Notes: generated by a model not told the origin, from the letters alone. A stretch of DNA of 64,000 nucleotides from Senegalimassilia anaerobia JC110 (GCF_000236865.1 NZ_HE611014.1:574130-638129); one strand, 5' to 3'. Counted from the stretch's first letter, positions 1 through 64,000 are shown. Program-made: numbers and translations.

Positions 1-912
1 CTTGTCGTTGAAGGGCTCCTTCTGGCAGTTGAACATCAGGAAGCCGATGCCGTAGCTGTCGACGCTGTCGACGGTGACGCCTGCACCGACCAGCTGGTCG
101 ATGTTGGAGAACGGGATGTTCTCGCCGGCGATGGCGGTACCCTCCTGCAGGGCGGTCACGCGAGCGGTGTTGTCAACGCGCACGAGCCACTGCATGGCGT
201 CGGCGGAAGCCGGCTTCGGGCCGTTGTACTTGGGGTTGGGGACGAAGTTCAGCTCGCCGCCATCCTCGCCGTTGCACTCGCCGAAGGCCCATGCACCGGA
301 GCCGGTCGGCGGGGTGGTCATGGTCTCCTTGGTGATCTCGGCAGCCGGGAACACGCGGCACAGGGACAGGCGCTCTTTGAGCTGCTTGTCGCTGTCGACG
401 AACGGGTAGGCCAGCGTGAAGGACACGGTGGCGTCGTCCTTGGCGGCGACGGTGTCGATGAAGGATAGCATGTCCTTGTAGGTGGCGTTGGCCTTGTTGG
501 CCTCGATGACGGCCACGACGTCGGCGGCGGTCACGGCCTCGCCGTTGGAGAACGTGGCGCCTTCGCGCAGAGCGACCTCGTACTCGGTCTCGGAGACCTT
601 GACGGGCTCGCCGGCGGCCAGGGCGGCGTTGGACTCGCCGGTGAAGTAATCCAGCTCGTAGAGGCCCTCCAGGCAGTGCTGGATAGCGGGCAGCATCAGA
701 GCGGAGCTTGCGCCGATGGGGTTGTAGTTAGCGTTCTTGTAGCTGCAAGCAGCGGTGATCACACCGCCGGTGTTGGCAGCGGAGCCGCTGGGCTTGCCGC
801 CCTCGGAAGAGGAGCTGCTGCCGCAGCCGCTCAGGGCCAGGCCGGCCGTTGCGGCGGCAACGGCGCTGCCCGCCAGGAAAGTGCGGCGAGACAGAGAATA
901 CTGCTGTTCCAT
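1..912 (-). CDS. Peptide ABC transporter substrate-binding lipoprotein (SBP family 5), 3' end missing
   Basis: Binds a peptide or similar solute outside the membrane and delivers it to an ABC importer. The first 304 residues are visible; the gene runs off the left edge. The N-terminus carries a Tat-like SRRTFLAG motif (about residues 8-15) followed by a lipobox ending in LSGC near residue 30 and a Ser-rich linker, so it is probably exported folded and lipid-anchored. Downstream sequence (GEAVTAADVV, LAYPFVDSD, then GSGAWAFGE) is typical of the DppA/OppA fold. The ATG at 912-910 has a GGAGGGAA ribosome site 4 bases upstream. Partner permease genes would lie left of the window. A direct-repeat box and promoter lie upstream (1002-1042). 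The family is clear; the ligand is unknown. Confidence 0.88.
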   Translation of the reverse strand, partial: MEQQYSLSRRTFLAGSAVAAATAGLALSGCGSSSSSEGGKPSGSAANTGGVITAACSYKNANYNPIGASSALMLPAIQHCLEGLYELDYFTGESNAALAAGEPVKVSETEYEVALREGATFSNGEAVTAADVVAVIEANKANATYKDMLSFIDTVAAKDDATVSFTLAYPFVDSDKQLKERLSLCRVFPAAEITKETMTTPPTGSGAWAFGECNGEDGGELNFVPNPKYNGPKPASADAMQWLVRVDNTARVTALQEGTAIAGENIPFSNIDQLVGAGVTVDSVDSYGIGFLMFNCQKEPFNDK

Positions 913-1336
913 GGGATTCCCTCCGTTCATCTGTCGAGGCGGTTTTTCGCCCCGAGCCTGCGCATGCGCCTTTCGCGCACGCACTACAGCAAACACGATG
1001 CATTATCCCTGAACGGGCTTCGAAAATAAAGAAGGGGTAAAGGTTTTACCCGGCCGTTACGGGGGAACCCCCTCGTGCGCAGGGCGTTTCGGGAGGGTCC
1101 TCGGAAGGGCTTGCCGGCGGCGGGCGGTTGCCATGGCGGGGTGAGCGGCAAGCGCGCCGGTCCTGGCGAGCGGGAGGGCCCCGTCTGATCGAGACCGCTT
1201 GCCGAGAGCATCCGCCCCACGCCTGCTCGGAGTTAATCCGTGGGGTTTCGGCGCGTCGAGGCTGCTAATATAGGCGCATTGTACGGCCAGACGATGTTTC
1301 CGATCGCGCCGATCGGGGATAGCCTTAGGAGAAGAA
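913..1336. other. Intergenic region between divergent SBP and nifJ genes
   Basis: 424 bases without a convincing gene. It holds the SBP promoter and direct-repeat box on the minus strand and, near nifJ, a TAATAT -10 candidate around 1265-1270 on the plus strand. No RNA gene was recognised in the GC-rich middle part. Confidence 0.5.
1002..1042 (-). promoter_or_regulatory. Promoter with 11-bp-spaced direct-repeat operator for the peptide-binding protein
   Basis: On the minus strand CTTTACC (1042-1036) and CTTTATT (1031-1025) are spaced exactly 11 bp. The second copy overlaps a -35-like hexamer (TTTATT, 1030-1025), and GATAAT (1007-1002) follows after a 17-bp spacer. This layout is typical of OmpR/PhoB-family activator sites. 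Closely similar boxes lie at 13163-13180 and 26371-26388. The bound regulator is not identified. An inverted repeat GGGTAAA-N3-TTTACCC (1035-1051) overlaps the box. Confidence 0.5.
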
Positions 1337-4300
1337 ATGACGAGAGAATTCAAGTCCATGGACGGCAACACCGCCGCAGCGCATGTCTCATATGCGTTCA
1401 CGGAGGTTGCCGGCATCTATCCCATCACCCCTTCCAGCCCCATGGCCGACCTGGTCGACCAGTGGTCGGCGGCCGGTAGGGAGAACATCTTCGGCACGAA
1501 GGTGAAGGTGTGCGAGATGCAGTCCGAGGGCGGCGCCGCCGGTGCCGTGCACGGCTCGCTGGCCGCCGGTGCCCTGACCACCACCTACACGGCTTCCCAG
1601 GGCCTGCTGCTCATGATCCCCAACATGTACAAGATCGCAGCCGAGCAGCTGCCGAGCGTGTTTCATGTCTCGGCCCGTACCGTTTCCACGCACGCGCTGA
1701 ACATCTTCGGCGACCACTCCGACGTCATGGCCTGCCGTCAGACCGGCTTCGCCATGCTCGCCGAGGGCAACGTCCAGGAGGTCATGGACCTGTCCGCCGT
1801 CGCGCACCTGGCCGCCATCAAGGGCCGCGTGCCGTTCCTGAACTTCTTCGACGGCTTCCGTACCTCCCATGAGGTGCAGAAGGTGGCCGTGTGGGATTAC
1901 GCCGACCTGGCCGACATGTGCGACTTCGACGCCGTGAAGGATTTCCGCGACCATGCGCTCAACCCCGAGCGTCCGCGTATGCGCGGTAGCCACGAGAACG
2001 GCGACATCTTCTTCCAGAACCGCGAGGCCTGCAACGGCATCTACGACGCGCTGCCGGCCGTGGTGGAAGAGTATATGGATAAGGTCAACGCCAAGCTGGG
2101 CACCGATTACAAGCTGTTCAACTATTACGGCGCCCCCGACGCCGAGCGCGTGATCGTCGCCATGGGCAGCATCTGCGACGTGGCCGAGGAGGTCATCGAC
2201 TACCTGACCGCCCAGGGCGAGAAGGTGGGCCTGGTGAAGGTGCGCCTGTACCGTCCGTTCGTCACCGCGAAGTTCTCCGAGGCGCTGCCGGCAACCTGCA
2301 AGAAGCTGGCCGTGCTCGACCGTACCAAGGAGCCCGGCGCCCGCGATCCGCTGTATCTGGACGTCGTCAACGCGCTCATGGTCGAGGGCCGCGAGGGCAT
2401 CAAGGTCTCCGGCGGCCGTTACGGCCTGGGCAGCAAGGACACGCCGCCCGCGTCCGTGTTCGCCATCTTCACCGAGCTGGCCAAGGACGAGCCGCGCGGC
2501 GAGTTCACCATCGGCATCGTCGACGACGTCACCGGGCTGTCCCTGCCCGAGGATGCGTCCGCTCCCAACACCGCAGCTGCCGGTACCATCGAGTGCAAGT
2601 TCTGGGGTCTGGGCGGCGACGGCACCGTCGGCGCGAACAAGAACTCCGTCAAGATCATCGGCGACCACACCGACAAGTACGTGCAGGCCTACTTCCAGTA
2701 CGACTCGAAGAAGACCGGCGGCGTGACGATCAGCCACCTGCGCTTCGGCGATTCGCCTATCCGCAGCAGCTACTACATCAACAAGGCCGACTTCGTGGCG
2801 TGCCACAACCCCAGCTACATCACGAAGAACTTCCCGATCGTCAAGGACGTCAAGCCCGGCGGCACGTTCATGATCAACTGCCAGTGGACGCCCGAGGAGC
2901 TTGAGGAGCACCTGTCCGCCGAGGCCAAGCGCTACATCGCGGCCAACGACGTGCAGCTCTACACCATCAACGCCATCGACCTGGCCCGCCAGATCGGCAT
3001 GGGCAAGCGCACCAACACCATCCTGCAGTCCGCCTTCTTCACGCTGGCGAACATCCTGCCTGCCGAGGACGCCGTGCGCTACATGAAGGACGCCGCCACG
3101 CGCTCCTACCTGAAGAAGGGCCAGGAAGTCGTTGACATGAACCACCGCGCCATCGACGCGGGCGCCACGGCGTTCGTGAAGATCGACGTGCCCGCCGCCT
3201 GGGCCGATGCCGAGGACAACGCCGAGGTCGAGCATCTCGAGGGCCGTCCCGAGCTGGTCAAGCAGGTTCGCGAGATCATGGAGCCCGTCGGCCGCATGGC
3301 AGGCGACTCCCTGCCGGTCTCCGTGTTCGTCGACCATGCCGACGGCCAGTTCGAGCAGGGCGCTGCCGCCTACGAGAAGCGCGGCGTGTCCGTGTCCGTG
3401 GCGAAGTGGGATGCCGAGAAGTGCACCGAGTGCAACAGCTGCTCGTTCGTGTGCCCGCATGCCTGCATCCGCCCGTTCGGCCTGACCGACGAGGAAGCCG
3501 CCGCCGGCCCCGAGGCCATGGCCGTGCTTCCCATGAAGGGCAAGCACAAGGAGCTGAAGTACACGCTGGCCATCAGCCCGCTGGACTGCATGGGCTGCGG
3601 CGTGTGCGTCAAGGCCTGCCCGGCCGACGCGCTGACCATGGTCGGCGTCGAGGACGAGATGGCTCAGCAGGACGTGTTCGAGTATTGCGTGAGCAAGATC
3701 GCCGACAAGCCCGAGATCGAGGGCACCACGCTGCGCGACAGCCAGTTCAAGCAGCCCCTGCTCGAGTTCTCCGGCGCCTGCGCCGGCTGCGCCCAGACGG
3801 CTTACGCCCGCCTGATCACCCAGCTCTATGGCGACCATATGTACATCTCCAACGCCACCGGCTGCTCTTCTATCTGGGGCGGTCCGGCTGCCACCAGCCC
3901 GTACACGGTCAACAAGCAGGGTCACGGCCCCGCATGGTCCAACAGCCTGTTCGAGGACAACGCCGAGCACGGCATGGGCATGAAGCTGGGCTATGAGGCC
4001 GTCAACGGCATGCTCGCCGCCGACGCCGCCGTCCTGGTGGAGGCCGGCGCCGCCGCCGAGGCCGCCCAGGCTTGGCTCGACGCCCGCGGCGACAAGGCCG
4101 CCAGCCGTCAGACCGCCGACGCCCTGATCGCCGCTCTGCCCGAGGTTGCCGCCGGCGAAGGCGCCGCAGCCGAGGCCGCGCAGCGCATCCTGGACCACAA
4201 GGAGTACCTGGCCAAGAAGTCCGTCTGGATCTTCGGCGGCGACGGCTGGGCCTATGACATCGGCTACGGCGGACTCGACCACGTGCTGGCATCCGGCGAG

Positions 4301-4870
4301 GACGTGAACATCTTCGTGTTCGACACCGAGGTCTACTCCAACACCGGCGGCCAGGCTTCCAAGGCTTCTAACATCGGCCAGGTGGCGCAGTTCGCCGCCG
4401 CCGGCAAGGACGTCAAGAAGAAGTCGCTCGCCGAGATCGCCATGGCGTACGGTTACGTGTACGTGGCCCAGGTAGCCATGGGCGCCAAGCCGGCCCAGAC
4501 GCTCAAGGCCATCACCGAGGCAGAGGCGTATCATGGCCCGTCCATCATCATTGCGTACTCCCCGTGCGAGATGCACTCCATCAAGGGCGGCATGAGCAAC
4601 TGCCAGACCGAGATGAAGAAGGCCGTGGACTGCGGTTACTGGAACCTGTTCCGCTTCAACCCGGCAGCAGAGGCCGGCAAGAAGTTCACGCTGGACTGCA
4701 AGGAGCCTGCTGGCGGTTACCAGGAGTTCCTCATGAACGAGGCCCGCTACAGCCGCCTGACCCGCGAGTTCCCGGAGCGCGCCGGCGAGCTGTTCGAGCG
4801 CAACGAGAAGGCCGCCATCGAGCGTTATGATCACCTGGTGCGCCTGAAGGCCATGTACGACGGCGAGTAG
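1337..4870 (+). CDS. nifJ: Pyruvate:ferredoxin (flavodoxin) oxidoreductase
   Basis: Oxidatively decarboxylates pyruvate to acetyl-CoA and CO2 and reduces ferredoxin or flavodoxin, a central step of anaerobic energy metabolism. The 1,177-residue length matches the single-chain homodimeric enzyme. The N-terminal part contains the PITPSSPMAD segment of domain I. Two ferredoxin-type motifs sit near residues 695-706 (CTECNSCSFVCP) and 750-761 (CMGCGVCVKACP). Another conserved cluster motif, CAGCAQTAY, is near 814. The thiamine diphosphate site is GDGWAYDIG near 967 with YSNTGGQ near 1000. An Ala/Glu-rich stretch at about residues 893-952 sits before the TPP motif and looks like a variable surface insertion. 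The ATG has AGGAGAAGAA directly upstream. It appears monocistronic and ends at a strong terminator. Confidence 0.97.
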   Translation: MTREFKSMDGNTAAAHVSYAFTEVAGIYPITPSSPMADLVDQWSAAGRENIFGTKVKVCEMQSEGGAAGAVHGSLAAGALTTTYTASQGLLLMIPNMYKIAAEQLPSVFHVSARTVSTHALNIFGDHSDVMACRQTGFAMLAEGNVQEVMDLSAVAHLAAIKGRVPFLNFFDGFRTSHEVQKVAVWDYADLADMCDFDAVKDFRDHALNPERPRMRGSHENGDIFFQNREACNGIYDALPAVVEEYMDKVNAKLGTDYKLFNYYGAPDAERVIVAMGSICDVAEEVIDYLTAQGEKVGLVKVRLYRPFVTAKFSEALPATCKKLAVLDRTKEPGARDPLYLDVVNALMVEGREGIKVSGGRYGLGSKDTPPASVFAIFTELAKDEPRGEFTIGIVDDVTGLSLPEDASAPNTAAAGTIECKFWGLGGDGTVGANKNSVKIIGDHTDKYVQAYFQYDSKKTGGVTISHLRFGDSPIRSSYYINKADFVACHNPSYITKNFPIVKDVKPGGTFMINCQWTPEELEEHLSAEAKRYIAANDVQLYTINAIDLARQIGMGKRTNTILQSAFFTLANILPAEDAVRYMKDAATRSYLKKGQEVVDMNHRAIDAGATAFVKIDVPAAWADAEDNAEVEHLEGRPELVKQVREIMEPVGRMAGDSLPVSVFVDHADGQFEQGAAAYEKRGVSVSVAKWDAEKCTECNSCSFVCPHACIRPFGLTDEEAAAGPEAMAVLPMKGKHKELKYTLAISPLDCMGCGVCVKACPADALTMVGVEDEMAQQDVFEYCVSKIADKPEIEGTTLRDSQFKQPLLEFSGACAGCAQTAYARLITQLYGDHMYISNATGCSSIWGGPAATSPYTVNKQGHGPAWSNSLFEDNAEHGMGMKLGYEAVNGMLAADAAVLVEAGAAAEAAQAWLDARGDKAASRQTADALIAALPEVAAGEGAAAEAAQRILDHKEYLAKKSVWIFGGDGWAYDIGYGGLDHVLASGEDVNIFVFDTEVYSNTGGQASKASNIGQVAQFAAAGKDVKKKSLAEIAMAYGYVYVAQVAMGAKPAQTLKAITEAEAYHGPSIIIAYSPCEMHSIKGGMSNCQTEMKKAVDCGYWNLFRFNPAAEAGKKFTLDCKEPAGGYQEFLMNEARYSRLTREFPERAGELFERNEKAAIERYDHLVRLKAMYDGE

Positions 4871-4972
4871 TTCGTCCGTCCAGCGCGGCGCCGCGTTTCC
4901 GCTGGCAAGAGCTTTGCTGCGGGATGTCGGGAGCGTGCTGAGGCTTTCGATCGTGCGATAGATCGGTTTCGG

Positions 4973-5008
4973 AAGGCCGGTCGTCCGAAAGGGCGGCCGG
5001 CCTTCTTT
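4973..5008 (+). terminator. Rho-independent terminator after nifJ
   Basis: AAGGCCGG (4973-4980) pairs with CCGGCCTT (4997-5004), the stem extending inward with one mismatch, followed by CTTT. Confidence 0.75.
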
Positions 5009-5087
5009 GCGCTGCGGCCGGGACGATCGGCGAAACTTCGGGTAAGTCCCATGTATGGGACCGAAGGCGCTCAGGGGGTGCGCTAGA

Positions 5088-8000
5088 ATGTCGGGCATGG
5101 ATACTTCTATTGCATATGATGTGGTGCTGCTGCCGGATACCGATCGGGCGGTGGCGTATAGGAAACGGGCTGCAGACAGCGGTTGTTCGCTTATGGGCGT
5201 GACGGTTGCCGGGTTCGGCGCTTGGGTTCGCGACCTTTGGGAACTCTACGGTGATGGCAGGACGTTCGTCTCGCGTCTTGAGCGCGAGGCGTTGCTGCGC
5301 GCGGCTTGCGAGCGGGCTGCTGACGGCGACTGCGTTGATCTGGAAAGCGACAAGCGCGCGCAGCTTGATGGTGCTAGCGGACGATGCGAGTTGGCGGAAG
5401 GTTGCATCGCGGAAGGCGCCTGCGCGTTGGTCGGAAATGGCGAAACGGAGGCGCTCGGGCTCGATCGCGTCGCGGCAGCTTGCGTTGCCGCCGGCGTCGG
5501 CCTGCCTGCCTTCGATGCGGCGGTGCGGGATGCGCAGCAGGGCGTGCTGGCGGGTGCTGGCGCGCTTGAGGGCGTGACTCGCGCGGAAGTGCCGGTGCTG
5601 CGGATGATCGGGGGATACCTTGATCGGTTGGCGCAACTGGGGCTGGTGGAGCCTGGGCAGGCTCTGGCTCTGCTCCCTGAGCTTCTGCCGCAGCGCCCGT
5701 TGCACGTGCTGTTGGAGGATGCTGCTCCGCTTACCCCTGGCCAGGAGGCGTTTTTCTCCGCCTGTCCGTGGATGGGCGTGGAGGTTCGCGCCGCTTCGGG
5801 AAGCCAGGGTCCTGTTCGCGCGCCCGAAGGCGTGCGGGTTCGCTTCGCGTTCCCCTCGGGGCAGTATGCCTGGCCGGCCCTGCTGGCGGATATCGTGCGC
5901 GATGCCCTTGGCGCGGCTGCGGGCCGAGGGGCGGCGCCGGCTGCTGCGGCCGGTCCGGCTGCCGGTGATGACGGTGCTTCCAGCTGCGAGGACGCTTCCG
6001 GCAGCGCCGACGGCTATCGAGATGGGCGTTTGGCCTGGTCGCAGGCCGCTGTCGTGGTGGTTGCGGCCAAGAATCCGGCGGTGCTGTTCGGGCGCGTGGC
6101 GCCGGCGCTTGTTCGCCAGGGCCATGTGGCTGCCCTGCGCGGGCGGCGCCGCTTCGCGGACACCGCTTTCGGCAGGGCCATCTGCTCGCTTCGCCGTTTC
6201 CTTGACGAAGGGCAGGCGTGCGGTGTCTCGCATATCGAAGGATACGGGGATATCGCCCCGACCGATGTGGAGCGCTGGGATCGCGCCGACCTGGCCGATT
6301 GGGCGCTGTCGCCGTTTTCCGGGATGACGAAGAAGGCGGCGTTCAAGCTTGACGCCGATATGCGCGCCGATCGCACGGCGCGGCGGTCCGACCTGCGCGC
6401 CCGTCTTCGCGGCGACAACCCGATGTTCGCGGCGATGGAGCGGCTTGCCTTGCAGCTGGATGCGCGAGCAGCAGCCGAGCTCGAGGCTGCCGTGCGGCGC
6501 ATGACGAACCGCTCGGAGGCGTGGCGCGCCGAGCAGATTGCTGCATTGCGCGCTCTGCAGCGCGCCGCCGACGCCGCCAAACTAGCGGGGCTGGGGGCGG
6601 ACACAGCGTTCGACCAGGCAAAACGCTTGAAAGTCAACGTTTCACGCATCGTGGCGCCGCGCGGTTGCGACGGCGCCGCCCTTGGTGCGCCCGATGTGCT
6701 GGTGACCGATCAGAACACGGCGGCGTCTTTGGGCAGCGGCTCGTGCAAGGTGCTCGTGGCGGCAGACTTGACAAGCGCCGCCTATCCGGCGGCCGATCCC
6801 GAGGACGCCTCCCGGGTGCTGCTCGAGCATCTTGGCGTGGAGCGTGCCGATTCGGCGCTTGCCCGCATGCGCCGTGCGTTCTTCGCGCTCGAGCACGCTG
6901 CAACCGATCAGCTGATCCTCGAGCGCTGCCTCAACGATTCGTCCGCCGACCCCACGTACCCTTGCGTGGTGCTGGAGGAGTTCGTCGACTGCTATCGGGA
7001 CGATCCCACGGCCACCGAGGATATCGATAACCCGTATTCGCTTCCCGAGCGTCTGCAGGACGGGATGCTGCTGCGCGGTGAAGATGCCTTGTGCGCCAAC
7101 GATGCGCTGTCGGATGCGCCGGCGCCTGAAGCGGCGCGCATCGAGCCGCCGCTGACGGGTGCGGTGTCGCCTGAGGCGCGTTCGCTCGTGGTACTTCCGC
7201 GCGTGCTGCAGGGCGGGCAGGTGCTCGACGAGCCGTGCCTTTCGCCTTCCCAGATCGAAAGCTATCTGGAGTGCCCGTACAAGTGGTTCGCTCAAAGGCG
7301 TTTGCGCCTGGACGACCTGGACGAAGGATTCGGGCCGCTTGAGATGGGCGACTTCGCGCACAACGCGCTGCACAGCTTCTATAAGCATATGTCCGAGGAC
7401 CTGGGTGAGGCGAAGGTGACGCCGCAGCTGCTTGCGCAGGCGCGGGAGCTCATGGCCGACGTGCTTGCGCGTCATAAGGCGCTGCAGCCGCATCTTCGCC
7501 AGTCGGAGAACCGTTTGATCCCCACGTCGCAGGTGGAGCATCGGGAGCTTGCCGAGCTTGAACACAAGTTGATGGACTACCTGGACTTCGAGGCTGAGCT
7601 TCTGCCCACCTTCGCCCCGAAGTATTTGGAGTACGACGTGGCTTGCGGCGGCGCGGTGGATTACGCGGGCCACAAGCTGCTGGGCACGGCCGACCGCATC
7701 GATGTGGACGGCGAAGGGCGGTGCGCGATCATCGACTACAAGGGCTCGATTTCCGGGTCGTACGCGCTCGGCGTGCGCGAGGAGGGGCGCCTGGGCAAGG
7801 TGCAGGCGCTCATCTACGCCCAGGTGGTTCGCCGTACGCTGGGCTTGGAGCCGGTGGGCGCGCTGTACGTGTGCTACGGGCGGCGCAAGATGATTTCGGG
7901 CGCCTACGACGGGCGCGTGATAGAGAACGCCCACCTGCCGAACATGCGCCATAAGGATTGCATGTGCGCCGACAGGCCGTTTTCCGATGTGCTCGACGAG

Positions 8001-8123
8001 ACGGAGGAGGCGGTGGCCGCGGCGCTCGAGCGCATGCTGGCAGGCGATATCCGTCCGCGCCCGGAAACGCCCGAGGCGTGCAAGTGGTGCCCGGTCTCAT
8101 CGTGTTCGGAAAGGAGGGGATAG
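5088..8123 (+). CDS. addB: AddB-like ATP-dependent nuclease subunit with PD-(D/E)XK and Fe-S cysteines
   Basis: Nuclease and inactive-helicase partner of AddA in double-strand break end resection. The first 700 residues are poorly conserved, as expected for AddB. The C-terminal nuclease domain is clear: LSPSQIESYLECPYKW (about 717-732), GTADRID near 865 and DYKGS near 882 form the PD-(D/E)XK core. The Cys in ECPYKW plus CKWCPVSSC at the C-terminus (about 997-1005) resemble the four-cysteine iron-sulfur staple of AddB, although the last spacing is CX2CX4C rather than CX2CX5C. An upstream in-frame ATG exists at 5055, but AGGGGGTG sits 8 bases before the ATG at 5088, which I chose. The stop is two bases before the addA start, so the two are almost certainly translated together. 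Confidence 0.88.
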   Translation: MSGMDTSIAYDVVLLPDTDRAVAYRKRAADSGCSLMGVTVAGFGAWVRDLWELYGDGRTFVSRLEREALLRAACERAADGDCVDLESDKRAQLDGASGRCELAEGCIAEGACALVGNGETEALGLDRVAAACVAAGVGLPAFDAAVRDAQQGVLAGAGALEGVTRAEVPVLRMIGGYLDRLAQLGLVEPGQALALLPELLPQRPLHVLLEDAAPLTPGQEAFFSACPWMGVEVRAASGSQGPVRAPEGVRVRFAFPSGQYAWPALLADIVRDALGAAAGRGAAPAAAAGPAAGDDGASSCEDASGSADGYRDGRLAWSQAAVVVVAAKNPAVLFGRVAPALVRQGHVAALRGRRRFADTAFGRAICSLRRFLDEGQACGVSHIEGYGDIAPTDVERWDRADLADWALSPFSGMTKKAAFKLDADMRADRTARRSDLRARLRGDNPMFAAMERLALQLDARAAAELEAAVRRMTNRSEAWRAEQIAALRALQRAADAAKLAGLGADTAFDQAKRLKVNVSRIVAPRGCDGAALGAPDVLVTDQNTAASLGSGSCKVLVAADLTSAAYPAADPEDASRVLLEHLGVERADSALARMRRAFFALEHAATDQLILERCLNDSSADPTYPCVVLEEFVDCYRDDPTATEDIDNPYSLPERLQDGMLLRGEDALCANDALSDAPAPEAARIEPPLTGAVSPEARSLVVLPRVLQGGQVLDEPCLSPSQIESYLECPYKWFAQRRLRLDDLDEGFGPLEMGDFAHNALHSFYKHMSEDLGEAKVTPQLLAQARELMADVLARHKALQPHLRQSENRLIPTSQVEHRELAELEHKLMDYLDFEAELLPTFAPKYLEYDVACGGAVDYAGHKLLGTADRIDVDGEGRCAIIDYKGSISGSYALGVREEGRLGKVQALIYAQVVRRTLGLEPVGALYVCYGRRKMISGAYDGRVIENAHLPNMRHKDCMCADRPFSDVLDETEEAVAAALERMLAGDIRPRPETPEACKWCPVSSCSERRG

Positions 8124-8125
8124 CC

Positions 8126-11100
8126 ATGGCGTTGACCATCGGCCAGGAAAAGTGCGTCAACACGCTGGACAAGCCGTTGGCGGTGAGCGCCGGCGCCGGC
8201 AGCGGCAAGACGTTCACGCTCACGCGCCGCATCGTGCATGCGCTGGAAAGCGGGTATTTGACCGATATCGACCAGGTTTTGGCCATCACCTTCACGTCGA
8301 AGGCGGCGGGCGAGATCAAATCGCGCGTGAAGGGCGCGCTGCGCGCCGGCGGCATGACCGAGCAGGCGCTGAAAACCGATGAGGCGTGGATATCCACCAT
8401 CCATGGCATGTGCTCGCGCATCCTTCGTGCGCATGCGCTTGAGCTGGGGCTCGACCCCGCATTCAAGGTTGCCGACGAGGCCACGGTGAGAACGCTTCTG
8501 GATGCGTCGCTTGAGGAGGTGCTCGGCGGCAGGGACGACCTGGTCACGGTTGCCGAAGGCGTTTCGTCGCAGCGCCTTGATGCGCTGTTCGCATCGTTCG
8601 ACGTGCACCCGGCCGGTCCACGTACGGCGTCGGTCGAGGGGATGGTGCGGCAGCTGGTCGAGGCCGCCTCGGCGCATCCCGACGGCATGGCGTCGGTGGT
8701 GGCGCCCCCTGAGGCGCCGAGCCCGATCAAGCTGCTGGCGCAGCTGGTGGACGTCGCCGATACCGCGTATGCCTTGGCCGACGGCGTCAAGCCTGGTTCC
8801 ACGCGCGACAAGTTCCTGGCGGCAACGCAGGATGCGTTGGAGGGCGCACGCGAGCTGATCGGACGCGGCTCCGACGGGCTGACGTACCGGCGCGTGCTTT
8901 CGGCCATGAACGGATTTCTCGTTCCCGGTCGTAACTTCGGCAAGAACACGCCGTATGGCGAACAGGCCGCTGAGCTGGCGGAACAGTACTGCGCCATCGC
9001 CGCGCAGGCGCGTTGCGGGCTGGTGCAGGAGCAGCTGGCTACGCTGATCGATGTGGCGAAGTCGGTCGCGGACGCGTTCGCGCGCCGCAAGCGCGAGGCG
9101 GGGTTGCTGGACAACAACGATTTGCTGGCCTTCGCGTCCTGCGCGTTTCGCGACCATCCCGCCATCCAGGCGGCGTACGCCGATCGCTTCAAGCTGGTGA
9201 TGGTGGACGAGTTCCAGGACACCGATCAGCTGCAGGTGGACATGATCAAGCGCATGGCCGGGGAAGGTTTCTCGCGCATGTGCACCGTCGGCGACGCGCA
9301 GCAGAGCATCTACCGGTTCCGTGGCGCGGACGTGTCGGTGTACCGCCGTCATCTGGAGGATGTGCGCCGCCGCAACCCCGAGGGCATCATCGAGTTGCCC
9401 GACAACTTCCGCAGCCACGGGGATGTGCTGGCGCTGTGCGACCGCATCTTCGAGCAGCCGCAGGTGTTCGGCGCCGAGTTCATGTCGTTGGCGCCGGGGC
9501 GCGAGGAATCCAAGGTCAAGCGCCCGTTTCTGCCCGATGGCCCCCGCGTGCAGGTGCAGGTGACCGTGACCCCGTCGCGCGGCGTGGCGTCTGCGGATGC
9601 GGCGGCGGTGGCGGCGCGGCGCGTGGCGAAGTCGTTCTCCGAGTTCGCGGCCGCCGGGCACAGGCCGGGCGACATGGTGGTGCTGCTCGGCGGCATGGGC
9701 CGCGCGAACGTGTATGCCGAGGCGCTGCGGGCCGAGGGGCTGCCGTGCGTGGTGGCCGGCGGCTCCATCTTCAACCGTGCGCCCGAGGTGGCGCTTATGG
9801 TTCGCCTGGCGCAGGCCATCGCGAACCCGAAGTGGACCACGGCGCTGTTCGAGGTGCTCTCGAGCGAGCTGTTCGCCCTGTCCGCCGATGATCTGCTGGA
9901 GCTGTCCACGGGTATGGACGAGGAGCGCGGCATTCCTCGCAGGCGGGCGTTCGACCAGGGCTTTCGCCATATCGAGCGCAAGGTGGCATCGGGGTGCGCG
10001 GTCTCGCCGGCGCTTGCGGCGTGCGCAAGCCTGATGCGCCGAGCGTCCGAGCAGGTGGGAAACGTGGCGCTTGCCGACATCATGCAGGGCATCGTGGCCG
10101 ATTCCGGGTGGCTTGCGCGCCTTGAGGAGGCCGGTCCCGAGGGGTTGGCGCGCGCGGGGAACGTGTACAAGGCCATCCGCATGGCGCGCGATATCGAGGC
10201 GGCTGGCGGCATGGGGCCCGCGGGCGTGGCCGAGGAGCTTGCGCTGCGCGTTGAGCTTGCCAAGGAGGCGCCGGGTGCGCTGTCCGCCGAAGGCGGCGAT
10301 TTCGTGCGCATCATGACCGTTCACGCCAGCAAGGGCCTTGAGTTCCCCATCGTGGCGGTGGCCGAGCTGCGAGACGATGCGGCGCGGTCGCAGGCGTTGG
10401 AGTGCTGCTCGATCGAAGGGCGCACCTACGTGTCGCTCGACGGCGGCCATGTGCTCGAGCGCTTGAAGGAGAAGACCTCCTCGTTGGTGGCTAAGAGCGG
10501 GTCGTACCAGCCGTTTTGCGAGTTCGACGACGAGGAGCTCGCCGCCATGGTCTCGCGTAGCCAGCTTCCCGCTGATAGGCGTGCGGCCATCAAGCTGCAC
10601 GAGGAGCGCGGCGAGGCCGCCGAATCGCGGCGCCTGCTCTACGTTGCGCTTACGCGCGCGAAGGAGGCCCTCGTGGTGTCTATGCGCGGCAAGTCGTCGA
10701 AGGTCGACGCCACCGGCTTGTCGAAGAGCTGCTGGGGCGATGTGCAATCGGCGCTGGTGGGCGAGTGCTGCGCGTTCGAGCCGGGCGTGAGCATGTTCGA
10801 CTTCGGCGGGCAGCGGCCGGCGCACGTGGAATGCATGCACCTGACGCCGGCGGATGTCGAGGAGCTGCTGGGAGGTGCGGCCGGCGTTGCGGGCGATGCC
10901 GCGGATGGCGTGGAGTTGCAGGTTGATGGCCGTCCGGGCGTTGATGAGGCTGCGGCGGGCGTTTCGCCCGACGGCTTTGCGGCCGATGGTGGATCGGGCG
11001 TCGGCGAGGCTGCCCTCGGCGGTTGCCCCGCCGACGGCAAGCCGGGCATGATCGCCCTTCCCGTGGTGAGGCCCTACGAGCCCGAGCGGGGCAAGCCCTA

Positions 11101-11842
11101 TGAGAGTGCGCGGGCGGGTATGTTCAGCTATTCCTCCATCGCCGAGGATGGCGGAGGGTTCGTCGACTTCTCCGTGGAAGATGCGGCCGACGATGCCTCC
11201 AGCGCCTCGCTGGGCGCGCGCGACGCCGATGCGGCCACAAGCTTGGGAACGGCGTTTCACCGCTTGGCGCAGCTTGCGGCGTTGGCTTGGCGGCCGGGTT
11301 GCGCCTTTGAGCGTCCGGACGTTGTGCGCCAACGGGCGTTGGAACGTTCGTGCGGGCTTTCCGCCGAGCAGCGCGATCGCTTGGATGCGGCGCTTGAGCG
11401 GTGGTTCGCCAGCGATATAGCGGCGCGCGTGGGCGTATGCGAGAGCGTAAGCGCCGAGGCGCCGTTCCTTGTTCGCGTGGACGGCCCTCGCGATGCGGCC
11501 TACCTTGAGGGCGAGATCGACCTGCTGGCATGCGTCGCCCCCGCCGGCACGCGCGAGCAGTCGGCAGGCAGCGCGCTGGTGGTTGACTACAAGACCGGCG
11601 GCTCGCCTGCCGAAACCGCCGAGCAGCTGCACGAGAAGCATCTGCTGCAGGCCACATGCTACGCGTATGCGGTGTTGATGGAGGGATATGCGCAGGTGGA
11701 GTGCGTGTTCGTGCGCGTCGAGCAGGACCGTGCCGACGCGCCTGGGCAGCCGCAGACGGTGTCGTATCGTTTTGATGCGGCCGATGCCGAAGAGATGGGC
11801 CGCGCCCTTGCGCGGGCGTATCATGGGCACGGTCAGCTGTAG
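8126..11842 (+). CDS. addA: AddA-like UvrD/Rep-family helicase-nuclease
   Basis: ATP-dependent 3'-5' helicase with a C-terminal nuclease, partner of the upstream AddB. Helicase motifs are in order: Walker A GAGSGKTFTLTRR (about 22-34), VDEFQDTDQLQ (about 360), GDAQQSIYRFRGAD (about 389), TVHASKGLEFP (about 730) and LLYVALTRAKEAL (about 836). A RecB-type nuclease follows, with GEIDLLA near 1128 and DYKTG near 1153, then a His/Tyr-containing helix. Between helicase and nuclease lies a low-complexity Gly/Ala/Asp linker (about 915-975) with an imperfect 20-residue tandem repeat. The ATG at 8126 is preceded by AAGGAGGGGA; the open frame extends 56 codons further upstream inside addB without family features. 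Confidence 0.93.
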   Translation: MALTIGQEKCVNTLDKPLAVSAGAGSGKTFTLTRRIVHALESGYLTDIDQVLAITFTSKAAGEIKSRVKGALRAGGMTEQALKTDEAWISTIHGMCSRILRAHALELGLDPAFKVADEATVRTLLDASLEEVLGGRDDLVTVAEGVSSQRLDALFASFDVHPAGPRTASVEGMVRQLVEAASAHPDGMASVVAPPEAPSPIKLLAQLVDVADTAYALADGVKPGSTRDKFLAATQDALEGARELIGRGSDGLTYRRVLSAMNGFLVPGRNFGKNTPYGEQAAELAEQYCAIAAQARCGLVQEQLATLIDVAKSVADAFARRKREAGLLDNNDLLAFASCAFRDHPAIQAAYADRFKLVMVDEFQDTDQLQVDMIKRMAGEGFSRMCTVGDAQQSIYRFRGADVSVYRRHLEDVRRRNPEGIIELPDNFRSHGDVLALCDRIFEQPQVFGAEFMSLAPGREESKVKRPFLPDGPRVQVQVTVTPSRGVASADAAAVAARRVAKSFSEFAAAGHRPGDMVVLLGGMGRANVYAEALRAEGLPCVVAGGSIFNRAPEVALMVRLAQAIANPKWTTALFEVLSSELFALSADDLLELSTGMDEERGIPRRRAFDQGFRHIERKVASGCAVSPALAACASLMRRASEQVGNVALADIMQGIVADSGWLARLEEAGPEGLARAGNVYKAIRMARDIEAAGGMGPAGVAEELALRVELAKEAPGALSAEGGDFVRIMTVHASKGLEFPIVAVAELRDDAARSQALECCSIEGRTYVSLDGGHVLERLKEKTSSLVAKSGSYQPFCEFDDEELAAMVSRSQLPADRRAAIKLHEERGEAAESRRLLYVALTRAKEALVVSMRGKSSKVDATGLSKSCWGDVQSALVGECCAFEPGVSMFDFGGQRPAHVECMHLTPADVEELLGGAAGVAGDAADGVELQVDGRPGVDEAAAGVSPDGFAADGGSGVGEAALGGCPADGKPGMIALPVVRPYEPERGKPYESARAGMFSYSSIAEDGGGFVDFSVEDAADDASSASLGARDADAATSLGTAFHRLAQLAALAWRPGCAFERPDVVRQRALERSCGLSAEQRDRLDAALERWFASDIAARVGVCESVSAEAPFLVRVDGPRDAAYLEGEIDLLACVAPAGTREQSAGSALVVDYKTGGSPAETAEQLHEKHLLQATCYAYAVLMEGYAQVECVFVRVEQDRADAPGQPQTVSYRFDAADAEEMGRALARAYHGHGQL
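10924..11043 (+). repeat. Imperfect 60-bp tandem repeat inside the addA linker
   Basis: Two consecutive 60-base units encode related peptides (DGRPGVDEAAAGVSPDG and DGGSGVGEAALGGCPADG), both rich in Gly, Ala and Asp, in the flexible linker before the nuclease domain. Unequal crossing-over could vary its length between strains (inference). Confidence 0.5.
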
Positions 11843-11861
11843 GATTTGAAGGGACGTTTGC

Positions 11862-12203
11862 GTGAACATCCAGATTTTCGGCACGAAGAAAAGCTTCGAT
11901 ACGAAGAAGGCCCAGCGCTACTTCAAGGAGCGTCGCATCAGCTTCCAGTTCATCGACCTGAAGGAAAAGGGCATGAGCAAAGGCGAGCTGCAGTCGGTGG
12001 CCAATGCCGTCGGCGGCCTTGACAAGCTGATCAACCCCGACGCCAAGGATGCCGATACCGTGGCTTTGCTGCAGTATCTGGCGGCGGACCAGAAGTTCGA
12101 GAAGGTGCTCGACAACCAGCAGGTGCTGTGCGAGCCGGTGGTTCGCAACGGCAAGAAGGCCACGGTGGGCTATCAGCCTGATGTGTGGAAGGGCTGGGAG
12201 TAA
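11862..12203 (+). CDS. ArsC/Spx-fold thioredoxin-like protein lacking the catalytic cysteine
   Basis: 113 residues with the ArsC/Spx pattern: a first strand IQIFGTKKSFDTKKAQRYF, a central LINPDAKD-like region and a C-terminal CEPVVRNGKK segment containing the cis-Pro and Arg of the family. At the position where ArsC and Spx have the redox Cys (CX2S or CX2C before the RKA helix) this protein reads S-F-D-T-K-K-A, so the nucleophile is Ser. Arsenate reductase activity is therefore unlikely; an Spx-like protein-binding role or another reaction is possible. It starts with GTG, 20 bases after addA, and is probably cotranscribed with it. Confidence 0.75.
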   Translation: MNIQIFGTKKSFDTKKAQRYFKERRISFQFIDLKEKGMSKGELQSVANAVGGLDKLINPDAKDADTVALLQYLAADQKFEKVLDNQQVLCEPVVRNGKKATVGYQPDVWKGWE

Positions 12204-12294
12204 ATCGGCTTCGTCAGTGCCTGAGGGCATGCTGAGGTGCTGCTATGGCAAGCACGTTGATCGCCGCTTACGCGCGCCCCTGTCGGAAATGTGC

Positions 12295-12371
12295 TGGCAG
12301 CCAGCGTGAAAAGGTCTGGCTGCCATCGTGAAAAAGCCTTCTATTCCTGTGTTCGAGAAATAGAAGGCTTT
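12295..12371. terminator. Two adjacent hairpins between convergent genes
   Basis: A perfect 10-bp stem TGGCAGCCAG/CTGGCTGCCA (12295-12304, 12316-12325) is followed by a perfect 13-bp stem at 12333-12345 and 12359-12371, flanked by A and T runs on both sides (AAAGCC...GGCTTTCTT). The second is a good bidirectional terminator for the arsC-like gene and the converging PAP2 gene. Confidence 0.8.
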
Positions 12372-12448
12372 CTTGTGCATACCGGTTTCGGGATGAGGTG
12401 CGACGCGCGGAGACGAGGAGGCTGCCGGATCGTCGCGCCGGTTTGCGG

Positions 12449-13138
12449 CTAGCGCCTTGCGTGCTTTCCGCGTGAGGCTTTGCCATAGTCGGCGAACGCT
12501 ATCGTGTGGTAAACGGCAACCAAGGCCGCGCCGAGCAGGATGCCGCCAAGGATGTCGGTGGCCCAGTGAACGCCCGCCATGGCGCGTGCGGCGATGATGC
12601 CCACCATGCCCGCGGCGCAGATGACCAGGGCTGCGGTGCGAAGGCCGCCTTCTCGGATGCGTTGCACGGCCTGGATCATGGCCGTTCCGCACATGGTGAC
12701 GGCCAGCAGCGTGTGCGACGAGGGGAACGACGGCTCGCAAACGCCGTCTTCCAGGATGGGCCGGTTGTTGGGCGAGATGCAGTTGAATAGGACGTACAGC
12801 ACCAGCATGGCGCCGTAAACCCCCAGCAGCAGCCAAAGGTCGCGGTCGATCCCGCCTCGGCTGCGGGAGCGGATCAGCTGCTTGCAGCCGACTATCACGA
12901 GTATAAGCGCGCCGACGGCCGGAACGATGAGCAGCGCATTGGACAGCTTCTCCATGAGGTCGCTTTGTCCGAGGATGGCGCGGGCATCAAGGTTGAAGGT
13001 GGCAAGGCCCACCAAGCTGCCATCGCCTGCGATAGGCTGGCGGTCTACGAACACCAGCGAAACCGTGAGCGCGGCGAACAGCGCAAGGAGCACGCTGGCG
13101 GCGATCGCGGAGGCGTGCGCGGTAGTGCGGTTATGCAT
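12449..13138 (-). CDS. PAP2-superfamily membrane phosphatase
   Basis: Integral membrane acid phosphatase of the type that dephosphorylates lipid pyrophosphates or phosphatidyl substrates at the outer face of the membrane. Roughly six hydrophobic segments are present. Signature residues are NNRP (motif 1 remnant), PSFPSSHT (motif 2) and ARAMAGVHWATDILGG (motif 3, with catalytic His and Asp). An in-frame ATG lies 12 bases further upstream (13150), but GGGAG is spaced 5 bases from the ATG at 13138, giving MHNRTT and a basic N-terminus before the first helix. A direct-repeat box lies just upstream (13163-13180). The physiological substrate cannot be read from the sequence. Confidence 0.88.
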   Translation of the reverse strand: MHNRTTAHASAIAASVLLALFAALTVSLVFVDRQPIAGDGSLVGLATFNLDARAILGQSDLMEKLSNALLIVPAVGALILVIVGCKQLIRSRSRGGIDRDLWLLLGVYGAMLVLYVLFNCISPNNRPILEDGVCEPSFPSSHTLLAVTMCGTAMIQAVQRIREGGLRTAALVICAAGMVGIIAARAMAGVHWATDILGGILLGAALVAVYHTIAFADYGKASRGKHARR

Positions 13139-13162
13139 GAAAACTCCCATCTGGCCTTCGAA

Positions 13163-13180
13163 TATAAAGAGATGGTAAAG
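13163..13180 (-). promoter_or_regulatory. 11-bp-spaced direct-repeat box upstream of the PAP2 gene
   Basis: Minus strand CTTTACC (13180-13174) and CTTTATA (13169-13163) are spaced 11 bp and continue into TTCGAAG. Over 25 positions, 21 bases match the box upstream of the SBP gene (1018-1042). No -10 lies in the register seen at the other two sites, so the mode of action may differ here. Confidence 0.45.
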
Positions 13181-13272
13181 CCGAACGCATCCGGTATGGG
13201 GTCAACCGCTCGATTTCGAGGAATTCTGCAGAAAGCGAAATGGGAGGGAGAAATTCTGCCCGGCGCGCTCGG

Positions 13273-13788
13273 CTAGACGAGATTGCTGGCGAACAGGCAG
13301 GCGTGGTTGCCTTGGGCGGCGTTTTGCTTGAAGCGTTGCACCAGCTCAAGGCGCGATCGGGTGGATGTCGCCAGCGGTTGGGGAAGGGCATCCGGGGCAA
13401 ACCAGCCCACTTCAAGGCTCTCGTCATCGGCGACGCGGGGCTGCGCGTTGCCGTCTTCGCGGGGACGGCAGAAGAACAGCAGGTCCATGTATTGGCATTG
13501 GTCGCCGTTGGCGTAGGTGACCATATACGGGGACGACTTCACGCTGACCAGGCATACGGGCTCGATGTCGACGCCTGTTTCCTCGAGGGCCTCCCGCACG
13601 CAGGTATCGGCCGGCTCTTCGGCGGGTTCCACGATGCCGTAGATGAGCGCCCACTGCCCGGTGTCGGCACGCTTGCCCAGCAGGATGCGGCCCTGGCCGT
13701 CCTCCACGTAGGCGGTGATGCCGGTGAGCCACAGCGGGTCGTTGCCGATCTTCGTGCGCAGGTTGGTGATGAATTCGGGCGTTGGCAT
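13273..13788 (-). CDS. Nudix hydrolase
   Basis: 171-residue member of the Nudix family, which cleaves nucleoside diphosphates linked to another moiety. The Nudix box is complete: G-X5-E-X7-REALEETGVD at about residues 51-73 (starting GIVEPAEEPAD). The preceding strand ILLGKRADTGQWALIYG and the following SSPYMVTYANGDQCQYMD look like NADH-pyrophosphatase or ADP-ribose-type members, but substrate class is not certain. AAGGAACG lies before the ATG at 13788. It ends at 13273 close to the PAP2 promoter region; no shared operon is evident. Confidence 0.92.
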   Translation of the reverse strand: MPTPEFITNLRTKIGNDPLWLTGITAYVEDGQGRILLGKRADTGQWALIYGIVEPAEEPADTCVREALEETGVDIEPVCLVSVKSSPYMVTYANGDQCQYMDLLFFCRPREDGNAQPRVADDESLEVGWFAPDALPQPLATSTRSRLELVQRFKQNAAQGNHACLFASNLV

Positions 13789-13899
13789 GGGGCGTTCCTT
13801 CCAGATGCCGCGCTGCCCGCCGGTTGGGCGGGCAGTCGGGATGAAGCGGGGTTGGCGGGGCGTTGCGAATGGGCCCCGATATGGTGTTGTGGACGGCGG

Positions 13900-14211
13900 C
13901 TACACGAACTTCACGGCGGTGCCGTAGGCCAGCATCTCGATGGTGCCGGGGTTGATGGAGCCGCTGGAGAATCGCATGGCCACCACGGCATCGGCGCCGA
14001 GACGCTCGGCCTCGGCGATCATGCGGCCCTCCGCCACGGTGCGGGCTTGGTCGGTCATCTCGGTGTACGACTTAATCTCGCCGCCCACCAGCTCCTTCAT
14101 GCCTGCCATCATGTCGCGGCCGATGTGGCGCGAGGTGACGATGTTGCCGCGTACCAGTCCGAGGACCTGGACGTTTTGGCCGGGTACCACGTCTGCGGAG
14201 GTGACGATCAT
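13900..14211 (-). CDS. YbjQ/UPF0145 family protein
   Basis: 103-residue small protein of the YbjQ-like family, which forms pentameric rings and has no settled function. Visible family features are the N-terminal VTSADVVPGQNV, the conserved GLVRGNIVTSRHIGRD and AEAERLGADAVVAMRF segments. GGAG lies 6 bases before the ATG. It sits 111 bases upstream of the Nudix gene on the same strand, so cotranscription is possible. Confidence 0.88.
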   Translation of the reverse strand: MIVTSADVVPGQNVQVLGLVRGNIVTSRHIGRDMMAGMKELVGGEIKSYTEMTDQARTVAEGRMIAEAERLGADAVVAMRFSSGSINPGTIEMLAYGTAVKFV

Positions 14212-14221
14212 GGGAGGCTCC

Positions 14222-14566
14222 TTTGCGTTTGGGGCGGATGCGATGGTGCGCGTGCGCGCGCCGCGTGCTCGCTCTATTGTATTGCAGCCCTGTGGGCGCT
14301 GCTTGCTGTATTGTACCGCAGCTCTGTGGTCGCGCTGGGGCCGTGCATGCTCGTCTGCCGGCCAGGTTGCGCCTTCGGCTTTCGCGGCATTTGCCGCCTA
14401 TGTGCGCATTTGGCCAGATAGGGGCCTTGCCGGGGTATCGTGGCAGGCGTATCTTTAACCTGCATGAGAAGTTACGGCTTGGTAACCTTGCGATTGGGTC
14501 CGGGTGTTGCGCTAGCTTTCGGCGACAACGTCAAGCGACGCTTAACTGGAAGGAAAGGGATCTGAC
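14222..14566. other. Intergenic region with a degenerate direct repeat
   Basis: 345 bases between divergent genes. A degenerate repeat with period about 29 starts at 14278 and 14307 (TGTATTG followed by related CAGCYCTGTGG sequence). No coding region is convincing. The VWA gene has GGAAAGGGA at its ribosome site. Confidence 0.4.
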
Positions 14567-16087
14567 ATGTTCTGCCCCCATTGCGGAGCCTCGGTCAAAG
14601 ACGGTGACGCGTTCTGCTCATCGTGCGGCAAGGCTCTAAACTCGGTGTCCGGCGGCAACGCGCCCGCTTCGGGCGCTGCTTCAGCCGGCAACGCTTCTCC
14701 GAAGAAATCCATCGGCGACATCCCGACCATTTGGGTGGTCGTGGCCATCGTCGCCATAGCCGCGGCGCTGTATTTCCTGTGGCCTGGCGGCGACGACGCC
14801 TCGGATGCGGATTCAGGCACCGTCCAGACGCCGACGACAGTGCAGCAGCCTGCGGCATCAAGCCAGCCCGCAACCGCCTCGTCGGAGCCGAAAAGCCCGT
14901 TGACGATGTTCGTGTCGCAGGTGGACAATTCCGCGTATCCGCAGGTCACCTTATATACGAAGATCGCCGACCAGGCGGGTTCGACGCCAAGCGGCCTTGA
15001 CGCGTCGCAGTTCACCGTCACGGAAACCGATTCGTCCGGTTCGCAATATGCCGCCACGGTGGAACAGGTGGTCCCGCTTGCCGTGGGCGATGCCATGAAC
15101 ATCAACCTGGTGGTCGACCAGAGCGGGTCCATGAGGGCGCGCAGCAAGATGGACAGCGCCAAGAAGGCGGCAAGCTCGTTCGTCGACGAGATGGTGAAAA
15201 CCCAGGGCAATGTGGCCGAGATCACCTCGTTCAACGATTACGTGTACAATCGCCAGCCGTTCACCTCGAGCGCCGCGCTGCTCAACAGCGCCATCGATGC
15301 GGTATCGCCTACCGGCGAGACGGCGCTCTACGACGCGCTGTACTGGGCGCTGCAGCGCACGAACCTGAAATCGGGCTCGCGCGTGGTCATCGCGTTCACC
15401 GATGGCGAGGAGAACGGCAGCAATTGCAGCTTGAACGACGTCATCACGCTGTCCCAGCAAACGGGTATCCCCGTCTACATCGTGGGCGTGGGCGGCGATG
15501 TGAACCGCAGCTCGCTGCAGTCGTTGGCGTCAAGCTGCAACGGCGCGTACTACGATGCGGCGTCGGACGATTTGGCGCAGGCGCTTCGCCAAATCTACCA
15601 GTCCATCTATGACGATCAGCGCTCCATGTGCCGCGTGGTGTTCACCTCCACGTGCCCCGGCAGCACCTCCGCCACGCGCACCGTGCTGCTCAGCTGCTCG
15701 GATTCGGGTCCGTTCGCAGGGCAGATCTCGCATACGTATGTGCCCGTGACCAGCATCTCCTCCTACGATACCAGCGTGAGCTCACAGGATTACGTGCTGC
15801 CCGGCAGCGCTTCGAAGTACTACTCGCGCTCCGAGCTGGAGAAGATGTCGCTGTGGGAGCTCTACCTTGCGCGCAACGAGATATTCGCGCGCCACGGCCG
15901 CGGCTTCAAGAACCAGGACCTGACCGATTACTTCGCCACGAAGCGCTGGTACACGCAGACGTACACGCCCGAGGAGTTCGACGCCATATCCTCCTCGCAG
16001 CTCAACGACTACGAGCTGAAGAACGTGCAGACCATGTACGAAATCGAGCAAAGCCGCAATTCCCCGTATCTGGAGACGGCGGAGTAG
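14567..16087 (+). CDS. Membrane-anchored zinc-ribbon, VWA and YARHG domain protein
   Basis: 506 residues. A zinc ribbon with CPHC and CSSC (Cys 3, 6, 17, 20) is cytoplasmic, followed by one membrane helix at about 53-72 and a low-complexity Thr/Gln/Ala linker. The external part holds a von Willebrand A domain with a complete MIDAS: DQSGS near 183, the Thr of PTGETAL near 246, and FTDGEEN near 278. The C-terminus (about 419-490) is a YARHG domain, with YLARNEIFARHG. Such domain sets occur in secreted or surface-anchored actinobacterial and firmicute proteins of unknown role, probably cell-envelope adhesion or sensing. A strong terminator follows. Confidence 0.88.
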   Translation: MFCPHCGASVKDGDAFCSSCGKALNSVSGGNAPASGAASAGNASPKKSIGDIPTIWVVVAIVAIAAALYFLWPGGDDASDADSGTVQTPTTVQQPAASSQPATASSEPKSPLTMFVSQVDNSAYPQVTLYTKIADQAGSTPSGLDASQFTVTETDSSGSQYAATVEQVVPLAVGDAMNINLVVDQSGSMRARSKMDSAKKAASSFVDEMVKTQGNVAEITSFNDYVYNRQPFTSSAALLNSAIDAVSPTGETALYDALYWALQRTNLKSGSRVVIAFTDGEENGSNCSLNDVITLSQQTGIPVYIVGVGGDVNRSSLQSLASSCNGAYYDAASDDLAQALRQIYQSIYDDQRSMCRVVFTSTCPGSTSATRTVLLSCSDSGPFAGQISHTYVPVTSISSYDTSVSSQDYVLPGSASKYYSRSELEKMSLWELYLARNEIFARHGRGFKNQDLTDYFATKRWYTQTYTPEEFDAISSSQLNDYELKNVQTMYEIEQSRNSPYLETAE

Positions 16088-16111
16088 GCTGGCGCGAAAT
16101 CGGCCGAGACG

Positions 16112-16145
16112 AGCAAGGCCCGCGGTTTGCGCCGCGGGCCTTGCT
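16112..16145. terminator. Strong bidirectional terminator
   Basis: A perfect 14-bp stem (AGCAAGGCCCGCGG paired with CCGCGGGCCTTGCT, loop TTTGCG) lies between the VWA gene and the converging radical SAM gene. Confidence 0.85.
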
Positions 16146-16179
16146 GTTGCTTGGCTTGCTGTCCGGGCCGTGCCGGGCC

Positions 16180-16818
16180 TTACGAGTTCACCCAGGCGCG
16201 GATGCGATAGCGCACGCCCAGCTCGTCGCAGATGCGCTGGCAGGCGGCTTCGTCCTCGTGGCTGATGGTCGTCTCCACGGTGGTCATCACGACGTTGGGC
16301 ACGTATTTGCGCACTTCGCGGGCGAAGTCGAGCATGCCCGGGAACGCCTTGTCGCCGAAGCGGCTGCGCACGATGGCGGCGTACTCGTCGGCATTGGGGG
16401 TGTTCAGGCTGATGGAGACCGTGTCCACGATGCCCTCGAACTCCGGCGCGATATCGCGGCCGCAGATCAGGCTGCCCTGGCCGTTGGTGTTCACGCGCAC
16501 GGGCAGGTTGTAACGGCGCTTCACTTCGGCGGCCACGCGCTTGAGTGTGTCGAAGGCGCAGGTAGGTTCGCCGTAGCCGCAGAAGACCACCTCTTCGTAG
16601 CGGCTCATGTCCTGCTCGTCGAACGCGGCCATGACCTCCTCGAAGGAGGGCTCGTGGTCGAGCCACAGGTTGTTCTCGCCGCCTTCGCCGTCCTGGCCCA
16701 CGCCGTCGGCGGTTTGGCGGATGCAGAAGGTGCAAGCGCAGCTGCAGCGGTTGGTCAGGTTGACATAGAGCCCGTTGTGCACGGGGTATACGATGGTCTC
16801 GGCTTTCGTTTTCGCCAT
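16180..16818 (-). CDS. Radical SAM protein, TatD-associated type
   Basis: 212 residues. The radical SAM cluster motif CX3CX2C is seen as CSCACTFC at about residues 25-32, after YPVHNGLYVNLTNR. The GYGEPT segment (about 82-87) is the GGE-like SAM-binding motif, and NTNGQGS, VSISLNTPNADEY follow as in short radical SAM enzymes. The N-terminal sequence closely resembles the family described as TatD-associated radical SAM, but no tatD is visible here. Function unknown. ATG at 16818; the neighbouring kinase lies upstream on the same strand with 132 bases between them. Confidence 0.8.
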   Translation of the reverse strand: MAKTKAETIVYPVHNGLYVNLTNRCSCACTFCIRQTADGVGQDGEGGENNLWLDHEPSFEEVMAAFDEQDMSRYEEVVFCGYGEPTCAFDTLKRVAAEVKRRYNLPVRVNTNGQGSLICGRDIAPEFEGIVDTVSISLNTPNADEYAAIVRSRFGDKAFPGMLDFAREVRKYVPNVVMTTVETTISHEDEAACQRICDELGVRYRIRAWVNS

Positions 16819-16950
16819 GATGAGCCTCTTTCGCTTGAGGTGGGGGGCGAAGGTCGCGATGCGGTTCGCCTTCCCGTTTCCGTTTAGGGTACGCCTTAAG
16901 GTGCGCCTGCTGCAAGGTGCACGTCCTCGGCCGGCGCGCGGTGCGCGATG

Positions 16951-17811
16951 CTAGCGCAGGTTGCGCAGCTCCTCCTCGATGGGCAGGCCGTCGGTGCGCG
17001 GCAGGTCCATGTCGATGGCGCGCTCGACGCAGGTGCACACGAAGTGCGAGGCCTTCTCCACCGACTTCTCCAGCGGCACGCCGTTGACCGCGTCGGCGAT
17101 GAGGATGGCGGAGAACACGTCGCCGGTGCCGGAGCGCTGCCCGCCTAAGCGCGCGGTCTGCACGGTGAAGGACGTGCAGCCCCGCTCGTAGCACACGTTG
17201 GCTACGCGGTCTTGGAACTCCACGCCGGTGACCACCACGCGCGCAGGACCGGTTTCCGATAGCTGCTGGGCGATCATGGCGGCATCTTCGCAGGTCATGT
17301 CCTTGCTGAAGGGCACGCCTGTCAGGATGCACGCTTCGGTGAGGTTCGGGGTGATGATGTCGGCCTTCGCCGTGAGCTCGGCCATGCGCTCGCACATCTC
17401 CGGCGTGTAGGTGCCGTAAGGATGGCCTTCGTCGCCCATGACGGGGTCGACCATCACGATGCAGTCGGGGCCGCCGAACTCATCGATGAACTCGCTGACC
17501 ACCGCGATCTGCTCCGCCGAGCCCAAAAAGCCCGTGCAGATGCCGCGGAACCTCAGGCCGAGCTTGCGCCACTCGCGGATGTGCTCGCGCATGTAGGGCG
17601 TGAAATCTTGGAAGCTGTAGCTGGGGAAGCCCGTGTGGTTGGACAGCACCGAGGTGGGCAGCGCGCAGCATTGCACGCCAAGCAGGGAGATGACGGGAAG
17701 CTGCACCGCCACCGAGCATCGGCCGAAGCCGGTGAAGTCGTTGATGAGCGCGATCTTCTTCTGGTTGTTGTGGTTGGGCAGGGCGGTGTCGGCGGGTTCG
17801 ATGGTGCTCAC
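16951..17811 (-). CDS. pdxY: Pyridoxamine/pyridoxal kinase
   Basis: 286-residue ribokinase-fold kinase that phosphorylates B6 vitamers for pyridoxal phosphate salvage. NDFTGFGRCS near the N-terminus, SNHTGFPS, VMVDPVMGDEG (about 116-126), PNLTEACILTG and the anion-hole motif RSGTGDVFSA (about 226-235) are typical of the PdxY/PdxK family. The Cys of GRCSV and the length fit the pyridoxamine kinase group found in firmicutes and coriobacteria. It starts with GTG at 17811, preceded by AGGAAAG. Confidence 0.88.
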   Translation of the reverse strand: MSTIEPADTALPNHNNQKKIALINDFTGFGRCSVAVQLPVISLLGVQCCALPTSVLSNHTGFPSYSFQDFTPYMREHIREWRKLGLRFRGICTGFLGSAEQIAVVSEFIDEFGGPDCIVMVDPVMGDEGHPYGTYTPEMCERMAELTAKADIITPNLTEACILTGVPFSKDMTCEDAAMIAQQLSETGPARVVVTGVEFQDRVANVCYERGCTSFTVQTARLGGQRSGTGDVFSAILIADAVNGVPLEKSVEKASHFVCTCVERAIDMDLPRTDGLPIEEELRNLR

Positions 17812-17954
17812 GGGGCGTCTTTCCTAGGTGATGTTTCCTGATGCGCACATTATAAGGGAGTTCTGGGTGGGCCTGCGGCTGGTGGTGCAGAATGCCTGCG
17901 GACTCCGTTTTCGCCGGTGAGGTTCGGCCGGGGGAGGCGCCGGGAAGGCGCGGT

Positions 17955-18859
17955 TTAGCTGCCTACCAGGTCCATCGCGTGCAGGGCGAAGTTTCGCACT
18001 ACGCGATGGCGCGCGGTTTCGCGGTCGTCGCGCGTGACGATGCAGATGGGGATGCGCGGGTCTTCGGCCGGGTCGATGGGGATGAGCGCGGTCGCGAGCT
18101 TCGCCTTCCTCAGGCGGTTCAGCACCACGCTGAAGTAATACCCTTGCTTGATGGTGATGTGCGCCAGCGCGTCGGCGGCGGTCGTGATCTGGTTGACGTT
18201 GCTCACCAGGTGAAGCTGCTTGCAGGTGACCAAGATCGAGCTATTGAACGAATCGTAGACGCCGGATTCCCCCGCCGGGTATTTACCCAGGTCGGCAAAG
18301 GTGACGAACTCCTTCGATGCAAGGGGATGCGTGCGCGCCACGGTGATGCCGGTGGGAAGGGATCCCATGGGGGTGCACGTGCAGCCTTGCCTCTCGTATT
18401 TGCCGATGGTCACGAGCGCGTCGTATTCATCGGGGTCGATGCCGCGCGCCATCTGCTCGCGGCTTGCCAGATCGAACGTGATGGGCATACCGGTGTTGCG
18501 TTGGAAGAACATCGACCACGCCCGGCGCAGCTGATCGTCGCCGTCGAAGGCGGGCGAGCAAAGGGCCATTCGGAACGGCGCCAGGCTTTCGGTTCGGGCA
18601 GCCCGCCGCCGAAGGACATCGTTTCCAGGTCCGTGTACGCCCTCGCTGCAACCTTGGCCTTCTGATAGAACGCGCGGCCTTGCACGGTGGGGCTGACGCC
18701 GCTGTTCGTGCGATCGAACAGCTTCTGCCCATATTCCCTTTCCAGGTCGCTGATGGCCTTCGACACCGCTTGGGCTGAGACGTTGTGGCCTCGCGCCGCC
18801 GTGGAGATGCTTCCCTGCTCATATACGGTGACGAAGTACTTAACCTGGTTGATGTTCAT
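17955..18859 (-). pseudogene. LysR-family transcriptional regulator interrupted by a frameshift
   Basis: The N-terminal part (18859 down to about 18590) is a good LysR winged helix, beginning MNINQVKYFVTVYEQGSIST with SAQAVSKAISDLEREYGQKLF. Near 18585-18600 the reading frame changes: the helix-turn-helix frame reads LPEPKAW and then becomes nonsense, while the effector-binding domain (MPITFDLASREQ to HAMDLVGS, stop at 17955) continues in another frame. The span is 905 bases, one short of 302 codons, so a single-base loss in the CCGAACCG run is the simplest explanation. It could be a true pseudogene, a phase-variable allele or a sequencing error. A LysR-box-like palindrome lies upstream. Confidence 0.8.
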
Positions 18860-18888
18860 GTCGGGGGTGCCTCAGCTGGTTCGGGATC

Positions 18889-18913
18889 GGGGTATCGAAC
18901 CAAATGATACCCC
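18889..18913. promoter_or_regulatory. LysR-box-like palindrome in the divergent region
   Basis: GGGGTATC (18889-18896), 9 bases, GATACCCC (18906-18913). It contains the classic ATC-N9-GAT arrangement of LysR-type operators and lies 30 bases upstream of the LysR start and 251 bases upstream of the solute-binding protein gene. A GC-rich hairpin with a terminator role is the alternative. Confidence 0.5.
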
Positions 18914-19163
18914 TTCTTGGCGGAAGCGGGTGCTATTTCGCGATGCTTGAGGTGGGGCCGCGAAAAACGGCATCACACGGCGCGTGCGTTGCAGGGCGGT
19001 GGGATGAGGGGATAGGGCGTGGAAACACCTCCCCCTCAACGAGCGATTGAAACGGGCGGTTCCGACGGCTCGGGTACCGCGCGCGAGTAGAATCGAGGCT
19101 CTATGGGAATCGCGCGGCGCCTGTTCGGGGCGCAAGGCGTTTCCGGAAAGGAAAGGGGACCGT

Positions 19164-19988
19164 ATGGGGAGCGTTTTCAAAGCGAGATGGGCGGTTTGCC
19201 TGCTTGCGGTGTGCATGGCGGCGTGCGCGTGCCTGCTGGGCGGATGCGCCGCCGGGGAAGCGTCCGGCGGCGTGCTCAAGGTCGGGGTACGCGCCGATGT
19301 GGTGGGCTTCAGCTCCTATAACGAGCACACGGGGAAGTTCTATGGTGCGGAAGTGGATATCGCCGAGGAGCTGGCGCGTCGCTTGGGCTATGCCGGCGCG
19401 GAGTTCACGGCGGTCACGCCCGAAAGCCGCGAGGAGATGCTGCAAAGAGGGGCGGTGGATTGCCTGATCGCATGCTACTCGGTGTCGGATGAGCGCTCGG
19501 AGCTCTTCGATTTCTCGCCCGAGTATTGCACCGACTCCATCATCTTGGTGGCGCAGGACACCTCGCTTATCAAGGGCATCGACGACTTGGGCGGATGCAC
19601 CTTCGGCGTCATGTCTGGCGCGAACACGGCCCCACAGCTGGCCCGCCATCTTGCGGAGGTGGGCTTCAGCGACGGCAAGCAGCTTTCGGCATCTTCGGAT
19701 GGCTGCGATGCCGAATACGACACCTGGCATCTGATGATGTATTCCAGCTATCAGGAGCTCTCTGACGCCCTTGAATCGGGCGAGGTGGACGTGATGGCGT
19801 GCGACGGGGTCATCGCCAAGGCGTATCTCAACGACGAGCGCGTCATCTTGCCCGGTTTTTCCATCGACCCGCAACGTTATGCCGTCGCCACGCAGAAGGG
19901 CAGTGCGCTGTCCGGTCGCGTAGGGGACGCCGTCAGGGGCATGGTCGACGACGGCACCGTCGCCGCGATCATCGACGCATGGGATTAA
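19164..19988 (+). CDS. Amino-acid-type periplasmic solute-binding lipoprotein (SBP family 3)
   Basis: 275 residues with a lipoprotein signal: a basic start, hydrophobic core and lipobox LLGGC near residue 29. The mature part is family 3: GVLKVGVRADVVGFSS, FYGAEVDIAEELARRLGY, MLQRGAVDCLIACYSVSDERSE split across the first lobe, and LESGEVDVMACDGVIA in the second. These bind polar amino acids or related small solutes. An upstream in-frame ATG (19047) gives no signal peptide; the ATG at 19164 has GGAAAGGGGA. No ABC permease or ATPase is adjacent; instead the next gene, 19 bases downstream, is a sensor-MscS channel fusion. Confidence 0.87.
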   Translation: MGSVFKARWAVCLLAVCMAACACLLGGCAAGEASGGVLKVGVRADVVGFSSYNEHTGKFYGAEVDIAEELARRLGYAGAEFTAVTPESREEMLQRGAVDCLIACYSVSDERSELFDFSPEYCTDSIILVAQDTSLIKGIDDLGGCTFGVMSGANTAPQLARHLAEVGFSDGKQLSASSDGCDAEYDTWHLMMYSSYQELSDALESGEVDVMACDGVIAKAYLNDERVILPGFSIDPQRYAVATQKGSALSGRVGDAVRGMVDDGTVAAIIDAWD

Positions 19989-20007
19989 GGATAAGGAGGC
20001 AGGTGCC

Positions 20008-23000
20008 GTGATGTACCGTACGAAGGGGAAAGCCGTCATCCTGGCGGTGGCGATAGCCGTCAGCATGGTGGTCATGGGCATATTGCTCAACGGCATGCAG
20101 GAGCGTTTGCAGCTTGAGAGCCTCGACCACGAGATCCGCCAAGAGGCGGCCGAGCTGCCCGGCGTCTTGCAGGCTGCGGCCGATGAGACGGTGGGCAACG
20201 AGGAGACGTTCGACGCGATTTACCAAAGCAAGGCGGAAAGCGTCGCCTTCATGGCGCGCAACGACGTCGGGTTCGAGGCATCCGATGCGAAGATGCGGGA
20301 ATACAAGGACCTGCTGAAGGTCGACAACATCATGGTCGTCGCGCGTGACGGGCAGGTTGTGGCGAAGGCCGCCGATACCAAGGCGAACTTCGCCTACGAC
20401 AGGTTCAATGCTTTACGGGTGACGTTTGATACGGGCAAGGCCTCCGATGCGGTGGAGATCGAGCTGCCCGAGCGGGGATGGCTGGAGCGCTATTACGCGT
20501 GCGCGCTCGACGACGATTCCATGGTGGTCATCGAGAACAGCCCCTCCGAGCTGCGCGAGCTTGTCGATGGCACTAGCTCGACCGCCAGCGTGCTCAAGGA
20601 TATGACCGTCGGGCGCAACGGCTACGTCATGGCGGTTTCCGCACGGGATTATCTGGTCACGTACAGCCCCGATACCGCCGTGGTGGGCGCCGACGCCCTT
20701 GAGGCGGGGCTTGACGTCTCGGAGCTTGAAGACGGCAACTTCTTCCATGCCGAGTTCAATGGCGAGGCGCTGTACTGCGGCGTGTTCCAAATCGATGATG
20801 CGTATTATCTGTACTGCGTCCCCGAGGCGGATCTGGCGGGTTCCCGCGCGATCACCGTCGGCGTCATCTTGTTCGTGTTCCTTGCCGTGATGGCCGCCGT
20901 GGCCTTGTACGGCATCTTCGTGATGCAGGAGGGCTTGCGCGCGGGCGCGGGCGAGGGGAGCGTCTCGTTCGGCGGATACCGCTACAACAAGGCCATCGGC
21001 AAGAAGGCCATCGTGCTTTCCATCGTCGGGTTCCTGGCGATCGTCGGCGTCGCCTTCTATATGCAGACGTTGTTCGCCTTGTCCAGCCAGGCCGTGGCCA
21101 ACGGCCAGCGTTGCGCCGAGGTCTCCGAGACGCTGGCGTCGAACACCAAGAGGGCGGACGTGCTGGAGGACCAGTATGCGCAGCGTTATCTTGACAAGAA
21201 CCACCTTGCCGCGTACATGATCGAGCGAAACCCCGAGCTGGTCTCCCATGGGAAGCTGGTCGAGATGGCCGATGCGCTGCAGGTCGCCTATGTGTACGTG
21301 TTCGATGGCAACGGGAACATGACGGCGTCGAACACCTCGCAGCGCAGCTACAGCCTGTCGAACACCTACGGCGATTCGTCCTATGCGTTCCGCAGCCTGT
21401 TGGCGGGCAAGGACGAGTTCATCCAGGAACCGTCGGTCAACGCATCGACGGGCGAGGTGGACCAATGGCTGGGCGTCGCGCTTTACGACGATAGCGGCAT
21501 AGCAAGCGGCCTCGTGCAGATCGGCGTGCGCACGTCGAATCTGGCGACGCTGATGAAGAGCCTGCAGATCGACCATGTGCTCGACGGCGTGAAGGTGGGT
21601 TCTGAGGGATTCGCCTTCGCTTTGGGCAAAGAGGACGACACTGTGGCGTATTATCCGAACGCCAAATACATCGGCAAGTCCGCCGAGGAGCTGGGCTTGG
21701 AGAAGACCCAGATCAAAGACGGGTTCTCAGACTACATCACCGTGGGCGGCGAGCGGTATTTCGCAAATTGCACCGAGCTTGCCGACTATTACCTGTTCGT
21801 TGCCGGCCCCGAAGGCGAGCTGATGGCCGAACGCGGCCCCCTTTCCGTGGCCACGGGCGTCATCGCGCTGATCTGCCTGCTGTTCGTGTTCGCCGTGCTG
21901 TCCCTTGAGCATCGCGCGCAGGGCGAGCCGGGCGAGCAGGGCCGTCCGTCGGCGCGAAGGGGGCATCGCGGCTCCGATGCGCGCATGGTGAACGTGGTCA
22001 TGGCAGATGGTCGCACGAAGCGCACGGAGAGCGCGGTCAGCCGCTGGCTGAACGGGTCCATGGCCTGGAACGAGAAGTCCCCCGAGCAGAAGCTGGCGAC
22101 GGTGATCCGCTGGTTTGCGGGCGTGGGCGTGTTCTGCGTGTTCCTGGCGGTGGTGTTCGGCGACAGGGTCTTCTCGTCGGATTCGGTGTTCGCCTACATC
22201 CTGGGCGATGACTGGGAGCGCGGCGTGAACGTGTTCGCCGTCACGGCGTCCATTATGTACGCATGCGTGGCGATCACCGTGGCGACGATCGCGCAGTGGG
22301 TGCTGCGCCTGCTGTCCGACGTGCTGGGGACGCGCGGCGAGACGGTGTGCCGTTTGCTTTCAAGCGTGGTGAAGTACGGCATGGTCGTGTTCATGCTGTA
22401 TTGGTGCCTTGGCGTGTTGGGCGTCGACACCGCAACGCTTCTGGCTTCCATGGGCATCATCACCTTGGCGCTGTCGTTCGGCGCGAAGGACCTTATCACC
22501 GATATCCTGTGCGGTCTGTTCATCATCTTCGAGGGCGAGTTCCGCGTTGGCGACATCATCCAGGTGGGTAGCAGCACCGGCACCGTCATGGAGATCGGCG
22601 TGCGCACCACGAAGATCAAGAACGGGGCCGGGGATGTGCTGGTCCTGCGCAACAGCGGCATATCCAACGTGGTGAACAAGACCAAGCTCGACTCCTATGC
22701 CAACGTCGATGTGGTCATTCCCACGGGCGAGAGCCTGCCGTACGTGGAGAACGTGCTTTCGCGCGAGCTGCCGAAGGTGGCCGAGCGCGTGCCCGAGATC
22801 TTGGACGGCCCGTTCTACAAGGGCGTGGTCGAGCTGACCGATTCGGCTATGACCATCCGCGTGGTGGCGACATGCTCGGAGACTGATCGCGCGGCGCTCG
22901 AGCGCAGCTTGAAGCGCGAGATGAAGCTGCTGCTCTCGCGCAACGATATCGCGCCGTACCAGCTGACCTGCGAGCACGACGAGGCGGAGCCGACGGCCGA

Positions 23001-23100
23001 TGAGCTTATGGAGAACGCCGCGCAGCTCAAGGAGGCGGATGCCTTCAGCGAGCAGCAGGCCAACGCCGCGCGCAACGTCGGGAACGACGCCCGCAAGTAG
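20008..23100 (+). CDS. MscS-family channel with two extracytoplasmic Cache-like sensor regions
   Basis: 1,030 residues. A membrane helix at about 8-28 precedes an external region (30-280) and a second helix (about 281-306); the pattern repeats with a helix at 333-358, an external region (360-610) and a helix at 612-635. Both external regions have features of double-Cache domains (GRNGYVMAVSARDYLVTYSP near 203; GSEGFAFALGKEDDTVAYYP near 535). A basic cytoplasmic segment follows, then an MscS channel: helices near 697, 739 and 787, the pore-helix stretch TLLASMGIITLALSFGAKD (about 811-829) and the beta domain GEFRVGDIIQVG. The start is GTG (20008) or the adjacent ATG (20011), after AAGGAGG. This suggests a channel gated by ligand as well as tension; gating by a ligand is inference. 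Confidence 0.85.
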   Translation: MMYRTKGKAVILAVAIAVSMVVMGILLNGMQERLQLESLDHEIRQEAAELPGVLQAAADETVGNEETFDAIYQSKAESVAFMARNDVGFEASDAKMREYKDLLKVDNIMVVARDGQVVAKAADTKANFAYDRFNALRVTFDTGKASDAVEIELPERGWLERYYACALDDDSMVVIENSPSELRELVDGTSSTASVLKDMTVGRNGYVMAVSARDYLVTYSPDTAVVGADALEAGLDVSELEDGNFFHAEFNGEALYCGVFQIDDAYYLYCVPEADLAGSRAITVGVILFVFLAVMAAVALYGIFVMQEGLRAGAGEGSVSFGGYRYNKAIGKKAIVLSIVGFLAIVGVAFYMQTLFALSSQAVANGQRCAEVSETLASNTKRADVLEDQYAQRYLDKNHLAAYMIERNPELVSHGKLVEMADALQVAYVYVFDGNGNMTASNTSQRSYSLSNTYGDSSYAFRSLLAGKDEFIQEPSVNASTGEVDQWLGVALYDDSGIASGLVQIGVRTSNLATLMKSLQIDHVLDGVKVGSEGFAFALGKEDDTVAYYPNAKYIGKSAEELGLEKTQIKDGFSDYITVGGERYFANCTELADYYLFVAGPEGELMAERGPLSVATGVIALICLLFVFAVLSLEHRAQGEPGEQGRPSARRGHRGSDARMVNVVMADGRTKRTESAVSRWLNGSMAWNEKSPEQKLATVIRWFAGVGVFCVFLAVVFGDRVFSSDSVFAYILGDDWERGVNVFAVTASIMYACVAITVATIAQWVLRLLSDVLGTRGETVCRLLSSVVKYGMVVFMLYWCLGVLGVDTATLLASMGIITLALSFGAKDLITDILCGLFIIFEGEFRVGDIIQVGSSTGTVMEIGVRTTKIKNGAGDVLVLRNSGISNVVNKTKLDSYANVDVVIPTGESLPYVENVLSRELPKVAERVPEILDGPFYKGVVELTDSAMTIRVVATCSETDRAALERSLKREMKLLLSRNDIAPYQLTCEHDEAEPTADELMENAAQLKEADAFSEQQANAARNVGNDARK

Positions 23101-23230
23101 CGCTTCCCCGTGCTGCGGCGTTGGGAAAACCGCCGAGAGCCCCGGAACCGTGGAGAAAGCAGGGACGGGTTTCCATAAAACCACCCTGAAGAGGTTGGAT
23201 GGGGCTGCCCTGCGATAGTGGTACCATATG

Positions 23231-23260
23231 ACGTTGCGCCTGCGTATGCGGGCGCAACGT
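23231..23260. terminator. Hairpin between the MscS fusion and the NSS transporter
   Basis: ACGTTGCGCC (23231-23240) pairs perfectly with GGCGCAACGT (23251-23260) around a 10-base loop, followed by TTCAGCTT. It may terminate the MscS transcript; the weak T tract leaves room for a leader structure of the next gene. Confidence 0.45.
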
Positions 23261-23324
23261 TTCAGCTTGCTATGGGACGGTTGCCCGAGGTGGCCGTCCC
23301 TTTGCGTTGGGAAAGGGAATGGAT

Positions 23325-24767
23325 ATGGCGGAAAACGCACCCAAGGCGCCCGTGGCGGCGTCGGGCAAGGAGACGCCGGCCTCGCGCGAGCATTTCGCGT
23401 CGCGGCTGGGATTTATCCTGATCAGCGCCGGATGCGCGATCGGGTTGGGCAACGTGTGGCGCTTCCCCTACATCACCGGCGAGTACGGTGGAGCGGCGTT
23501 CGTGCTGCTGTACCTGGTGTTTTTGGTGATCTTGGGCATGCCCGTCATGGTCATGGAGTTCGCCGTGGGGCGCGCATCGCAGCGCTCGGCCGCGCAGGCC
23601 TTCGATAAGCTGCAGCCGAGCGGAAAGTGGCATTGGTTCTCGTGGTGGGGCTATATCGGCTGCATGATCTTGATGATGTTCTACACCACCGTGTGCGGAT
23701 GGATGATCTCGTACGTGCCGCAGATGGCGTCGGGCATGTTCGACGGCGCCGATGCCGCTTTTGCGGGTGCGGCGTTCAGCGGTATGCTGGAGAATCCCGC
23801 GTGGCTGATCGGATGGATGGTCGTGGCCGTGGTGATCGGCTTTCTGGTGTGCAGCTTGGGCCTGCAAAAGGGCGTCGAGCGCGTCACGAAGGTCATGATG
23901 GCCACGTTGTTCGTGGTGATGATCGCGCTGTGCATCCGCGCCGTCACGCTGCCCGGCGCCGCCGAGGGCATTGCATTTTACCTGGTGCCCGACTTCGGGC
24001 GCCTGTTCGCCGACGGGTGGTCGACGTTCGGCGATGCGGTGTACGCGGCCATGGGCCAGGCGTTTTTCAGCTTGTCGCTGGGCATTGCGGCCATGGAGAT
24101 CTTCGGATCGCGCATCGGTCGCCAGCGTAGCCTTACCGGCGAGGCGGTCTCCGTCACTGCGCTGAACACCGTGGTGGCCATCCTGGCGGGCCTCATCATC
24201 TTCCCGGCGTGCTTCGCCTATGGTGTTTCCCCTGATCAGGGCCCGTCGCTGGTGTTCGTGACGCTGCCGGTGGTGTTCGGACAGATGCCGCTTGGCAACG
24301 TGTGGGGCTGCTTGTTCTTCGTGTTCATGGCGTTCGCGTCGCTGTCCACCGTCATCGCGGTGTTCGAGAACCTGATCAGCTGGTCCATGGACAAATGGGG
24401 CATGATGCGCAGCCGTGCCGTGATCTTCAACGCCGTGCTGGTGCTGGTGCTTTCCATCCCGTGCGCGCTGGGCTTCAACGTGCTGTCGGGCGTCACCATC
24501 CCGGCCATCGGCGATATCCAGTCCATCGAGGACTTCATCGTGTCGAACAACATGCTGCCGCTGGGCAGCCTGGCGTTCGTGCTGTTCTGCACCACGCGCC
24601 GCGGCTGGGGATGGGAGAGCTTCCTTGCCGAGGCCGACCAGGGCGAGGGCGTGAAGTTCCCGCGCTGGACGCGCCTGTGGCTGAAGTACGGCATCCCGGC
24701 GCTGATCGTGGTGATCTTCGTGCTGGGATACGCGCCGAAGGTTGCCATCTGGCTGGGGCTTGCCTAG
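23325..24767 (+). CDS. Sodium-dependent transporter, neurotransmitter:sodium symporter family
   Basis: 480 residues with about 11-12 membrane helices and the LeuT fold. Helix 1 holds the Na+/substrate-site signature AGCAIGLGNVWRFPY (about 36-50), followed by GGAAFVLLYL. VFENLISWSMDKWGM and SVLAG-like later helices fit bacterial NSS proteins such as MhsT, Tyt1 or LeuT, which import hydrophobic amino acids with sodium. Substrate is not determined. A TTG (23307) and ATG (23319) lie upstream in frame, but AAAGGGA is spaced 6 bases from the ATG at 23325. The C-terminus is short, as in prokaryotic members. A perfect terminator follows. Confidence 0.92.
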   Translation: MAENAPKAPVAASGKETPASREHFASRLGFILISAGCAIGLGNVWRFPYITGEYGGAAFVLLYLVFLVILGMPVMVMEFAVGRASQRSAAQAFDKLQPSGKWHWFSWWGYIGCMILMMFYTTVCGWMISYVPQMASGMFDGADAAFAGAAFSGMLENPAWLIGWMVVAVVIGFLVCSLGLQKGVERVTKVMMATLFVVMIALCIRAVTLPGAAEGIAFYLVPDFGRLFADGWSTFGDAVYAAMGQAFFSLSLGIAAMEIFGSRIGRQRSLTGEAVSVTALNTVVAILAGLIIFPACFAYGVSPDQGPSLVFVTLPVVFGQMPLGNVWGCLFFVFMAFASLSTVIAVFENLISWSMDKWGMMRSRAVIFNAVLVLVLSIPCALGFNVLSGVTIPAIGDIQSIEDFIVSNNMLPLGSLAFVLFCTTRRGWGWESFLAEADQGEGVKFPRWTRLWLKYGIPALIVVIFVLGYAPKVAIWLGLA

Positions 24768-24893
24768 GGCTTGCGCTTGCTGAAGGCCTTCGGTCGGGAG
24801 TGGCCGGGTGTGCGGTTGTCGTGCCGGCGGCGAAGCCGGGGTTTCGGCCGGATGCTGCGTTCGGTTGATTGCAAGAATCGGTTGCTTATGACG

Positions 24894-24929
24894 AAGGGGC
24901 TCGACGCGTTGAATCGCGTCGAGCCCCTT
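24894..24929. terminator. Perfect 15-bp bidirectional terminator
   Basis: A 15-bp stem (24894-24908 with 24915-24929), loop TTGAAT, followed by TTTTG and preceded by AA on the opposite side. It separates the convergent NSS and bactofilin-like genes. Confidence 0.88.
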
Positions 24930-24945
24930 TTGCGTGGTGTGCAGG

Positions 24946-26256
24946 TTATGCCGTGGGCGCCTGCGGCGGATTGCCGGAGCCGTTTTGCGGAGCATCGGGC
25001 GCCGCTGCGGCCGAGACGGGGTTGCCCGTCTGCGGCGTCGGTGCGCCCTCGTTGCGGTTCGTCAATCCCAGGAACGCGTTCTGGATGCTGTAGCCTAGGG
25101 CGAACATGAAGCAAGCGGCTGCGATCGGCTTGCCGACGTAGGGCAGCGCGCAGGCTGCGCCGAGGATGGCGCCCATGGCGATTGCCGCCGGGAAGCGCCC
25201 CAGATTCTTGAAGACCAGCTTGCCCAGCGCCGCGGCGGTGAAGCCGCCCGAGACGATGGTGAGCGCGATCAGGGCGAACGTTGCGGCGCCGGCAAGGGGC
25301 AGTGTGATGACCAGGCAGCACAGGATGATCACCGCCACGGGCGCTGCGATGGCGCCGATGATCCCGGAGGCGATCAGGTAGCCGGTGCGGGTTTTCGCCA
25401 GCTGGGCGGCGTTTGCGGTGTGCTTGCGCGCCAGCCATTCGGCCGCCGCCGCGGTCACCAGGCACGCGAGGGCGCTATAGATCGCTGCCAGCAAGGTGCT
25501 GACCGCATTGAACGCGGGCTTGGGCTTATCGTCTTGCGTGTGGATGGAAAGCTCCAGTGCGCCGTGCTGTGCGGAGGAGGCTATCTCGGGCTGATCGCCG
25601 GCAGAGCCGCGTACGGCGCCTTCGATGCGGGCGTTCGGGCCCAGCCGTACGGAGTCGGCGTTGACCACGACGTTGCCGTGGACGGTTCCGTCGATGACGG
25701 CGTGCTCGGCGCAGATGTAGAGCGCGTTGCATTCGCCGGAGAAGCTTGCATCGCCGGCGGCGATGGCCACCGCCTGCGCCGTGGTGTCGCTCACCGTGGC
25801 ATCTTTTGCGGCAAGGGTGATGCTGTGCGCCACATCGGCGCCCCTGATGGCGATGTCCTCGGCTGCTGCGCGGATGCTGCCCGATACGGTGCATGAGCTT
25901 ACGGCGATGGATTGGCCAGCGGCAAGGATGTCGTTAGGTGCGGCCGTCTTCGTGAACAGCTTGCTTTGGCCGAACCAGACGATGTCGTCTCCCAGCATGC
26001 CGCTCGCATCGTCGACGGCGATCTCATCGGTTGACCAGGCGTGGTCGTCGTCTGCGTGATGCGATTCGTCCGCCGCGAATGCCGGCATCGCCGGGGCGAT
26101 GGCGAGCGTGCCCGCGGCTGCGATAGCTACCGCGGCGCCCGCGAGCGCGCCCGGCGCGTTCGCGCCGGTTTTCCGGGCGTTGCGAGCCCATGCGGCAATG
26201 CCCGCGCCTGCAAGCACGATGAGCGCGATCGCCATGAGAAGCGTTATAGCGGTCAT
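24946..26256 (-). CDS. Bactofilin-like polymer-forming domain membrane protein
   Basis: 436 residues. An N-terminal helix (about 3-23), a second hydrophobic segment (about 36-60) ending in AFA that could act as a signal region, then a right-handed beta-helix-like repeat region (about 95-225; e.g. VSSCTVSGSIRAAAEDIAIR, AVIDGTVHGNVVVNADSV) typical of polymer-forming cytoskeletal or adhesin-like proteins. Four hydrophobic segments follow (about 255-400), with KLVFKNLGRFPAAIAMGAI, and a low-complexity Pro/Asn/Gly tail. The membrane topology suggests the beta-helix is external. GGAGGAGG precedes the ATG. It is preceded by a promoter with the same direct-repeat box as two other genes. Function unknown. 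Confidence 0.7.
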   Translation of the reverse strand: MTAITLLMAIALIVLAGAGIAAWARNARKTGANAPGALAGAAVAIAAAGTLAIAPAMPAFAADESHHADDDHAWSTDEIAVDDASGMLGDDIVWFGQSKLFTKTAAPNDILAAGQSIAVSSCTVSGSIRAAAEDIAIRGADVAHSITLAAKDATVSDTTAQAVAIAAGDASFSGECNALYICAEHAVIDGTVHGNVVVNADSVRLGPNARIEGAVRGSAGDQPEIASSAQHGALELSIHTQDDKPKPAFNAVSTLLAAIYSALACLVTAAAAEWLARKHTANAAQLAKTRTGYLIASGIIGAIAAPVAVIILCCLVITLPLAGAATFALIALTIVSGGFTAAALGKLVFKNLGRFPAAIAMGAILGAACALPYVGKPIAAACFMFALGYSIQNAFLGLTNRNEGAPTPQTGNPVSAAAAPDAPQNGSGNPPQAPTA

Positions 26257-26347
26257 GATGTCCTCCTCCGTTTGCGTTTGCGCGACGTAACGGCGGCCCC
26301 GGCGTCGCGTGAAAGCGCCTTTGCGCAGCGGCTTTCCCCTTTCCGCC

Positions 26348-26388
26348 AGTATACTTGCCCGCGCGCGTACGTGTAAGGAGAGGGTAAG
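26348..26388 (-). promoter_or_regulatory. Promoter with 11-bp-spaced direct-repeat operator for the bactofilin-like gene
   Basis: Minus strand CTTACCC (26388-26382) and CTTACAC (26377-26371) are spaced 11 bp; the second overlaps a -35-like TTACAC (26376-26371), followed after 17 bp by TATACT (26353-26348). The distance from the second repeat to the -10 is the same 24 bp as at 1002-1042. Confidence 0.55.
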
Positions 26389-26506
26389 CGAGATGGTGAA
26401 GCCGAGCCGTACACGGCTTCATCCGCATGTGGGCGTTTGAGGGTTGGCGCGGGGCGTGACGTATACTTGGCTTTCGAAGGTTTCTCTTTTCGCCGGAAGG
26501 GTTGGC

Positions 26507-27418
26507 ATGAAGATCACGCTGCAACAGATGCGCTATATGTTGAAGATCGCGGAAACGGGGTCGATGGTGGCGGCTTCGCGTGTGCTGTCGGTTTCGCAGC
26601 CCAGCCTGTCCGAGGCGGTGTCGGTCGTGGAGCGCGAACTGGGATTTTCCCTGTTCACCCGCGGAAACACCGGCGCTACGCCTACGAAGGAGGGCATGGA
26701 GTTCCTGGGCCGGGCGCGGCAGGTGGTGCTGCAGATGGACAACCTCGAGCGTCGCTATGGCGGCAACCAACCCGAGGGAATGCGCTTCGCGGTGTCATCG
26801 CATCACTTCACGTTCGTGGAGCGGGCGTTTTTGGACGTTGCGCAGCAGGTTGGTTCGGGTAGGTTCGACTTGGTGCTCAACGAGACGCAGACGCAGCAGA
26901 TCATCGATGACGTGGCAAGATGCGATAGCGACCTGGGCGTGATGTATCTCTCGCGCGCCAACGAGGGGGCGGTGGGGCGCGTGCTCGACCGCAACAAGCT
27001 GGAGTTCTACGAGCTGTTCGAAGCGGTGCCGCACGTGTTTTTGCGTTTCGGGCACCCGTTGGCGGGGCGGGAGAGCGTTTCGCTTGACGACTTGTACCCG
27101 TATCCGCAGCTGTCGTTCGTGCAGGGGGCTTATGAGTCGTCGGCGTTTTCCGAAGAGCCGCTGTGGGCGCCCTCGGCGAAGACGGTGAAGGTCAGCGATC
27201 GTGGCTTCGCCACCAGCTTCATGCTGCACTCCGACGCCTATACCGTGACCAGCGGCGTGTACCCGGAGTTTCTGCAGCGCGGCGCCATCACGGCGGTGCC
27301 CATCCGCTCGGGCGAGCGCATGCATATCGGCTACGTGATGCCGCGCGGGCTGACGCTCGATGCGATAGGCGAGGCGTTCGTGGCGGCCATGAAGCTCTAC
27401 GCGAAGGTGGAGGGCTAG
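26507..27418 (+). CDS. LysR-family transcriptional regulator
   Basis: 303 residues. The winged helix (about 1-60: MKITLQQMRYMLKIAETGSM, then QPSLSEAVSVVERELGFSLF) and the type 2 periplasmic-binding-like effector domain are complete. An upstream in-frame start (26444) gives 21 extra residues outside the family; GGAAGGG precedes the ATG at 26507. It is divergent from the bactofilin-like gene with 250 bases between them. It resembles the intact LysR gene at 41221 in the effector domain (both have LGVMY/LGVLY and QLSFVQGAYES/RLSYDQGIRNS segments), so the two may be paralogues. Ligand unknown. Confidence 0.93.
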   Translation: MKITLQQMRYMLKIAETGSMVAASRVLSVSQPSLSEAVSVVERELGFSLFTRGNTGATPTKEGMEFLGRARQVVLQMDNLERRYGGNQPEGMRFAVSSHHFTFVERAFLDVAQQVGSGRFDLVLNETQTQQIIDDVARCDSDLGVMYLSRANEGAVGRVLDRNKLEFYELFEAVPHVFLRFGHPLAGRESVSLDDLYPYPQLSFVQGAYESSAFSEEPLWAPSAKTVKVSDRGFATSFMLHSDAYTVTSGVYPEFLQRGAITAVPIRSGERMHIGYVMPRGLTLDAIGEAFVAAMKLYAKVEG

Positions 27419-27434
27419 AAGGCCTGTTCACGCT

Positions 27435-28133
27435 CTACAGCTTCATGCTGGCGGGGATGATGCAGTCGTAGCGCACGGCCTTACCGTCGATGGAGTAGCT
27501 GGGCTTGATGCCGGCCAGGTACGGGCCTTTCGCCGGGCGCTTGATGACCACCTTGCGCGGGCCGCAGGCTATGGCGGCGCGCAGCAGCCCTTCCTCATCG
27601 GTGCACGGCGCTTCCAGATGGTGCAGCAGCTGGAACTTCTTCTTGACCGCGGCGCTTTTCTGCCGGGCGGGGAACATCGGGTCGAGGTAGACCACGTCGG
27701 GTTTGGCCACGTCCATGGATGCGCGTGCGGCAAGCGCCTGCACGCTGTCGCCGCTGGTCAGGCGCATGCGCGCCACGATGGGCGAAAGCTGCGGGTCGGC
27801 GGCGGCGCGCGCCAGGCCGTCGGCAAGCAGCGCGGCGATGACGGGGTCGTGCTCGAAGAGCTGCACATGGAAGCCGGCAGCGGCCAGCAGCAGCGCATCC
27901 TCCCCGAACCCGGCGGTGGCGTCGATGGCGCGAGGTTGATCGACGCCTTTGACGCGCGCGGCGCGGACGAGCAGCTCGTGGGAGAGCCTCCCGGGCTTGA
28001 TGCGCGGCAGCATGCCTGCAAGATCGCAGCGCAGCTCCATGCCTTCGCCCACCAGCGCCAGGCCGCGTTCGTCGCGCACCAGGCTGACGGCGGGGTCGTC
28101 GATGGCGGGAAGCATGTTGTCGTCGAAGGTCAT
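27435..28133 (-). CDS. rsmJ: Class I SAM-dependent methyltransferase, RsmJ-like (16S rRNA m2G1516)
   Basis: 232 residues. RsmJ methylates a guanine in helix 45 of 16S rRNA. Family features: GRLSHELLVRAARVKGV, the SAM-binding IDATAGFGEDALLLAAAGF (about 94-112), the acidic loop FEHDPVIAALLADGL, and the catalytic DPMFPARQKSAAVKKKF (about 172-188). The final HLEAPCTDEEGLLRAAI and VVIKRPAKGPYLAG are also typical. The open frame runs upstream to 28268, but homology starts at MTFDDN (28133); no strong ribosome site is visible. Its stop lies 16 bases from the LysR stop on the other strand. Confidence 0.86.
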   Translation of the reverse strand: MTFDDNMLPAIDDPAVSLVRDERGLALVGEGMELRCDLAGMLPRIKPGRLSHELLVRAARVKGVDQPRAIDATAGFGEDALLLAAAGFHVQLFEHDPVIAALLADGLARAAADPQLSPIVARMRLTSGDSVQALAARASMDVAKPDVVYLDPMFPARQKSAAVKKKFQLLHHLEAPCTDEEGLLRAAIACGPRKVVIKRPAKGPYLAGIKPSYSIDGKAVRYDCIIPASMKL

Positions 28134-28245
28134 GGGGAAGCGTCCGATCGTCGGGTAGCGGGGGATTCGAGGCCGCGGGTCTGGGTTGGCGCCGGGCCCG
28201 CGGGTTCGTGCGAGCCGGGTTTTCCGAGGCGCTGCGCGTGCGGGT

Positions 28246-28270
28246 CGGTGCCGCGCGTCGCGCGGCACCG
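28246..28270. terminator. GC-rich hairpin downstream of mtnN
   Basis: CGGTGCCGCGC (28246-28256) pairs perfectly with GCGCGGCACCG (28260-28270). It lies just after the mtnN stop on the minus strand. The lack of a T run makes it an intrinsic terminator of uncertain strength. Confidence 0.5.
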
Positions 28271-28283
28271 GTTCCGAGGCTTG

Positions 28284-29000
28284 CTAGCCTTGCCGTTTAA
28301 GCATGGCGATGACGAGCGCGGCGCTGTTGCGGGCCGCCTGCGCCTCGAACGTGGGGTAGTCCATGGACGAGGATCCGTCGGCCTTGTCGGAGATGGCGCG
28401 CACGATGGCGCACGGCACGCCGTTGGCCCATGCGACCTGCGCGATGGCCGCGCCTTCCATCTCGCAGCACTTCGCACCGAACGTTTCGGTGATGCGCTGC
28501 TTTTCGAAGTTGTCGCGCACGAAGTGGTCGCCCGAGGCCACGCGGCCGGTGTGCGCGGTGGCGCCTATCGCCGACGCCGCGGCGACGACCGATTTCGACA
28601 GCGCCGGGCTGCAGGGGAACGCTAGCGTGTCCAGTCCAGGCGTCTGACCTGCGGCGTAGCCCAGGTTGCACACGTCCATGATGTGGTTGGCCGCGTCGTC
28701 GGCCACCACGATGTCGCCGATGTTGATGGATGCGTCCAGCGAGCCGGCGATGCCGGTGTTGAGCAGCGCTCCCACGCCGAAGCGGTCGACGAGCACCTGC
28801 GCGCACGTGGCGGCGTTGACCATGCCCACGCCGCACTGCACCACGATGACGGTGGTGTTGCCGATGGTGCCCACGTTGAACTCCATGCCGGCGATGCGCG
28901 TGATCTTCACTGCGCCGGCCTTCGCCATCTCCTCGCGCAACAGCGCGATTTCCACGTCCATGGCGCCGATGATGCCCATGGTGTTGAAGCTCGTAGTCAT
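28284..29000 (-). CDS. mtnN: 5'-methylthioadenosine/S-adenosylhomocysteine nucleosidase
   Basis: 238 residues. Cleaves adenine from methylthioadenosine and S-adenosylhomocysteine, the latter giving S-ribosylhomocysteine for the neighbouring LuxS. Start MTTSFNTMGIIGAMDVEIALL, then GIAGSLDASINIGDIVVADD (about 73-92), SGDHFVRD near 158 and CCEMEGAAIAQVA (about 176-188), where the catalytic-site Glu pair binds the ribose; the general acid is expected in VRAISDKADG (Asp near 204). The frame is open far upstream, but homology starts at the ATG at 29000. Lies downstream of luxS, same strand, separated by a long inverted repeat. Confidence 0.95.
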   Translation of the reverse strand: MTTSFNTMGIIGAMDVEIALLREEMAKAGAVKITRIAGMEFNVGTIGNTTVIVVQCGVGMVNAATCAQVLVDRFGVGALLNTGIAGSLDASINIGDIVVADDAANHIMDVCNLGYAAGQTPGLDTLAFPCSPALSKSVVAAASAIGATAHTGRVASGDHFVRDNFEKQRITETFGAKCCEMEGAAIAQVAWANGVPCAIVRAISDKADGSSSMDYPTFEAQAARNSAALVIAMLKRQG

Positions 29001-29079
29001 AAGCTGCTTTCTGATCGGGGAAGGGAAGCGCGCGCCGGAAGGGAGCCGAGGACGCACGCGTGCGAAATAGAGGGGGTGG

Positions 29080-29160
29080 TGAGCAGGGGACGGAGGTGTG
29101 TTCTGGGTGAATCTGCGGGAATGAAAGGCTTGCCCCGAACGCACCTCCGTCCCCTGCTCA
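29080..29160. repeat. 81-bp inverted repeat (REP/MITE-like) between luxS and mtnN
   Basis: Two 24-base arms (29080-29103 and 29137-29160) are complementary with one mismatch; the spacer is 33 bases and the stem can extend a few pairs inward. The arms contain GGGGACGGAGGTG, a phrase resembling the GGGGACGG repeats often mobilised by REP-associated tyrosine transposases (recollection, not a search). No transposase is nearby. Confidence 0.7.
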
Positions 29161-29175
29161 TCCTGTTCGCCTGCG

Positions 29176-29670
29176 CTAGCCGAGCAGGGCGGGGTAGTGC
29201 GTGTGCGCCTCGTCGAGCACCTCGAGGGTGTCGGCCATGTAGCGGCGTGCCCACCATTTCGCCTGCACGAGGTCGTTGTCGTGGTAGTTGCCGCACTCCT
29301 CGGGCTTGGCGCCGGGGATCTCGCCCTCGAAATCGCGGATGAAGGCGAACATGCGGCGCACGAGGTCGGCCACATCGGTGGACTCGAGCTCGCCGAAGGC
29401 CACCAGGTAGAAGCCGGTGCGGCAGCCCATGGGGCCGAAGTAGATCACGCGGCCGGACCATTCGGCGTCGTTGCGCAGGAAGGTGGCGCCGAGATGCTCG
29501 ATGGCGTGGACTGCGGCGGTGTCCATGACCGGCTCGCGGTTGGGGGCGGTCATGCGCAGGTCGAACGTGGTGGTCGTGCAGCCGGTGGCGGCGTCGGAGT
29601 CGCGGCGCGACACGTACACGCCGGGCTCGAGCACGCGGTGATCGACGGAGAAGCTTGCAATGCGTTCCAT
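29176..29670 (-). CDS. luxS: S-ribosylhomocysteine lyase LuxS
   Basis: 164 residues. Converts S-ribosylhomocysteine into homocysteine and DPD, the precursor of autoinducer AI-2. The metal-binding HAIEH (about 56-60), the catalytic Cys in GPMGCRTGFYLV (about 83) and the third ligand region EECGNYHDND (about 125-134) are all present, with the N-terminal SFSVDHRVLEPGVYVSRRD. AAGGAG precedes the ATG. Together with mtnN it forms the two-step SAH recycling branch; the MetE-like protein at 39863 could remethylate the product. Confidence 0.97.
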   Translation of the reverse strand: MERIASFSVDHRVLEPGVYVSRRDSDAATGCTTTTFDLRMTAPNREPVMDTAAVHAIEHLGATFLRNDAEWSGRVIYFGPMGCRTGFYLVAFGELESTDVADLVRRMFAFIRDFEGEIPGAKPEECGNYHDNDLVQAKWWARRYMADTLEVLDEAHTHYPALLG

Positions 29671-29917
29671 GGATGCTCCTTGCTAAATATAGGTAACGGC
29701 AACGTGGTCGCCGTAGGTTCGCAGCGCCTATTGTACCGCCCGCGAGCAACCCGCTTCGCCGATCGGCATGCGAACAAGAAAATCTCCGCGCGGCGTGGTG
29801 ACCGGCGCGAGGGCGCGCCTGCGTTCGGGTTGCGCCGTTTACCGGTGCGGGTGCGCGGGGGAGGGCTGCGCGCGGTACCATCGTGCCATCACTGTGCGAT
29901 GACCTGAGGAGGTTTTC

Positions 29918-31873
29918 ATGGAAGCGGATCAGAAGCGCTACTTGGAATTGTTGGCCCGATCTTTCCCCACGCAGGAGCTGGCGGCGGCCGAGATCATCAA
30001 CCTGAGCGCCATCCTGAACCTCCCGAAGGGCACGGAGTTCTTTTGCTCCGACATCCACGGCGAATCCGAGGCGTTCAGCCACATCCTGCGCAACGGGTCG
30101 GGTTCCATCCGTCTGAAGGTGGACGAGGCGTTCGGCGATCAGCTGACCGAGGCCGAGAAGCGCGAGCTGGCTACGCTCATCTACTACCCGCGTGAGAAGG
30201 CGAAGCTGATCTTGGCGGGCGTGGAAGACGAGCGCGCCTGGTACGCCACCGTGGTGCCGCGCCTGGTGGCGGTGTGCAAGCGCGCGGCGCGCAAGTACAC
30301 GGCAAGCCGCGTGCGCAAGGCGCTGCCCGCCGAGTTCGCCTACATCATCGAGGAGCTGATGAACGAGGACAACCACGGCGTGGACAAGGAAGCGTACTAT
30401 GCCGGCATCCTTGATGCGGCGGTGCGCACCGGGCGCGGCATCGCGCTCATCGAGGCGCTCGCGCAGCTCATCCAGCGCCTGGCCATCAGCCAGCTGCACA
30501 TCATCGGCGATATCTACGATCGCGGCCCGCAGCCCGACGTCATCATGGAGACGCTGCAGGCGCAGCATAATGTGGACATCCAGTGGGGCAACCACGACAT
30601 CGTGTGGATGGGCGCGGCTCTCGGGCAGCGCGGCTGCATCGCGCATGTGGTGCGCAACTGCGCCCGCTACGGCAACCTGTCCATCTTGGAGGACGCCTAC
30701 GGCATCAACATCCTGCCGCTGGCAAGCTTCGCCCTTGACGCGTACCGTGACGATCCGTGCGTGGGCTTCGGCCTGAAGGGCAACCCCGACCTGTCGCCGT
30801 CCGAGCTTGAGATGAACGTGAAGATCCAAAAGGCCATGGCCATCATCCAGTTCAAGGTGGAGGCGGCGCTGATCGACGAGTACCCCGAGTTCGGGCTGGA
30901 AAGCCGCAAGCTGCTGGACAAGATCGATTACGAGGCGGGCACCGTGGTGGTCGATGGCGTGGAGTACCCGCTGACCGACCGCGTGTTCCCCACCGTGGAC
31001 CCGCAAAACCCCTTCGCGCTCACGCCGGCCGAGGAAGAGGTGATGTGCCGCTTGGAGGCCGCGTTCACCGGATGCGAGAAACTGCAGCGTCATATGCGCT
31101 TCTTGCTGGAAGTGGGCAGCCTGTACAAAATCCGCAACGGCAACCTCATGTTCCATGCCTGCGTGCCGCTCAACGCCGACGGCAGCTTGAAGGAAGTGGA
31201 CGTGTTCGGCCACCGCTACAAGGGCCGCGCGCTCTACGACGTGATGGAGCGCTATGTGCGCGCCGCCTTCTTCAGCCATGACGCCGAGGAGAGCCGTCGC
31301 GGCCGCGACCTTTTGTGGTATCTGTGGCTGGGCGAGGGAAGCCCGCTGTTCGCGAAGAGCAAGATGGCCACGTTCGAGCTGTACCTCATCGCCGACAAGG
31401 CCGCGCGCAAGGAGGTGAAGAACCCCTTCTACACGCTTATCGAGGACGAGCGCGTCATCGCGGGGATTTTCGAGGACTTCGGCATGGACCCGGAGACGTC
31501 GCATATCGTGTGCGGTCACGTGCCGGTCAAGGTCAAGGACGGCGAGGACCCCGTGAAGTGCGGCGGGCGCGTGTTCATGATCGACGGCGGGTTCTCGAGG
31601 GCCTACCAGCCCACCACGGGCATCGCCGGCTACACGCTCATCGACAACTCCTACGAGTTCATCCTGGCGGCGCACGAGCCGCTGAAGTCCGCGGCCGCGG
31701 CAGTGGTCGAGGAGCTCGATATCCACTCGAGCCGCCGCGTGGTCGAGCGCGTCGAGCATCGCACGCTGGTGGCCGACACCGACGACGGTGCCGATATCCG
31801 CCGCCGCGTCGAGGATCTTGAGCAGCTGCTGGAGGCGTATCGGGACGGCCAGATTGCCGAGGGCGTGCGCTAA
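29918..31873 (+). CDS. fbp: Fructose-1,6-bisphosphatase class III
   Basis: 651 residues, matching the large class III (firmicute-type) enzyme of gluconeogenesis, which hydrolyses fructose 1,6-bisphosphate. Metallophosphatase motifs are seen in order: FFCSDIHGESEAF (about 42-54), IIGDIYDRGPQPD (about 194-206), WGNHDIVWMGAA (about 223-234), and C-terminal CGHVPVKVKDGEDPVK with IDGGFSRAYQPTTGIAGYTL (about 560-580). GAGGAGG lies 8 bases before the ATG. A weak 9-bp hairpin at 31905-31936 may terminate the transcript. Confidence 0.96.
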   Translation: MEADQKRYLELLARSFPTQELAAAEIINLSAILNLPKGTEFFCSDIHGESEAFSHILRNGSGSIRLKVDEAFGDQLTEAEKRELATLIYYPREKAKLILAGVEDERAWYATVVPRLVAVCKRAARKYTASRVRKALPAEFAYIIEELMNEDNHGVDKEAYYAGILDAAVRTGRGIALIEALAQLIQRLAISQLHIIGDIYDRGPQPDVIMETLQAQHNVDIQWGNHDIVWMGAALGQRGCIAHVVRNCARYGNLSILEDAYGINILPLASFALDAYRDDPCVGFGLKGNPDLSPSELEMNVKIQKAMAIIQFKVEAALIDEYPEFGLESRKLLDKIDYEAGTVVVDGVEYPLTDRVFPTVDPQNPFALTPAEEEVMCRLEAAFTGCEKLQRHMRFLLEVGSLYKIRNGNLMFHACVPLNADGSLKEVDVFGHRYKGRALYDVMERYVRAAFFSHDAEESRRGRDLLWYLWLGEGSPLFAKSKMATFELYLIADKAARKEVKNPFYTLIEDERVIAGIFEDFGMDPETSHIVCGHVPVKVKDGEDPVKCGGRVFMIDGGFSRAYQPTTGIAGYTLIDNSYEFILAAHEPLKSAAAAVVEELDIHSSRRVVERVEHRTLVADTDDGADIRRRVEDLEQLLEAYRDGQIAEGVR

Positions 31874-31904
31874 CGCCGAGACGGACGGCTTACCGTATTC
31901 TGCG

Positions 31905-31936
31905 GTTGGGGCGTTGCTGCGTGGCGGCGCCCCGAC
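31905..31936 (+). terminator. Possible terminator after fbp
   Basis: GTTGGGGCG (31905-31913) pairs with CGCCCCGAC (31928-31936), one wobble, followed by TGTTG. Weak T tract. Confidence 0.35.
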
Positions 31937-32086
31937 TGTTGCGTTTCGGGGCGGCGGCGCGAGCGGGCTGTCGGCGGAACCGTCGACGTTTGGCCGCCCG
32001 ATGGCGTGCGATGCAGAAAAGATGATGGAAGAAGCCGGGGTTAAGGCATAGCGCTCGCATGGCTGAATGTAGTATTGTTAGGCGTA

Positions 32087-32102
32087 CGTCAAAAAATTGA
32101 CG
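32087..32102. promoter_or_regulatory. Inverted repeat upstream of the phosphate permease
   Basis: CGTCAA-N4-TTGACG, perfect, 27 bases before the start codon and just downstream of an AT-rich TAGTATTGTTAGG segment that may hold the -10. Could be an operator for the Pit gene; regulator unknown. Confidence 0.4.
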
Positions 32103-32128
32103 CAGCTCTTACGAGTATGGGGAATTGC

Positions 32129-33178
32129 ATGGCGCTTACGTTTGCTGACTTTCTTGCGCAGGCTATGGCTCAGCCTATCCTGTTCGTCATTTTGGTGCTT
32201 ATCATCGGCGTTACCGCGGTGTCCGGCGCAACCGACGCGCCGAACGCCATCGCGACGGTGGTTTCCACGCGTTGCCTCAAGCCGAACACGGCCATCGCCT
32301 TGGCGGCCGTGTTCAACTTCGTCGGCCTGGTGGGCATGACGTTCATCTCCACGGCCGTGGCGAAGACCATGTTCGGCATGGTCGACTTCTCAGGAAACAC
32401 CGATGCCGCCTTGCTTGCCCTGGTGGCGGCCATGATCGGCGCCATAGGCTGGGGCATCTTCTGCTGGTTCTTCGGCATTCCTTGTTCGAAATCGCACTCC
32501 CTTATCGCCGGCATCACCGGCGGCGCGGTGGCCATGAACGGCTGGGCGGGCGTCGTGCCTTCCGAGTGGGTCAAGGTCATCTACGGTATGGTGTTCTCCC
32601 TGCTGGCGGGCTTTGCGCTGGGTTGGGTGTTCACGAAGATCATCGAGCGTGTGTTCGAGATGGCCAACCGTCAGGCGGCTAACATCGTGTTCACCGCCAT
32701 CCAGGACCTGTGCGCGGTGGCGCTGTCGTTTCTGCACGGTGCGCAGGACGGCCAGAAGTTCATGTCCATCGCCATGCTGGGCATCGCGCTTTCCTTCGGC
32801 AGCTCCACGCCCGACGCGGGCGGCTTCCCCATGTGGGTCATGATCACGTGCTCGCTGGCAATCTCGGCAGGCACGGTGGTGGGCGGCAAGCGCATCATCA
32901 AATCCGTGGGCATGGACATGGTGAAGCTGGAGAAGTACCAGGGCGTGGCCGCCAACTTCTCCACGGTGTTCACGCTGCTGTTCGCAAGCCTGACCGGCAT
33001 GCCGGTGTCCACGGGCCACTGCAACACGTCGGCCATCATGGGCGTGGGCGCCAGCCGTTCCATCAAGCGCGTGAACTGGAGCATCGCCAAGAACATGCTG
33101 CTGGCATGGGTGATCACGTTCCCGGCATGCGGCCTCATCGGCTTCGTGCTGGCGAAGCTGTTTATGATGCTGGCGTAA
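32129..33178 (+). CDS. Inorganic phosphate transporter, Pit family
   Basis: 349 residues with about ten membrane helices. Low-affinity metal-phosphate or proton-driven phosphate importer. Both inverted-repeat signatures of the family are seen: GATDAPNAIATVVSTRCL (about 33-50) and TGMPVSTGHCNTSAIMGVG (about 289-307), with SKSHSLIAGITGGAV and ISAGTVVGGKRIIK. In-frame ATGs upstream (32075, 32117) lack ribosome sites; GGGGA is 6 bases before 32129. No phoU-like gene accompanies it. A terminator follows. Confidence 0.95.
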   Translation: MALTFADFLAQAMAQPILFVILVLIIGVTAVSGATDAPNAIATVVSTRCLKPNTAIALAAVFNFVGLVGMTFISTAVAKTMFGMVDFSGNTDAALLALVAAMIGAIGWGIFCWFFGIPCSKSHSLIAGITGGAVAMNGWAGVVPSEWVKVIYGMVFSLLAGFALGWVFTKIIERVFEMANRQAANIVFTAIQDLCAVALSFLHGAQDGQKFMSIAMLGIALSFGSSTPDAGGFPMWVMITCSLAISAGTVVGGKRIIKSVGMDMVKLEKYQGVAANFSTVFTLLFASLTGMPVSTGHCNTSAIMGVGASRSIKRVNWSIAKNMLLAWVITFPACGLIGFVLAKLFMMLA

Positions 33179-33233
33179 AGTCGCGTCTGCCGCTTGTCGG
33201 CGCTATCGGGGTTTCGGCTTTGACCGCTTTTCG

Positions 33234-33281
33234 AACCGTCTTCCGTTTTCTGGAGCAATCAGGGGCGGAAGGCGGTTTTTT
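33234..33281 (+). terminator. Terminator after the Pit gene
   Basis: AACCGTCTTCCG (33234-33245) pairs with CGGAAGGCGGTT (33266-33277, one wobble) followed by a run of six T (33276-33281). Confidence 0.85.
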
Positions 33282-33398
33282 GTTGTCCGGGCTTCGTTAC
33301 ACATGGGGCTTTGGGCATGGGCGGCGGCTGCGACTTGGCCCTACGGCAGGTTGCCGCGCCCCTTGCAGCTTGGGCGTGTCGTGTTGGGGGAGGGTCCT

Positions 33399-33428
33399 TG
33401 GCTTGCCAGGCGGGTCAACGGTTACAAT
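33399..33428 (+). promoter_or_regulatory. Candidate promoter of the ClC/K+ channel operon
   Basis: TTGGCT (33399-33404), 18-bp spacer, TACAAT (33423-33428), 62 bases before the ClC start. The intervening 33282-33398 segment shows no gene. Confidence 0.4.
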
Positions 33429-33490
33429 ATGGCTGACATATCCGCAATGCTGCGTGCCCCCGGTTCGCAGCTTGATGCCAAGGGGTTTTC

Positions 33491-34867
33491 ATGGGCAAGC
33501 TTGCCAAGCCGGCGAACCGGCTGCTGTTCGCGCTGTGCGTGCTGATCACGGGCGCCATCGCCGGCGCGTTCGTGTGGGCGTTCTTCTTCTGCATGGACAT
33601 CGGCCTGGGGCTTTTGTGGGAGAAGCTGCCGCAGATGCTCGGGGCTGCGGTGGGCCGGGAGGTTCCGGCGCTGGCGTCGGGGCCGTTCGGGTTCACCGCA
33701 TGGCCGCTGATCGTGTGCCTGATCGGCGGCCTTGCCATCGGGCTGTACGACAAGCATGTCGGCTTCGCCCCCGAGGAGCTGAACGTGGTCATGGGCAAGG
33801 TGAAAGGCGAAGGGCGCTACCCTTACGACCACCTTGGCAAGCGCTCGCTTTCGGCGCTGCTGCCGCTTTTGTTCGGCGGCAGCGTGGGCCCCGAGGCGGG
33901 CTTGACGGGCGTGATCGCCGGTTTGTGCACATGGGTGGGCGACCGCATGCGCCGCTTCGGCGCCGACTTCCGCGCCATGACCGTGGCCGGCACGCAGGCA
34001 GCATTGACGGCCCTGTTCACCGCCCCGCTCTACGGCTTCGCCGCGCCTCTTGCGGGCACCGCCGACGGGCGCGTGCCGGAAGGCGAGGTGGACATCAAGC
34101 TGCCGCGCGCCGGCAAGGCGGCGGTGTACCTGTGCGCCGTGGTGGGCGCCCTCGGTGCGTTTTTCGGGCTCGCCGAGCTGATCGGCGGCGGGGGCGGGCT
34201 GCCGCGTTTCTCGGCTGCCAACGTGGGGCCGCGCGAGCTTGCGTGGCTGGTGCCGCTGGCGCTTGTGGGCACGGCCTGCGGCTGGGCATACCACGCTTCG
34301 GGCGCGGCTGCCGGCGCGTTGGCGCGCCGCATGGGCGACAGGCCCGTCGCCAAGGCGATGCTGGCCGGCTTGGCCTTGGCGCTTTGCGGCATGGCGCTTC
34401 CCTACGCCATGTTCGCCGGCGAAACGCAGTCTACCCTGCTCATGGCGCGCTGGACCGCCATCCCGGCGGGCGCGTTGGTGGCGACGGGCTTCGTGAAGGC
34501 GGCGCTCACGCCCGCGTGCATCAAGCTTGGCTGGCGCGGCGGCCATTTCTTCCCGGTGATCTTCTCGGGAATCGCGCTTGGCTACGGCTTTGCCCAGATC
34601 AGCGGCGCCGACGCGGTGTTCTGCGTTGCCGCATGCACCTCGGCGCTTATGGGTGCGGTCATGCGCCAGCCGCTCATGGCGGCGCTTCTGCTGGTCATGT
34701 GCTTCCCGCTTAAGGGCGTGATCGTGATGCTGGCGGCGGCCGCCATCGGCGCGGCCATCCCTCTGCCACAGGCGTTGAGCCCGCAAAAGACGGGGGATTT
34801 GCCCGACGGTGGCGAAAACGCGCCAAGCTCGGCAACGCCGGACGGGGAAGGGGAGCGCCATGCGTAG
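33491..34867 (+). CDS. ClC-family chloride channel or H+/Cl- exchanger
   Basis: 458 residues, about ten or more membrane helices. The anion-filter signature GGSVGPEAGLTG (about 129-140) corresponds to GXGPE of the family, and GGHFFPVIFSGIALGYG (about 350-366) to the GGXFXP motif. Whether it is a channel or an exchanger is not decidable by eye because the gating-glutamate region is divergent. The C-terminus ends in a charged, disordered tail. AAGGGG lies 7 bases before the ATG. Its last eight bases overlap the start of the next gene, a K+ channel, implying translational coupling. Confidence 0.9.
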   Translation: MGKLAKPANRLLFALCVLITGAIAGAFVWAFFFCMDIGLGLLWEKLPQMLGAAVGREVPALASGPFGFTAWPLIVCLIGGLAIGLYDKHVGFAPEELNVVMGKVKGEGRYPYDHLGKRSLSALLPLLFGGSVGPEAGLTGVIAGLCTWVGDRMRRFGADFRAMTVAGTQAALTALFTAPLYGFAAPLAGTADGRVPEGEVDIKLPRAGKAAVYLCAVVGALGAFFGLAELIGGGGGLPRFSAANVGPRELAWLVPLALVGTACGWAYHASGAAAGALARRMGDRPVAKAMLAGLALALCGMALPYAMFAGETQSTLLMARWTAIPAGALVATGFVKAALTPACIKLGWRGGHFFPVIFSGIALGYGFAQISGADAVFCVAACTSALMGAVMRQPLMAALLLVMCFPLKGVIVMLAAAAIGAAIPLPQALSPQKTGDLPDGGENAPSSATPDGEGERHA

Positions 34868-35282
34868 GCTGCGCATGCTCGTGGAGATCGAGCGTCAGGC
34901 GGGCTTCGGCCCCATCACCTGCCTGTTCGTCGTCGTGTTCCTGCTGTGCTCGCTGGCGGTGTGGCTTGCCGACCCGGTGGCGAACACGTTCGGCGACGGC
35001 ATGTGGTTCAGCTTCCAGGCAGTTTCCACCATCGGCTTCGGCGACGTGACGGCGGCGGGGCCGGTGGCGCGCATCGCCACGGTGCTGCTCAGCGTGGTGA
35101 GCATCTTCTACATCGCCCTTATCACCGGCGTGGTGGTCAGCTATTGCAATGCCATGCTGCGGCAGCGCCAGGAGGGCACGCTCGCTCATTTCGCTGAGAA
35201 CTTGGAGCGGCTCGACGAGATGACGCCCGATGAGCTGGCCGTTTTCTGCGAACGCGTGAAGGAGTACCGCCGCGGGAAGTAG
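34860..35282 (+). CDS. Two-helix potassium channel subunit
   Basis: 140 residues. Two membrane helices (about 15-36 and 70-93) flank a pore loop with the K+ selectivity filter variant STIGFGDV (about 55-62). A short cytoplasmic, acidic C-terminal helix follows (GTLAHFAENLERLDEMTPDEL) without an RCK domain. It therefore resembles a small KcsA-like pore module that would assemble as a tetramer. The ATG at 34860 overlaps the ClC stop codon by eight bases, with GGGGAG before it. Coexpression with ClC suggests charge-balanced K+/Cl- movement (inference). Confidence 0.9.
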   Translation: MRRLRMLVEIERQAGFGPITCLFVVVFLLCSLAVWLADPVANTFGDGMWFSFQAVSTIGFGDVTAAGPVARIATVLLSVVSIFYIALITGVVVSYCNAMLRQRQEGTLAHFAENLERLDEMTPDELAVFCERVKEYRRGK

Positions 35283-35523
35283 CGCTCGGTTACTGCGGCT
35301 GTGGACGGCCGTCGGTAAAGCGTTCGATAGATGATAATCGAATGGCGAAGCGAGGCGGGCGAGATGCGCCGGGCAACATCGGCTATCGTTGCCAAGTACG
35401 GATAAACTTCGGAACCGCTGGTGCGAAAGCGTTTAGCTTGCGGGGTCTGTGGCGTTCGGCGGGTAAGACCGCTATGTTGATCGGGCTCCGCTCCCTGCCC
35501 GCACCGCCGATACGCAATCGGAA

Positions 35524-35544
35524 AAACGCCGCTTGCCGGCGTTT
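35524..35544. terminator. Small hairpin just upstream of the ung ribosome site
   Basis: AAACGCCG (35524-35531) pairs with CGGCGTTT (35537-35544) around CTTGC. It could end upstream transcripts or shape the ung leader. The rest of 35283-35523 shows no gene. Confidence 0.4.
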
Positions 35545-35566
35545 CCCTCTATAAGAAGGAGGCCCC

Positions 35567-36298
35567 ATGGGCTCGAACGAGAACGTGAACGCGTGGCTTG
35601 ACGCCGCGCCCGACCAGGTGCGCGAAACCACGCAGGAGCTGTTGTCGCAGGTGGAGGCTATGCGGGATGCGCAGACCATCTATCCGCCGCAGGACGATAT
35701 CCTTAACGCGCTTGCGTTCACCGCGCCCGCAGACGTGCGGGTGGTCATCTTGGGCCAGGACCCGTATCACGGGCCGGGGCAGGCCATGGGGTTGTCGTTT
35801 TCCGTGCCCGCTGGCTGTAAGCTGCCCCCCAGCCTTCGCAACATGTACAAGGAGATGGCCGCCGACTTGGGATGCCCTATGCCCGAGAGCGGGGATTTGA
35901 CGTCGTGGGCTGCGCAGGGCGTGTTGCTGCTCAACACCACGCTCACGGTGCGCGAGCACGCCGCGGCATCGCACGCCAAGTTGGGCTGGCGGGTGCTTAC
36001 CGACCATGTGGTGCGCCGTTGCCTGGAGGTGCCGCAGCCCGTGGCGTTCCTGACCTGGGGCAAGCACGCCATCGATTTAGTGGACGGGGCTTGGAAGGCC
36101 GTGGAGGCGGGCCCTGCGACGGCATCGCTTGCTAACAAGCATGTGCTCAAGAGCACGCATCCTTCGCCGCTTTCGGCCAACCGTGCCACCGCCACGTTGC
36201 CCGCGTTCATGGGGTCGCGGCCGTATTCCCAGGTCAATCGCATTTTGCAGGAAGCGGGCGAACGGCCCATCGACTGGCAGAGCGTACTTGCGGGGTAG
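35567..36298 (+). CDS. ung: Uracil-DNA glycosylase, family 1
   Basis: 243 residues. Removes uracil from DNA. The water-activating loop GQDPYHGPGQAMGLSFSVP (about 63-81, catalytic Asp in GQDPYHG), the LLLNTTLTV segment (about 123-131) and the Leu-loop HPSPLSAN (about 199-206) are all intact. AGAAGGAGG lies before the ATG. Standalone gene between the K+ channel and a converging histidine kinase. Confidence 0.97.
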   Translation: MGSNENVNAWLDAAPDQVRETTQELLSQVEAMRDAQTIYPPQDDILNALAFTAPADVRVVILGQDPYHGPGQAMGLSFSVPAGCKLPPSLRNMYKEMAADLGCPMPESGDLTSWAAQGVLLLNTTLTVREHAAASHAKLGWRVLTDHVVRRCLEVPQPVAFLTWGKHAIDLVDGAWKAVEAGPATASLANKHVLKSTHPSPLSANRATATLPAFMGSRPYSQVNRILQEAGERPIDWQSVLAG

Positions 36299-36339
36299 GG
36301 CACCCTTCGCGGTCCGTGCGCCTTTTCAGGCGGTATCGC

Positions 36340-36395
36340 GCATCAAAACGAGTCGCGCCCGGAACCGTTGTTCCGGGCGCGGCGAATCGGAGTGC
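36340..36395 (-). terminator. Terminator-like repeat element, copy 1 (downstream of the hybrid kinase)
   Basis: A perfect 10-bp stem GCGCCCGGAA/TTCCGGGCGC (36355-36364, 36371-36380). On the minus strand it is followed by ACTCGTTTTGATGCG. The whole element, including bases beyond the stem, is similar to the one at 39783-39840: 17 of 20 bases of the 3' tail match, and stem differences are compensated. Confidence 0.65.
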
Positions 36396-36509
36396 GGGTC
36401 AGGATGATGCGATGCGGCCCCGACTGCAGGATACGGCCCCGTTTCTGTTGCCGCAAAACCTGCTGGCGACATTCTTGCTACCGGATTGGAGCTTGCGTGT
36501 TCCAGCGCC

Positions 36510-39500
36510 CTATCTGCAGAAACGTCCGGCTGCGGACAGCAGCGCCTGCATATCAAGCGGTTTCGCCAGGTGTGCGTTCATCCCGGCGGCCTTCGATTTC
36601 TTGCGATCCTCGTCGAAGGCGTTGGCCGTCATGGCGATGATGGGCACGGTGGACGCGTCGGGGTGGTCGAGCGCGCGTATGGCGCGGGTGGCCTCGTAGC
36701 CGTCCATGACGGGCATCATCAAGTCCATCAAGATCAGCGAGATCGTGCCCGGCTTCGAGCTTGCGAACATCCGGACTGCTTCCTTGCCGTTCCATGCTTT
36801 GACCACGGCGGCGCCGGCGTGGTCCAGGTAGAACTCGGCGATCTCCATGTTCAGGTCGTTATCCTCGACCAGCAGCACGCGCTTGCCGGAAAGGGAGCCC
36901 TCGGCTTGCGGAGCGGCCTGAGCGCATTCAGGCTTCGTCGCTACGTTGCCGTTTATCTTGAACGGCAACGTGAAGGTTATCTCCGTTCCGACATCGGGCG
37001 TGCTTTGCACGCTGATGGTGCCGCCCATGGCGTCGATGAGCGTTTTCACGATGGACATGCCCAAGCCGGTGCCCTGGTAGCGGGTGCGTGCGCCGTTTTG
37101 CTCTTGCGTGAACGGCTTGAAAAGGTGCTCGGACACGAACTCCTCGCTCATGCCGATGCCGGTGTCGGCGATCTTGAACTCGAACAGCGCCGTATAGCCG
37201 TTGCATGAAAGCTCGGTGATATACGTGTCCACCTTCCCGCCGGGCTTGTTGTACTTGATGGCGTTGCTGAACAGGTTGAGCATGATCTGGCGCAACCGCA
37301 GGTCGCTGCCGATGAGCTGACTGTGCTTCACGTTTTTGCAGAATCGTTCGTGGGAGATGCCGCTTTCCAGTATCTGGGCGGCAACGAGCGATTCCACGTC
37401 ATCGGCCAATTCCAGAAGGTTGAACTCGTCCTGCTCGAGCACCGCCTGCCCGGAGCCGAGCTTGCTCATATCGAGCACGTCGTTGACCAGGTCGAGCAGG
37501 TGGTTCGCCGATATCTGGATCTTGTCCAGGCATTGACGGGTTTTCGCGGGGTCTTGCTCGCTTGCTCCGATGATGTCGAGCATGCCTAATATGCCGTTGA
37601 TGGGCGTGCGGAAGTCGTGGCTCATGCGGTTCATGAACTCGGTTTTCGCCTTGCTCTCGGAGTCGGCGGTTTGCAGCGCCTGCTCAAGACGGTGTTTTTC
37701 CGCTTGTTCCCGCTCATGGAACGCCGAGGTGTTCTTGATCAGCACGATGCCGCGCACGACGGGAAGCTCATCTTGGATGTCGCTGCGGTATTGCGAATCT
37801 TGCGACATGAGCACGACCTTTTGCGACCATTGCGGCTTGCCGTCCGATCTTGTTTCGCAGAATTCGATGGTCACCTCGTTCGCGCCGCCTTTGAAACGCG
37901 CAAGCAGCTTCTCCGAGGAATCTGCGAGCCGATAGCTTTCCAGCGTGCTCTCGGTGACGGATCCGACATGTTCGCGGCAAAAGGCCGTATAGGAGCAAGG
38001 TAGTTGCATGTCCGGATCGGCGAAGCCCCCGTCGGCCGCGAAGAACACCTGCTCAAGCCGATCGTTGGTCAGGTCGACCGAATATGCCGCCTGCGCCGAA
38101 TCGAGCAGCGCGTCCACGTAGCCGCCGTCGTTCTCGAGGATGGATTGCCTGAGCTGGTCGTAGTAGCGGGAGAGCTGCTGCTTCTCGCTTGCCGATCCGT
38201 CGGAGAACGGCTCGAGGGCGACCACGAAGTGATGGAGCGCCCCTTCCTCGCTATCGTCTAGGTGCAGCACGGTGATGCGGCCGCGCCATGCCGGGCTTTG
38301 CAAGATCAGCTCGATAGGTTCGCTTTGCGGGGTAAGGCGTTCGCGAAGCGTTTCCAGCTGCAGTGCGCGGCGCACCTCGGGCCGTTGCTCCTCGCAAGTC
38401 AGCGAGCATGCGATGTGCTCGACGGCGCCCGAGTAGTTGCCGCTGTCGGCGAGGAACATGCTTGAGGATGCGCGCAGGATACGATACTGATCGAGCTTCG
38501 CGTCGCAGTATATGCAGTTGGAGAAATGGAAGCCAAGACGGGAAACGCGCTTCAAGATGCGCTCGTTTTGCCGTTGGCGCGCCGCCGCCTCGGCGATCTT
38601 CGCGTTGTTCTTGTCTATGTACATGTTCTTGTCCGCTTGGCGGAACAGCTCGCGCATGGTGGGGGATTCGAATTCGCTGGACAGGGCGTAGCCGGCGGCA
38701 TAGCTGATGGGCATATCGGGATGGGCCTGGGAATACTCATCTGCGTTGCGCCTTATCCGGTCGAGCAGCGCCGCGGCCTGTGCGGCATCGGCGCCACGCA
38801 ACACCGCCAGGAACTCGTCGCCGCCATAGCGGCCGGTGAAGCATAGGGGGCTTTGCACTTTCGCCAGCTGCAGCGCGAAAGAGCGGATGTATTCGTCGCC
38901 CTTTTCGTGCCCAAGGTTGTTGTTGATGGTGCGAAGGTTGTTCAGGTCGAACACGAACACGGCCAAGGGGCTTTCGGGGCCGATGGGCCCGGGCTGCGAC
39001 AAGATCTCCTCGCACTTGTTCTTGTTGAGAAGCCCCGTCGCTTCGTCAAGGTACACCTTGCGCTGCAGCTGCCTGTTCAGGGCTGCGGTGTGCAGCGCAC
39101 GGACAAGCTCAATGGCGAACAACGCCAGCAGGCCCACGATATCGGCTATGACGATGCTTTCCAGGCGGTCGAGCGCGGTGGCCTTCTCTTGCGAGTATTC
39201 CTCCGCCAGCCCGGTGGTCTGGTTGCAGAGTTCGAAGAAGTCCTCGCTTTTCGCGATGATGTCGGTGTCTTGGTAGCCGGTTTCGCGCACAAGCTCGATC
39301 TCGGTGCGAAGGCCGGCGAAGCGGTTGGCCAGTTCGGTCATCTTCGCCTGATAGGCTTCATCGTCAAGACGCACCAAATCTAGGTCATCGCTTCCATAGC
39401 GCAGTCCATCGATGTAGGAATTCACGGACTCGATCATTTTGTCCTGCGCAAGCCCCGCATCTTCCATCTTCACGATGCGCTGCGTGGTGCCGCGCACCAA

Positions 39501-39647
39501 GCCGGCGTAGTTCACCACGCGCGCGGTGCCTTGTATGTCTGCGACGAGCGACATGATGTCGAGGAACAGGAAGATGAGCAAGATGGTGAGCGCCGTCATG
39601 AGGACGCGCGAGATTCGGCTGCCTTTGCTGGTGGTGCGCGTGTTCAT
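36510..39647 (-). CDS. Hybrid sensor histidine kinase with internal GGDEF domain and receiver
   Basis: 1,045 residues. Two membrane helices (about 16-38 and 168-188) enclose an external four-helix-like sensor region. A GGDEF domain follows with RYGGDEF (about 270-276), the active signature of diguanylate cyclases, then a long middle region with a PAS-like sensor and cysteine-containing segments. HisKA has MSHDFRTPINGIL (His near 676), HATPase has NLFSNAIKYN (about 780-790) and ADTGIGM/GTGLGMSIVK. A C-terminal REC domain starts VLLVEDNDLNMEIA (about 920), with phospho-Asp in LILMDLMMPVMDG (about 970). The ATG at 39647 (MNTRTT) has AAAGG; the frame opens 18 codons earlier. Signal and partner unknown. 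Confidence 0.9.
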   Translation of the reverse strand: MNTRTTSKGSRISRVLMTALTILLIFLFLDIMSLVADIQGTARVVNYAGLVRGTTQRIVKMEDAGLAQDKMIESVNSYIDGLRYGSDDLDLVRLDDEAYQAKMTELANRFAGLRTEIELVRETGYQDTDIIAKSEDFFELCNQTTGLAEEYSQEKATALDRLESIVIADIVGLLALFAIELVRALHTAALNRQLQRKVYLDEATGLLNKNKCEEILSQPGPIGPESPLAVFVFDLNNLRTINNNLGHEKGDEYIRSFALQLAKVQSPLCFTGRYGGDEFLAVLRGADAAQAAALLDRIRRNADEYSQAHPDMPISYAAGYALSSEFESPTMRELFRQADKNMYIDKNNAKIAEAAARQRQNERILKRVSRLGFHFSNCIYCDAKLDQYRILRASSSMFLADSGNYSGAVEHIACSLTCEEQRPEVRRALQLETLRERLTPQSEPIELILQSPAWRGRITVLHLDDSEEGALHHFVVALEPFSDGSASEKQQLSRYYDQLRQSILENDGGYVDALLDSAQAAYSVDLTNDRLEQVFFAADGGFADPDMQLPCSYTAFCREHVGSVTESTLESYRLADSSEKLLARFKGGANEVTIEFCETRSDGKPQWSQKVVLMSQDSQYRSDIQDELPVVRGIVLIKNTSAFHEREQAEKHRLEQALQTADSESKAKTEFMNRMSHDFRTPINGILGMLDIIGASEQDPAKTRQCLDKIQISANHLLDLVNDVLDMSKLGSGQAVLEQDEFNLLELADDVESLVAAQILESGISHERFCKNVKHSQLIGSDLRLRQIMLNLFSNAIKYNKPGGKVDTYITELSCNGYTALFEFKIADTGIGMSEEFVSEHLFKPFTQEQNGARTRYQGTGLGMSIVKTLIDAMGGTISVQSTPDVGTEITFTLPFKINGNVATKPECAQAAPQAEGSLSGKRVLLVEDNDLNMEIAEFYLDHAGAAVVKAWNGKEAVRMFASSKPGTISLILMDLMMPVMDGYEATRAIRALDHPDASTVPIIAMTANAFDEDRKKSKAAGMNAHLAKPLDMQALLSAAGRFCR

Positions 39648-39782
39648 CCTAAGCCTTTGCGATACGGGGAAGCTGATACGAGTCAACGGCGATTCTATCA
39701 TGGGGTCGCTTCGGGCGACCGTTGCGTAGGTTTAGAAAGTCAGAGCGGTGCCGTTTTCGAAACAAGCATTGTGCCAAGCGTT

Positions 39783-39840
39783 ATCCCGCGTCAAAACAAG
39801 TTGGGTCCGGAACCATCGTTCCCGGGCCCAACGTATCGGG
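39783..39840 (-). terminator. Terminator-like repeat element, copy 2 (downstream of the MetE-like gene)
   Basis: On the minus strand GTTGGGCCCGGGAAC pairs with GTTCCGGACCCAAC (one bulge), followed by TTGTTTTGACGCGG. It is the second copy of the element at 36340-36395 and probably terminates the MetE-like gene. Confidence 0.65.
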
Positions 39841-39862
39841 TTCGGTTACGTGCGTTGGCCGC

Positions 39863-40981
39863 TTATTCGCCCCAGACGCGCTCGACGACCCGTCGCACCA
39901 GCGCGATCTTGGCCCACTGGTCATCCTCGGTGAGCACGTTGCCCTCCTCGGTGGAGGAGAAGCCGCACTGCGTGGACAGGCGCAGCTGCTCGAGCGGAAC
40001 GTATTGCGCTGCCTCATGGATGCGCGCGATTACGTCGTCCTCGTTTTCCAGCTCGGGGAACTTGGACGTGACCAGGCCCAATACCACCTTCTGGTCGCGG
40101 ATATGCGCCAGCGGGGCGAAATCGCCGGAGCGGTCGGAATCGTACTCCAGGAAGAAACCGTCGTAGTTCGCCCCGCCGAAGAGCACCTCGGCCACCGGCT
40201 CGTAGCCGCCGGAGGAGAACCACGTGGAGCGGAAGTTGCCGCGGCAGATGTGCGTGGTGATGGTCATGTCATCGGGCTTGGCCTCAAGGATGCGGTTGAT
40301 CGCGTCCACGTAGCTCTTCGCCACCTGGTCGACGTCGATTCCCTCGGCGGCATACGCCTCGCGCTTGGCCGGGTCGCAGAACTCGCCCCAGCTGGTGTCA
40401 TCGAACTGCAAGTAGCGGCAGCCCAGGTCGTAGAAGGCGCGCACGGCATCGCGGTACACCTCCACGATGTCGTCGAAGAGCACCGACTCATCGGCATAGC
40501 GCTCGATGGGGCGGTACGTGGCCTTGCCGCGCACGCAGGGGATGAGGTGCAGCATGGAGGGTGCGGGGATGGTCAGCTTCACCGGATAGTCGCCGGCGAT
40601 GTCGCGCAGCTTGGCGAAATGGGCCAGGAACGGGTGGTCGCCGAAGGCGATCTTGTCGCGGAACACCAGCTGGGCGCCCTTGGGCTTGGGGCCCTTGAAC
40701 TCCACCGACCACGTTTCGGCGTCGACGTGCTCGACGTTTTGCAGGCCTTCCAGGAAGTCGAGGTGCCACATGGCGCGGCGGAACTCGCCGTCGGTGACGG
40801 CCTTCAGGCCCGCCTGCTTCTCCTTTTCCACCAGGTCTGCGATGGCGGCGTCCTCGGCGGCGGTCAGTTGCTCGCGGGTGATGGTTCCGGCGGCGAAATC
40901 GGCGCGCGCCTGCTTGAGGGCCTCGGGGCGCAGGAAGCTGCCGACGATGTCATATGCGTAGGGAGGGTTGGTGATGGCCAT
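39863..40981 (-). CDS. MetE-like cobalamin-independent methionine synthase, short form
   Basis: 372 residues, the length of the C-terminal catalytic barrel only (short MetE/YxjG-type group), not full-length MetE. Transfers a methyl group to a thiol such as homocysteine. Features: DIVGSFLRPEALKQAR near the N-terminus, LQFDDTSWGEF (about 176-186), THICRGNFRS (about 240-249, Zn ligands His and Cys) and LSTQCGFSST (about 330-340, third Zn Cys). The ATG at 40981 (MAITNP) is favoured because AAAGG is 9 bases upstream; MPP-MAIT from 40990 is possible. The methyl donor is unknown. A palindrome upstream may be its operator. Confidence 0.9.
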   Translation of the reverse strand: MAITNPPYAYDIVGSFLRPEALKQARADFAAGTITREQLTAAEDAAIADLVEKEKQAGLKAVTDGEFRRAMWHLDFLEGLQNVEHVDAETWSVEFKGPKPKGAQLVFRDKIAFGDHPFLAHFAKLRDIAGDYPVKLTIPAPSMLHLIPCVRGKATYRPIERYADESVLFDDIVEVYRDAVRAFYDLGCRYLQFDDTSWGEFCDPAKREAYAAEGIDVDQVAKSYVDAINRILEAKPDDMTITTHICRGNFRSTWFSSGGYEPVAEVLFGGANYDGFFLEYDSDRSGDFAPLAHIRDQKVVLGLVTSKFPELENEDDVIARIHEAAQYVPLEQLRLSTQCGFSSTEEGNVLTEDDQWAKIALVRRVVERVWGE

Positions 40982-41037
40982 GGGTGGCATCCTTTCATCG
41001 CTTGTGTTGCGAAGGAAAGGATGCCACAGGCCCGCGT

Positions 41038-41051
41038 GATAGAAAACTATC
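41038..41051. promoter_or_regulatory. GATAG-N4-CTATC palindrome upstream of the MetE-like gene
   Basis: Perfect 5-bp arms around AAAA, 57 bases before the start. The form resembles ATAG-N-CTAT operators used by LysR-type methionine regulators; the adjacent LysR gene (41221) is a candidate. Inference only. Confidence 0.4.
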
Positions 41052-41220
41052 GGTTTGGTAGGGTTATGTATAGCTAAAAGGAATGGAAGCGGGCTGCGGC
41101 TTGGCGCGCGTCGTCGGGCGCCGGCAGGCAGCGCCGTGCGCCCCGCCTTGCGGTTTGCGCTGCCGCTTGGCCTGCCGCGCAGTGGGGTTGGCGGTATGGG
41201 GGGCGCCCTGCGCCTTGCCC

Positions 41221-42144
41221 TTATTCGCCGGCTTCGCGCTGGTATTCGTTGACATACTCCTGCAGCAGCTGCAGGTAGCGCTCGGCGACCGAGGACAGCG
41301 GCCGGTCGGCACGTTTGACGTACCCCAGCTCCATATGCTCGGGGCTTTCGAGCGGGATGGACGTGATCTGGCTGCCATTGAGGTCCTCGGAAAGGATGCC
41401 GCTCGAGATGGTGTAGCCGTCAAGGCCGATGATCAGGTTGAACAGCGTCGCGCGATCGGTCACCACGATGCTCTTGTCCACGGCCTCGGCGATATGCAGC
41501 TCCTCGGCATAGTACAGCGAGTTGCGGATGCCCTGGTCATAGCTCAGGCGCGGGTAGGGTGCCAGGTCGGCAAGGGTGACGCGCTCAAGGTGCGCCAGCG
41601 GGCTGTTGCGGCTGACGAATACGTGCGGCTTCGCACGGAACAGCGGCACGAAGTGCAGGTCGGCCGACTTCACCACGTTCGAGATGACGCTTTCGTTGAA
41701 GTCGCAGCGATACAGCACGCCCAGCTCGCTGCGCTGCACCCGCACGTCGTCGATGATGCCGGCAGTGGACGTCTCGCGCAGCGAGAATTCGTAGCGGTTG
41801 CGGTCGTATTCGCGTACGAGCGAGACGAACGCGTTCACCACGAAGGCGTAATGTTGGGTGGAGATGCCGAACACGCGGCGGATGCGGTCGGCGCCCTTGT
41901 ATTCGCCTTCCAGAAGGTCGGCCTGCTCGATGACTTGGCGTGCGCGCGAGAGGAAGCGCATGCCCTCTTCGGTGGGGACGACGCCGGTGCGCGAGCGCGT
42001 GAAGATGGTGATGTCCATTTCGCGTTCAAGTTCCGATACCGCTTTGGAAAGGCTGGGCTGCGCGACGAAGAGCTTCTCTGCCGCCGCGGTGAGCGACCCG
42101 GATTCGGCTACCTGGATGACGTATCTAAGCTGTTGAAGTTTCAT
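41221..42144 (-). CDS. LysR-family transcriptional regulator
   Basis: 307 residues. Winged helix MKLQQLRYVIQVAESGSLTA, QPSLSKAVSELEREMDITIF, then a complete effector-binding domain. The frame is open up to 42438 but homology starts at the ATG at 42144; no strong Shine-Dalgarno is visible. Close resemblance to the LysR gene at 26507. It lies divergent from ddh and upstream of the MetE-like gene, so it may control either; both neighbours belong to amino-acid metabolism of the aspartate family. Confidence 0.93.
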   Translation of the reverse strand: MKLQQLRYVIQVAESGSLTAAAEKLFVAQPSLSKAVSELEREMDITIFTRSRTGVVPTEEGMRFLSRARQVIEQADLLEGEYKGADRIRRVFGISTQHYAFVVNAFVSLVREYDRNRYEFSLRETSTAGIIDDVRVQRSELGVLYRCDFNESVISNVVKSADLHFVPLFRAKPHVFVSRNSPLAHLERVTLADLAPYPRLSYDQGIRNSLYYAEELHIAEAVDKSIVVTDRATLFNLIIGLDGYTISSGILSEDLNGSQITSIPLESPEHMELGYVKRADRPLSSVAERYLQLLQEYVNEYQREAGE

Positions 42145-42421
42145 GGGCCGTATTCTAGCAGGAAGGGAAGGAGACCGGTAGGATATAGCCGGGTCGATCC
42201 GCGCCGCGGCGGTGTTGCGCAAGGATCGGCCGCGGCGTTGCGGACGGGGCGTCGCCGTTGTGTCGCGCGCAGGCTTGCCGTCGTGCCATGCGCGGGCGTT
42301 CGCCGCTAGTTTGTCGCGACGCCGCGAGCGAGTGTTCGCCGCCGCGCTGCAATCGGGGTTTTGCGGGCGTTTCCCTATACGGTTGGTATGCGGAAATTGC
42401 GCGGCGCTTGCGGGTTTGGCG

Positions 42422-42439
42422 CATGATACGCGTATCATG
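42422..42439. promoter_or_regulatory. 18-bp perfect palindrome upstream of ddh
   Basis: CATGATACGCGTATCATG lies 59 bases before ddh and covers a TATCAT -10-like element (42433-42438). A dimeric repressor site is likely. The rest of 42145-42497 (353 bases) shows only GC-rich sequence and no gene. Confidence 0.6.
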
Positions 42440-42497
42440 GAAGCGTTTTTCAGGCACTATCGCGGCCCTGCGCCGCCGCATCGGGAAAGGAAGCGAA

Positions 42498-43475
42498 ATG
42501 ACTCGCATCGGCATTTTGGGATACGGAAACCTTGGACGTGGCGTTGAGCTGGCCATTCGCCAGAACGACGACATGGAGCTCGCAGCGGTGTACACGCGCC
42601 GCGACCCCGCAAGCGTGAGCATCGCCACCGAGGGCGTGCCCGTTCGTTCCGTGGCCGACCTGGAAACCGGTAACGAGGACATCGACGTGCTCATCCTGTG
42701 CGGCGGCAGCGCCACCGACCTGCCCGAGCAGACACCGAAGTACGCGGCGCTGTACAACGTGGTGGACTCGTTCGACACGCATGCCAACATCCCTACGCAT
42801 TTCGCGAACGTTGACGCGGCTGCTCGTAACGCCCGTACCTGCGCGCTCATCTCCTGCGGCTGGGACCCGGGCCTGTTCTCGCTGAACCGCCTGTACGCCA
42901 ACTGCATCCTGCCGCAGGGCGCGGACTACACGTTCTGGGGCCGCGGCGTGTCCCAGGGACACTCCGATGCGCTGCGCCGCATCCCCGGCGTGGCCGATGC
43001 GCGCCAATACACCATCCCCGTGCCCGCCGCGCTCGATGCGGTGCGCGCCGGCGACAACCCGCAGCTGACCACGCGCCAGAAGCACACGCGCGAGTGCTGG
43101 GTGGTGCTTGAGGAGGGCGCCGACGCCCAGGCCGTGGAGAAGCAGATCGTCGAGATGCCGAACTACTTCGACGAGTACGACGTCACGGTGAACTTCATCA
43201 GCCAGGAAGAGCTCGATCGCGACCACGCGGGCCTGCCGCACGGCGGCTTCGTCATCCGCACGGGCACCACGGCCGGCGGCAACGATTGCCGTATCGAGTA
43301 CTCGCTCGACCTGGGCTCCAACCCCGAGTTCACCGCCTGCGTGCTGGTGTCCTACGCTCGCGCGGTCGCGCGCTTGGCCTCCGAGGGTGCGAAGGGCTGC
43401 AAGACCGTGTTCGACATCGCGCCCGCTTACCTCTCGCCCGTAAGCGGCGAGGAGCTGCGCGCCCACATGCTGTAA
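42498..43475 (+). CDS. ddh: meso-Diaminopimelate dehydrogenase
   Basis: 325 residues. NADPH-dependent, one-step conversion of tetrahydrodipicolinate and ammonia to meso-diaminopimelate, a lysine and peptidoglycan precursor. The nucleotide-binding GYGNLGRGVELAI (about 8-20), then YTRRDP, VVDSFDTHANIPTHF (about 88-102), SCGWDPGLFSLNRL (about 114-127) and WGRGVSQGHSDALRRI (about 144-159) are characteristic of Ddh. AAAGGAAG precedes the ATG. The terminator at 43562-43596 follows. Ddh is scattered in bacteria and is known in some anaerobes. Confidence 0.96.
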   Translation: MTRIGILGYGNLGRGVELAIRQNDDMELAAVYTRRDPASVSIATEGVPVRSVADLETGNEDIDVLILCGGSATDLPEQTPKYAALYNVVDSFDTHANIPTHFANVDAAARNARTCALISCGWDPGLFSLNRLYANCILPQGADYTFWGRGVSQGHSDALRRIPGVADARQYTIPVPAALDAVRAGDNPQLTTRQKHTRECWVVLEEGADAQAVEKQIVEMPNYFDEYDVTVNFISQEELDRDHAGLPHGGFVIRTGTTAGGNDCRIEYSLDLGSNPEFTACVLVSYARAVARLASEGAKGCKTVFDIAPAYLSPVSGEELRAHML

Positions 43476-43561
43476 GGGCGCGGTTTCTAGAACTAAGTCA
43501 GCGCGCGGGCGGGGGTTTGCCCCGGCTTCGGCGATTGGGGGTCTTCCTTCAGTGATGTTTG

Positions 43562-43596
43562 CGGCCGTCCCGTTTCCGGGGCGGCCGTTTCGTTTT
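43562..43596 (+). terminator. Terminator after ddh
   Basis: CGGCCGTCCCG (43562-43572) pairs with CGGGGCGGCCG (43577-43587, one wobble), followed by TTTCGTTTT. Confidence 0.8.
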
Positions 43597-43774
43597 GGCT
43601 CGAAGCTGCTTCTTTTCCGAATCACGGGCTTTTGCGCTGGATGCGTCGGCATGCTGCCGCAAGGCGCTCATGGCGCAGGGGACGTTGCCGAATGGGCAGC
43701 GCCCCCGCTTTGCGTTTGGGGCGGCCATAGCCGTTCCCGAAAATGTCACGTACGTGTAAATTACTCCATGCCTT

Positions 43775-43811
43775 CTTCAAAAAGATGCGCCAGGGTGCTA
43801 TTTTTTTGAAG
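43775..43811 (+). promoter_or_regulatory. Hairpin with T tract in the leader of the NCS2 permease
   Basis: CTTCAAAAA (43775-43783) can pair with TTTTTGAAG (43803-43811); a T7 run occupies 43801-43807, 28 bases before the start codon. It may act as an attenuator or an RNA leader. No known purine riboswitch core was recognised. The preceding 43597-43774 has no gene. Confidence 0.4.
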
Positions 43812-43838
43812 TTTCCGTCCTTTAGAAGGGGGATGTGC

Positions 43839-45326
43839 ATGGTAGATGAGAAGCCGGAGGCGGTAGAGCAGGTTCAGGAGAAGGATTGCTCGGCCGCTGG
43901 TTCGGAGGAAACCTCCGGTAACGCAAGGTCGCTCGGCGTTTTCTCGTTTGAGGGCGACATGTCGCTGGCGCAGGCCGTTCCGCTGGGTCTGCAGCATGTG
44001 CTGGCGATGTTCGTAGGCAATCTGACGCCGCTTTTGATCGTTACGGGCGCGTGCGGCCTGGCGGGCGCGGAGTTCGCGGACGTGCAGCTTTCGCTGCTGC
44101 AAAACGCCATGTGGATTGCGGGCGTGGTCACCTTGGTCCAGCTGTTCGGCATCGGCCCGGTCGGCGGCAGGGTGCCCATCATCATGGGCACGTCCTCGGG
44201 CTTCATCGGCGTGTTCAATTCCGTGGCGGCATCCATGGGCGGCGGCCTGTTGGCCTACGGCGCCATCATGGGCGCTTCCATCATCGGCGGCCTGTTCGAG
44301 GCTGTGCTGGGCTTTTTCCTCAAGCCGCTGCGCCGGTTCTTCCCGGCGGTGGTCACGGGCACGGTGGTGCTCTCCATCGGCTTGAGCCTGATCAGCGTCG
44401 GCGTGAACACCTTCGGCGGCGGCGCCAGCGCCAAGGACTTCGGCTCGTTTGAGAATCTGTGCTTGGCGCTTGTCGTGCTGGTGGTCATTTTGGCGGTTAA
44501 GCACGCGACCACCGGGTTTTTGAGCGCATCCTCCATTCTGGTCGGCATTATCGTCGGCTATATCGTTGCGGGTGTCATGGGCATGGTCCTGCCCACCACC
44601 GGTGTCGACGCGAACGGCGTCGAATACACGAAGGCGTGGGTTTTGAACTGGGATAAGGTTGCCGCGGCGGCATGGTTTGCCGTGCCCAACCCGCTGCCCG
44701 TGGCGCCCGTGTTCGATATGCGCGCCATCGCCCCCGTGCTCGTGATGTTCGTGGTCACCGCCGTCGAGACCGTCGGCGACATCTCCGGCGTCACGCAGGG
44801 CGGCATGAACCGCGAGGCTACCGACAAGGAGCTTTCCGGCGGTGTGGTCTGCGACGGCATGGGATCTACCGCGGCGGCCCTGTTCGGCGTGCTGCCGAAC
44901 ACCTCGTTCAGCCAGAACGTCGGCCTGGTCACCATGACGAAGATGGTCAACCGCAAGGCCCTGGCGTGCGGCGCGGTGTTTTTGATCTTGTGCGGTTTGT
45001 GCCCGAAGCTGGGCGCAGTGGTCTCCATCATGCCGCAGTCCGTTCTGGGCGGCGCGGCCGTCATGATGTTCGCCTCCATCGTGGTCAGCGGCATCCAGCT
45101 GATCACGCGCGAGCCTTTGACCCCGCGCAACCTGAGCATCGTGTCGGTGGCTTTGGGCCTGGGCTACGGCATCGGCGCCAACCCGGCCGTTCTGGCTGGC
45201 GCTCCTCAGATGGTCAGCCTGATCTTCGGCGGCTCCGGCATCGTTGCCGCGGCGGCCGTGGCCATTGTCTTGAATATCGTGCTTCCCAAGGATAAGGAAA
45301 TGCCCCAAAGCGACGCAGACGTATAG
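43839..45326 (+). CDS. NCS2-family xanthine/uracil permease
   Basis: 495 residues with about 14 membrane helices. Nucleobase:cation symporter of the xanthine/uric acid/uracil family. Signature sequences are PLGLQHVLAMFVGNLTPLLI (about 49-68), GTSSGFIGVFNS (about 118-129), the substrate-binding FVVTAVETVGDISG (about 302-315) and TSFSQNVGLVTMTKMVNRKA (about 357-376). Upstream in-frame starts (43743, 43833) are weaker; AAGGGGG is 6 bases before the ATG at 43839. The location beside xanthine dehydrogenase-like genes suggests a purine substrate. Confidence 0.92.
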   Translation: MVDEKPEAVEQVQEKDCSAAGSEETSGNARSLGVFSFEGDMSLAQAVPLGLQHVLAMFVGNLTPLLIVTGACGLAGAEFADVQLSLLQNAMWIAGVVTLVQLFGIGPVGGRVPIIMGTSSGFIGVFNSVAASMGGGLLAYGAIMGASIIGGLFEAVLGFFLKPLRRFFPAVVTGTVVLSIGLSLISVGVNTFGGGASAKDFGSFENLCLALVVLVVILAVKHATTGFLSASSILVGIIVGYIVAGVMGMVLPTTGVDANGVEYTKAWVLNWDKVAAAAWFAVPNPLPVAPVFDMRAIAPVLVMFVVTAVETVGDISGVTQGGMNREATDKELSGGVVCDGMGSTAAALFGVLPNTSFSQNVGLVTMTKMVNRKALACGAVFLILCGLCPKLGAVVSIMPQSVLGGAAVMMFASIVVSGIQLITREPLTPRNLSIVSVALGLGYGIGANPAVLAGAPQMVSLIFGGSGIVAAAAVAIVLNIVLPKDKEMPQSDADV

Positions 45327-45351
45327 CCTTTCGCGACGCATATATGATGAG

Positions 45352-45386
45352 AATGCCCGGTAGGTCTGTGCGACCTGCCGGGCATT
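45352..45386. terminator. Terminator between NCS2 permease and the mocA-like gene
   Basis: A 15-bp stem (45352-45366 with 45372-45386), one wobble pair, loop TGTGC; the T run is interrupted (TTTCGGGTTTT). Serves convergent genes. Confidence 0.75.
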
Positions 45387-45481
45387 TCGGGTTTTCAGGG
45401 GCTTTGCGGGCGGGTTAGCCCGCCTTGGGGTGATGTGCGGCTTTACGGTCGGCGTGCTGGCACGCCCGATGGCTCGTTTGG

Positions 45482-46123
45482 CTATCCGATGACGTCGTTG
45501 CCGCCTATGGAGGCAGCTCGGCATTGCTTCATATGCGCCTGCAGCACCTCCAGGTCCTGCACGGTGTCCACGTCGAACAGCTCCCATTCGCTGGCGGCTT
45601 CCATGCAGCGCACGCGCTGCGCATGGGCTTTGGCCACGAAGCCGCCTCCCTTGCCCGGCGGCAACGCGCGCAGCTCGTCGAATGCCCAAGCTGGGAACAG
45701 CACCGGTGCGCCTTGCGTGCCCTGGAAGCCGACGCGCCAGATGAACTCGGGGTGCGCCTCGGCGCCGCGAAGCAGGGCGGCAAGGGTGTTTGCGCTAATG
45801 AGCGGCTGGTCTGCCTGGATGAACGTGGCCGTATCGCACCCGTCCATGGCCTGCATCCCCAGGCGCACGGTGTCGCTTCTGAGCGGCTCGTCGTGCATGA
45901 TGGCTTCCACGCCCAGGGTGCGGCACAGCTTCGCCACGTCCTTGTGGCGCGTGACCGCCACGCGTTTCGCGAACAACCCGTCGCAGGCGCTGATCGCGTG
46001 GGCGATGAGCGGCGCGCCGTCAAGGTTCGCCATGAGCTTGTTCGACCCGAAGCGCGTGCCCAGACCCGATGCCATGATGATGCAGCCATGTACGGCGTTC
46101 GGGGTTTCAACGGGGCTGGTCAT
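45482..46123 (-). CDS. mocA: Molybdenum cofactor cytidylyltransferase-like NTP transferase (MocA family)
   Basis: 213 residues of the MobA-like GT-A fold. Transfers CMP or GMP to molybdopterin; MocA-type proteins make the cytidine dinucleotide used by xanthine dehydrogenase-family enzymes. The nucleotide-binding loop ASGLGTRFGSNKLMANLDG (about 17-35), TFIQADQPLIS (about 99-109, metal-binding DQP) and GAPVLFPAWAFDEL (about 138-151) are present. The loop has SGLGTRFG instead of the common AAGXSXRMG. ATG at 46123 has AAAGG 6 bases before; 46201 is an upstream open start. It is divergent from the xanthine dehydrogenase operon. Confidence 0.88.
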   Translation of the reverse strand: MTSPVETPNAVHGCIIMASGLGTRFGSNKLMANLDGAPLIAHAISACDGLFAKRVAVTRHKDVAKLCRTLGVEAIMHDEPLRSDTVRLGMQAMDGCDTATFIQADQPLISANTLAALLRGAEAHPEFIWRVGFQGTQGAPVLFPAWAFDELRALPPGKGGGFVAKAHAQRVRCMEAASEWELFDVDTVQDLEVLQAHMKQCRAASIGGNDVIG

Positions 46124-46180
46124 GGTCGGTTCGCCTTTGCAGATTCGATGGTCGGTCGGTTGGGTTCGGTGTGCGGGGCT

Positions 46181-46209
46181 TTCGAAGGATTCCCCGGCCA
46201 CAGTATAAT
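46181..46209 (+). promoter_or_regulatory. Candidate promoter of the xanthine hydroxylase operon
   Basis: A perfect TATAAT lies at 46204-46209, with TTCGAA at 46181-46186 after a 17-bp spacer. The transcript would start about 30 bases before the first coding region (46248). Confidence 0.5.
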
Positions 46210-46247
46210 ATGTACGTTTCTATAAACCTCAAGCAACGGGGTGCACC

Positions 46248-47039
46248 ATTATTACCTTTCAGAAATACGTTCGCCCGCAAAGCCTGCAAGAGGCTTGGGA
46301 GCTGAACCAGAAGAAGCGCAATCGCGTGGTGGCCGGCATGATGTGGCTGAAGATGGGCAACCATTCCCTTGGCACCGCTATCGACCTGTGCGGTCTGGGC
46401 TTGGATGCCATCGAGGAGACCGACGAGGAGTTCCGCATCGGCGCCATGGTCACCCTGCGCCAGATGGAAACCCACGCCGGCCTTGACGCCTATTCCCGCG
46501 GCGCCATCAAGGCGGCGTTCCAAGATATCGTGGGCGTGCAGTTCCGCAACGGCGCCACGGTCGGCGGTAGCCTGTGGCGTCGCATGGGCTTCTCCGACAT
46601 CGTCACGGCGTTTCTTGCCATGGACAGCTACGTCGAGCTGCATGAAGGCGGCATCGTGCCCCTGGAGCGTTTCGTGAACATGCCTTACGACAAGGACATC
46701 CTGGTGCGCCTTATCGTCAAGAAGCGTCCCGGCGCGTTCGCGTACCAGGCCGTGCGCAAGCAGCGCACCGACCTTCCCACGCTCAACTGCATGGCGGCGA
46801 AGCTAGGCGGCGAATACCGCGTGACGGTGGGCGCTCGCCCGGGTCGTGCCGTGCTTCTGCGCGATGACCAGGGCATCCTTGCCGACGGTATCACCGAGGA
46901 GAGCGTCGCGGCGTTTGCCGAGCATGCCGCGGGAAGCATCCGCGTTTCCGGGAACATGTGGGGCAGCGCCGAGTATCGCCGCGCGCTCGCGCCCGTGCTC
47001 GTGCGCCGCGCCCTGCTTGCGTTAGGGGAGGTGCGCTAG
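46248..47039 (+). CDS. xdhB: FAD-binding subunit of xanthine dehydrogenase-family enzyme, probable ATT start
   Basis: 263 residues. Carries electrons between the 2Fe-2S subunit and NAD or other acceptors. The N-terminus TFQKYVRPQSLQEAWELNQK is a standard family beginning and the FAD-binding VQFRNGATVGGSLW (about 97-110) is present; the C-terminal CO-dehydrogenase flavoprotein domain follows. No ATG, GTG or TTG lies in frame between the upstream stop (46206) and residue 26; the first candidate that keeps the conserved N-terminus is ATT (46248, or 46251). GGGGTG lies 4 bases before it. The next standard start, GTG at 46326, would drop the conserved N-terminal strand. The stop touches the next ATG. 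Confidence 0.85.
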   Translation: MITFQKYVRPQSLQEAWELNQKKRNRVVAGMMWLKMGNHSLGTAIDLCGLGLDAIEETDEEFRIGAMVTLRQMETHAGLDAYSRGAIKAAFQDIVGVQFRNGATVGGSLWRRMGFSDIVTAFLAMDSYVELHEGGIVPLERFVNMPYDKDILVRLIVKKRPGAFAYQAVRKQRTDLPTLNCMAAKLGGEYRVTVGARPGRAVLLRDDQGILADGITEESVAAFAEHAAGSIRVSGNMWGSAEYRRALAPVLVRRALLALGEVR

Positions 47040-47513
47040 ATGGAAGTCAAGATCAAGCTGAACGGCAAAACGGTGGTCGACGACATCCCTGCCGACATGC
47101 TGCTCATCGATTTCGTGCGCGCCCACGGGTGCAAAAGCGTCAAACGCGGCTGCGAGACGTCTGCGTGCGGCCTGTGCACGGTGATGCTCGACGACGTGCC
47201 CGTGCTGTCCTGCTCCACGTTGGTCGCCCGCGCCGATGGTCGCAGCGTCTGCACGTTGGAGGGCTTGCAGGCCGAGGCGTCGGAGTTCGTGGGCTTCATC
47301 GCCGACCAGGGCGCCGAGCAGTGCGGTTTCTGCAACCCCGGCTTCGTGATGAACACCATCGCGCTGCTGCGCGAGAACCCCGACCCCACCGACGACGAGA
47401 TTCTGGCGTACCTGAGCGGCAACCTGTGCCGTTGCTCGGGCTACGTGGGCCAGCTGCGCGGCATCCGCGCCTTCCTGGACGAAAAGCACGGCAAGGAGGT
47501 CGAGCGTGGATAA
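47040..47513 (+). CDS. xdhC: 2Fe-2S subunit of xanthine dehydrogenase-family enzyme
   Basis: 157 residues. Holds two 2Fe-2S clusters that relay electrons from the molybdenum site. Plant-ferredoxin-type cysteines in GCETSACGLCTVML (about 38-51), with the fourth in LSCSTLV, and the helical cluster motifs CGFCNPGFV (about 98-106) and CRCSGYVG (about 130-137). The ATG is immediately after the FAD-subunit stop and the end overlaps the molybdenum subunit by eight bases, so the three are coupled. Confidence 0.96.
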   Translation: MEVKIKLNGKTVVDDIPADMLLIDFVRAHGCKSVKRGCETSACGLCTVMLDDVPVLSCSTLVARADGRSVCTLEGLQAEASEFVGFIADQGAEQCGFCNPGFVMNTIALLRENPDPTDDEILAYLSGNLCRCSGYVGQLRGIRAFLDEKHGKEVERG

Positions 47514-49797
47514 GCCCGAATACCGCTCCGTAGGCAAGTCGGTCCGCAAGAAGGACTCGCTGCAGCTTCTGCTGGGAAAGCCCGTCTACACCGAGGACAT
47601 CGCGCCCGATGCGCTGGTGGTCAAGCTCTTGCGAAGCCCCCACGCCAACGCCATGGTGAAGACCATCGACACGTCCAAGGCAAAGAAGGTGCCTGGCGTG
47701 GTCGACGTGTACACCTGGGAGGACGTGCCCAACCAGCGCTTCTCCAACGCGGGTCAGACCTATCCTGAAACCAGCCCGTACGACCGCCTGATCATCGACC
47801 GGCACGTGCGCTTCGTGGGCGACGTGGTGGCCATCGTGGCAGCCGAGAACGAGAAGGCGGCGCAAACCGCCCTTTCGCGCATCAAGGTGGAGTACGACGT
47901 GCTGGAGCCCGTCCTGGATTTCCGCACCGCAAAGGACAACCCCGTGCTGGTGCACCCCGAGGACAACTGGCATATGCTGTGCGACCTGGGCGGCGACAAC
48001 ACACGCAACCTGGTGGGCACCACCTCCGACGCCGGCGGCGACATCGAGGCCGTGCTGGCCGATTGCGATGTGGTGCTGGAGCGCACCTACCACACGAAGG
48101 CCTACAACCAGGCCATGATGGAGACGTTCCGCACGTTCACCCAGCTGGACCGCTATGGCAGGCTGCACGTGATCTCGTCCACGCAGATCGTGTACCACGT
48201 CCGCCGTATCCTGTCGCACGCGCTCGGCATCCCGAAAAGCCGCATCCGCGTGGAGAAGCCGCGCATTGGCGGCGGTTTCGGCGCAAAGCAGACCGCGGTG
48301 TGCGAGGTGTACCCCGCGTTTGTCACCATGAAGACGGGGCGCCCGGCCCTGTGCGTGTTCTCGCGCAAGGAATCGCAAACCTGCGGGTCGCCGCGCCATG
48401 AGATGGAGGTCAAGGTCCGCCTGGGCGCGAACAACGACGGCCGCATCCGCGCGCTTGGGGTGACCACGCTGTCGAACTCGGGCGCCTACGGCGAGCACGG
48501 CTGGGCCACGGTCGGCCTGACCGGCCACAAGTCCATCCCGCTCTACACCGGCTCGCTCGAGGCGTTCAAATTCGACGCGAACGTGGTGTACACGAACATG
48601 CAGCCATCGGGCGCGTACCGAGGCTTCGGCGCCACGCAGGGCCAGTTCGCCGTGGAGAGCGCCGTCAACGAGCTGGCGGCGAAGCTGGGTCGCGACCCGG
48701 TGGAGCTGCGCGAGCAGAACATGGTGCGCGAGGGCATGGCCATGCCCGCCTACTTCGGCGAGATGGCAAACGCCTGCGCCCTGGACCGCTGCATGCAGCA
48801 CTGCAGCGATATGTTCGGCTGGAAGGACAAGTTCCCCGTGCGCGACATGGGCAACGGCAAGGTGCGCGCCGCCGGCGTTGCCATGTCCATGCAGGGTTCG
48901 GGCATCTCCGGCATCGACGTGGGCTCGGTCACCGTCAAGCTCAACGACGACGGGGGATACATGCTGCTTATCGCCGCGGCCGACATGGGCACGGGTTGCG
49001 ACACCATCCTGGCCCAGATGGTCGCCGAGCATATGGAATGCCCCGTGGATGCCGTGAGCGTGTTCGGCGCCGACACCGACGCGTCCCCCTATGACTCGGG
49101 TTCGTACGCATCCTCCACCACCTACGTCACCGGCATGGCAGTGGAGAAGGCGTGCACGCAGCTCAAGGAGCGCCTGTGCGCCATCGCCGCCGAGGAGCTC
49201 GGCTGCGATGCGGCAGAGCTGCGCTTCGAGGGCGGATGCGTTCGCCACGAGGCCACGGGGCGCACGGTCTCGCTGTCCGAGATCGCCGCGAAAAGCCAGT
49301 GCAACTGCCGCCTTGCCCCGGAGGCCACCGCCCAGCATTCCTCGCCGGTGTCCCCGCCGCCGTACATGGTGGGCATGGTCGAGATCGAGCTCGACCGCGA
49401 GACCGGCGTGGTAGAGGTGCTCGACTACGCCGCCGTGGTCGATTGCGGCATCCCCATCAACCCGGCACTCGCGCGCATCCAGGTGGAAGGCGGCATCGTG
49501 CAGGGCATCGGGCATACGCTCATGGAGGACGTCACGCGTACGCCCAAGGGAGCCATCCGCGAATCGAGCCTGTTCACGTACCGGTTGCCCACCCGTCTGG
49601 ACACGGGCCGCATCAATGTGGAGTTCGAGCATTCCTACGAGCCCACGGGCCCGTTCGGCGCGAAGTCCATCGGCGAGATCGTCATCAACACGCCGGGTCC
49701 TGCGCTGGCGCAGGCCATCTACCGGGCAACGGGCGTGTGGCATCGCGAACTGCCCATCCTTCCCGAGCACATTCTTTTGGCGAAACCGAAGGAGTAG
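47506..49797 (+). CDS. xdhA: Molybdopterin-binding catalytic subunit of xanthine dehydrogenase-family enzyme
   Basis: 763 residues. Hydroxylates a purine or related heterocycle at the Mo-pterin site. Family features: KPVYTEDIAPDALVVKLLRS, GGGFGAKQ (about 259-266), GAYRGFGATQ (about 369-378, near the substrate Arg), GSGSYASS-like DSGSYASSTTYVTG (about 531-544) and the catalytic Glu in GPFGAKSIGE (about 716-725). No internal TGA occurs, consistent with selenium being a labile ligand rather than selenocysteine, as proposed for this group. The yqeB/yqeC neighbours mark the selenium-dependent molybdenum hydroxylase type. Substrate is probably a purine, judging from the permease, but other heterocycles are possible. 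Confidence 0.94.
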   Translation: MDKPEYRSVGKSVRKKDSLQLLLGKPVYTEDIAPDALVVKLLRSPHANAMVKTIDTSKAKKVPGVVDVYTWEDVPNQRFSNAGQTYPETSPYDRLIIDRHVRFVGDVVAIVAAENEKAAQTALSRIKVEYDVLEPVLDFRTAKDNPVLVHPEDNWHMLCDLGGDNTRNLVGTTSDAGGDIEAVLADCDVVLERTYHTKAYNQAMMETFRTFTQLDRYGRLHVISSTQIVYHVRRILSHALGIPKSRIRVEKPRIGGGFGAKQTAVCEVYPAFVTMKTGRPALCVFSRKESQTCGSPRHEMEVKVRLGANNDGRIRALGVTTLSNSGAYGEHGWATVGLTGHKSIPLYTGSLEAFKFDANVVYTNMQPSGAYRGFGATQGQFAVESAVNELAAKLGRDPVELREQNMVREGMAMPAYFGEMANACALDRCMQHCSDMFGWKDKFPVRDMGNGKVRAAGVAMSMQGSGISGIDVGSVTVKLNDDGGYMLLIAAADMGTGCDTILAQMVAEHMECPVDAVSVFGADTDASPYDSGSYASSTTYVTGMAVEKACTQLKERLCAIAAEELGCDAAELRFEGGCVRHEATGRTVSLSEIAAKSQCNCRLAPEATAQHSSPVSPPPYMVGMVEIELDRETGVVEVLDYAAVVDCGIPINPALARIQVEGGIVQGIGHTLMEDVTRTPKGAIRESSLFTYRLPTRLDTGRINVEFEHSYEPTGPFGAKSIGEIVINTPGPALAQAIYRATGVWHRELPILPEHILLAKPKE

Positions 49798-49799
49798 GC

Positions 49800-50471
49800 A
49801 TTCTAGGCAGCTTGCTACATATCCAGCGTGGGCTTACAGCCATCATCGGCGGTGGCGGCAAGTCCACGCTTTTGCGTGCCTTGGCAGAGGAGCTGTCGCA
49901 CGATGCGCGCGTGGTCGTGGCCACCAGCACGAAGATGTACGTGCCCGATTGGTGCCCTGTGGTGCTTGGCGCGTCGCCCGATGATGTGCAGGCGGCGCTT
50001 TCTGAGGCCCCCATCGTATGCGCGGGCTCCATCCATCCGCCTACGGGGAAGTTGACTGAGCCGCGGGCGGCGTTTTCCGACCTGGTGTGTTTGGCGGACT
50101 ACGTGCTGGTGGAGGCGGACGGGGCGAAGAAGCTCCCGCTGAAGGCGCATGCCGAGCACGAGCCGGTCATCCCCGCGTGCGCGGGGCGGACGGTGTGCGT
50201 GGTCGGGGTCGACGGCCTAGGCGCTCCCGTTTCGCAGACGTGCCACCGGCCGCAAATCTTCGCGCAGCTGGCCGGCGTTTCCGCCGACGATGCGGTCACG
50301 CCCGAGGCGGTGGCGGCGGTGCTGTGTGCCGAGGCGCTTCATGACGTGGTTTTGATCAACAAGGTGGAGACTGCCGCCGACTGGCAGGCGGCGCGGCGCA
50401 TCGCGGCGCTGTGCGATACGCCGGTGGTGGCGGGAAGCCTTTGGAGGGACGATCTTCGATGCTTGCGGTGA
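49800..50471 (+). CDS. yqeC: Selenium cofactor biosynthesis protein YqeC, probable ATT start
   Basis: 223 residues. YqeC-type proteins are genomic markers of the selenium-dependent molybdenum hydroxylase pathway; the reaction is not established. The Walker-A-like IIGGGGKSTLLRAL (about 14-27), VVVATSTKMYVP (about 38-49), VLVEADGAKKLPLKAHAEHEPV (split; about 102-123) and LGAPVSQTCHRPQ are typical. GGAG lies 5 bases before ATT at 49800, giving a normal family N-terminus (LGSLLHIQRGLTA); TTG at 49812 is the only standard alternative and lacks a well-spaced ribosome site. The end overlaps yqeB. Confidence 0.88.
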   Translation: MLGSLLHIQRGLTAIIGGGGKSTLLRALAEELSHDARVVVATSTKMYVPDWCPVVLGASPDDVQAALSEAPIVCAGSIHPPTGKLTEPRAAFSDLVCLADYVLVEADGAKKLPLKAHAEHEPVIPACAGRTVCVVGVDGLGAPVSQTCHRPQIFAQLAGVSADDAVTPEAVAAVLCAEALHDVVLINKVETAADWQAARRIAALCDTPVVAGSLWRDDLRCLR

Positions 50472-51259
50472 TCCGTGGCGCCGGCGATATCGCCAGCGCC
50501 ATCGCGCTGCGCCTTGTGCGATGCGGCGCTTCCGTGCTTATGACCGAGATAGGGCAGCCTTTGACGGTCCGTCGCACCGTTGCCTTCAGCGAAGCCGTTC
50601 GCATGGGAAAAGCCCAGGTGGAAGGCGTGACGGCCGTGCGTGCCCGTGATGCGTCCCATGCCTTGGATCTGCTTTCCGGCGAAGGCGTCATCCCTGTTTT
50701 GGTGGACCCCGCGTGCGCATGCGTCAAGGACGTGGCGCCCGACGCGGTGGTCGATGCCGTGCTGGCCAAGCGCAACCTGGGCACTACCATGGATATGGCG
50801 CCCATCGTCGTCGGGGTCGGCCCGGGATTCACCGCAGGCGTGGATTGCCATGCCGTGGTGGAGACCATGCGCGGGCATACCCTGGGCCGAGCGTATTACG
50901 AGGGGTCGGCGTTGCCGAACACCGCGGTGCCTGGTTTGGTGGGCGGCTTCGCCGGCGAGCGCGTGCTGCGCGCCCCGTGCGATGGCGAATTCCGCGGCGT
51001 TGCGACCATAGGCGACCATGTTGAGGAAGGTCAGGTTGTGGCGTATGCGGGGGATGTCCCCGTGGTTGCCACGCTCACGGGCGTTTTGCGCGGCCTGATA
51101 GCCGATGGGGTGCAGGTTCGCCAGGGCTTGAAGTGCGGTGATGTGGACCCACGCGACCAGAGCGGCTATTGCGGGCTGGTCTCGGACAAAGGCCTGGCGG
51201 TTGCGGGCGGCGTGCTTGAGGCTATCCTTCATGTAGGTGGAACGTTTTCGGCCCGATAG
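50459..51259 (+). CDS. yqeB: Selenium-dependent molybdenum hydroxylase accessory protein YqeB (EF2563 family)
   Basis: 266 residues, conserved partner of yqeC and of selenium-dependent molybdenum hydroxylases. Features: VIRGAGDIASAIALRLVR (about 4-21, a Rossmann-like loop), VLVDPACACVKDVAPDAVVDAVLAKRN (about 79-105), GVGPGFTAGVDCHAVVET (about 117-134) and a lipoyl-like C-terminal barrel with APCDGEFRG...IGDHVEEGQ. GGAGGGA lies before the ATG, which overlaps the yqeC stop. Proposed to help insert selenium into the molybdenum cofactor; not experimentally settled to my knowledge. Confidence 0.9.
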   Translation: MLAVIRGAGDIASAIALRLVRCGASVLMTEIGQPLTVRRTVAFSEAVRMGKAQVEGVTAVRARDASHALDLLSGEGVIPVLVDPACACVKDVAPDAVVDAVLAKRNLGTTMDMAPIVVGVGPGFTAGVDCHAVVETMRGHTLGRAYYEGSALPNTAVPGLVGGFAGERVLRAPCDGEFRGVATIGDHVEEGQVVAYAGDVPVVATLTGVLRGLIADGVQVRQGLKCGDVDPRDQSGYCGLVSDKGLAVAGGVLEAILHVGGTFSAR

Positions 51260-51275
51260 GGCGTGAGGTGGGAAG

Positions 51276-52274
51276 ATGCGCAAGATCGCAGAGCATATCG
51301 CAGGTGCTTGCCGTGCGGGCGAGCCGTTGGTGCTGGTCGCGGTGGCGGAAAGCAAGGACTCCACGCCGCGCAAAGCGGGAACGCTCATGTTGGTGTCCGC
51401 CGACGGGCTGGTGTGCGGCACCATCGGCGGCGGCGCCCTTGAGGCGCATGGCATAGCCTGCGCGCGCCGTTTGCTGGGAGGCAAGGCGCACCGTTTCGAG
51501 AACATGGGCCTTGAGGAGCGCCTGGGTATGGTCTGCGGCGGAAGCGCAAGCTTGCTGTATGTTCCGATATGCGGCGGCAGCGCAGCATGGGCCAAGGTTG
51601 CCAGCGAGCTGTTGCGCTGTTTCGAGCAACGTACGCCGGCGTATCTGGCGTTAAGCTGCTGCGATGAGCTGCCGCAATCCGGCGAAGGCGTCGCGTTGCT
51701 CGACGCCGATGGGGCCTTGCTCGCAGGCGACGGCTCCGCGCCGGGCGATCGGGTTCGCGGCCAGAAGGGGCGCTGCATCGCGGACGGTTGGCTTATGCTG
51801 CCCGTTCCCTTGCCGGTTCGCGCCGTGGTGTTCGGCGGCGGGCATGTGGGCAGCGCCACCGTTTCGGCCCTGTCGCGCGTGGGGTTTTCCTGCACGCTGT
51901 TCGACTGCCGTCCCGAGTTCGCAAACGCCGGCAAATCCCACGGCGCGCAGCAGGTGGTCGTGGGGGACTACAGCGATATCGCCGCCTCCCTGACCCTTGA
52001 TGAGCGCGATTACGTCCTCATCATGACGCATAGCCATCGGCACGATTTCGCCGTGCTGGAGCAGGTGCTCCGCCAGCCGTTGGCATATGTGGGGTTCATG
52101 GGCTCGCGGCGCAAGATCGCCACGGCGCGCGAGCGCATGCTGGAAGCGGGGATCCCCGAATCGGCGCTTGACGACGTGCACATGCCCATAGGGTTGGATA
52201 TCAAAGCCGAAACGCCCGAGGAAATAGCCGTCAGCATAGTGGCCGAGTGCATCCTGCACCGAGCGACGCGCTAA
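51276..52274 (+). CDS. XdhC/CoxI-family molybdenum enzyme maturation protein
   Basis: 332 residues. XdhC-like chaperones bind sulfurated molybdenum cofactor and load it into the hydroxylase. N-terminal XdhC/CoxI domain with VAESKDSTPRKAGTLMLV (about 24-41) and GTIGGGALEA (about 49-58), then a C-terminal Rossmann domain with VVFGGGHVGSATVSALS (about 187-203), MTHSHRHDFAVLEQVL and GFMGSRRKIATARERML. The final gene of the operon. GGTGGGAAG precedes the ATG. Confidence 0.93.
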   Translation: MRKIAEHIAGACRAGEPLVLVAVAESKDSTPRKAGTLMLVSADGLVCGTIGGGALEAHGIACARRLLGGKAHRFENMGLEERLGMVCGGSASLLYVPICGGSAAWAKVASELLRCFEQRTPAYLALSCCDELPQSGEGVALLDADGALLAGDGSAPGDRVRGQKGRCIADGWLMLPVPLPVRAVVFGGGHVGSATVSALSRVGFSCTLFDCRPEFANAGKSHGAQQVVVGDYSDIAASLTLDERDYVLIMTHSHRHDFAVLEQVLRQPLAYVGFMGSRRKIATARERMLEAGIPESALDDVHMPIGLDIKAETPEEIAVSIVAECILHRATR

Positions 52275-52993
52275 GCCGCGCCATCGGAGGACGGCGTCGG
52301 GCGTGAAGGCGCATCAGGGTGTTCCGGCCATGGCGGTGGATCGATTACCGTCATATCAAGGCGAAGCGTTTGGGCGATAAGCGTTGCAAGCTCGTCGTCG
52401 GTGATGTCGGGCTTGGCCTTCATCATCCCCGCTAACCCGAATATGAGCAGGCCGAACGTTTCGGGGATCAGCTGGATCTCGATGGTCCGGTACGCCATGT
52501 ACTCGGACACGATGTAGTTCTGGATGCATGCCACCACCTCGCGGACGGCCTGGGTGGCGAAACGGTCGCGCAGGCCGAGCTCCTCGAGCACGGAAAACAT
52601 CGGGCGAGGGTCGCCCGATGCGGTGTAGAGCGCGCGTCGCAGCATGGACACGCAGTTTTTCAGCTCCGAGGGGGTTTCGCCGAACGCGCGCAGCTCGTTC
52701 CAGGTGGACACGCTTTCGACCAGATCCTCAAGATAGTCCTCGATCACGGCGTCGGTGACGGCCTGCTTGTCGGGGAAGTAATAGTACAGAAGGCTGCGCG
52801 CCACGCCCGCTTTGCGGGCGATGGCGGCCATGCTGGTGGCGGCGACCCCTTCGGTTTCGTAAAGCTCGCGCGCCGCCAGCATGATGTCGCCGGCGGTTCC
52901 TTCAAGCCTCGCGCTTTGCCTGACCTGCCGCGTGACGGGGTGCGGCAGGTCAGGATCGAATCCGGGTATCGGCTTGCTGTCCAGTGCAGACAC
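52271..52993 (-). CDS. TetR-family transcriptional regulator
   Basis: 240 residues. The N-terminal helix-turn-helix (about 35-80) reads ARELYETEGVAATSMAAIARKAGVARSLLYYYFPDKQ in two halves, a clear TetR DNA-binding domain; the C-terminal ligand domain is not assignable. GAAGGAG stands 4 bases before a GTG at 52993 (VSALDSK); ATG at 53008 lacks a ribosome site and is the alternative. The gene is downstream of the membrane protein gene at 53248, facing the same way, and probably regulates that locus or the divergent RidA gene. Its stop overlaps the xdhC-like stop by four bases, convergent. Confidence 0.88.
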   Translation of the reverse strand: MSALDSKPIPGFDPDLPHPVTRQVRQSARLEGTAGDIMLAARELYETEGVAATSMAAIARKAGVARSLLYYYFPDKQAVTDAVIEDYLEDLVESVSTWNELRAFGETPSELKNCVSMLRRALYTASGDPRPMFSVLEELGLRDRFATQAVREVVACIQNYIVSEYMAYRTIEIQLIPETFGLLIFGLAGMMKAKPDITDDELATLIAQTLRLDMTVIDPPPWPEHPDAPSRPTPSSDGAA

Positions 52994-53056
52994 GGGGCTC
53001 CTTCGCATGTGGGGAAGCCGCCGCGCTACGTGCGCCCAGGCGCGGTTCGCTGTAGA

Positions 53057-53247
53057 TCAGCGGTTTTCCTCGACGACCTCTTGATAGCTCTTCGTGTCAT
53101 TATAGAGCTCGTCTGTAAGCGGGTTAAGGCGCCGTGCGCGGATTCGGCGTAGCTGGTAGGCGGCAAGGGTCGCATTGGCGATGAGCGCCACCAGGCTGAC
53201 GGCGAAGAACGCGTTCGGGTTGTGGGTCGCGGGAATCTCGGCGAACG
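53057..53247 (-). pseudogene. Degenerate duplicate of the C-terminal end of the neighbouring membrane protein
   Basis: An open frame without a usable ATG, GTG or TTG near its 5' end encodes NPNAFFAVSLVALIANATL and continues AAYQLRRIRARRLNPLTDEL. This aligns with the last helix and tail of the protein encoded at 53248-54270 (NPAAHMTISVIALIFNAGVF, then YQAYTIFGKKRNPFKQEL). It is best read as the surviving 3' end of a tandem second copy. Translation by coupling from the upstream stop cannot be excluded. Confidence 0.6.
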
Positions 53248-54270
53248 TTACGGGCGCTCCACCATGGTTTTGACGCGGCCCTTCCCGTCCCATGCGGCTG
53301 CATAGCCGAGCTCCTCCAGGTTGGCAAGCGCCGCCTCGCGTTGACCCTCGGGAACGTCGATGCTCTCGAGGTACACCCTGCGGAAGCGCGGGTTGTCGAT
53401 GTAGAGCTCCTGCTTGAAGGGGTTGCGCTTCTTGCCGAAGATCGTGTAGGCCTGGTAGATGAACACGCCCGCGTTGAAGATGAGCGCGATGACCGAGATG
53501 GTCATGTGAGCTGCAGGGTTGTTGGTGGAATGGACCACGAACGCCGGATGCAGGAAGAACCAGGGGATGGTCATGGTGACGATCATGTTCACGGCAAGCG
53601 TGCGGACGCGGTGCTGTGCATAGGCGCCGCGCTTGATGAAGAACGCCGGGATGGTGCAGGCTGCCAGAAGCACCAGGCCGCAGTACATGGAGCGGTCGGA
53701 GACGCTGTTGTAGGTGTAGGCGAAGTTCCACAGGTCGTAGCCGATGATCCAGAACCACAGCTGATCGGGCCAGACGTAGTCCTTCTTCTTGCCGCGGCTG
53801 ACGATGATGCCGAAGAAGCCGCAGATGCAGATGGCGTTCAAGATGCCGGCGATGCCGTTCATGACGTTCCACGGGCCACCGACCACCATGTAGCCGTCGA
53901 CGATGCCGTTGACGCCCGTGAGCTGGAAGTCGCGGATGCACGCCTCAAGGATGTTGATGGCGAAGATGATGGGCGGTATGCAGACGATGTACTTCTTTTG
54001 GAAGGCGGGGAAGTAGACGATCAGCCAGCCCAAGATCGCTCCAGCTAAGCACGAGTAGGTTTTCACCCACTGGAACCAAGTGCCGGCGCCCGTGCCCTCG
54101 ACCGCGGTATGGGGCCAAACGAAGACGGTCAGAACGGCCGGCAGCGCGATGAATATGACCGCGCCGATCCATTTGTTCAAGCGCGACAGCTCGTTCATGC
54201 CGATCAGAAATGCCAGGTACAGCAACGCGCTCACGCATGCCGTCGCCGATAGCGGCTCGTAGAAAAACAT
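53248..54270 (-). CDS. Multipass integral membrane protein, DUF5692-like
   Basis: 340 residues with about nine hydrophobic helices. MFFYEPLSATACVSALLYLA begins the first helix, with no cleaved signal. Conserved-looking loops include GTWFQWVKTYSCLAGAILGW (about 70-89), VVGGPWNVMNGIAGILNAIC (about 128-147), DQLWFWIIGYDLWNFAYTYN (about 169-188) and the tail NPFKQELYIDNPRFRRVYLE. The pattern matches what I recall of DUF5692, a family of unknown function. GAGGG is 7 bases before the ATG. A TGnTACACT extended -10 (54378-54370) and TTTGACGG lie upstream. It is divergent from the triple-RidA gene, suggesting a shared regulatory region. Confidence 0.7.
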   Translation of the reverse strand: MFFYEPLSATACVSALLYLAFLIGMNELSRLNKWIGAVIFIALPAVLTVFVWPHTAVEGTGAGTWFQWVKTYSCLAGAILGWLIVYFPAFQKKYIVCIPPIIFAINILEACIRDFQLTGVNGIVDGYMVVGGPWNVMNGIAGILNAICICGFFGIIVSRGKKKDYVWPDQLWFWIIGYDLWNFAYTYNSVSDRSMYCGLVLLAACTIPAFFIKRGAYAQHRVRTLAVNMIVTMTIPWFFLHPAFVVHSTNNPAAHMTISVIALIFNAGVFIYQAYTIFGKKRNPFKQELYIDNPRFRRVYLESIDVPEGQREAALANLEELGYAAAWDGKGRVKTMVERP

Positions 54271-54395
54271 GGCAGATCCCTCCTCCTTGTATGCTTGCAG
54301 GCCGTCCGGGGCGCCGTTCGGCAATCTTGCGATGGCGTGCATCCGGCTCGGCCCGCTCCCTTCGGCGAAAGTGTAGCAAGGGCTTTTTCCGTCGG

Positions 54396-54475
54396 TTTGA
54401 CGGTTAGCCCTTGATTCGTCAGGGATGGGCTTCGACGGCAAGCGGCTGTTTTTCGACGGGAAACGTGATTGACGG
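54396..54475. repeat. Cluster of TTYGACGG octamers upstream of the membrane protein gene
   Basis: Four similarly oriented copies: TTTGACGG (54396), TTCGACGG (54431), TTCGACGG (54452) and ATTGACGG (54468). An inverted copy (CCGTCAA, 54672-54678) sits in the rid promoter. They may be operator half-sites; the irregular spacing (35, 21, 16) argues for caution. Confidence 0.4.
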
Positions 54476-54655
54476 AACGGTAACGGTTGGAATATTTTTC
54501 GCCGAAAAGGGCGCCGAACGTTATGCGGAATGAACAGGGTTTCGCTGGAAAATACGCGCCGAAACATAAGGATTATGGGATCGGGCAATCATTTTTCCGT
54601 TTAGATTCCCGGGATTCGACCTATAGAAGCCGGCAACGAATTTGCTGAAAACCGA

Positions 54656-54685
54656 TTGACAATGACAATAGCCGTCAAGTTTAAT
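54656..54685 (+). promoter_or_regulatory. Promoter of the triple-RidA gene
   Basis: Consensus TTGACA (54656-54661), 18-bp spacer, TTTAAT (54680-54685). An inverted repeat TTGAC-N13-GTCAA (54656-54660, 54674-54678) spans the spacer, a typical repressor arrangement. Confidence 0.6.
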
Positions 54686-54759
54686 GCGCTCTGACGCAAG
54701 TCGTGGGAAAACGTATTTGCGCAACCTCATTGAAGGCTGTCAACAGAAAGGGTATTGCC

Positions 54760-56025
54760 ATGGCGGATAACGTGGTAGTGGCAAGGAACACCGAGAACGC
54801 ACCGAAGTGCCCGATGTGCTCTCAGACCGTCGCTTTCTCCCATTACAACAACCTCTCGGCCCAGCTGCCTGTCGATCCTAAGACCGGCGCTATCGTCGAG
54901 GGCGGTGTCAAGGAGCAGGCAGAGCAGTGCTTCCGCAACATCGCAGCCATCGTTGCGAGCATCGATCATGACCTGAACGACGTCGTTCGCGTCACCATCT
55001 TCGTCAAGGACATCATGGACATCGACGTTGTGGAGAGGGCTTACAAGTCCTTCTTCACCACCTACGTGCCCGCCCGCACCATCGTTGCCGTCAACGATCT
55101 GCCCATGGGCGCCCTGGTCCAGGTTGAGGCTCTGCTCACCAACGGTGAAGGCACCATCCCGAACGAGCCCCAGGCCGGCGACTTGGTCAAGTACGCCAAC
55201 AACACCCACAACGCCCCGTTCGACGCGATGTCCACGCAGTCCGTGGCGTTCTCCCACTACAACAACATCACCGCTCAGCTGCCGATCGACCCGGTTTCCA
55301 ACCAGATCGTCATGGGCGGAGTTCAGGAGCAGACTGCTCAGTGCTTGAAGAACATCAAGGCCGTCCTGACCGCCATGGATGTTCCGTTCGACGACATCGT
55401 CAAGGTCACCGTCTTCCTGAAGGACCTCGGCGACGTTGAGGCTATGAACGAGATCTACAAGCGCTTCTTCCCGGATTCGGGCATCGCCCGCGCCGTCAAC
55501 TACCTGCCGGCCCGCACCGTGGTCGAGGTCGCCGACCTGCCGCAGCACGCGCTCGTGCAGATCGAGGCCGTGTGCTCCCACGGCGACGGCACCCCGCCGC
55601 AGGCCGTTGAGGCCCGTCATGGCCTGATCATCGAGGCCAACAACATCGCCGACGCTCCGAAGGACGAGCTGTCCTCCCAGACCGTGGCGTTCTCCCACTA
55701 CAACAACATCTCCGCCCAGCTCGGCGTTGACCCGGCAACGGGCGCGCTGGTCGCCGGCGGCGTGAAGGCCGAGACCGAGCAGGCTCTCAAGAACATCAAG
55801 GCCATCATCGAGAGCGTCGACCATGTCCTGGAGGACTGCGTCAAGGTGAACATCTTCGTGAAGGACATGGACGACATGGACGCCGTCAACGAGGTGTACG
55901 CCCAGTTCTTCCCCGAGGGAACCCCTGCTCGTCGCGTGGTCGGCGTTGCGAACCTGCCCATGGGCGCCGCCATCCAGATCGACGCCATCTTCGGTAACTT
56001 CGAGGGCACCCCGCCGATCGCCTAG
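54760..56025 (+). CDS. Three tandem RidA (YjgF/YER057c) domains in one polypeptide
   Basis: 421 residues built of three successive RidA-like domains (about 1-140, 141-287, 288-421). Canonical RidA is a 125-130-residue trimer that deaminates reactive 2-aminoacrylate and other enamines. Each unit has Q[TS]VAFSHYNN near its start, G(V)(K/Q)xxTxQ-like helix, a PAR motif (PARTIVAV, PARTVVEV, PARRVVGV) that holds the catalytic-site Arg, and a final [VI]Q[VI][ED]A strand; the third unit has Asp where RidA has Glu. The ATG follows AAAGGG spaced 7. The upstream in-frame ATG (54703) lacks family sequence. A single-chain pseudo-trimer is the obvious model, not proven. Ends at a strong terminator. Confidence 0.9.
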   Translation: MADNVVVARNTENAPKCPMCSQTVAFSHYNNLSAQLPVDPKTGAIVEGGVKEQAEQCFRNIAAIVASIDHDLNDVVRVTIFVKDIMDIDVVERAYKSFFTTYVPARTIVAVNDLPMGALVQVEALLTNGEGTIPNEPQAGDLVKYANNTHNAPFDAMSTQSVAFSHYNNITAQLPIDPVSNQIVMGGVQEQTAQCLKNIKAVLTAMDVPFDDIVKVTVFLKDLGDVEAMNEIYKRFFPDSGIARAVNYLPARTVVEVADLPQHALVQIEAVCSHGDGTPPQAVEARHGLIIEANNIADAPKDELSSQTVAFSHYNNISAQLGVDPATGALVAGGVKAETEQALKNIKAIIESVDHVLEDCVKVNIFVKDMDDMDAVNEVYAQFFPEGTPARRVVGVANLPMGAAIQIDAIFGNFEGTPPIA

Positions 56026-56074
56026 CGAATCATCTGCGGATCCTTGTCGATCATCGGGCAACCGATGGTTTTGG

Positions 56075-56106
56075 AAAGGGAACGGGTTTTTGCCCGTTCC
56101 CTTTCT
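56075..56106 (+). terminator. Terminator after the triple-RidA gene
   Basis: AAAGGGAACGGG (56075-56086) pairs perfectly with CCCGTTCCCTTT (56093-56104), loop TTTTTG, ending TTTCTT. Confidence 0.85.
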
Positions 56107-56451
56107 TGCGTTTGAGGAAGGCTAGGGCGCGGGCGCGTCACGAATAAGGGTAATCGGTGGTTCGTGCGTGCTGCGGGTGGGGACAGATTGCGATTGCGGA
56201 TGGTCGCAGCATGCGCGTGCGGCGAGGTGGGGCAGGCGGCTTGAGGCGCCGCCGCGCTTGCTGCGGCGGCCTTTCGGCTTGAGATTCGCCGCATGCCCTT
56301 GCTTTATGGGGAAAGGCATGGGCATGATGGTTTCTTACGATGTAAGGGCGCGGGGAAGCTGCGCTTCGACTGATGGATGCAGGGAAAAGAGATGGATGCG
56401 GGGCGCCTGTTGCGTGCAGGCGCTCTGACGCATCGGGAAAGGGCAGCCTAC
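56107..56451. other. Intergenic region before the DegV gene
   Basis: 345 bases without a convincing gene. It includes an 8-bp hairpin GCCGCCGC/GCGGCGGC (56247-56254, 56262-56269) followed by CTTTCGG, and a GGGGACAGATTG phrase (56175-56190) weakly like the REP-type arms at 29080. Confidence 0.35.
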
Positions 56452-57288
56452 ATGAAATGGAACGTGGTCACGGATTCAAGCTGCGACCTTATTCCGTCGG
56501 ACTATCGATCTGACGTGATCGAGCTATCCAGCGTGCCGTTCGAGATCAGCGTCGGTGTTCGCGGGTATACCGATGACGAGCAGCTTGATATCGAGGAGAT
56601 GCTGCGCGATATGGAGCAGGAGAAGACCGCCAGCTACACTTCCTGCCCTGCTCCGGGCGCGTGGCTTGAGCAGTTCGAGAAGGCTGATCACACGTTTGCC
56701 ATTACCATTTCGTCGCAGCTGTCTGGCAGCATGAATAGCGCGCTTACCGCTCGCGATTTGGCGCTTGAGGCTGACCCGGATAAGAAGATCGCCGTTCTGG
56801 ATTCCCGGTCAACCGGTCCTGAGCTGGTCCTTTGCGTGCGTGAGATTGAAAGGCTCGCCCGCGAGGGCGTCGGCTTCGACGAGGCGGTGAACCGTGCGAA
56901 CGCGTTTTTGGATAAAACCAAGGTGATTTTCGCGCTTTCGTCCTTCGATAACCTGATCAAAAACGGCCGTATGCACAAGATGGCGGGCTTTCTTGCCAAG
57001 GCGCTGGGCATGTGGGGAATCGGCAGCGCCAGCGACGAGGGCAGGATCGTCGTCGAGGGTAAGACGCGCGGTTCGAAGCGCACCGTCCGCGCGCTGGTCG
57101 ACTGCATGAGGGAGCGTGGGTTCTCGGGCGGCAACGTTGCCATCAGCCATTGCGACAACCATGCTGTTGCCCAGGCTCTTAAGGAGAGCATTTTGAGCGC
57201 GTGGGCGGATTCTCGGATCGAGATCCTCCCGACCAGGGGTCTTTGCAGCTACTATGCCGAACGCGGAGGCTTGATCGTCGGCTTTTAG
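56452..57288 (+). CDS. DegV-family fatty-acid-binding protein
   Basis: 278 residues. DegV proteins bind fatty acids and, as FakB, can supply them to a fatty acid kinase. VVTDSSCDLIPSDYR (about 5-19), SCPAPGAWLEQFE near 65, ITISSQLSGSMNSA (about 84-97), DSRSTGPELVL near 119 and SSFDNLIKNGRM (about 163-174) match the family, with the C-terminal GRIVVEGKTRGSKR. The frame opens at 56377 but homology begins at the ATG at 56452, preceded by AAAGGGC. No kinase gene adjacent. Confidence 0.92.
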   Translation: MKWNVVTDSSCDLIPSDYRSDVIELSSVPFEISVGVRGYTDDEQLDIEEMLRDMEQEKTASYTSCPAPGAWLEQFEKADHTFAITISSQLSGSMNSALTARDLALEADPDKKIAVLDSRSTGPELVLCVREIERLAREGVGFDEAVNRANAFLDKTKVIFALSSFDNLIKNGRMHKMAGFLAKALGMWGIGSASDEGRIVVEGKTRGSKRTVRALVDCMRERGFSGGNVAISHCDNHAVAQALKESILSAWADSRIEILPTRGLCSYYAERGGLIVGF

Positions 57289-57358
57289 CTCGTAGATTGT
57301 CGCGCATCGTTGATTACGAAGATGCGGTTTCGTTAGCAACAGTGTTTCCGAAATGGTT

Positions 57359-57393
57359 GAGCCGCGCCCAAAAAGATTGTTTTGGCGCGGCTC
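57359..57393. terminator. Bidirectional terminator between DegV and the membrane protein gene
   Basis: GAGCCGCGCC (57359-57368) pairs with GGCGCGGCTC (57384-57393), extended by AAAA/TTTT at the loop side with a one-base bulge. Confidence 0.75.
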
Positions 57394-57444
57394 GTTACAT
57401 TTCCCTGACGGGGTGGTATAGGGCAGGGATCCTGCTCTTTTAGG

Positions 57445-58029
57445 TTACAGGTCGTCGGGGCAGTCTAGTTCCGCTTCGATTTTCGCGCGGCGCTGTTTTG
57501 CCTCAAAGAATGCCAGGCACAGCGCACCGAATACGGCAACGAAGATGGTCACGCCGAATACTACGCCCGTTTCCAGGTTCGCTCCCCAAAAGACGCTTTC
57601 GATCGGTACGATCTGCGCCTCGGCGATGCAGCGCATAGCAGCGATGGCGAGTGCGCTTGCGATGCCGGTGATGCCCGAAATGAGCAGGAAATAGCCTGTG
57701 GGAATGTGCTCTGTTTGCCCGAAGCGGTTGGTGTCGACATAGCCTTTCCTCGTCTGCAGCACGGCACAGACGGTCATCACGATGAAAAGCCATGCGTACA
57801 TGACGGCGTCAACGGGATTTGCGAAGAGGCGAAACGCTTCGCCGGCGCCATCGTGCACCCACGCTACCTGCTGGGCCATGATTTGATACACAAGCAACGT
57901 GAGCATGCCGAACGATAGTAGCATGAACCCAAGCTTGTAGATTTTCGCGTTCTCGGTCTCAAGACGCTCGTCCTTCGGGCCGGCATATTCGCGCCATTTC
58001 TGGGCAAGTTTCATATTTTGCAGCTTCAT
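57445..58029 (-). CDS. Four-helix membrane protein paired with an XRE regulator (DUF6773-like)
   Basis: 194 residues. A charged amphipathic N-terminus (EYAGPKDERLETENAKIYK) precedes about four membrane helices (about 33-52, 76-96, 112-132, 152-174) and a charged tail. The DER...KIYK...GF pattern resembles a small family often encoded next to XRE regulators; I recall it as DUF6773 but cannot confirm. AGGAGAG is 4 bases before the ATG. It lies 66 bases downstream of the XRE gene, same strand, so the two form an operon. Confidence 0.75.
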   Translation of the reverse strand: MKLQNMKLAQKWREYAGPKDERLETENAKIYKLGFMLLSFGMLTLLVYQIMAQQVAWVHDGAGEAFRLFANPVDAVMYAWLFIVMTVCAVLQTRKGYVDTNRFGQTEHIPTGYFLLISGITGIASALAIAAMRCIAEAQIVPIESVFWGANLETGVVFGVTIFVAVFGALCLAFFEAKQRRAKIEAELDCPDDL

Positions 58030-58095
58030 GATTCTCTCCTAAAAGGATATGTCTTGGTTTGGGTAACGTGCTGGGTTGGGAACGATGAAAACGGG

Positions 58096-58305
58096 TTAGC
58101 GTTCTTCGTCCCAGAAAAGGTCGTTTAGGGTGACATGAAGGGTTTTGCAAATGGCAACGCATAAATTGAGCGTGGGATTATAACCGCCTGCCTCGATAAG
58201 GCCGATGGTTTGGCGTGTGACGCCGACGGCTTCGGCTAAATCGGATTGCGAAAGGCCGGCCGCTGCGCGCGCTGCCTTCATGCGTAGGTTTTTCTGACCT
58301 GGCAT
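58096..58305 (-). CDS. XRE-family (Cro/CI-like) transcriptional regulator
   Basis: 69 residues, entirely a helix-turn-helix of the short YozG/MM_-like type: MKAARAAAGLSQSDLAEAVGV, TRQTIGLIEAGGYNPTLNLC, ICKTLHVTLNDLFWDEE. AAAGGAAG precedes the ATG at 58305; a longer frame up to 58368 lacks a ribosome site. Operon with the membrane protein at 57445. The AT-rich upstream segment contains a consensus-like promoter and two 12-bp direct repeats, probably its own operator. Confidence 0.92.
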   Translation of the reverse strand: MPGQKNLRMKAARAAAGLSQSDLAEAVGVTRQTIGLIEAGGYNPTLNLCVAICKTLHVTLNDLFWDEER

Positions 58306-58352
58306 GGGCTTCCTTTCGACATATGGACAGATATCCGTTGCAACATGACAGA

Positions 58353-58395
58353 AATATATTGCATTCAAATCATAATGTCAATTATATATTGCATT
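58353..58395 (-). promoter_or_regulatory. Promoter with 12-bp direct repeats upstream of the XRE gene
   Basis: ATATATTGCATT occurs at 58354-58365 and 58384-58395, exactly 30 bp apart. On the minus strand TTGACA (58382-58377), 18 bp, TATATT (58358-58353) form a good promoter lying between and over the repeats. The region is much more AT-rich than its surroundings. Confidence 0.6.
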
Positions 58396-58587
58396 ATGAA
58401 ATGTAAATGCGGCATATTCGCTATCGGTACAAGAAGTGTTGCAAACGATTTCTCACAAAAAGGCGCCTTGCAAAGAGTAGCGCGTTTCGGACAGTCGATA
58501 TGTCGCTGTGAGTTTATTCTTGCTCTAGGGTGGAGGTTGTGATGCTTGGTCAATCTGCTTGGTGGCCAATCTAGGTGATTGAATTAG

Positions 58588-58782
58588 CTACAGCCTCACG
58601 CCTACCGGCGCTGGATGATTTTCGAGGAATCTCTCGACCGTCGTCTTCTTCTCGTTGCCGTGAAGGCTTTCGTAGGCCAATGGCGATAAAGCCTTGAACA
58701 AGGAAAGCATGTCCGAGTCGATTCCCATGGGCGAATGTCCATTTGGTCCAGGATTGAAAAGGCGCCCGCATGCGTTTGCCAT
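58588..58782 (-). CDS. Short uncharacterised reading frame
   Basis: 64 residues, MANACGRLFNPGPNGHSPMG with a later helix-prone segment LSLFKALSPLAYESLHGNEK. No family recognised, no signal or membrane segment, and no good ribosome site, so it may be a remnant of a larger gene. It is the only plausible coding sequence in 58400-58800. Confidence 0.3.
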   Translation of the reverse strand: MANACGRLFNPGPNGHSPMGIDSDMLSLFKALSPLAYESLHGNEKKTTVERFLENHPAPVGVRL

Positions 58783-58809
58783 AAGGTTTCTGCTGTAGAT
58801 ACAAATTTA

Positions 58810-58844
58810 GGCCCGGTGACTTGAATCAGCGGTCATCCCGGGCC
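58810..58844 (-). terminator. Terminator downstream of the GyrI-like gene
   Basis: On the minus strand GGCCCGGGATGAC pairs with GTCACCGGGCC (two-base bulge), followed by TAAATTTG. Confidence 0.6.
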
Positions 58845-58962
58845 CATCGTCAATCATTATACTCGCTGTTGCCGGTGCTGACAAACGTCCCGCAATCGAG
58901 TCAGCTATGGTCTTTGCCGATTGAAAAGGCGCGCTTGGAGCACATTGCGGCGTTTCGTTCTG

Positions 58963-59598
58963 CTAAATCGGCTTGATGGGATGGCGAATCACGGTCTTGA
59001 GCTTCTCCGGCGCGCACTTGCGCGGGTCGGAGAGGTAGATCTCGTGATGCAGACGGGCTTCGGAGAAGTCGGGCGCATAGCCTTGCTCGGCTGCACATGC
59101 GTGCATGGCGTCTATGGTCGCCGGCTCGCCGTCGTAAGGCCCGGTATGCATGCATTGAACGCATAGGCCCTCGTCGACCTTCAGCATCTCGACCGCTGAG
59201 AAGTCAAGCTTCTTTTTGGCGGCAGCCTCCGAGACAGCCCAATCGAAATCGTCGCGAGTGACGAAATCGGGCAGGCGGATGCAGGAGATGAAGTTGAAGT
59301 CGCCCTTCCGCGCATAGTCGATCTGATCGTCTGCAGGGTCCTGCCACCAGAACCCCTCGAGCGGCGGCACGACGAAGTCGAAATAGCCTTCGATTTCGTG
59401 CGGGCCCTTCTTCGACATCTTGACAGTGTAGGCCACGCCGTAGAGCAGCGGCATGGCGCCCTGGTATTCGCCGCCCTCGATGTTGGGGTCGCCCTTGCCG
59501 CGTACGGCAATGTAGCTCATGGGCGGAATGGTCAGGATGCTCGGTTTGCACGACGGCTTGTAAAGCTCCTTGAATTCCTTCTTGAAATCGTATGCCAT
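58963..59598 (-). CDS. GyrI-like small-molecule-binding domain protein
   Basis: 211 residues. N-terminal segment KKEFKELYKPSCKPSILTIP, then PPMSYIAVRGKGDPNIEGGEYQ, GPHEIEGYFDFVVPPLEGFWW and a C-terminal MHTGPYDGEPATIDAMH, LHHEIYLSDPRK. These are the landmarks of stand-alone GyrI-like (SOUL/AraC-effector-like) proteins, which bind or hydrolyse small hydrophobic compounds. GGAGGG is 7 bases before the ATG at 59598. Substrate unknown; single gene. Confidence 0.85.
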   Translation of the reverse strand: MAYDFKKEFKELYKPSCKPSILTIPPMSYIAVRGKGDPNIEGGEYQGAMPLLYGVAYTVKMSKKGPHEIEGYFDFVVPPLEGFWWQDPADDQIDYARKGDFNFISCIRLPDFVTRDDFDWAVSEAAAKKKLDFSAVEMLKVDEGLCVQCMHTGPYDGEPATIDAMHACAAEQGYAPDFSEARLHHEIYLSDPRKCAPEKLKTVIRHPIKPI

Positions 59599-59650
59599 TA
59601 ATCGCCCTCCCATAATGTAAGTTTCCCGCCGATATCGCTTCAAACATAGC

Positions 59651-59684
59651 GATAGGCGCGGCTTCGGGAGAAACCGCGCCTATC
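59651..59684. terminator. Hairpin after guaA
   Basis: GATAGGCGCGG (59651-59661) pairs perfectly with CCGCGCCTATC (59674-59684). On the minus strand the tail is CTATGTTTG, so termination may be partial. Confidence 0.55.
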
Positions 59685-59718
59685 GGCAGTCATTATATCA
59701 TAGAATCGAACGGGTGTT

Positions 59719-60699
59719 CTATTCCCACTCCACCGTGCCGACGGGCTTGGGGGTGAGGTCGTAGCACACGCGGCAGATGCGGGGAACCTCGGCGGTGATG
59801 CGGGCGGTGATGCGCTTGAGCAGCGCCCAGTCAAGCTCGGGGACCTCGGCGGTCATGACGTCGACCGTGTTGATGCAGCGGATGATGCAGGGCCAGTCGT
59901 AGGCGCGCTTGCCTTCGCGCACGCCGGTTGCGCGGAAGTCGGGCACCACGGCGAAGTACTGCCAGATGGTCAGGCCGGCGTTGTCGATCTCCTCGCGCAC
60001 GATGGCGTCTGCCTCGCGCAGCGCCTCCAGGCGATCGCGGGTGATGGCGCCGAGGCAGCGAACGCCCAGGCCGGGGCCGGGGAAGGGCTGGCGCTCGACC
60101 ATGTTCTCGGGCAGGCCGAGCTCACGGCCGACCACGCGCACCTCGTCCTTGTACAGCAGCTTGACGGGCTCGCACAGCTCGAACTGCAGATCGTCGGGCA
60201 GGCCGCCCACGTTGTGGTGCGCCTTCACGCCGTCCTGGGACTCCAGGATGTCGGGGTAGATGGTGCCCTGCGCCAGGAAGCTGACCTCGTTGCCGACCTT
60301 GCGGGCCTCCTCCTCGAACACGCGGATGAACTCGGCGCCGATGATCTTGCGCTTGGCCTCGGGCTCCTCGACGTCGACGAGCTTGCCCAGGAAGCGGTCG
60401 GTGGCATCCACGTAGACCAGGTTCGCGTCCAGCTGGTTTTTGAACACGTCGATGACCTGCTCGCTTTCACCCTTGCGCATGAGGCCGTGGTTCACGTGCA
60501 CGCAGATAAGCTGCTTGCCGATGGCCTTGATGAGCAGCGCTGCGACGACGGAGCTGTCAACGCCGCCGGAAAGGGCCAGCAGGACCTTCTTGTCGCCGAT
60601 TTGCTCGCGGACTGCGGCAACCTGCTCGTCGATGAAGGCTTGGGCGAGTTCGGGGGTGGTGATGCGCACCATGTCGTCGGGACGCTTGTTCGGATCCAT
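59719..60699 (-). CDS. guaA: GMP synthase ATP-pyrophosphatase subunit (no glutaminase domain)
   Basis: 326 residues. Adenylates XMP and aminates it to GMP. The PP-loop LLALSGGVDSSVVAALL (about 35-51), GTIYPDILES (about 151-160), HHNVGGLP (about 167-174), the dimerisation domain FPGPGLGVRCLG (about 204-215) and the final KPVGTVEWE match bacterial and archaeal GuaA. The N-terminal class I glutaminase of the usual 510-residue enzyme is absent, as in the split GuaAb form. No glutaminase gene is adjacent. AAGGAG precedes the ATG; TATAAT lies at 60769-60764 on this strand. Confidence 0.93.
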   Translation of the reverse strand: MDPNKRPDDMVRITTPELAQAFIDEQVAAVREQIGDKKVLLALSGGVDSSVVAALLIKAIGKQLICVHVNHGLMRKGESEQVIDVFKNQLDANLVYVDATDRFLGKLVDVEEPEAKRKIIGAEFIRVFEEEARKVGNEVSFLAQGTIYPDILESQDGVKAHHNVGGLPDDLQFELCEPVKLLYKDEVRVVGRELGLPENMVERQPFPGPGLGVRCLGAITRDRLEALREADAIVREEIDNAGLTIWQYFAVVPDFRATGVREGKRAYDWPCIIRCINTVDVMTAEVPELDWALLKRITARITAEVPRICRVCYDLTPKPVGTVEWE

Positions 60700-61039
60700 G
60701 CAGAGCTCCTTTTGGTTCGCGGGTATGCGCTGCCGTGCGCAGCACATGAGTCATAGCCCCCATATTATATGCGGCAGGGTCCAGGTTTTCTTTTGCCGAG
60801 ACGGGCTTTTTTGTGGTCGAGCAGCGGATTCCTGCGCTCGGCGACAGGCGGGTCGTGCTCGCATGCCGTCAGGAGGTGACATTCGATTCCCTCTCGACGG
60901 CACGAGGCCGCGCGTTTTGCGCGGTTACGGGAATCGCCCTTGCAGTGCCGGCGCGGGAGCAGCCGCGTTGCCGATGCATCCCGGCAGGGTTTTCTCCTGG
61001 TAGGATACGGGTATGGTATCAAGCGAAGGAGGGGGTTCC
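60700..61039. other. Divergent intergenic region between guaA and the aldo-keto reductase
   Basis: 340 bases. It contains a TATAAT (60769-60764, minus) for guaA. No gene, riboswitch or strong hairpin was recognised in the rest. Confidence 0.4.
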
Positions 61040-62182
61040 ATGAACTACAGGCGTTTGGGCAGGACGGGGCTTGAGGTCAGCGAGATCGGCTTCGGCGCGG
61101 AGTGGATGCCGGGTGACGACCAGGAGAAGGTTTCCCGTTTGGTGGATTTCGCTGCGGAGCAGGGCGTCAACATCGTGGATTGCTGGATGGCCGATCCGGC
61201 GGTGCGCAGGGTTTTGAGCAACGCCGTCTGCGCGCACCGCGGCAAGTGGATCGTGCAAGGTCACTTCGGCGCCACCTGGCAAAACGGCCAGTACACCCGC
61301 ACGCGCGAGATGGATGCGGTGATCCCGGCTTGGGAAGAGCTGCTGTTGTGCTTCGGCGGGCATATCGAGTTGGGGCTGATCCACTTCGTGGACGCGGTCG
61401 TCGAGTTCGAGCAAATCATGAACGGCCCGTTCATCGAGTACGTGCGAGCCGAGAAGGCCGCCGGGCGCATCGATCATATCGGCTTGTCCACGCATAACCC
61501 CGAGGTTGCGCTGCGGGCTGCGGTTACGCCGGACATCGAGATGATCATGTTCTCCATCAACCCCGCCTACGACATGCTGCCCGCTTCCGAGGACATCAAC
61601 GACCTGTTCAAGGATGAGTACCAGCCCGGTCTTGAGAACATGGACCCGCAGCGCAAGCGCCTGTACGCGCTGTGCGAGGAAAACGGCGTGGGCATCACCG
61701 TCATGAAGCCGTTCGCGGGTGGGCGCCTGTTCGACGCCGAGAAATCGCCGTTCGGCGCGGCGATGACCCCCGTGCAGGCTTGCCATTATTGCCTGACTCG
61801 CCCCGCGGTCGCCTCCGTGCTGGCCGGGTTCAGGGACATCGAGGAATGCGCGGGCTGCTTGGCGTACGAAACTGCCGATGACGAGGCGAAAAACTACGCG
61901 TCCATCTTGGCTAGCGCGCCGCAGCACGCCTATTTCGGCAACTGCATCTACTGCGGGCATTGCCAGCCTTGCACCGTGGGCATCAACATTGCCGAGGTGA
62001 ACAAGTATTCCGACCTGGCGCAGATGCAGGATGAGGCGCCCGCATCCGTTCGCGACCATTACCTTGCCCTTGAGGTTCGCGCCGGGGACTGCACCGGATG
62101 CGGCGCCTGCGAGGCGAACTGCCCGTTCGGCGTGCCCATCGCCCAGCGCATGGAGGAAACCGCCGCGTTGTTCGGCGCTTAG
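61040..62182 (+). CDS. Aldo-keto reductase with C-terminal ferredoxin-like Fe-S clusters
   Basis: 380 residues. An AKR TIM barrel (MNYRRLGRTGLEVSEIGFG, then IGLSTHNPEVALRA and GITVMKPFAGGRL) followed by Cys-rich CIYCGHCQPCTVGI (about 301-314) and CTGCGACEANCPFGV (about 351-365), which can hold two 4Fe-4S clusters. The usual catalytic Tyr region is divergent (WMADPAVRRVL instead of D...YG), so redox chemistry may use the clusters. Such proteins are common in anaerobes with no assigned substrate. GAAGGAGGGGG precedes the ATG. Confidence 0.88.
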   Translation: MNYRRLGRTGLEVSEIGFGAEWMPGDDQEKVSRLVDFAAEQGVNIVDCWMADPAVRRVLSNAVCAHRGKWIVQGHFGATWQNGQYTRTREMDAVIPAWEELLLCFGGHIELGLIHFVDAVVEFEQIMNGPFIEYVRAEKAAGRIDHIGLSTHNPEVALRAAVTPDIEMIMFSINPAYDMLPASEDINDLFKDEYQPGLENMDPQRKRLYALCEENGVGITVMKPFAGGRLFDAEKSPFGAAMTPVQACHYCLTRPAVASVLAGFRDIEECAGCLAYETADDEAKNYASILASAPQHAYFGNCIYCGHCQPCTVGINIAEVNKYSDLAQMQDEAPASVRDHYLALEVRAGDCTGCGACEANCPFGVPIAQRMEETAALFGA

Positions 62183-62410
62183 CGGGAAAGGGGGAGTGTC
62201 GGGGGCGTTGGCGTGATCGCTTGCGCTAGGAATTGTGGCGGGATAGGCCCGTTTCCTTGATCGTCTCGATATCAAGCACTTTTGCGATAGTGACGCGCCG
62301 ACAGGCTCCGCAGCTTCCAGTCTATAGAGCAACACTTTATGACCAGGCATTTCTTTCTATTTGCGCCTAGCCACGAACTATCGCTTGCCCTAAGCGGTTA
62401 TTTTCGTTTG

Positions 62411-62453
62411 CGATTATATGCTCTTGCAAATATTATCGTCATCTGTGTATAAT
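62411..62453 (+). promoter_or_regulatory. modA promoter with a possible ModE operator
   Basis: TTGCAA (62424-62429), 18 bp, TATAAT (62448-62453). The -35 lies between the near-palindromic arms CGATTATAT (62411-62419) and ATATTATCG (62430-62438), a layout like the ModE site CGNTATAT-N-ATATNNCG. No modE gene is in the window. Confidence 0.5.
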
Positions 62454-62464
62454 CAGCGAAATGA

Positions 62465-62496
62465 CAGGCGCCCCTTCGCATGCGAAGGGGCGCCTG
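62465..62496. repeat. 32-bp perfect palindrome in the modA leader
   Basis: Two 16-base arms (62465-62480, 62481-62496) are exactly complementary. The predicted transcript starts a few bases upstream, so the mRNA would begin with a very stable hairpin. It could also terminate read-through from the aldo-keto reductase. The remaining 62183-62410 has no gene. Confidence 0.7.
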
Positions 62497-62528
62497 GTGG
62501 TATGGGGACAAAAAAGAAGGGAACCAGT

Positions 62529-63347
62529 ATGAAAAAGATGAAGAACCGCCTGACAGCGATCGTAGCCGTGGCGTTTGCCACCGTGCTTGCCTGCGGCGTG
62601 CTGGCCGGATGCTCCTCCGGCAAGAGCGAGCAGAAGGCCGAGCAGCCGGAGCAGACCGCTGCCGCAACCCTTGAGGGCAAAAGCCTCAACATCTATTGCG
62701 GCGCTGGCATGACCAAGCCGTTCCAGGAGATCGCCGACGCTTTCAAGGCGCAAACCGGCTGCGAGATGAACATCACCTTCGCCAACGCCGCACAGATCCA
62801 GACGCAGATCAACACCACGCAGGAGGGCGACTTCTTCATCGCCGGCTCCGCCGATGAGCTCAAGCTCGTCAGCGATCATGTTGCCACCAGCACCGACCTG
62901 GTCAAGCACATTCCCGTCCTGGTCGTGCCTGCCGACAACCCCAAGGGCATCCAGACCGTCAGCGATCTGGTGAAGTGCGACACCCTTCTGCTGGGCGACC
63001 CTGAGTCCACGCCGATCGGCAAGATTGCCGTCAAGGCCATGACCGATGCCGGCGTTATGGAGCAGGTCAAGGCCTCTGGCGCCATCACCACCTCCACCAC
63101 CGCCCCGCAGATCGCCGAGGCGCTGGCCAAGGGCGAGGGCGACGCCGCCATCGTGTGGAAGGAGAACGCGGGCAAGGACGGCCTGACCATCCTTGAGAAC
63201 TCCGGCATGGAAAACTACGTTAAGACCGTGCCCAGCGCCGAGCTGACCTGTGCCGCCGATGCCGACGCCGTCAGGGCCTTCTCCGAGTTCCTGCAGACCG
63301 AGACCGCCAAGAACATCTGGACGAAATTCGGCTACGAGCTGGTGTAA
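62529..63347 (+). CDS. modA: Molybdate ABC transporter substrate-binding lipoprotein
   Basis: 272 residues. Binds molybdate (or tungstate) outside the membrane. Lipobox LAGC near residue 28 after MKKMKNRLTAIVAVAF; mature part with LNIYCGAGMTKPFQEIADAF (about 54-73), TFANAAQIQTQI, DFFIAGSADE, GDPESTPIGKIAVKAM and AIVWKENA, standard for ModA-type proteins. GAAGGGAA is before the ATG. The modB gene starts 4 bases after the stop. It supplies molybdenum that the xanthine hydroxylase island needs (inference). Confidence 0.93.
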   Translation: MKKMKNRLTAIVAVAFATVLACGVLAGCSSGKSEQKAEQPEQTAAATLEGKSLNIYCGAGMTKPFQEIADAFKAQTGCEMNITFANAAQIQTQINTTQEGDFFIAGSADELKLVSDHVATSTDLVKHIPVLVVPADNPKGIQTVSDLVKCDTLLLGDPESTPIGKIAVKAMTDAGVMEQVKASGAITTSTTAPQIAEALAKGEGDAAIVWKENAGKDGLTILENSGMENYVKTVPSAELTCAADADAVRAFSEFLQTETAKNIWTKFGYELV

Positions 63348-63350
63348 CGC

Positions 63351-64000
63351 ATGTCTGCGGCACCTAAGCCAAAACGTCACAGAGGCCGCAAGCGCAACAT
63401 CTTCCCGGCATTGTGCATGCTGGTAACGGGGATGGTGCTCCTATTCATCGGGAGCGCCATCTTCGCTATTGTGGCGGGCGGCATCTCGCATTTCGGCGAG
63501 GCCATCAGCTCCGAGGAGGTGTTGTTCTCCTTGCGCATGAGCGTGACCACTTCAAGCATTTCCACCGTCATCTGCCTGCTGCTGTCGCTGCCGACCGCCT
63601 ATGCGCTGTCGCATGTGGCGTTTCCCGGCAAACGCCTGGCCGAGATTTTGATGGAGCTGACGCTGTCGCTACCTTATATCCTGCTGGGCTTCGCCTTGCT
63701 GCTGATCTTCTCGTCGCCGCTGGGCAAGGCGCTCAAGGAGGCGGGCTTCGCCGTGGTCTTCTCGCCTGCGGGCATCGTGTTCGCCCAGATGATCGTCAAC
63801 CTTCCCTTCGCCATCCGCATGATGCGCACGGCCTTCGCCGGCGTCAATCCGCGTATCGAGTTCGTGGCGCAGACCTTGGGCGCCATGCCCTGGGACGTGT
63901 TCCGTACCATCATCGTGCCCATGTGCCGCAACCAGATCATCAGCGCGTTCGTGCTCACCTGGGCGCGCGGCATGGGCGAGTTCGGGGCGACGCTCATGCT
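63351..64000 (+). CDS. modB: Molybdate ABC transporter permease, 3' end missing
   Basis: The first 216 residues are visible. A basic N-terminus is followed by membrane helices near 20-45, 60-85, 100-122 and 133-150. The cytoplasmic EAA-type loop FVAQTLGAMPWDVFRTIIVP (about 175-194) contacts the ATPase, and WARGMGEFGATLM is typical of ModB. The gene runs off the right edge. Transcribed with modA. Confidence 0.9.
   Translation, partial: MSAAPKPKRHRGRKRNIFPALCMLVTGMVLLFIGSAIFAIVAGGISHFGEAISSEEVLFSLRMSVTTSSISTVICLLLSLPTAYALSHVAFPGKRLAEILMELTLSLPYILLGFALLLIFSSPLGKALKEAGFAVVFSPAGIVFAQMIVNLPFAIRMMRTAFAGVNPRIEFVAQTLGAMPWDVFRTIIVPMCRNQIISAFVLTWARGMGEFGATLM

Follow-up and report, generated by a model that had tools for sequence, protein, structure and literature searches.

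A solute-binding lipoprotein encoded next to a double-dCache MscS channel: a conserved gene pair and candidate nutrient-controlled channel

Family 3 solute-binding proteins (SBPs) usually serve ABC importers. In Senegalimassilia anaerobia JC110 (2.4 Mb genome, relatives in the Eggerthellaceae), a gene for such a protein directly precedes a gene for an MscS-type channel, and the initial annotation suggested that the lipoprotein might present its ligand to the channel and control its opening. The question raised by this locus is whether the two proteins belong together and, if so, what the SBP could do for the channel. We examined the pair in the window, i.e. the whole stretch of 64,000 nucleotides that was analysed, and in related genomes.

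The SBP gene (19164-19988, + strand; ATG at 19164, stop at 19988) encodes a lipoprotein of 274 residues (PF00497, E=6.7e-22). Its predicted lipid anchor is the lipobox Cys28 (19245-19247, + strand), invariant in a 26-sequence family alignment. Nineteen bases separate the stop codon of this gene from the start of the channel gene, and a ribosome-binding site, AAGGAGG (19993-19999, + strand), lies inside this gap. The channel gene (20008-23100, + strand) starts at GTG 20008 or, as is likely, at ATG 20011, ends with the stop at 23100 and encodes 1,030 residues with 8 predicted transmembrane (TM) helices, an assignment based on Pfam, PDB, AlphaFold2, Foldseek, hydropathy and aligned orthologs. A family 3 lipoprotein followed 19 bases later by a 1,030-residue Cache/MscS protein, as initially annotated, was thus confirmed by the PF00497 and PF00924/PF21088 matches, the lipobox, AlphaFold2 and Foldseek. 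Upstream of the pair and divergent from it, a LysR regulator gene (17955-18859, - strand) has its HTH and substrate domains in different frames; it is either a pseudogene or an assembly error.

Hydropathy and AlphaFold gave the following order for the channel: TM1, ectodomain 1, TM2, TM3, ectodomain 2, TM4, a charged cytoplasmic linker, TM5-8 and the MscS cytoplasmic domain. The model has a mean pLDDT of 78; values in the ectodomains are mostly 80-93. The first ectodomain (residues 33-273; 20104-20826, + strand), flanked by TM1 (4-32) and TM2 (274-310), was assigned a dCache fold from its modelled secondary structure and its homology to the second one. The latter (residues 361-601; 21088-21810, + strand), flanked by TM3 (328-360) and TM4 (607-638), is dCache_1-like, as judged from a weak PF02743 match, the orthologs and the model. 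The window protein itself stays below the Pfam cut-off (dCache_1 E=0.0014 in region 2, CHASE4 E=0.042 in region 1); dCache_1 is matched in 27 of 28 channel orthologs (best E=1.5e-14). When the PDB was searched with a profile of either ectodomain by itself, no Cache structure was returned, and only fold comparison gave one: with the channel model, Foldseek retrieved the dCache domains of PctA, Mlp37 and CtaA (E ~1e-8 to 1e-9, matches not assigned to one ectodomain or the other). In both regions, a long N-terminal helix and two PAS-like subdomains lie between two TM helices, in the same alpha/beta double-PAS order in the AlphaFold model, and the two ectodomains are homologous to each other (hhalign probability 99.9%, E=2.8e-32). 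These results uphold the view that the external regions fold as Cache domains and, because the ectodomains are homologous, the sensor half appears to have arisen by tandem duplication of a TM-dCache-TM unit. The second-ectodomain profile also has matches among the sensor parts of other proteins, which include a GGDEF protein, a hybrid kinase and further ones 600-900 residues long (L129:6078-8051, L131:3869-6055, L174-L195).

The sensor half is joined to the channel half by a cytoplasmic linker (21922-22080, + strand) with the conserved motif GR..(K/R)TESA(A/V)SRW, found in alignments. The MscS module (22090-22941, + strand) comprises an extra TM5, TM6-TM7, a pore helix (residues 808-842), and beta and alpha/beta domains, identified by PF00924 (E=2.8e-13), PF21088 (E=8.3e-9), the AlphaFold2 helices and Foldseek (E=1.8e-15 against MscS). 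The closest PDB sequence relative of the protein is the MscS channel 3t9n/3udc (E=8e-29). Pore helix, beta domain and fold are indeed those of the MscS family.

The SBP was modelled with a pLDDT of 90.9. Its top fold match is the Asp/Glu receptor PEB1a (2v25), followed by several amino-acid SBPs including the Glu-binding 5eyf; the type II SBP fold, the amino-acid-type pocket and the PF00497 match place it in family 3. The pocket residues R43, R89, S106, R111, Y196 and D214 are kept in 43 of 43 sequences; R111, S106 and D214 form the set for the amino acid backbone, and R89 aligns with the TR-motif arginine of PEB1a. In GlnH, Arg147 contacts the side-chain carboxylate of the ligand (PMC6069109). 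By our reading, R89 corresponds to this arginine, so that the GlnH-type Asp/Glu combination (carboxylate Arg with backbone Ser, Arg and Asp) is present in the SBP, as matched via PEB1a and not by direct structural superposition. Because these residues are kept and PEB1a is the top fold match, we predict an acidic ligand, Asp or Glu being the best guess. This specificity is a prediction only and is not certain, since the position of GlnH Thr162 is C, A or T across these SBPs. The known amino-acid Cache motif (dCache_1AA), searched as PctA-type R126/W/Y/D residues, occurred in neither ectodomain of any of 45 channel proteins, which fits the SBP, rather than a Cache domain, as the putative amino-acid receptor.

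To find out how general the pair is, we used the sensor half of the channel as query against one genome of each species. This gave 79 loci in Coriobacteriia (Eggerthellaceae, Coriobacteriaceae, Atopobiaceae), Bifidobacterium panos, Lachnospiraceae, Oscillospiraceae and other Clostridia. An SBP gene lies directly upstream and on the same strand in 77 of the 79, across two phyla, a count that includes a few fragmentary or frameshifted loci (e.g. L055, L102, L104); the two exceptions are a contig end (L050) and a broken copy (L116). Adjacency in related genomes, set beforehand as a check on the initial annotation, was therefore observed. The stop-to-start gap is 2-21 bp in 66 of 68 measured loci, and 64 and 117 bp in the other two. 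When neighbouring genes were clustered, only the SBP and the channel were generally conserved (72/72 and 71/72 loci). A wider operon was sought around the pair; aquaporin, LysR regulator, ABC exporter and FHA-ABC genes recur there, none of them generally.

The lipobox is present in 61 of 73 SBP homologs. About ten linked SBPs of Clostridia (L087, L091, L093, L094, L096-L099, L105, L114) have a signal peptide and no lipobox Cys, on account of which they may be held by the partner channel. In a one-membrane cell, such proteins would need other means of surface retention.

The prevalence of the pair is patchy. The sensor half was matched in 53 of 301 genomes of the order and in 9 of 397 of a phylum-wide sample, and a sample of 246 from the order of L087 contained one full system. 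The pair is absent from the other two genomes of the window's own genus. No relative was found in viral contigs; matches in a phage collection were set aside, as they showed similarity to the pore domain only, in unannotated records.

Do the two genes also travel together? Tree distances of SBP and channel are correlated (r 0.85; 0.79 with the two longest branches removed; uncorrected for species phylogeny), and none of 300 permutations reached the observed correlation. The window copy groups with L039, L040 and L051 in both trees. A locus labelled Lachnospiraceae (L083) stands beside one of Coriobacteriaceae (L079), and the Bifidobacterium copy (L117) among Coriobacteriia, again in both trees; because these two copies are placed alike, it looks as if the pair had moved as a unit.

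An SBP of this family could nevertheless serve an ABC importer encoded elsewhere, the channel being an independent osmotic valve with which it is merely co-transcribed. The customary role of family 3 SBPs speaks for this, as do two of the next most similar SBPs: in 140 family genomes, matches at E<=1e-44 adjoin the channel (except in G041, whose channel contig breaks off at that point and whose match sits on a different short contig), identity falls to 40% or less in the next group, and both of its members that we inspected (L147, L145) belong to ABC importer operons. The near-universal adjacency and the joint placement of the pair in the two trees argue against it. In addition, a sequence search detected no PAAT-type permease within ~7-8 kb of 72 loci, so that the arrangement expected of an importer SBP, encoded with permease and ATPase, was not seen. 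In the genome of the window, no BPD_transp_1 permease lies less than 20 kb from the pair (the nearest are ~22 kb upstream and ~44 kb downstream), in agreement with the annotated lack of a nearby ABC permease, and the sole PF00497 gene that adjoins a permease is a different one. We thus found no support for an ABC permease using this SBP. A neighbouring importer was rejected, as no permease was found near the pair and the two inspected SBPs of ABC operons belong to the next, less similar group; service to a distant one is in our opinion very unlikely. Because adjacency is conserved, no PAAT permease was found near and the permease-adjoining gene is another one, the two proteins very probably function together. 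This genomic comparison gives good support to functional coupling; what adjacency and co-inheritance show is a linkage of function, not gating.

Where could the SBP dock? Four channel relatives with roughly 25-33% identity (L127, L128, L197, L198) have no SBP, so a Cache-MscS fusion does not always require one; the sequence of another distant relative (L196) ends 123 bp upstream. All 74 channels of the SBP-linked set (74/74) carry the motif RFNxLR in the first ectodomain (residues 132-137; 20401-20418, + strand), a suggestive feature only, which is missing from each of 5 distant relatives for which no SBP was found. Moreover, of the positions that the SBP-linked set conserves, the distant relatives have lost a larger share in ectodomain 1 (14/22) than in ectodomain 2 (9/31; Fisher p=0.02). 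Both observations hint at docking on ectodomain 1, from relatives that are few and divergent.

The closest layout that we know is the GlnH-GlnX-PknG system of Mycobacterium and Corynebacterium, in which GlnH, an Asp/Glu lipoprotein SBP, is thought to relay its state to GlnX, a protein with 4 TM helices and two ectodomains termed four-helix-bundle or CHASE3-like (PMC6069109, PMC9769921). The two systems share a family 3 SBP lipoprotein and a two-ectodomain partner without an ABC permease, but here the ectodomains are dCache and an MscS pore is fused to the sensor, whereas there the output is a Ser/Thr kinase. Clustering of neighbouring genes revealed no PknG-like output: neither a kinase nor any other further gene is generally conserved next to the pair. 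SBP-coupled kinases are also known in LuxP-LuxQ and TorT-TorS (PMC11113362, PMC6069109). In these, a binding protein docks on and controls a membrane sensor, the output being a histidine kinase and not a channel. The periplasmic region of LuxQ has a double PAS/Cache fold. MscK, MscM and YbiO likewise combine an MscS pore and cytoplasmic domain with extra N-terminal TM helices and external parts, and we know of none of this type that contains Cache domains or has an SBP gene as obligate partner. Ionotropic glutamate receptors and bacterial GluR0 have an extracellular, amino-acid-binding domain of SBP fold that controls an ion pore. This domain belongs to the same chain as the pore, which is K+-channel-like, whereas here the SBP is a separate lipoprotein and the pore MscS-like. 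SBP-controlled receptors, as described in 2024, comprise chemoreceptors, sensor kinases, Ser/Thr kinases and c-di-GMP enzymes, channels not being included (PMC11113362). In line with the initial remark that no system of exactly this arrangement was known to be described, we found no description of a Cache-MscS or SBP-MscS system in the open-licence PubMed Central literature; a unit of SBP and Cache-MscS channel is likely, not proven, to be new.

Two other loci of the genome were noted in passing. In one (L134; G000:C1 248000-254000, 346-3478, - strand), an orphan SBP_bac_3 gene and the beginning of a hybrid histidine kinase gene overlap, with no permease between them; the other (L133; G000:C3 40000-50000, 2916-5849, - strand) encodes a protein of 977 residues in which histidine kinase and receiver domains are fused to a pair of SBP_3 stretches.

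We propose, with a probability of about 0.6, that the pair is a two-protein, nutrient-controlled MscS-type channel, in which an acidic-amino-acid SBP docks on dCache ectodomains. The membrane-anchored SBP would bind Asp or Glu outside the cell and, closed and loaded with its ligand, dock on the tandem ectodomains, probably on the first one. The resulting change would travel via the four TM helices of the sensor half and the conserved linker and would shift the opening probability or tension threshold of the pore, so that the external nutrient supply would govern whether ions and small solutes are released (or retained). We infer the identity of the ligand, the docking, the gating with its direction (open or close) and the osmotic purpose from the features described above. 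Ligand gating is the favoured and most likely mechanism, as a candidate only. That the pair is a bipartite ligand-gated ion channel, with the separate lipoprotein as a detachable amino-acid-binding subunit of the pore, has in our estimation an even chance; the channel could also be opened by tension, the SBP merely tuning it.

The genes around the pair bear on the purpose of such a channel. An AqpZ-type aquaporin gene adjoins it at ~16 loci in two phyla, in differing orientations. Where it lies directly upstream of the SBP gene, it is co-directional in Mediterraneibacter-type loci (L088, L090, L095, L101, L103, L108, L110) and divergent in Enorma/Olsenella (L046, L047, L065, L072, L073, L076, L082). 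This neighbour fits a role in water balance and gives partial, independent support to an osmotic link. LysR regulators also recur near the pair. The aquaporin neighbour bears as well on the idea that the channel mainly exports an amino acid such as glutamate, the SBP sensing the outside level for feedback. MscCG of Corynebacterium glutamicum, an MscS-type glutamate exporter, is a precedent, and the pocket of our SBP suits an acidic amino acid; the aquaporin gene suggests a part in water balance instead of metabolite export, and we regard the export role as unlikely. Alternatively, the pore might be a signalling module, the receptor half relaying the SBP signal inward with ion flux, not osmolyte release, as the message. 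The receptor layout, with 4 TM helices and two ectodomains, does match that of GlnX, and a gene for an FHA-domain ABC ATPase lies 3' of the channel at four clostridial loci (L087:11001-13123, L091, L094, L090), followed in L087 by an ABC-2 membrane gene. However, the pore helix and the beta domain have the intact, conserved form of an ordinary MscS, and signalling is the least probable of the explanations considered here.

If the proposed nutrient-controlled channel is real, common gut bacteria, among them Eggerthella, Gordonibacter, Collinsella, Olsenella and some Lachnospiraceae, would have an osmotic valve whose opening is set directly by external nutrients. MscS would then be a chemically gated channel, and ion channels would join the SBP-controlled receptors. 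The pair is a small and concrete two-protein system for asking whether MscS channels can be chemically gated.
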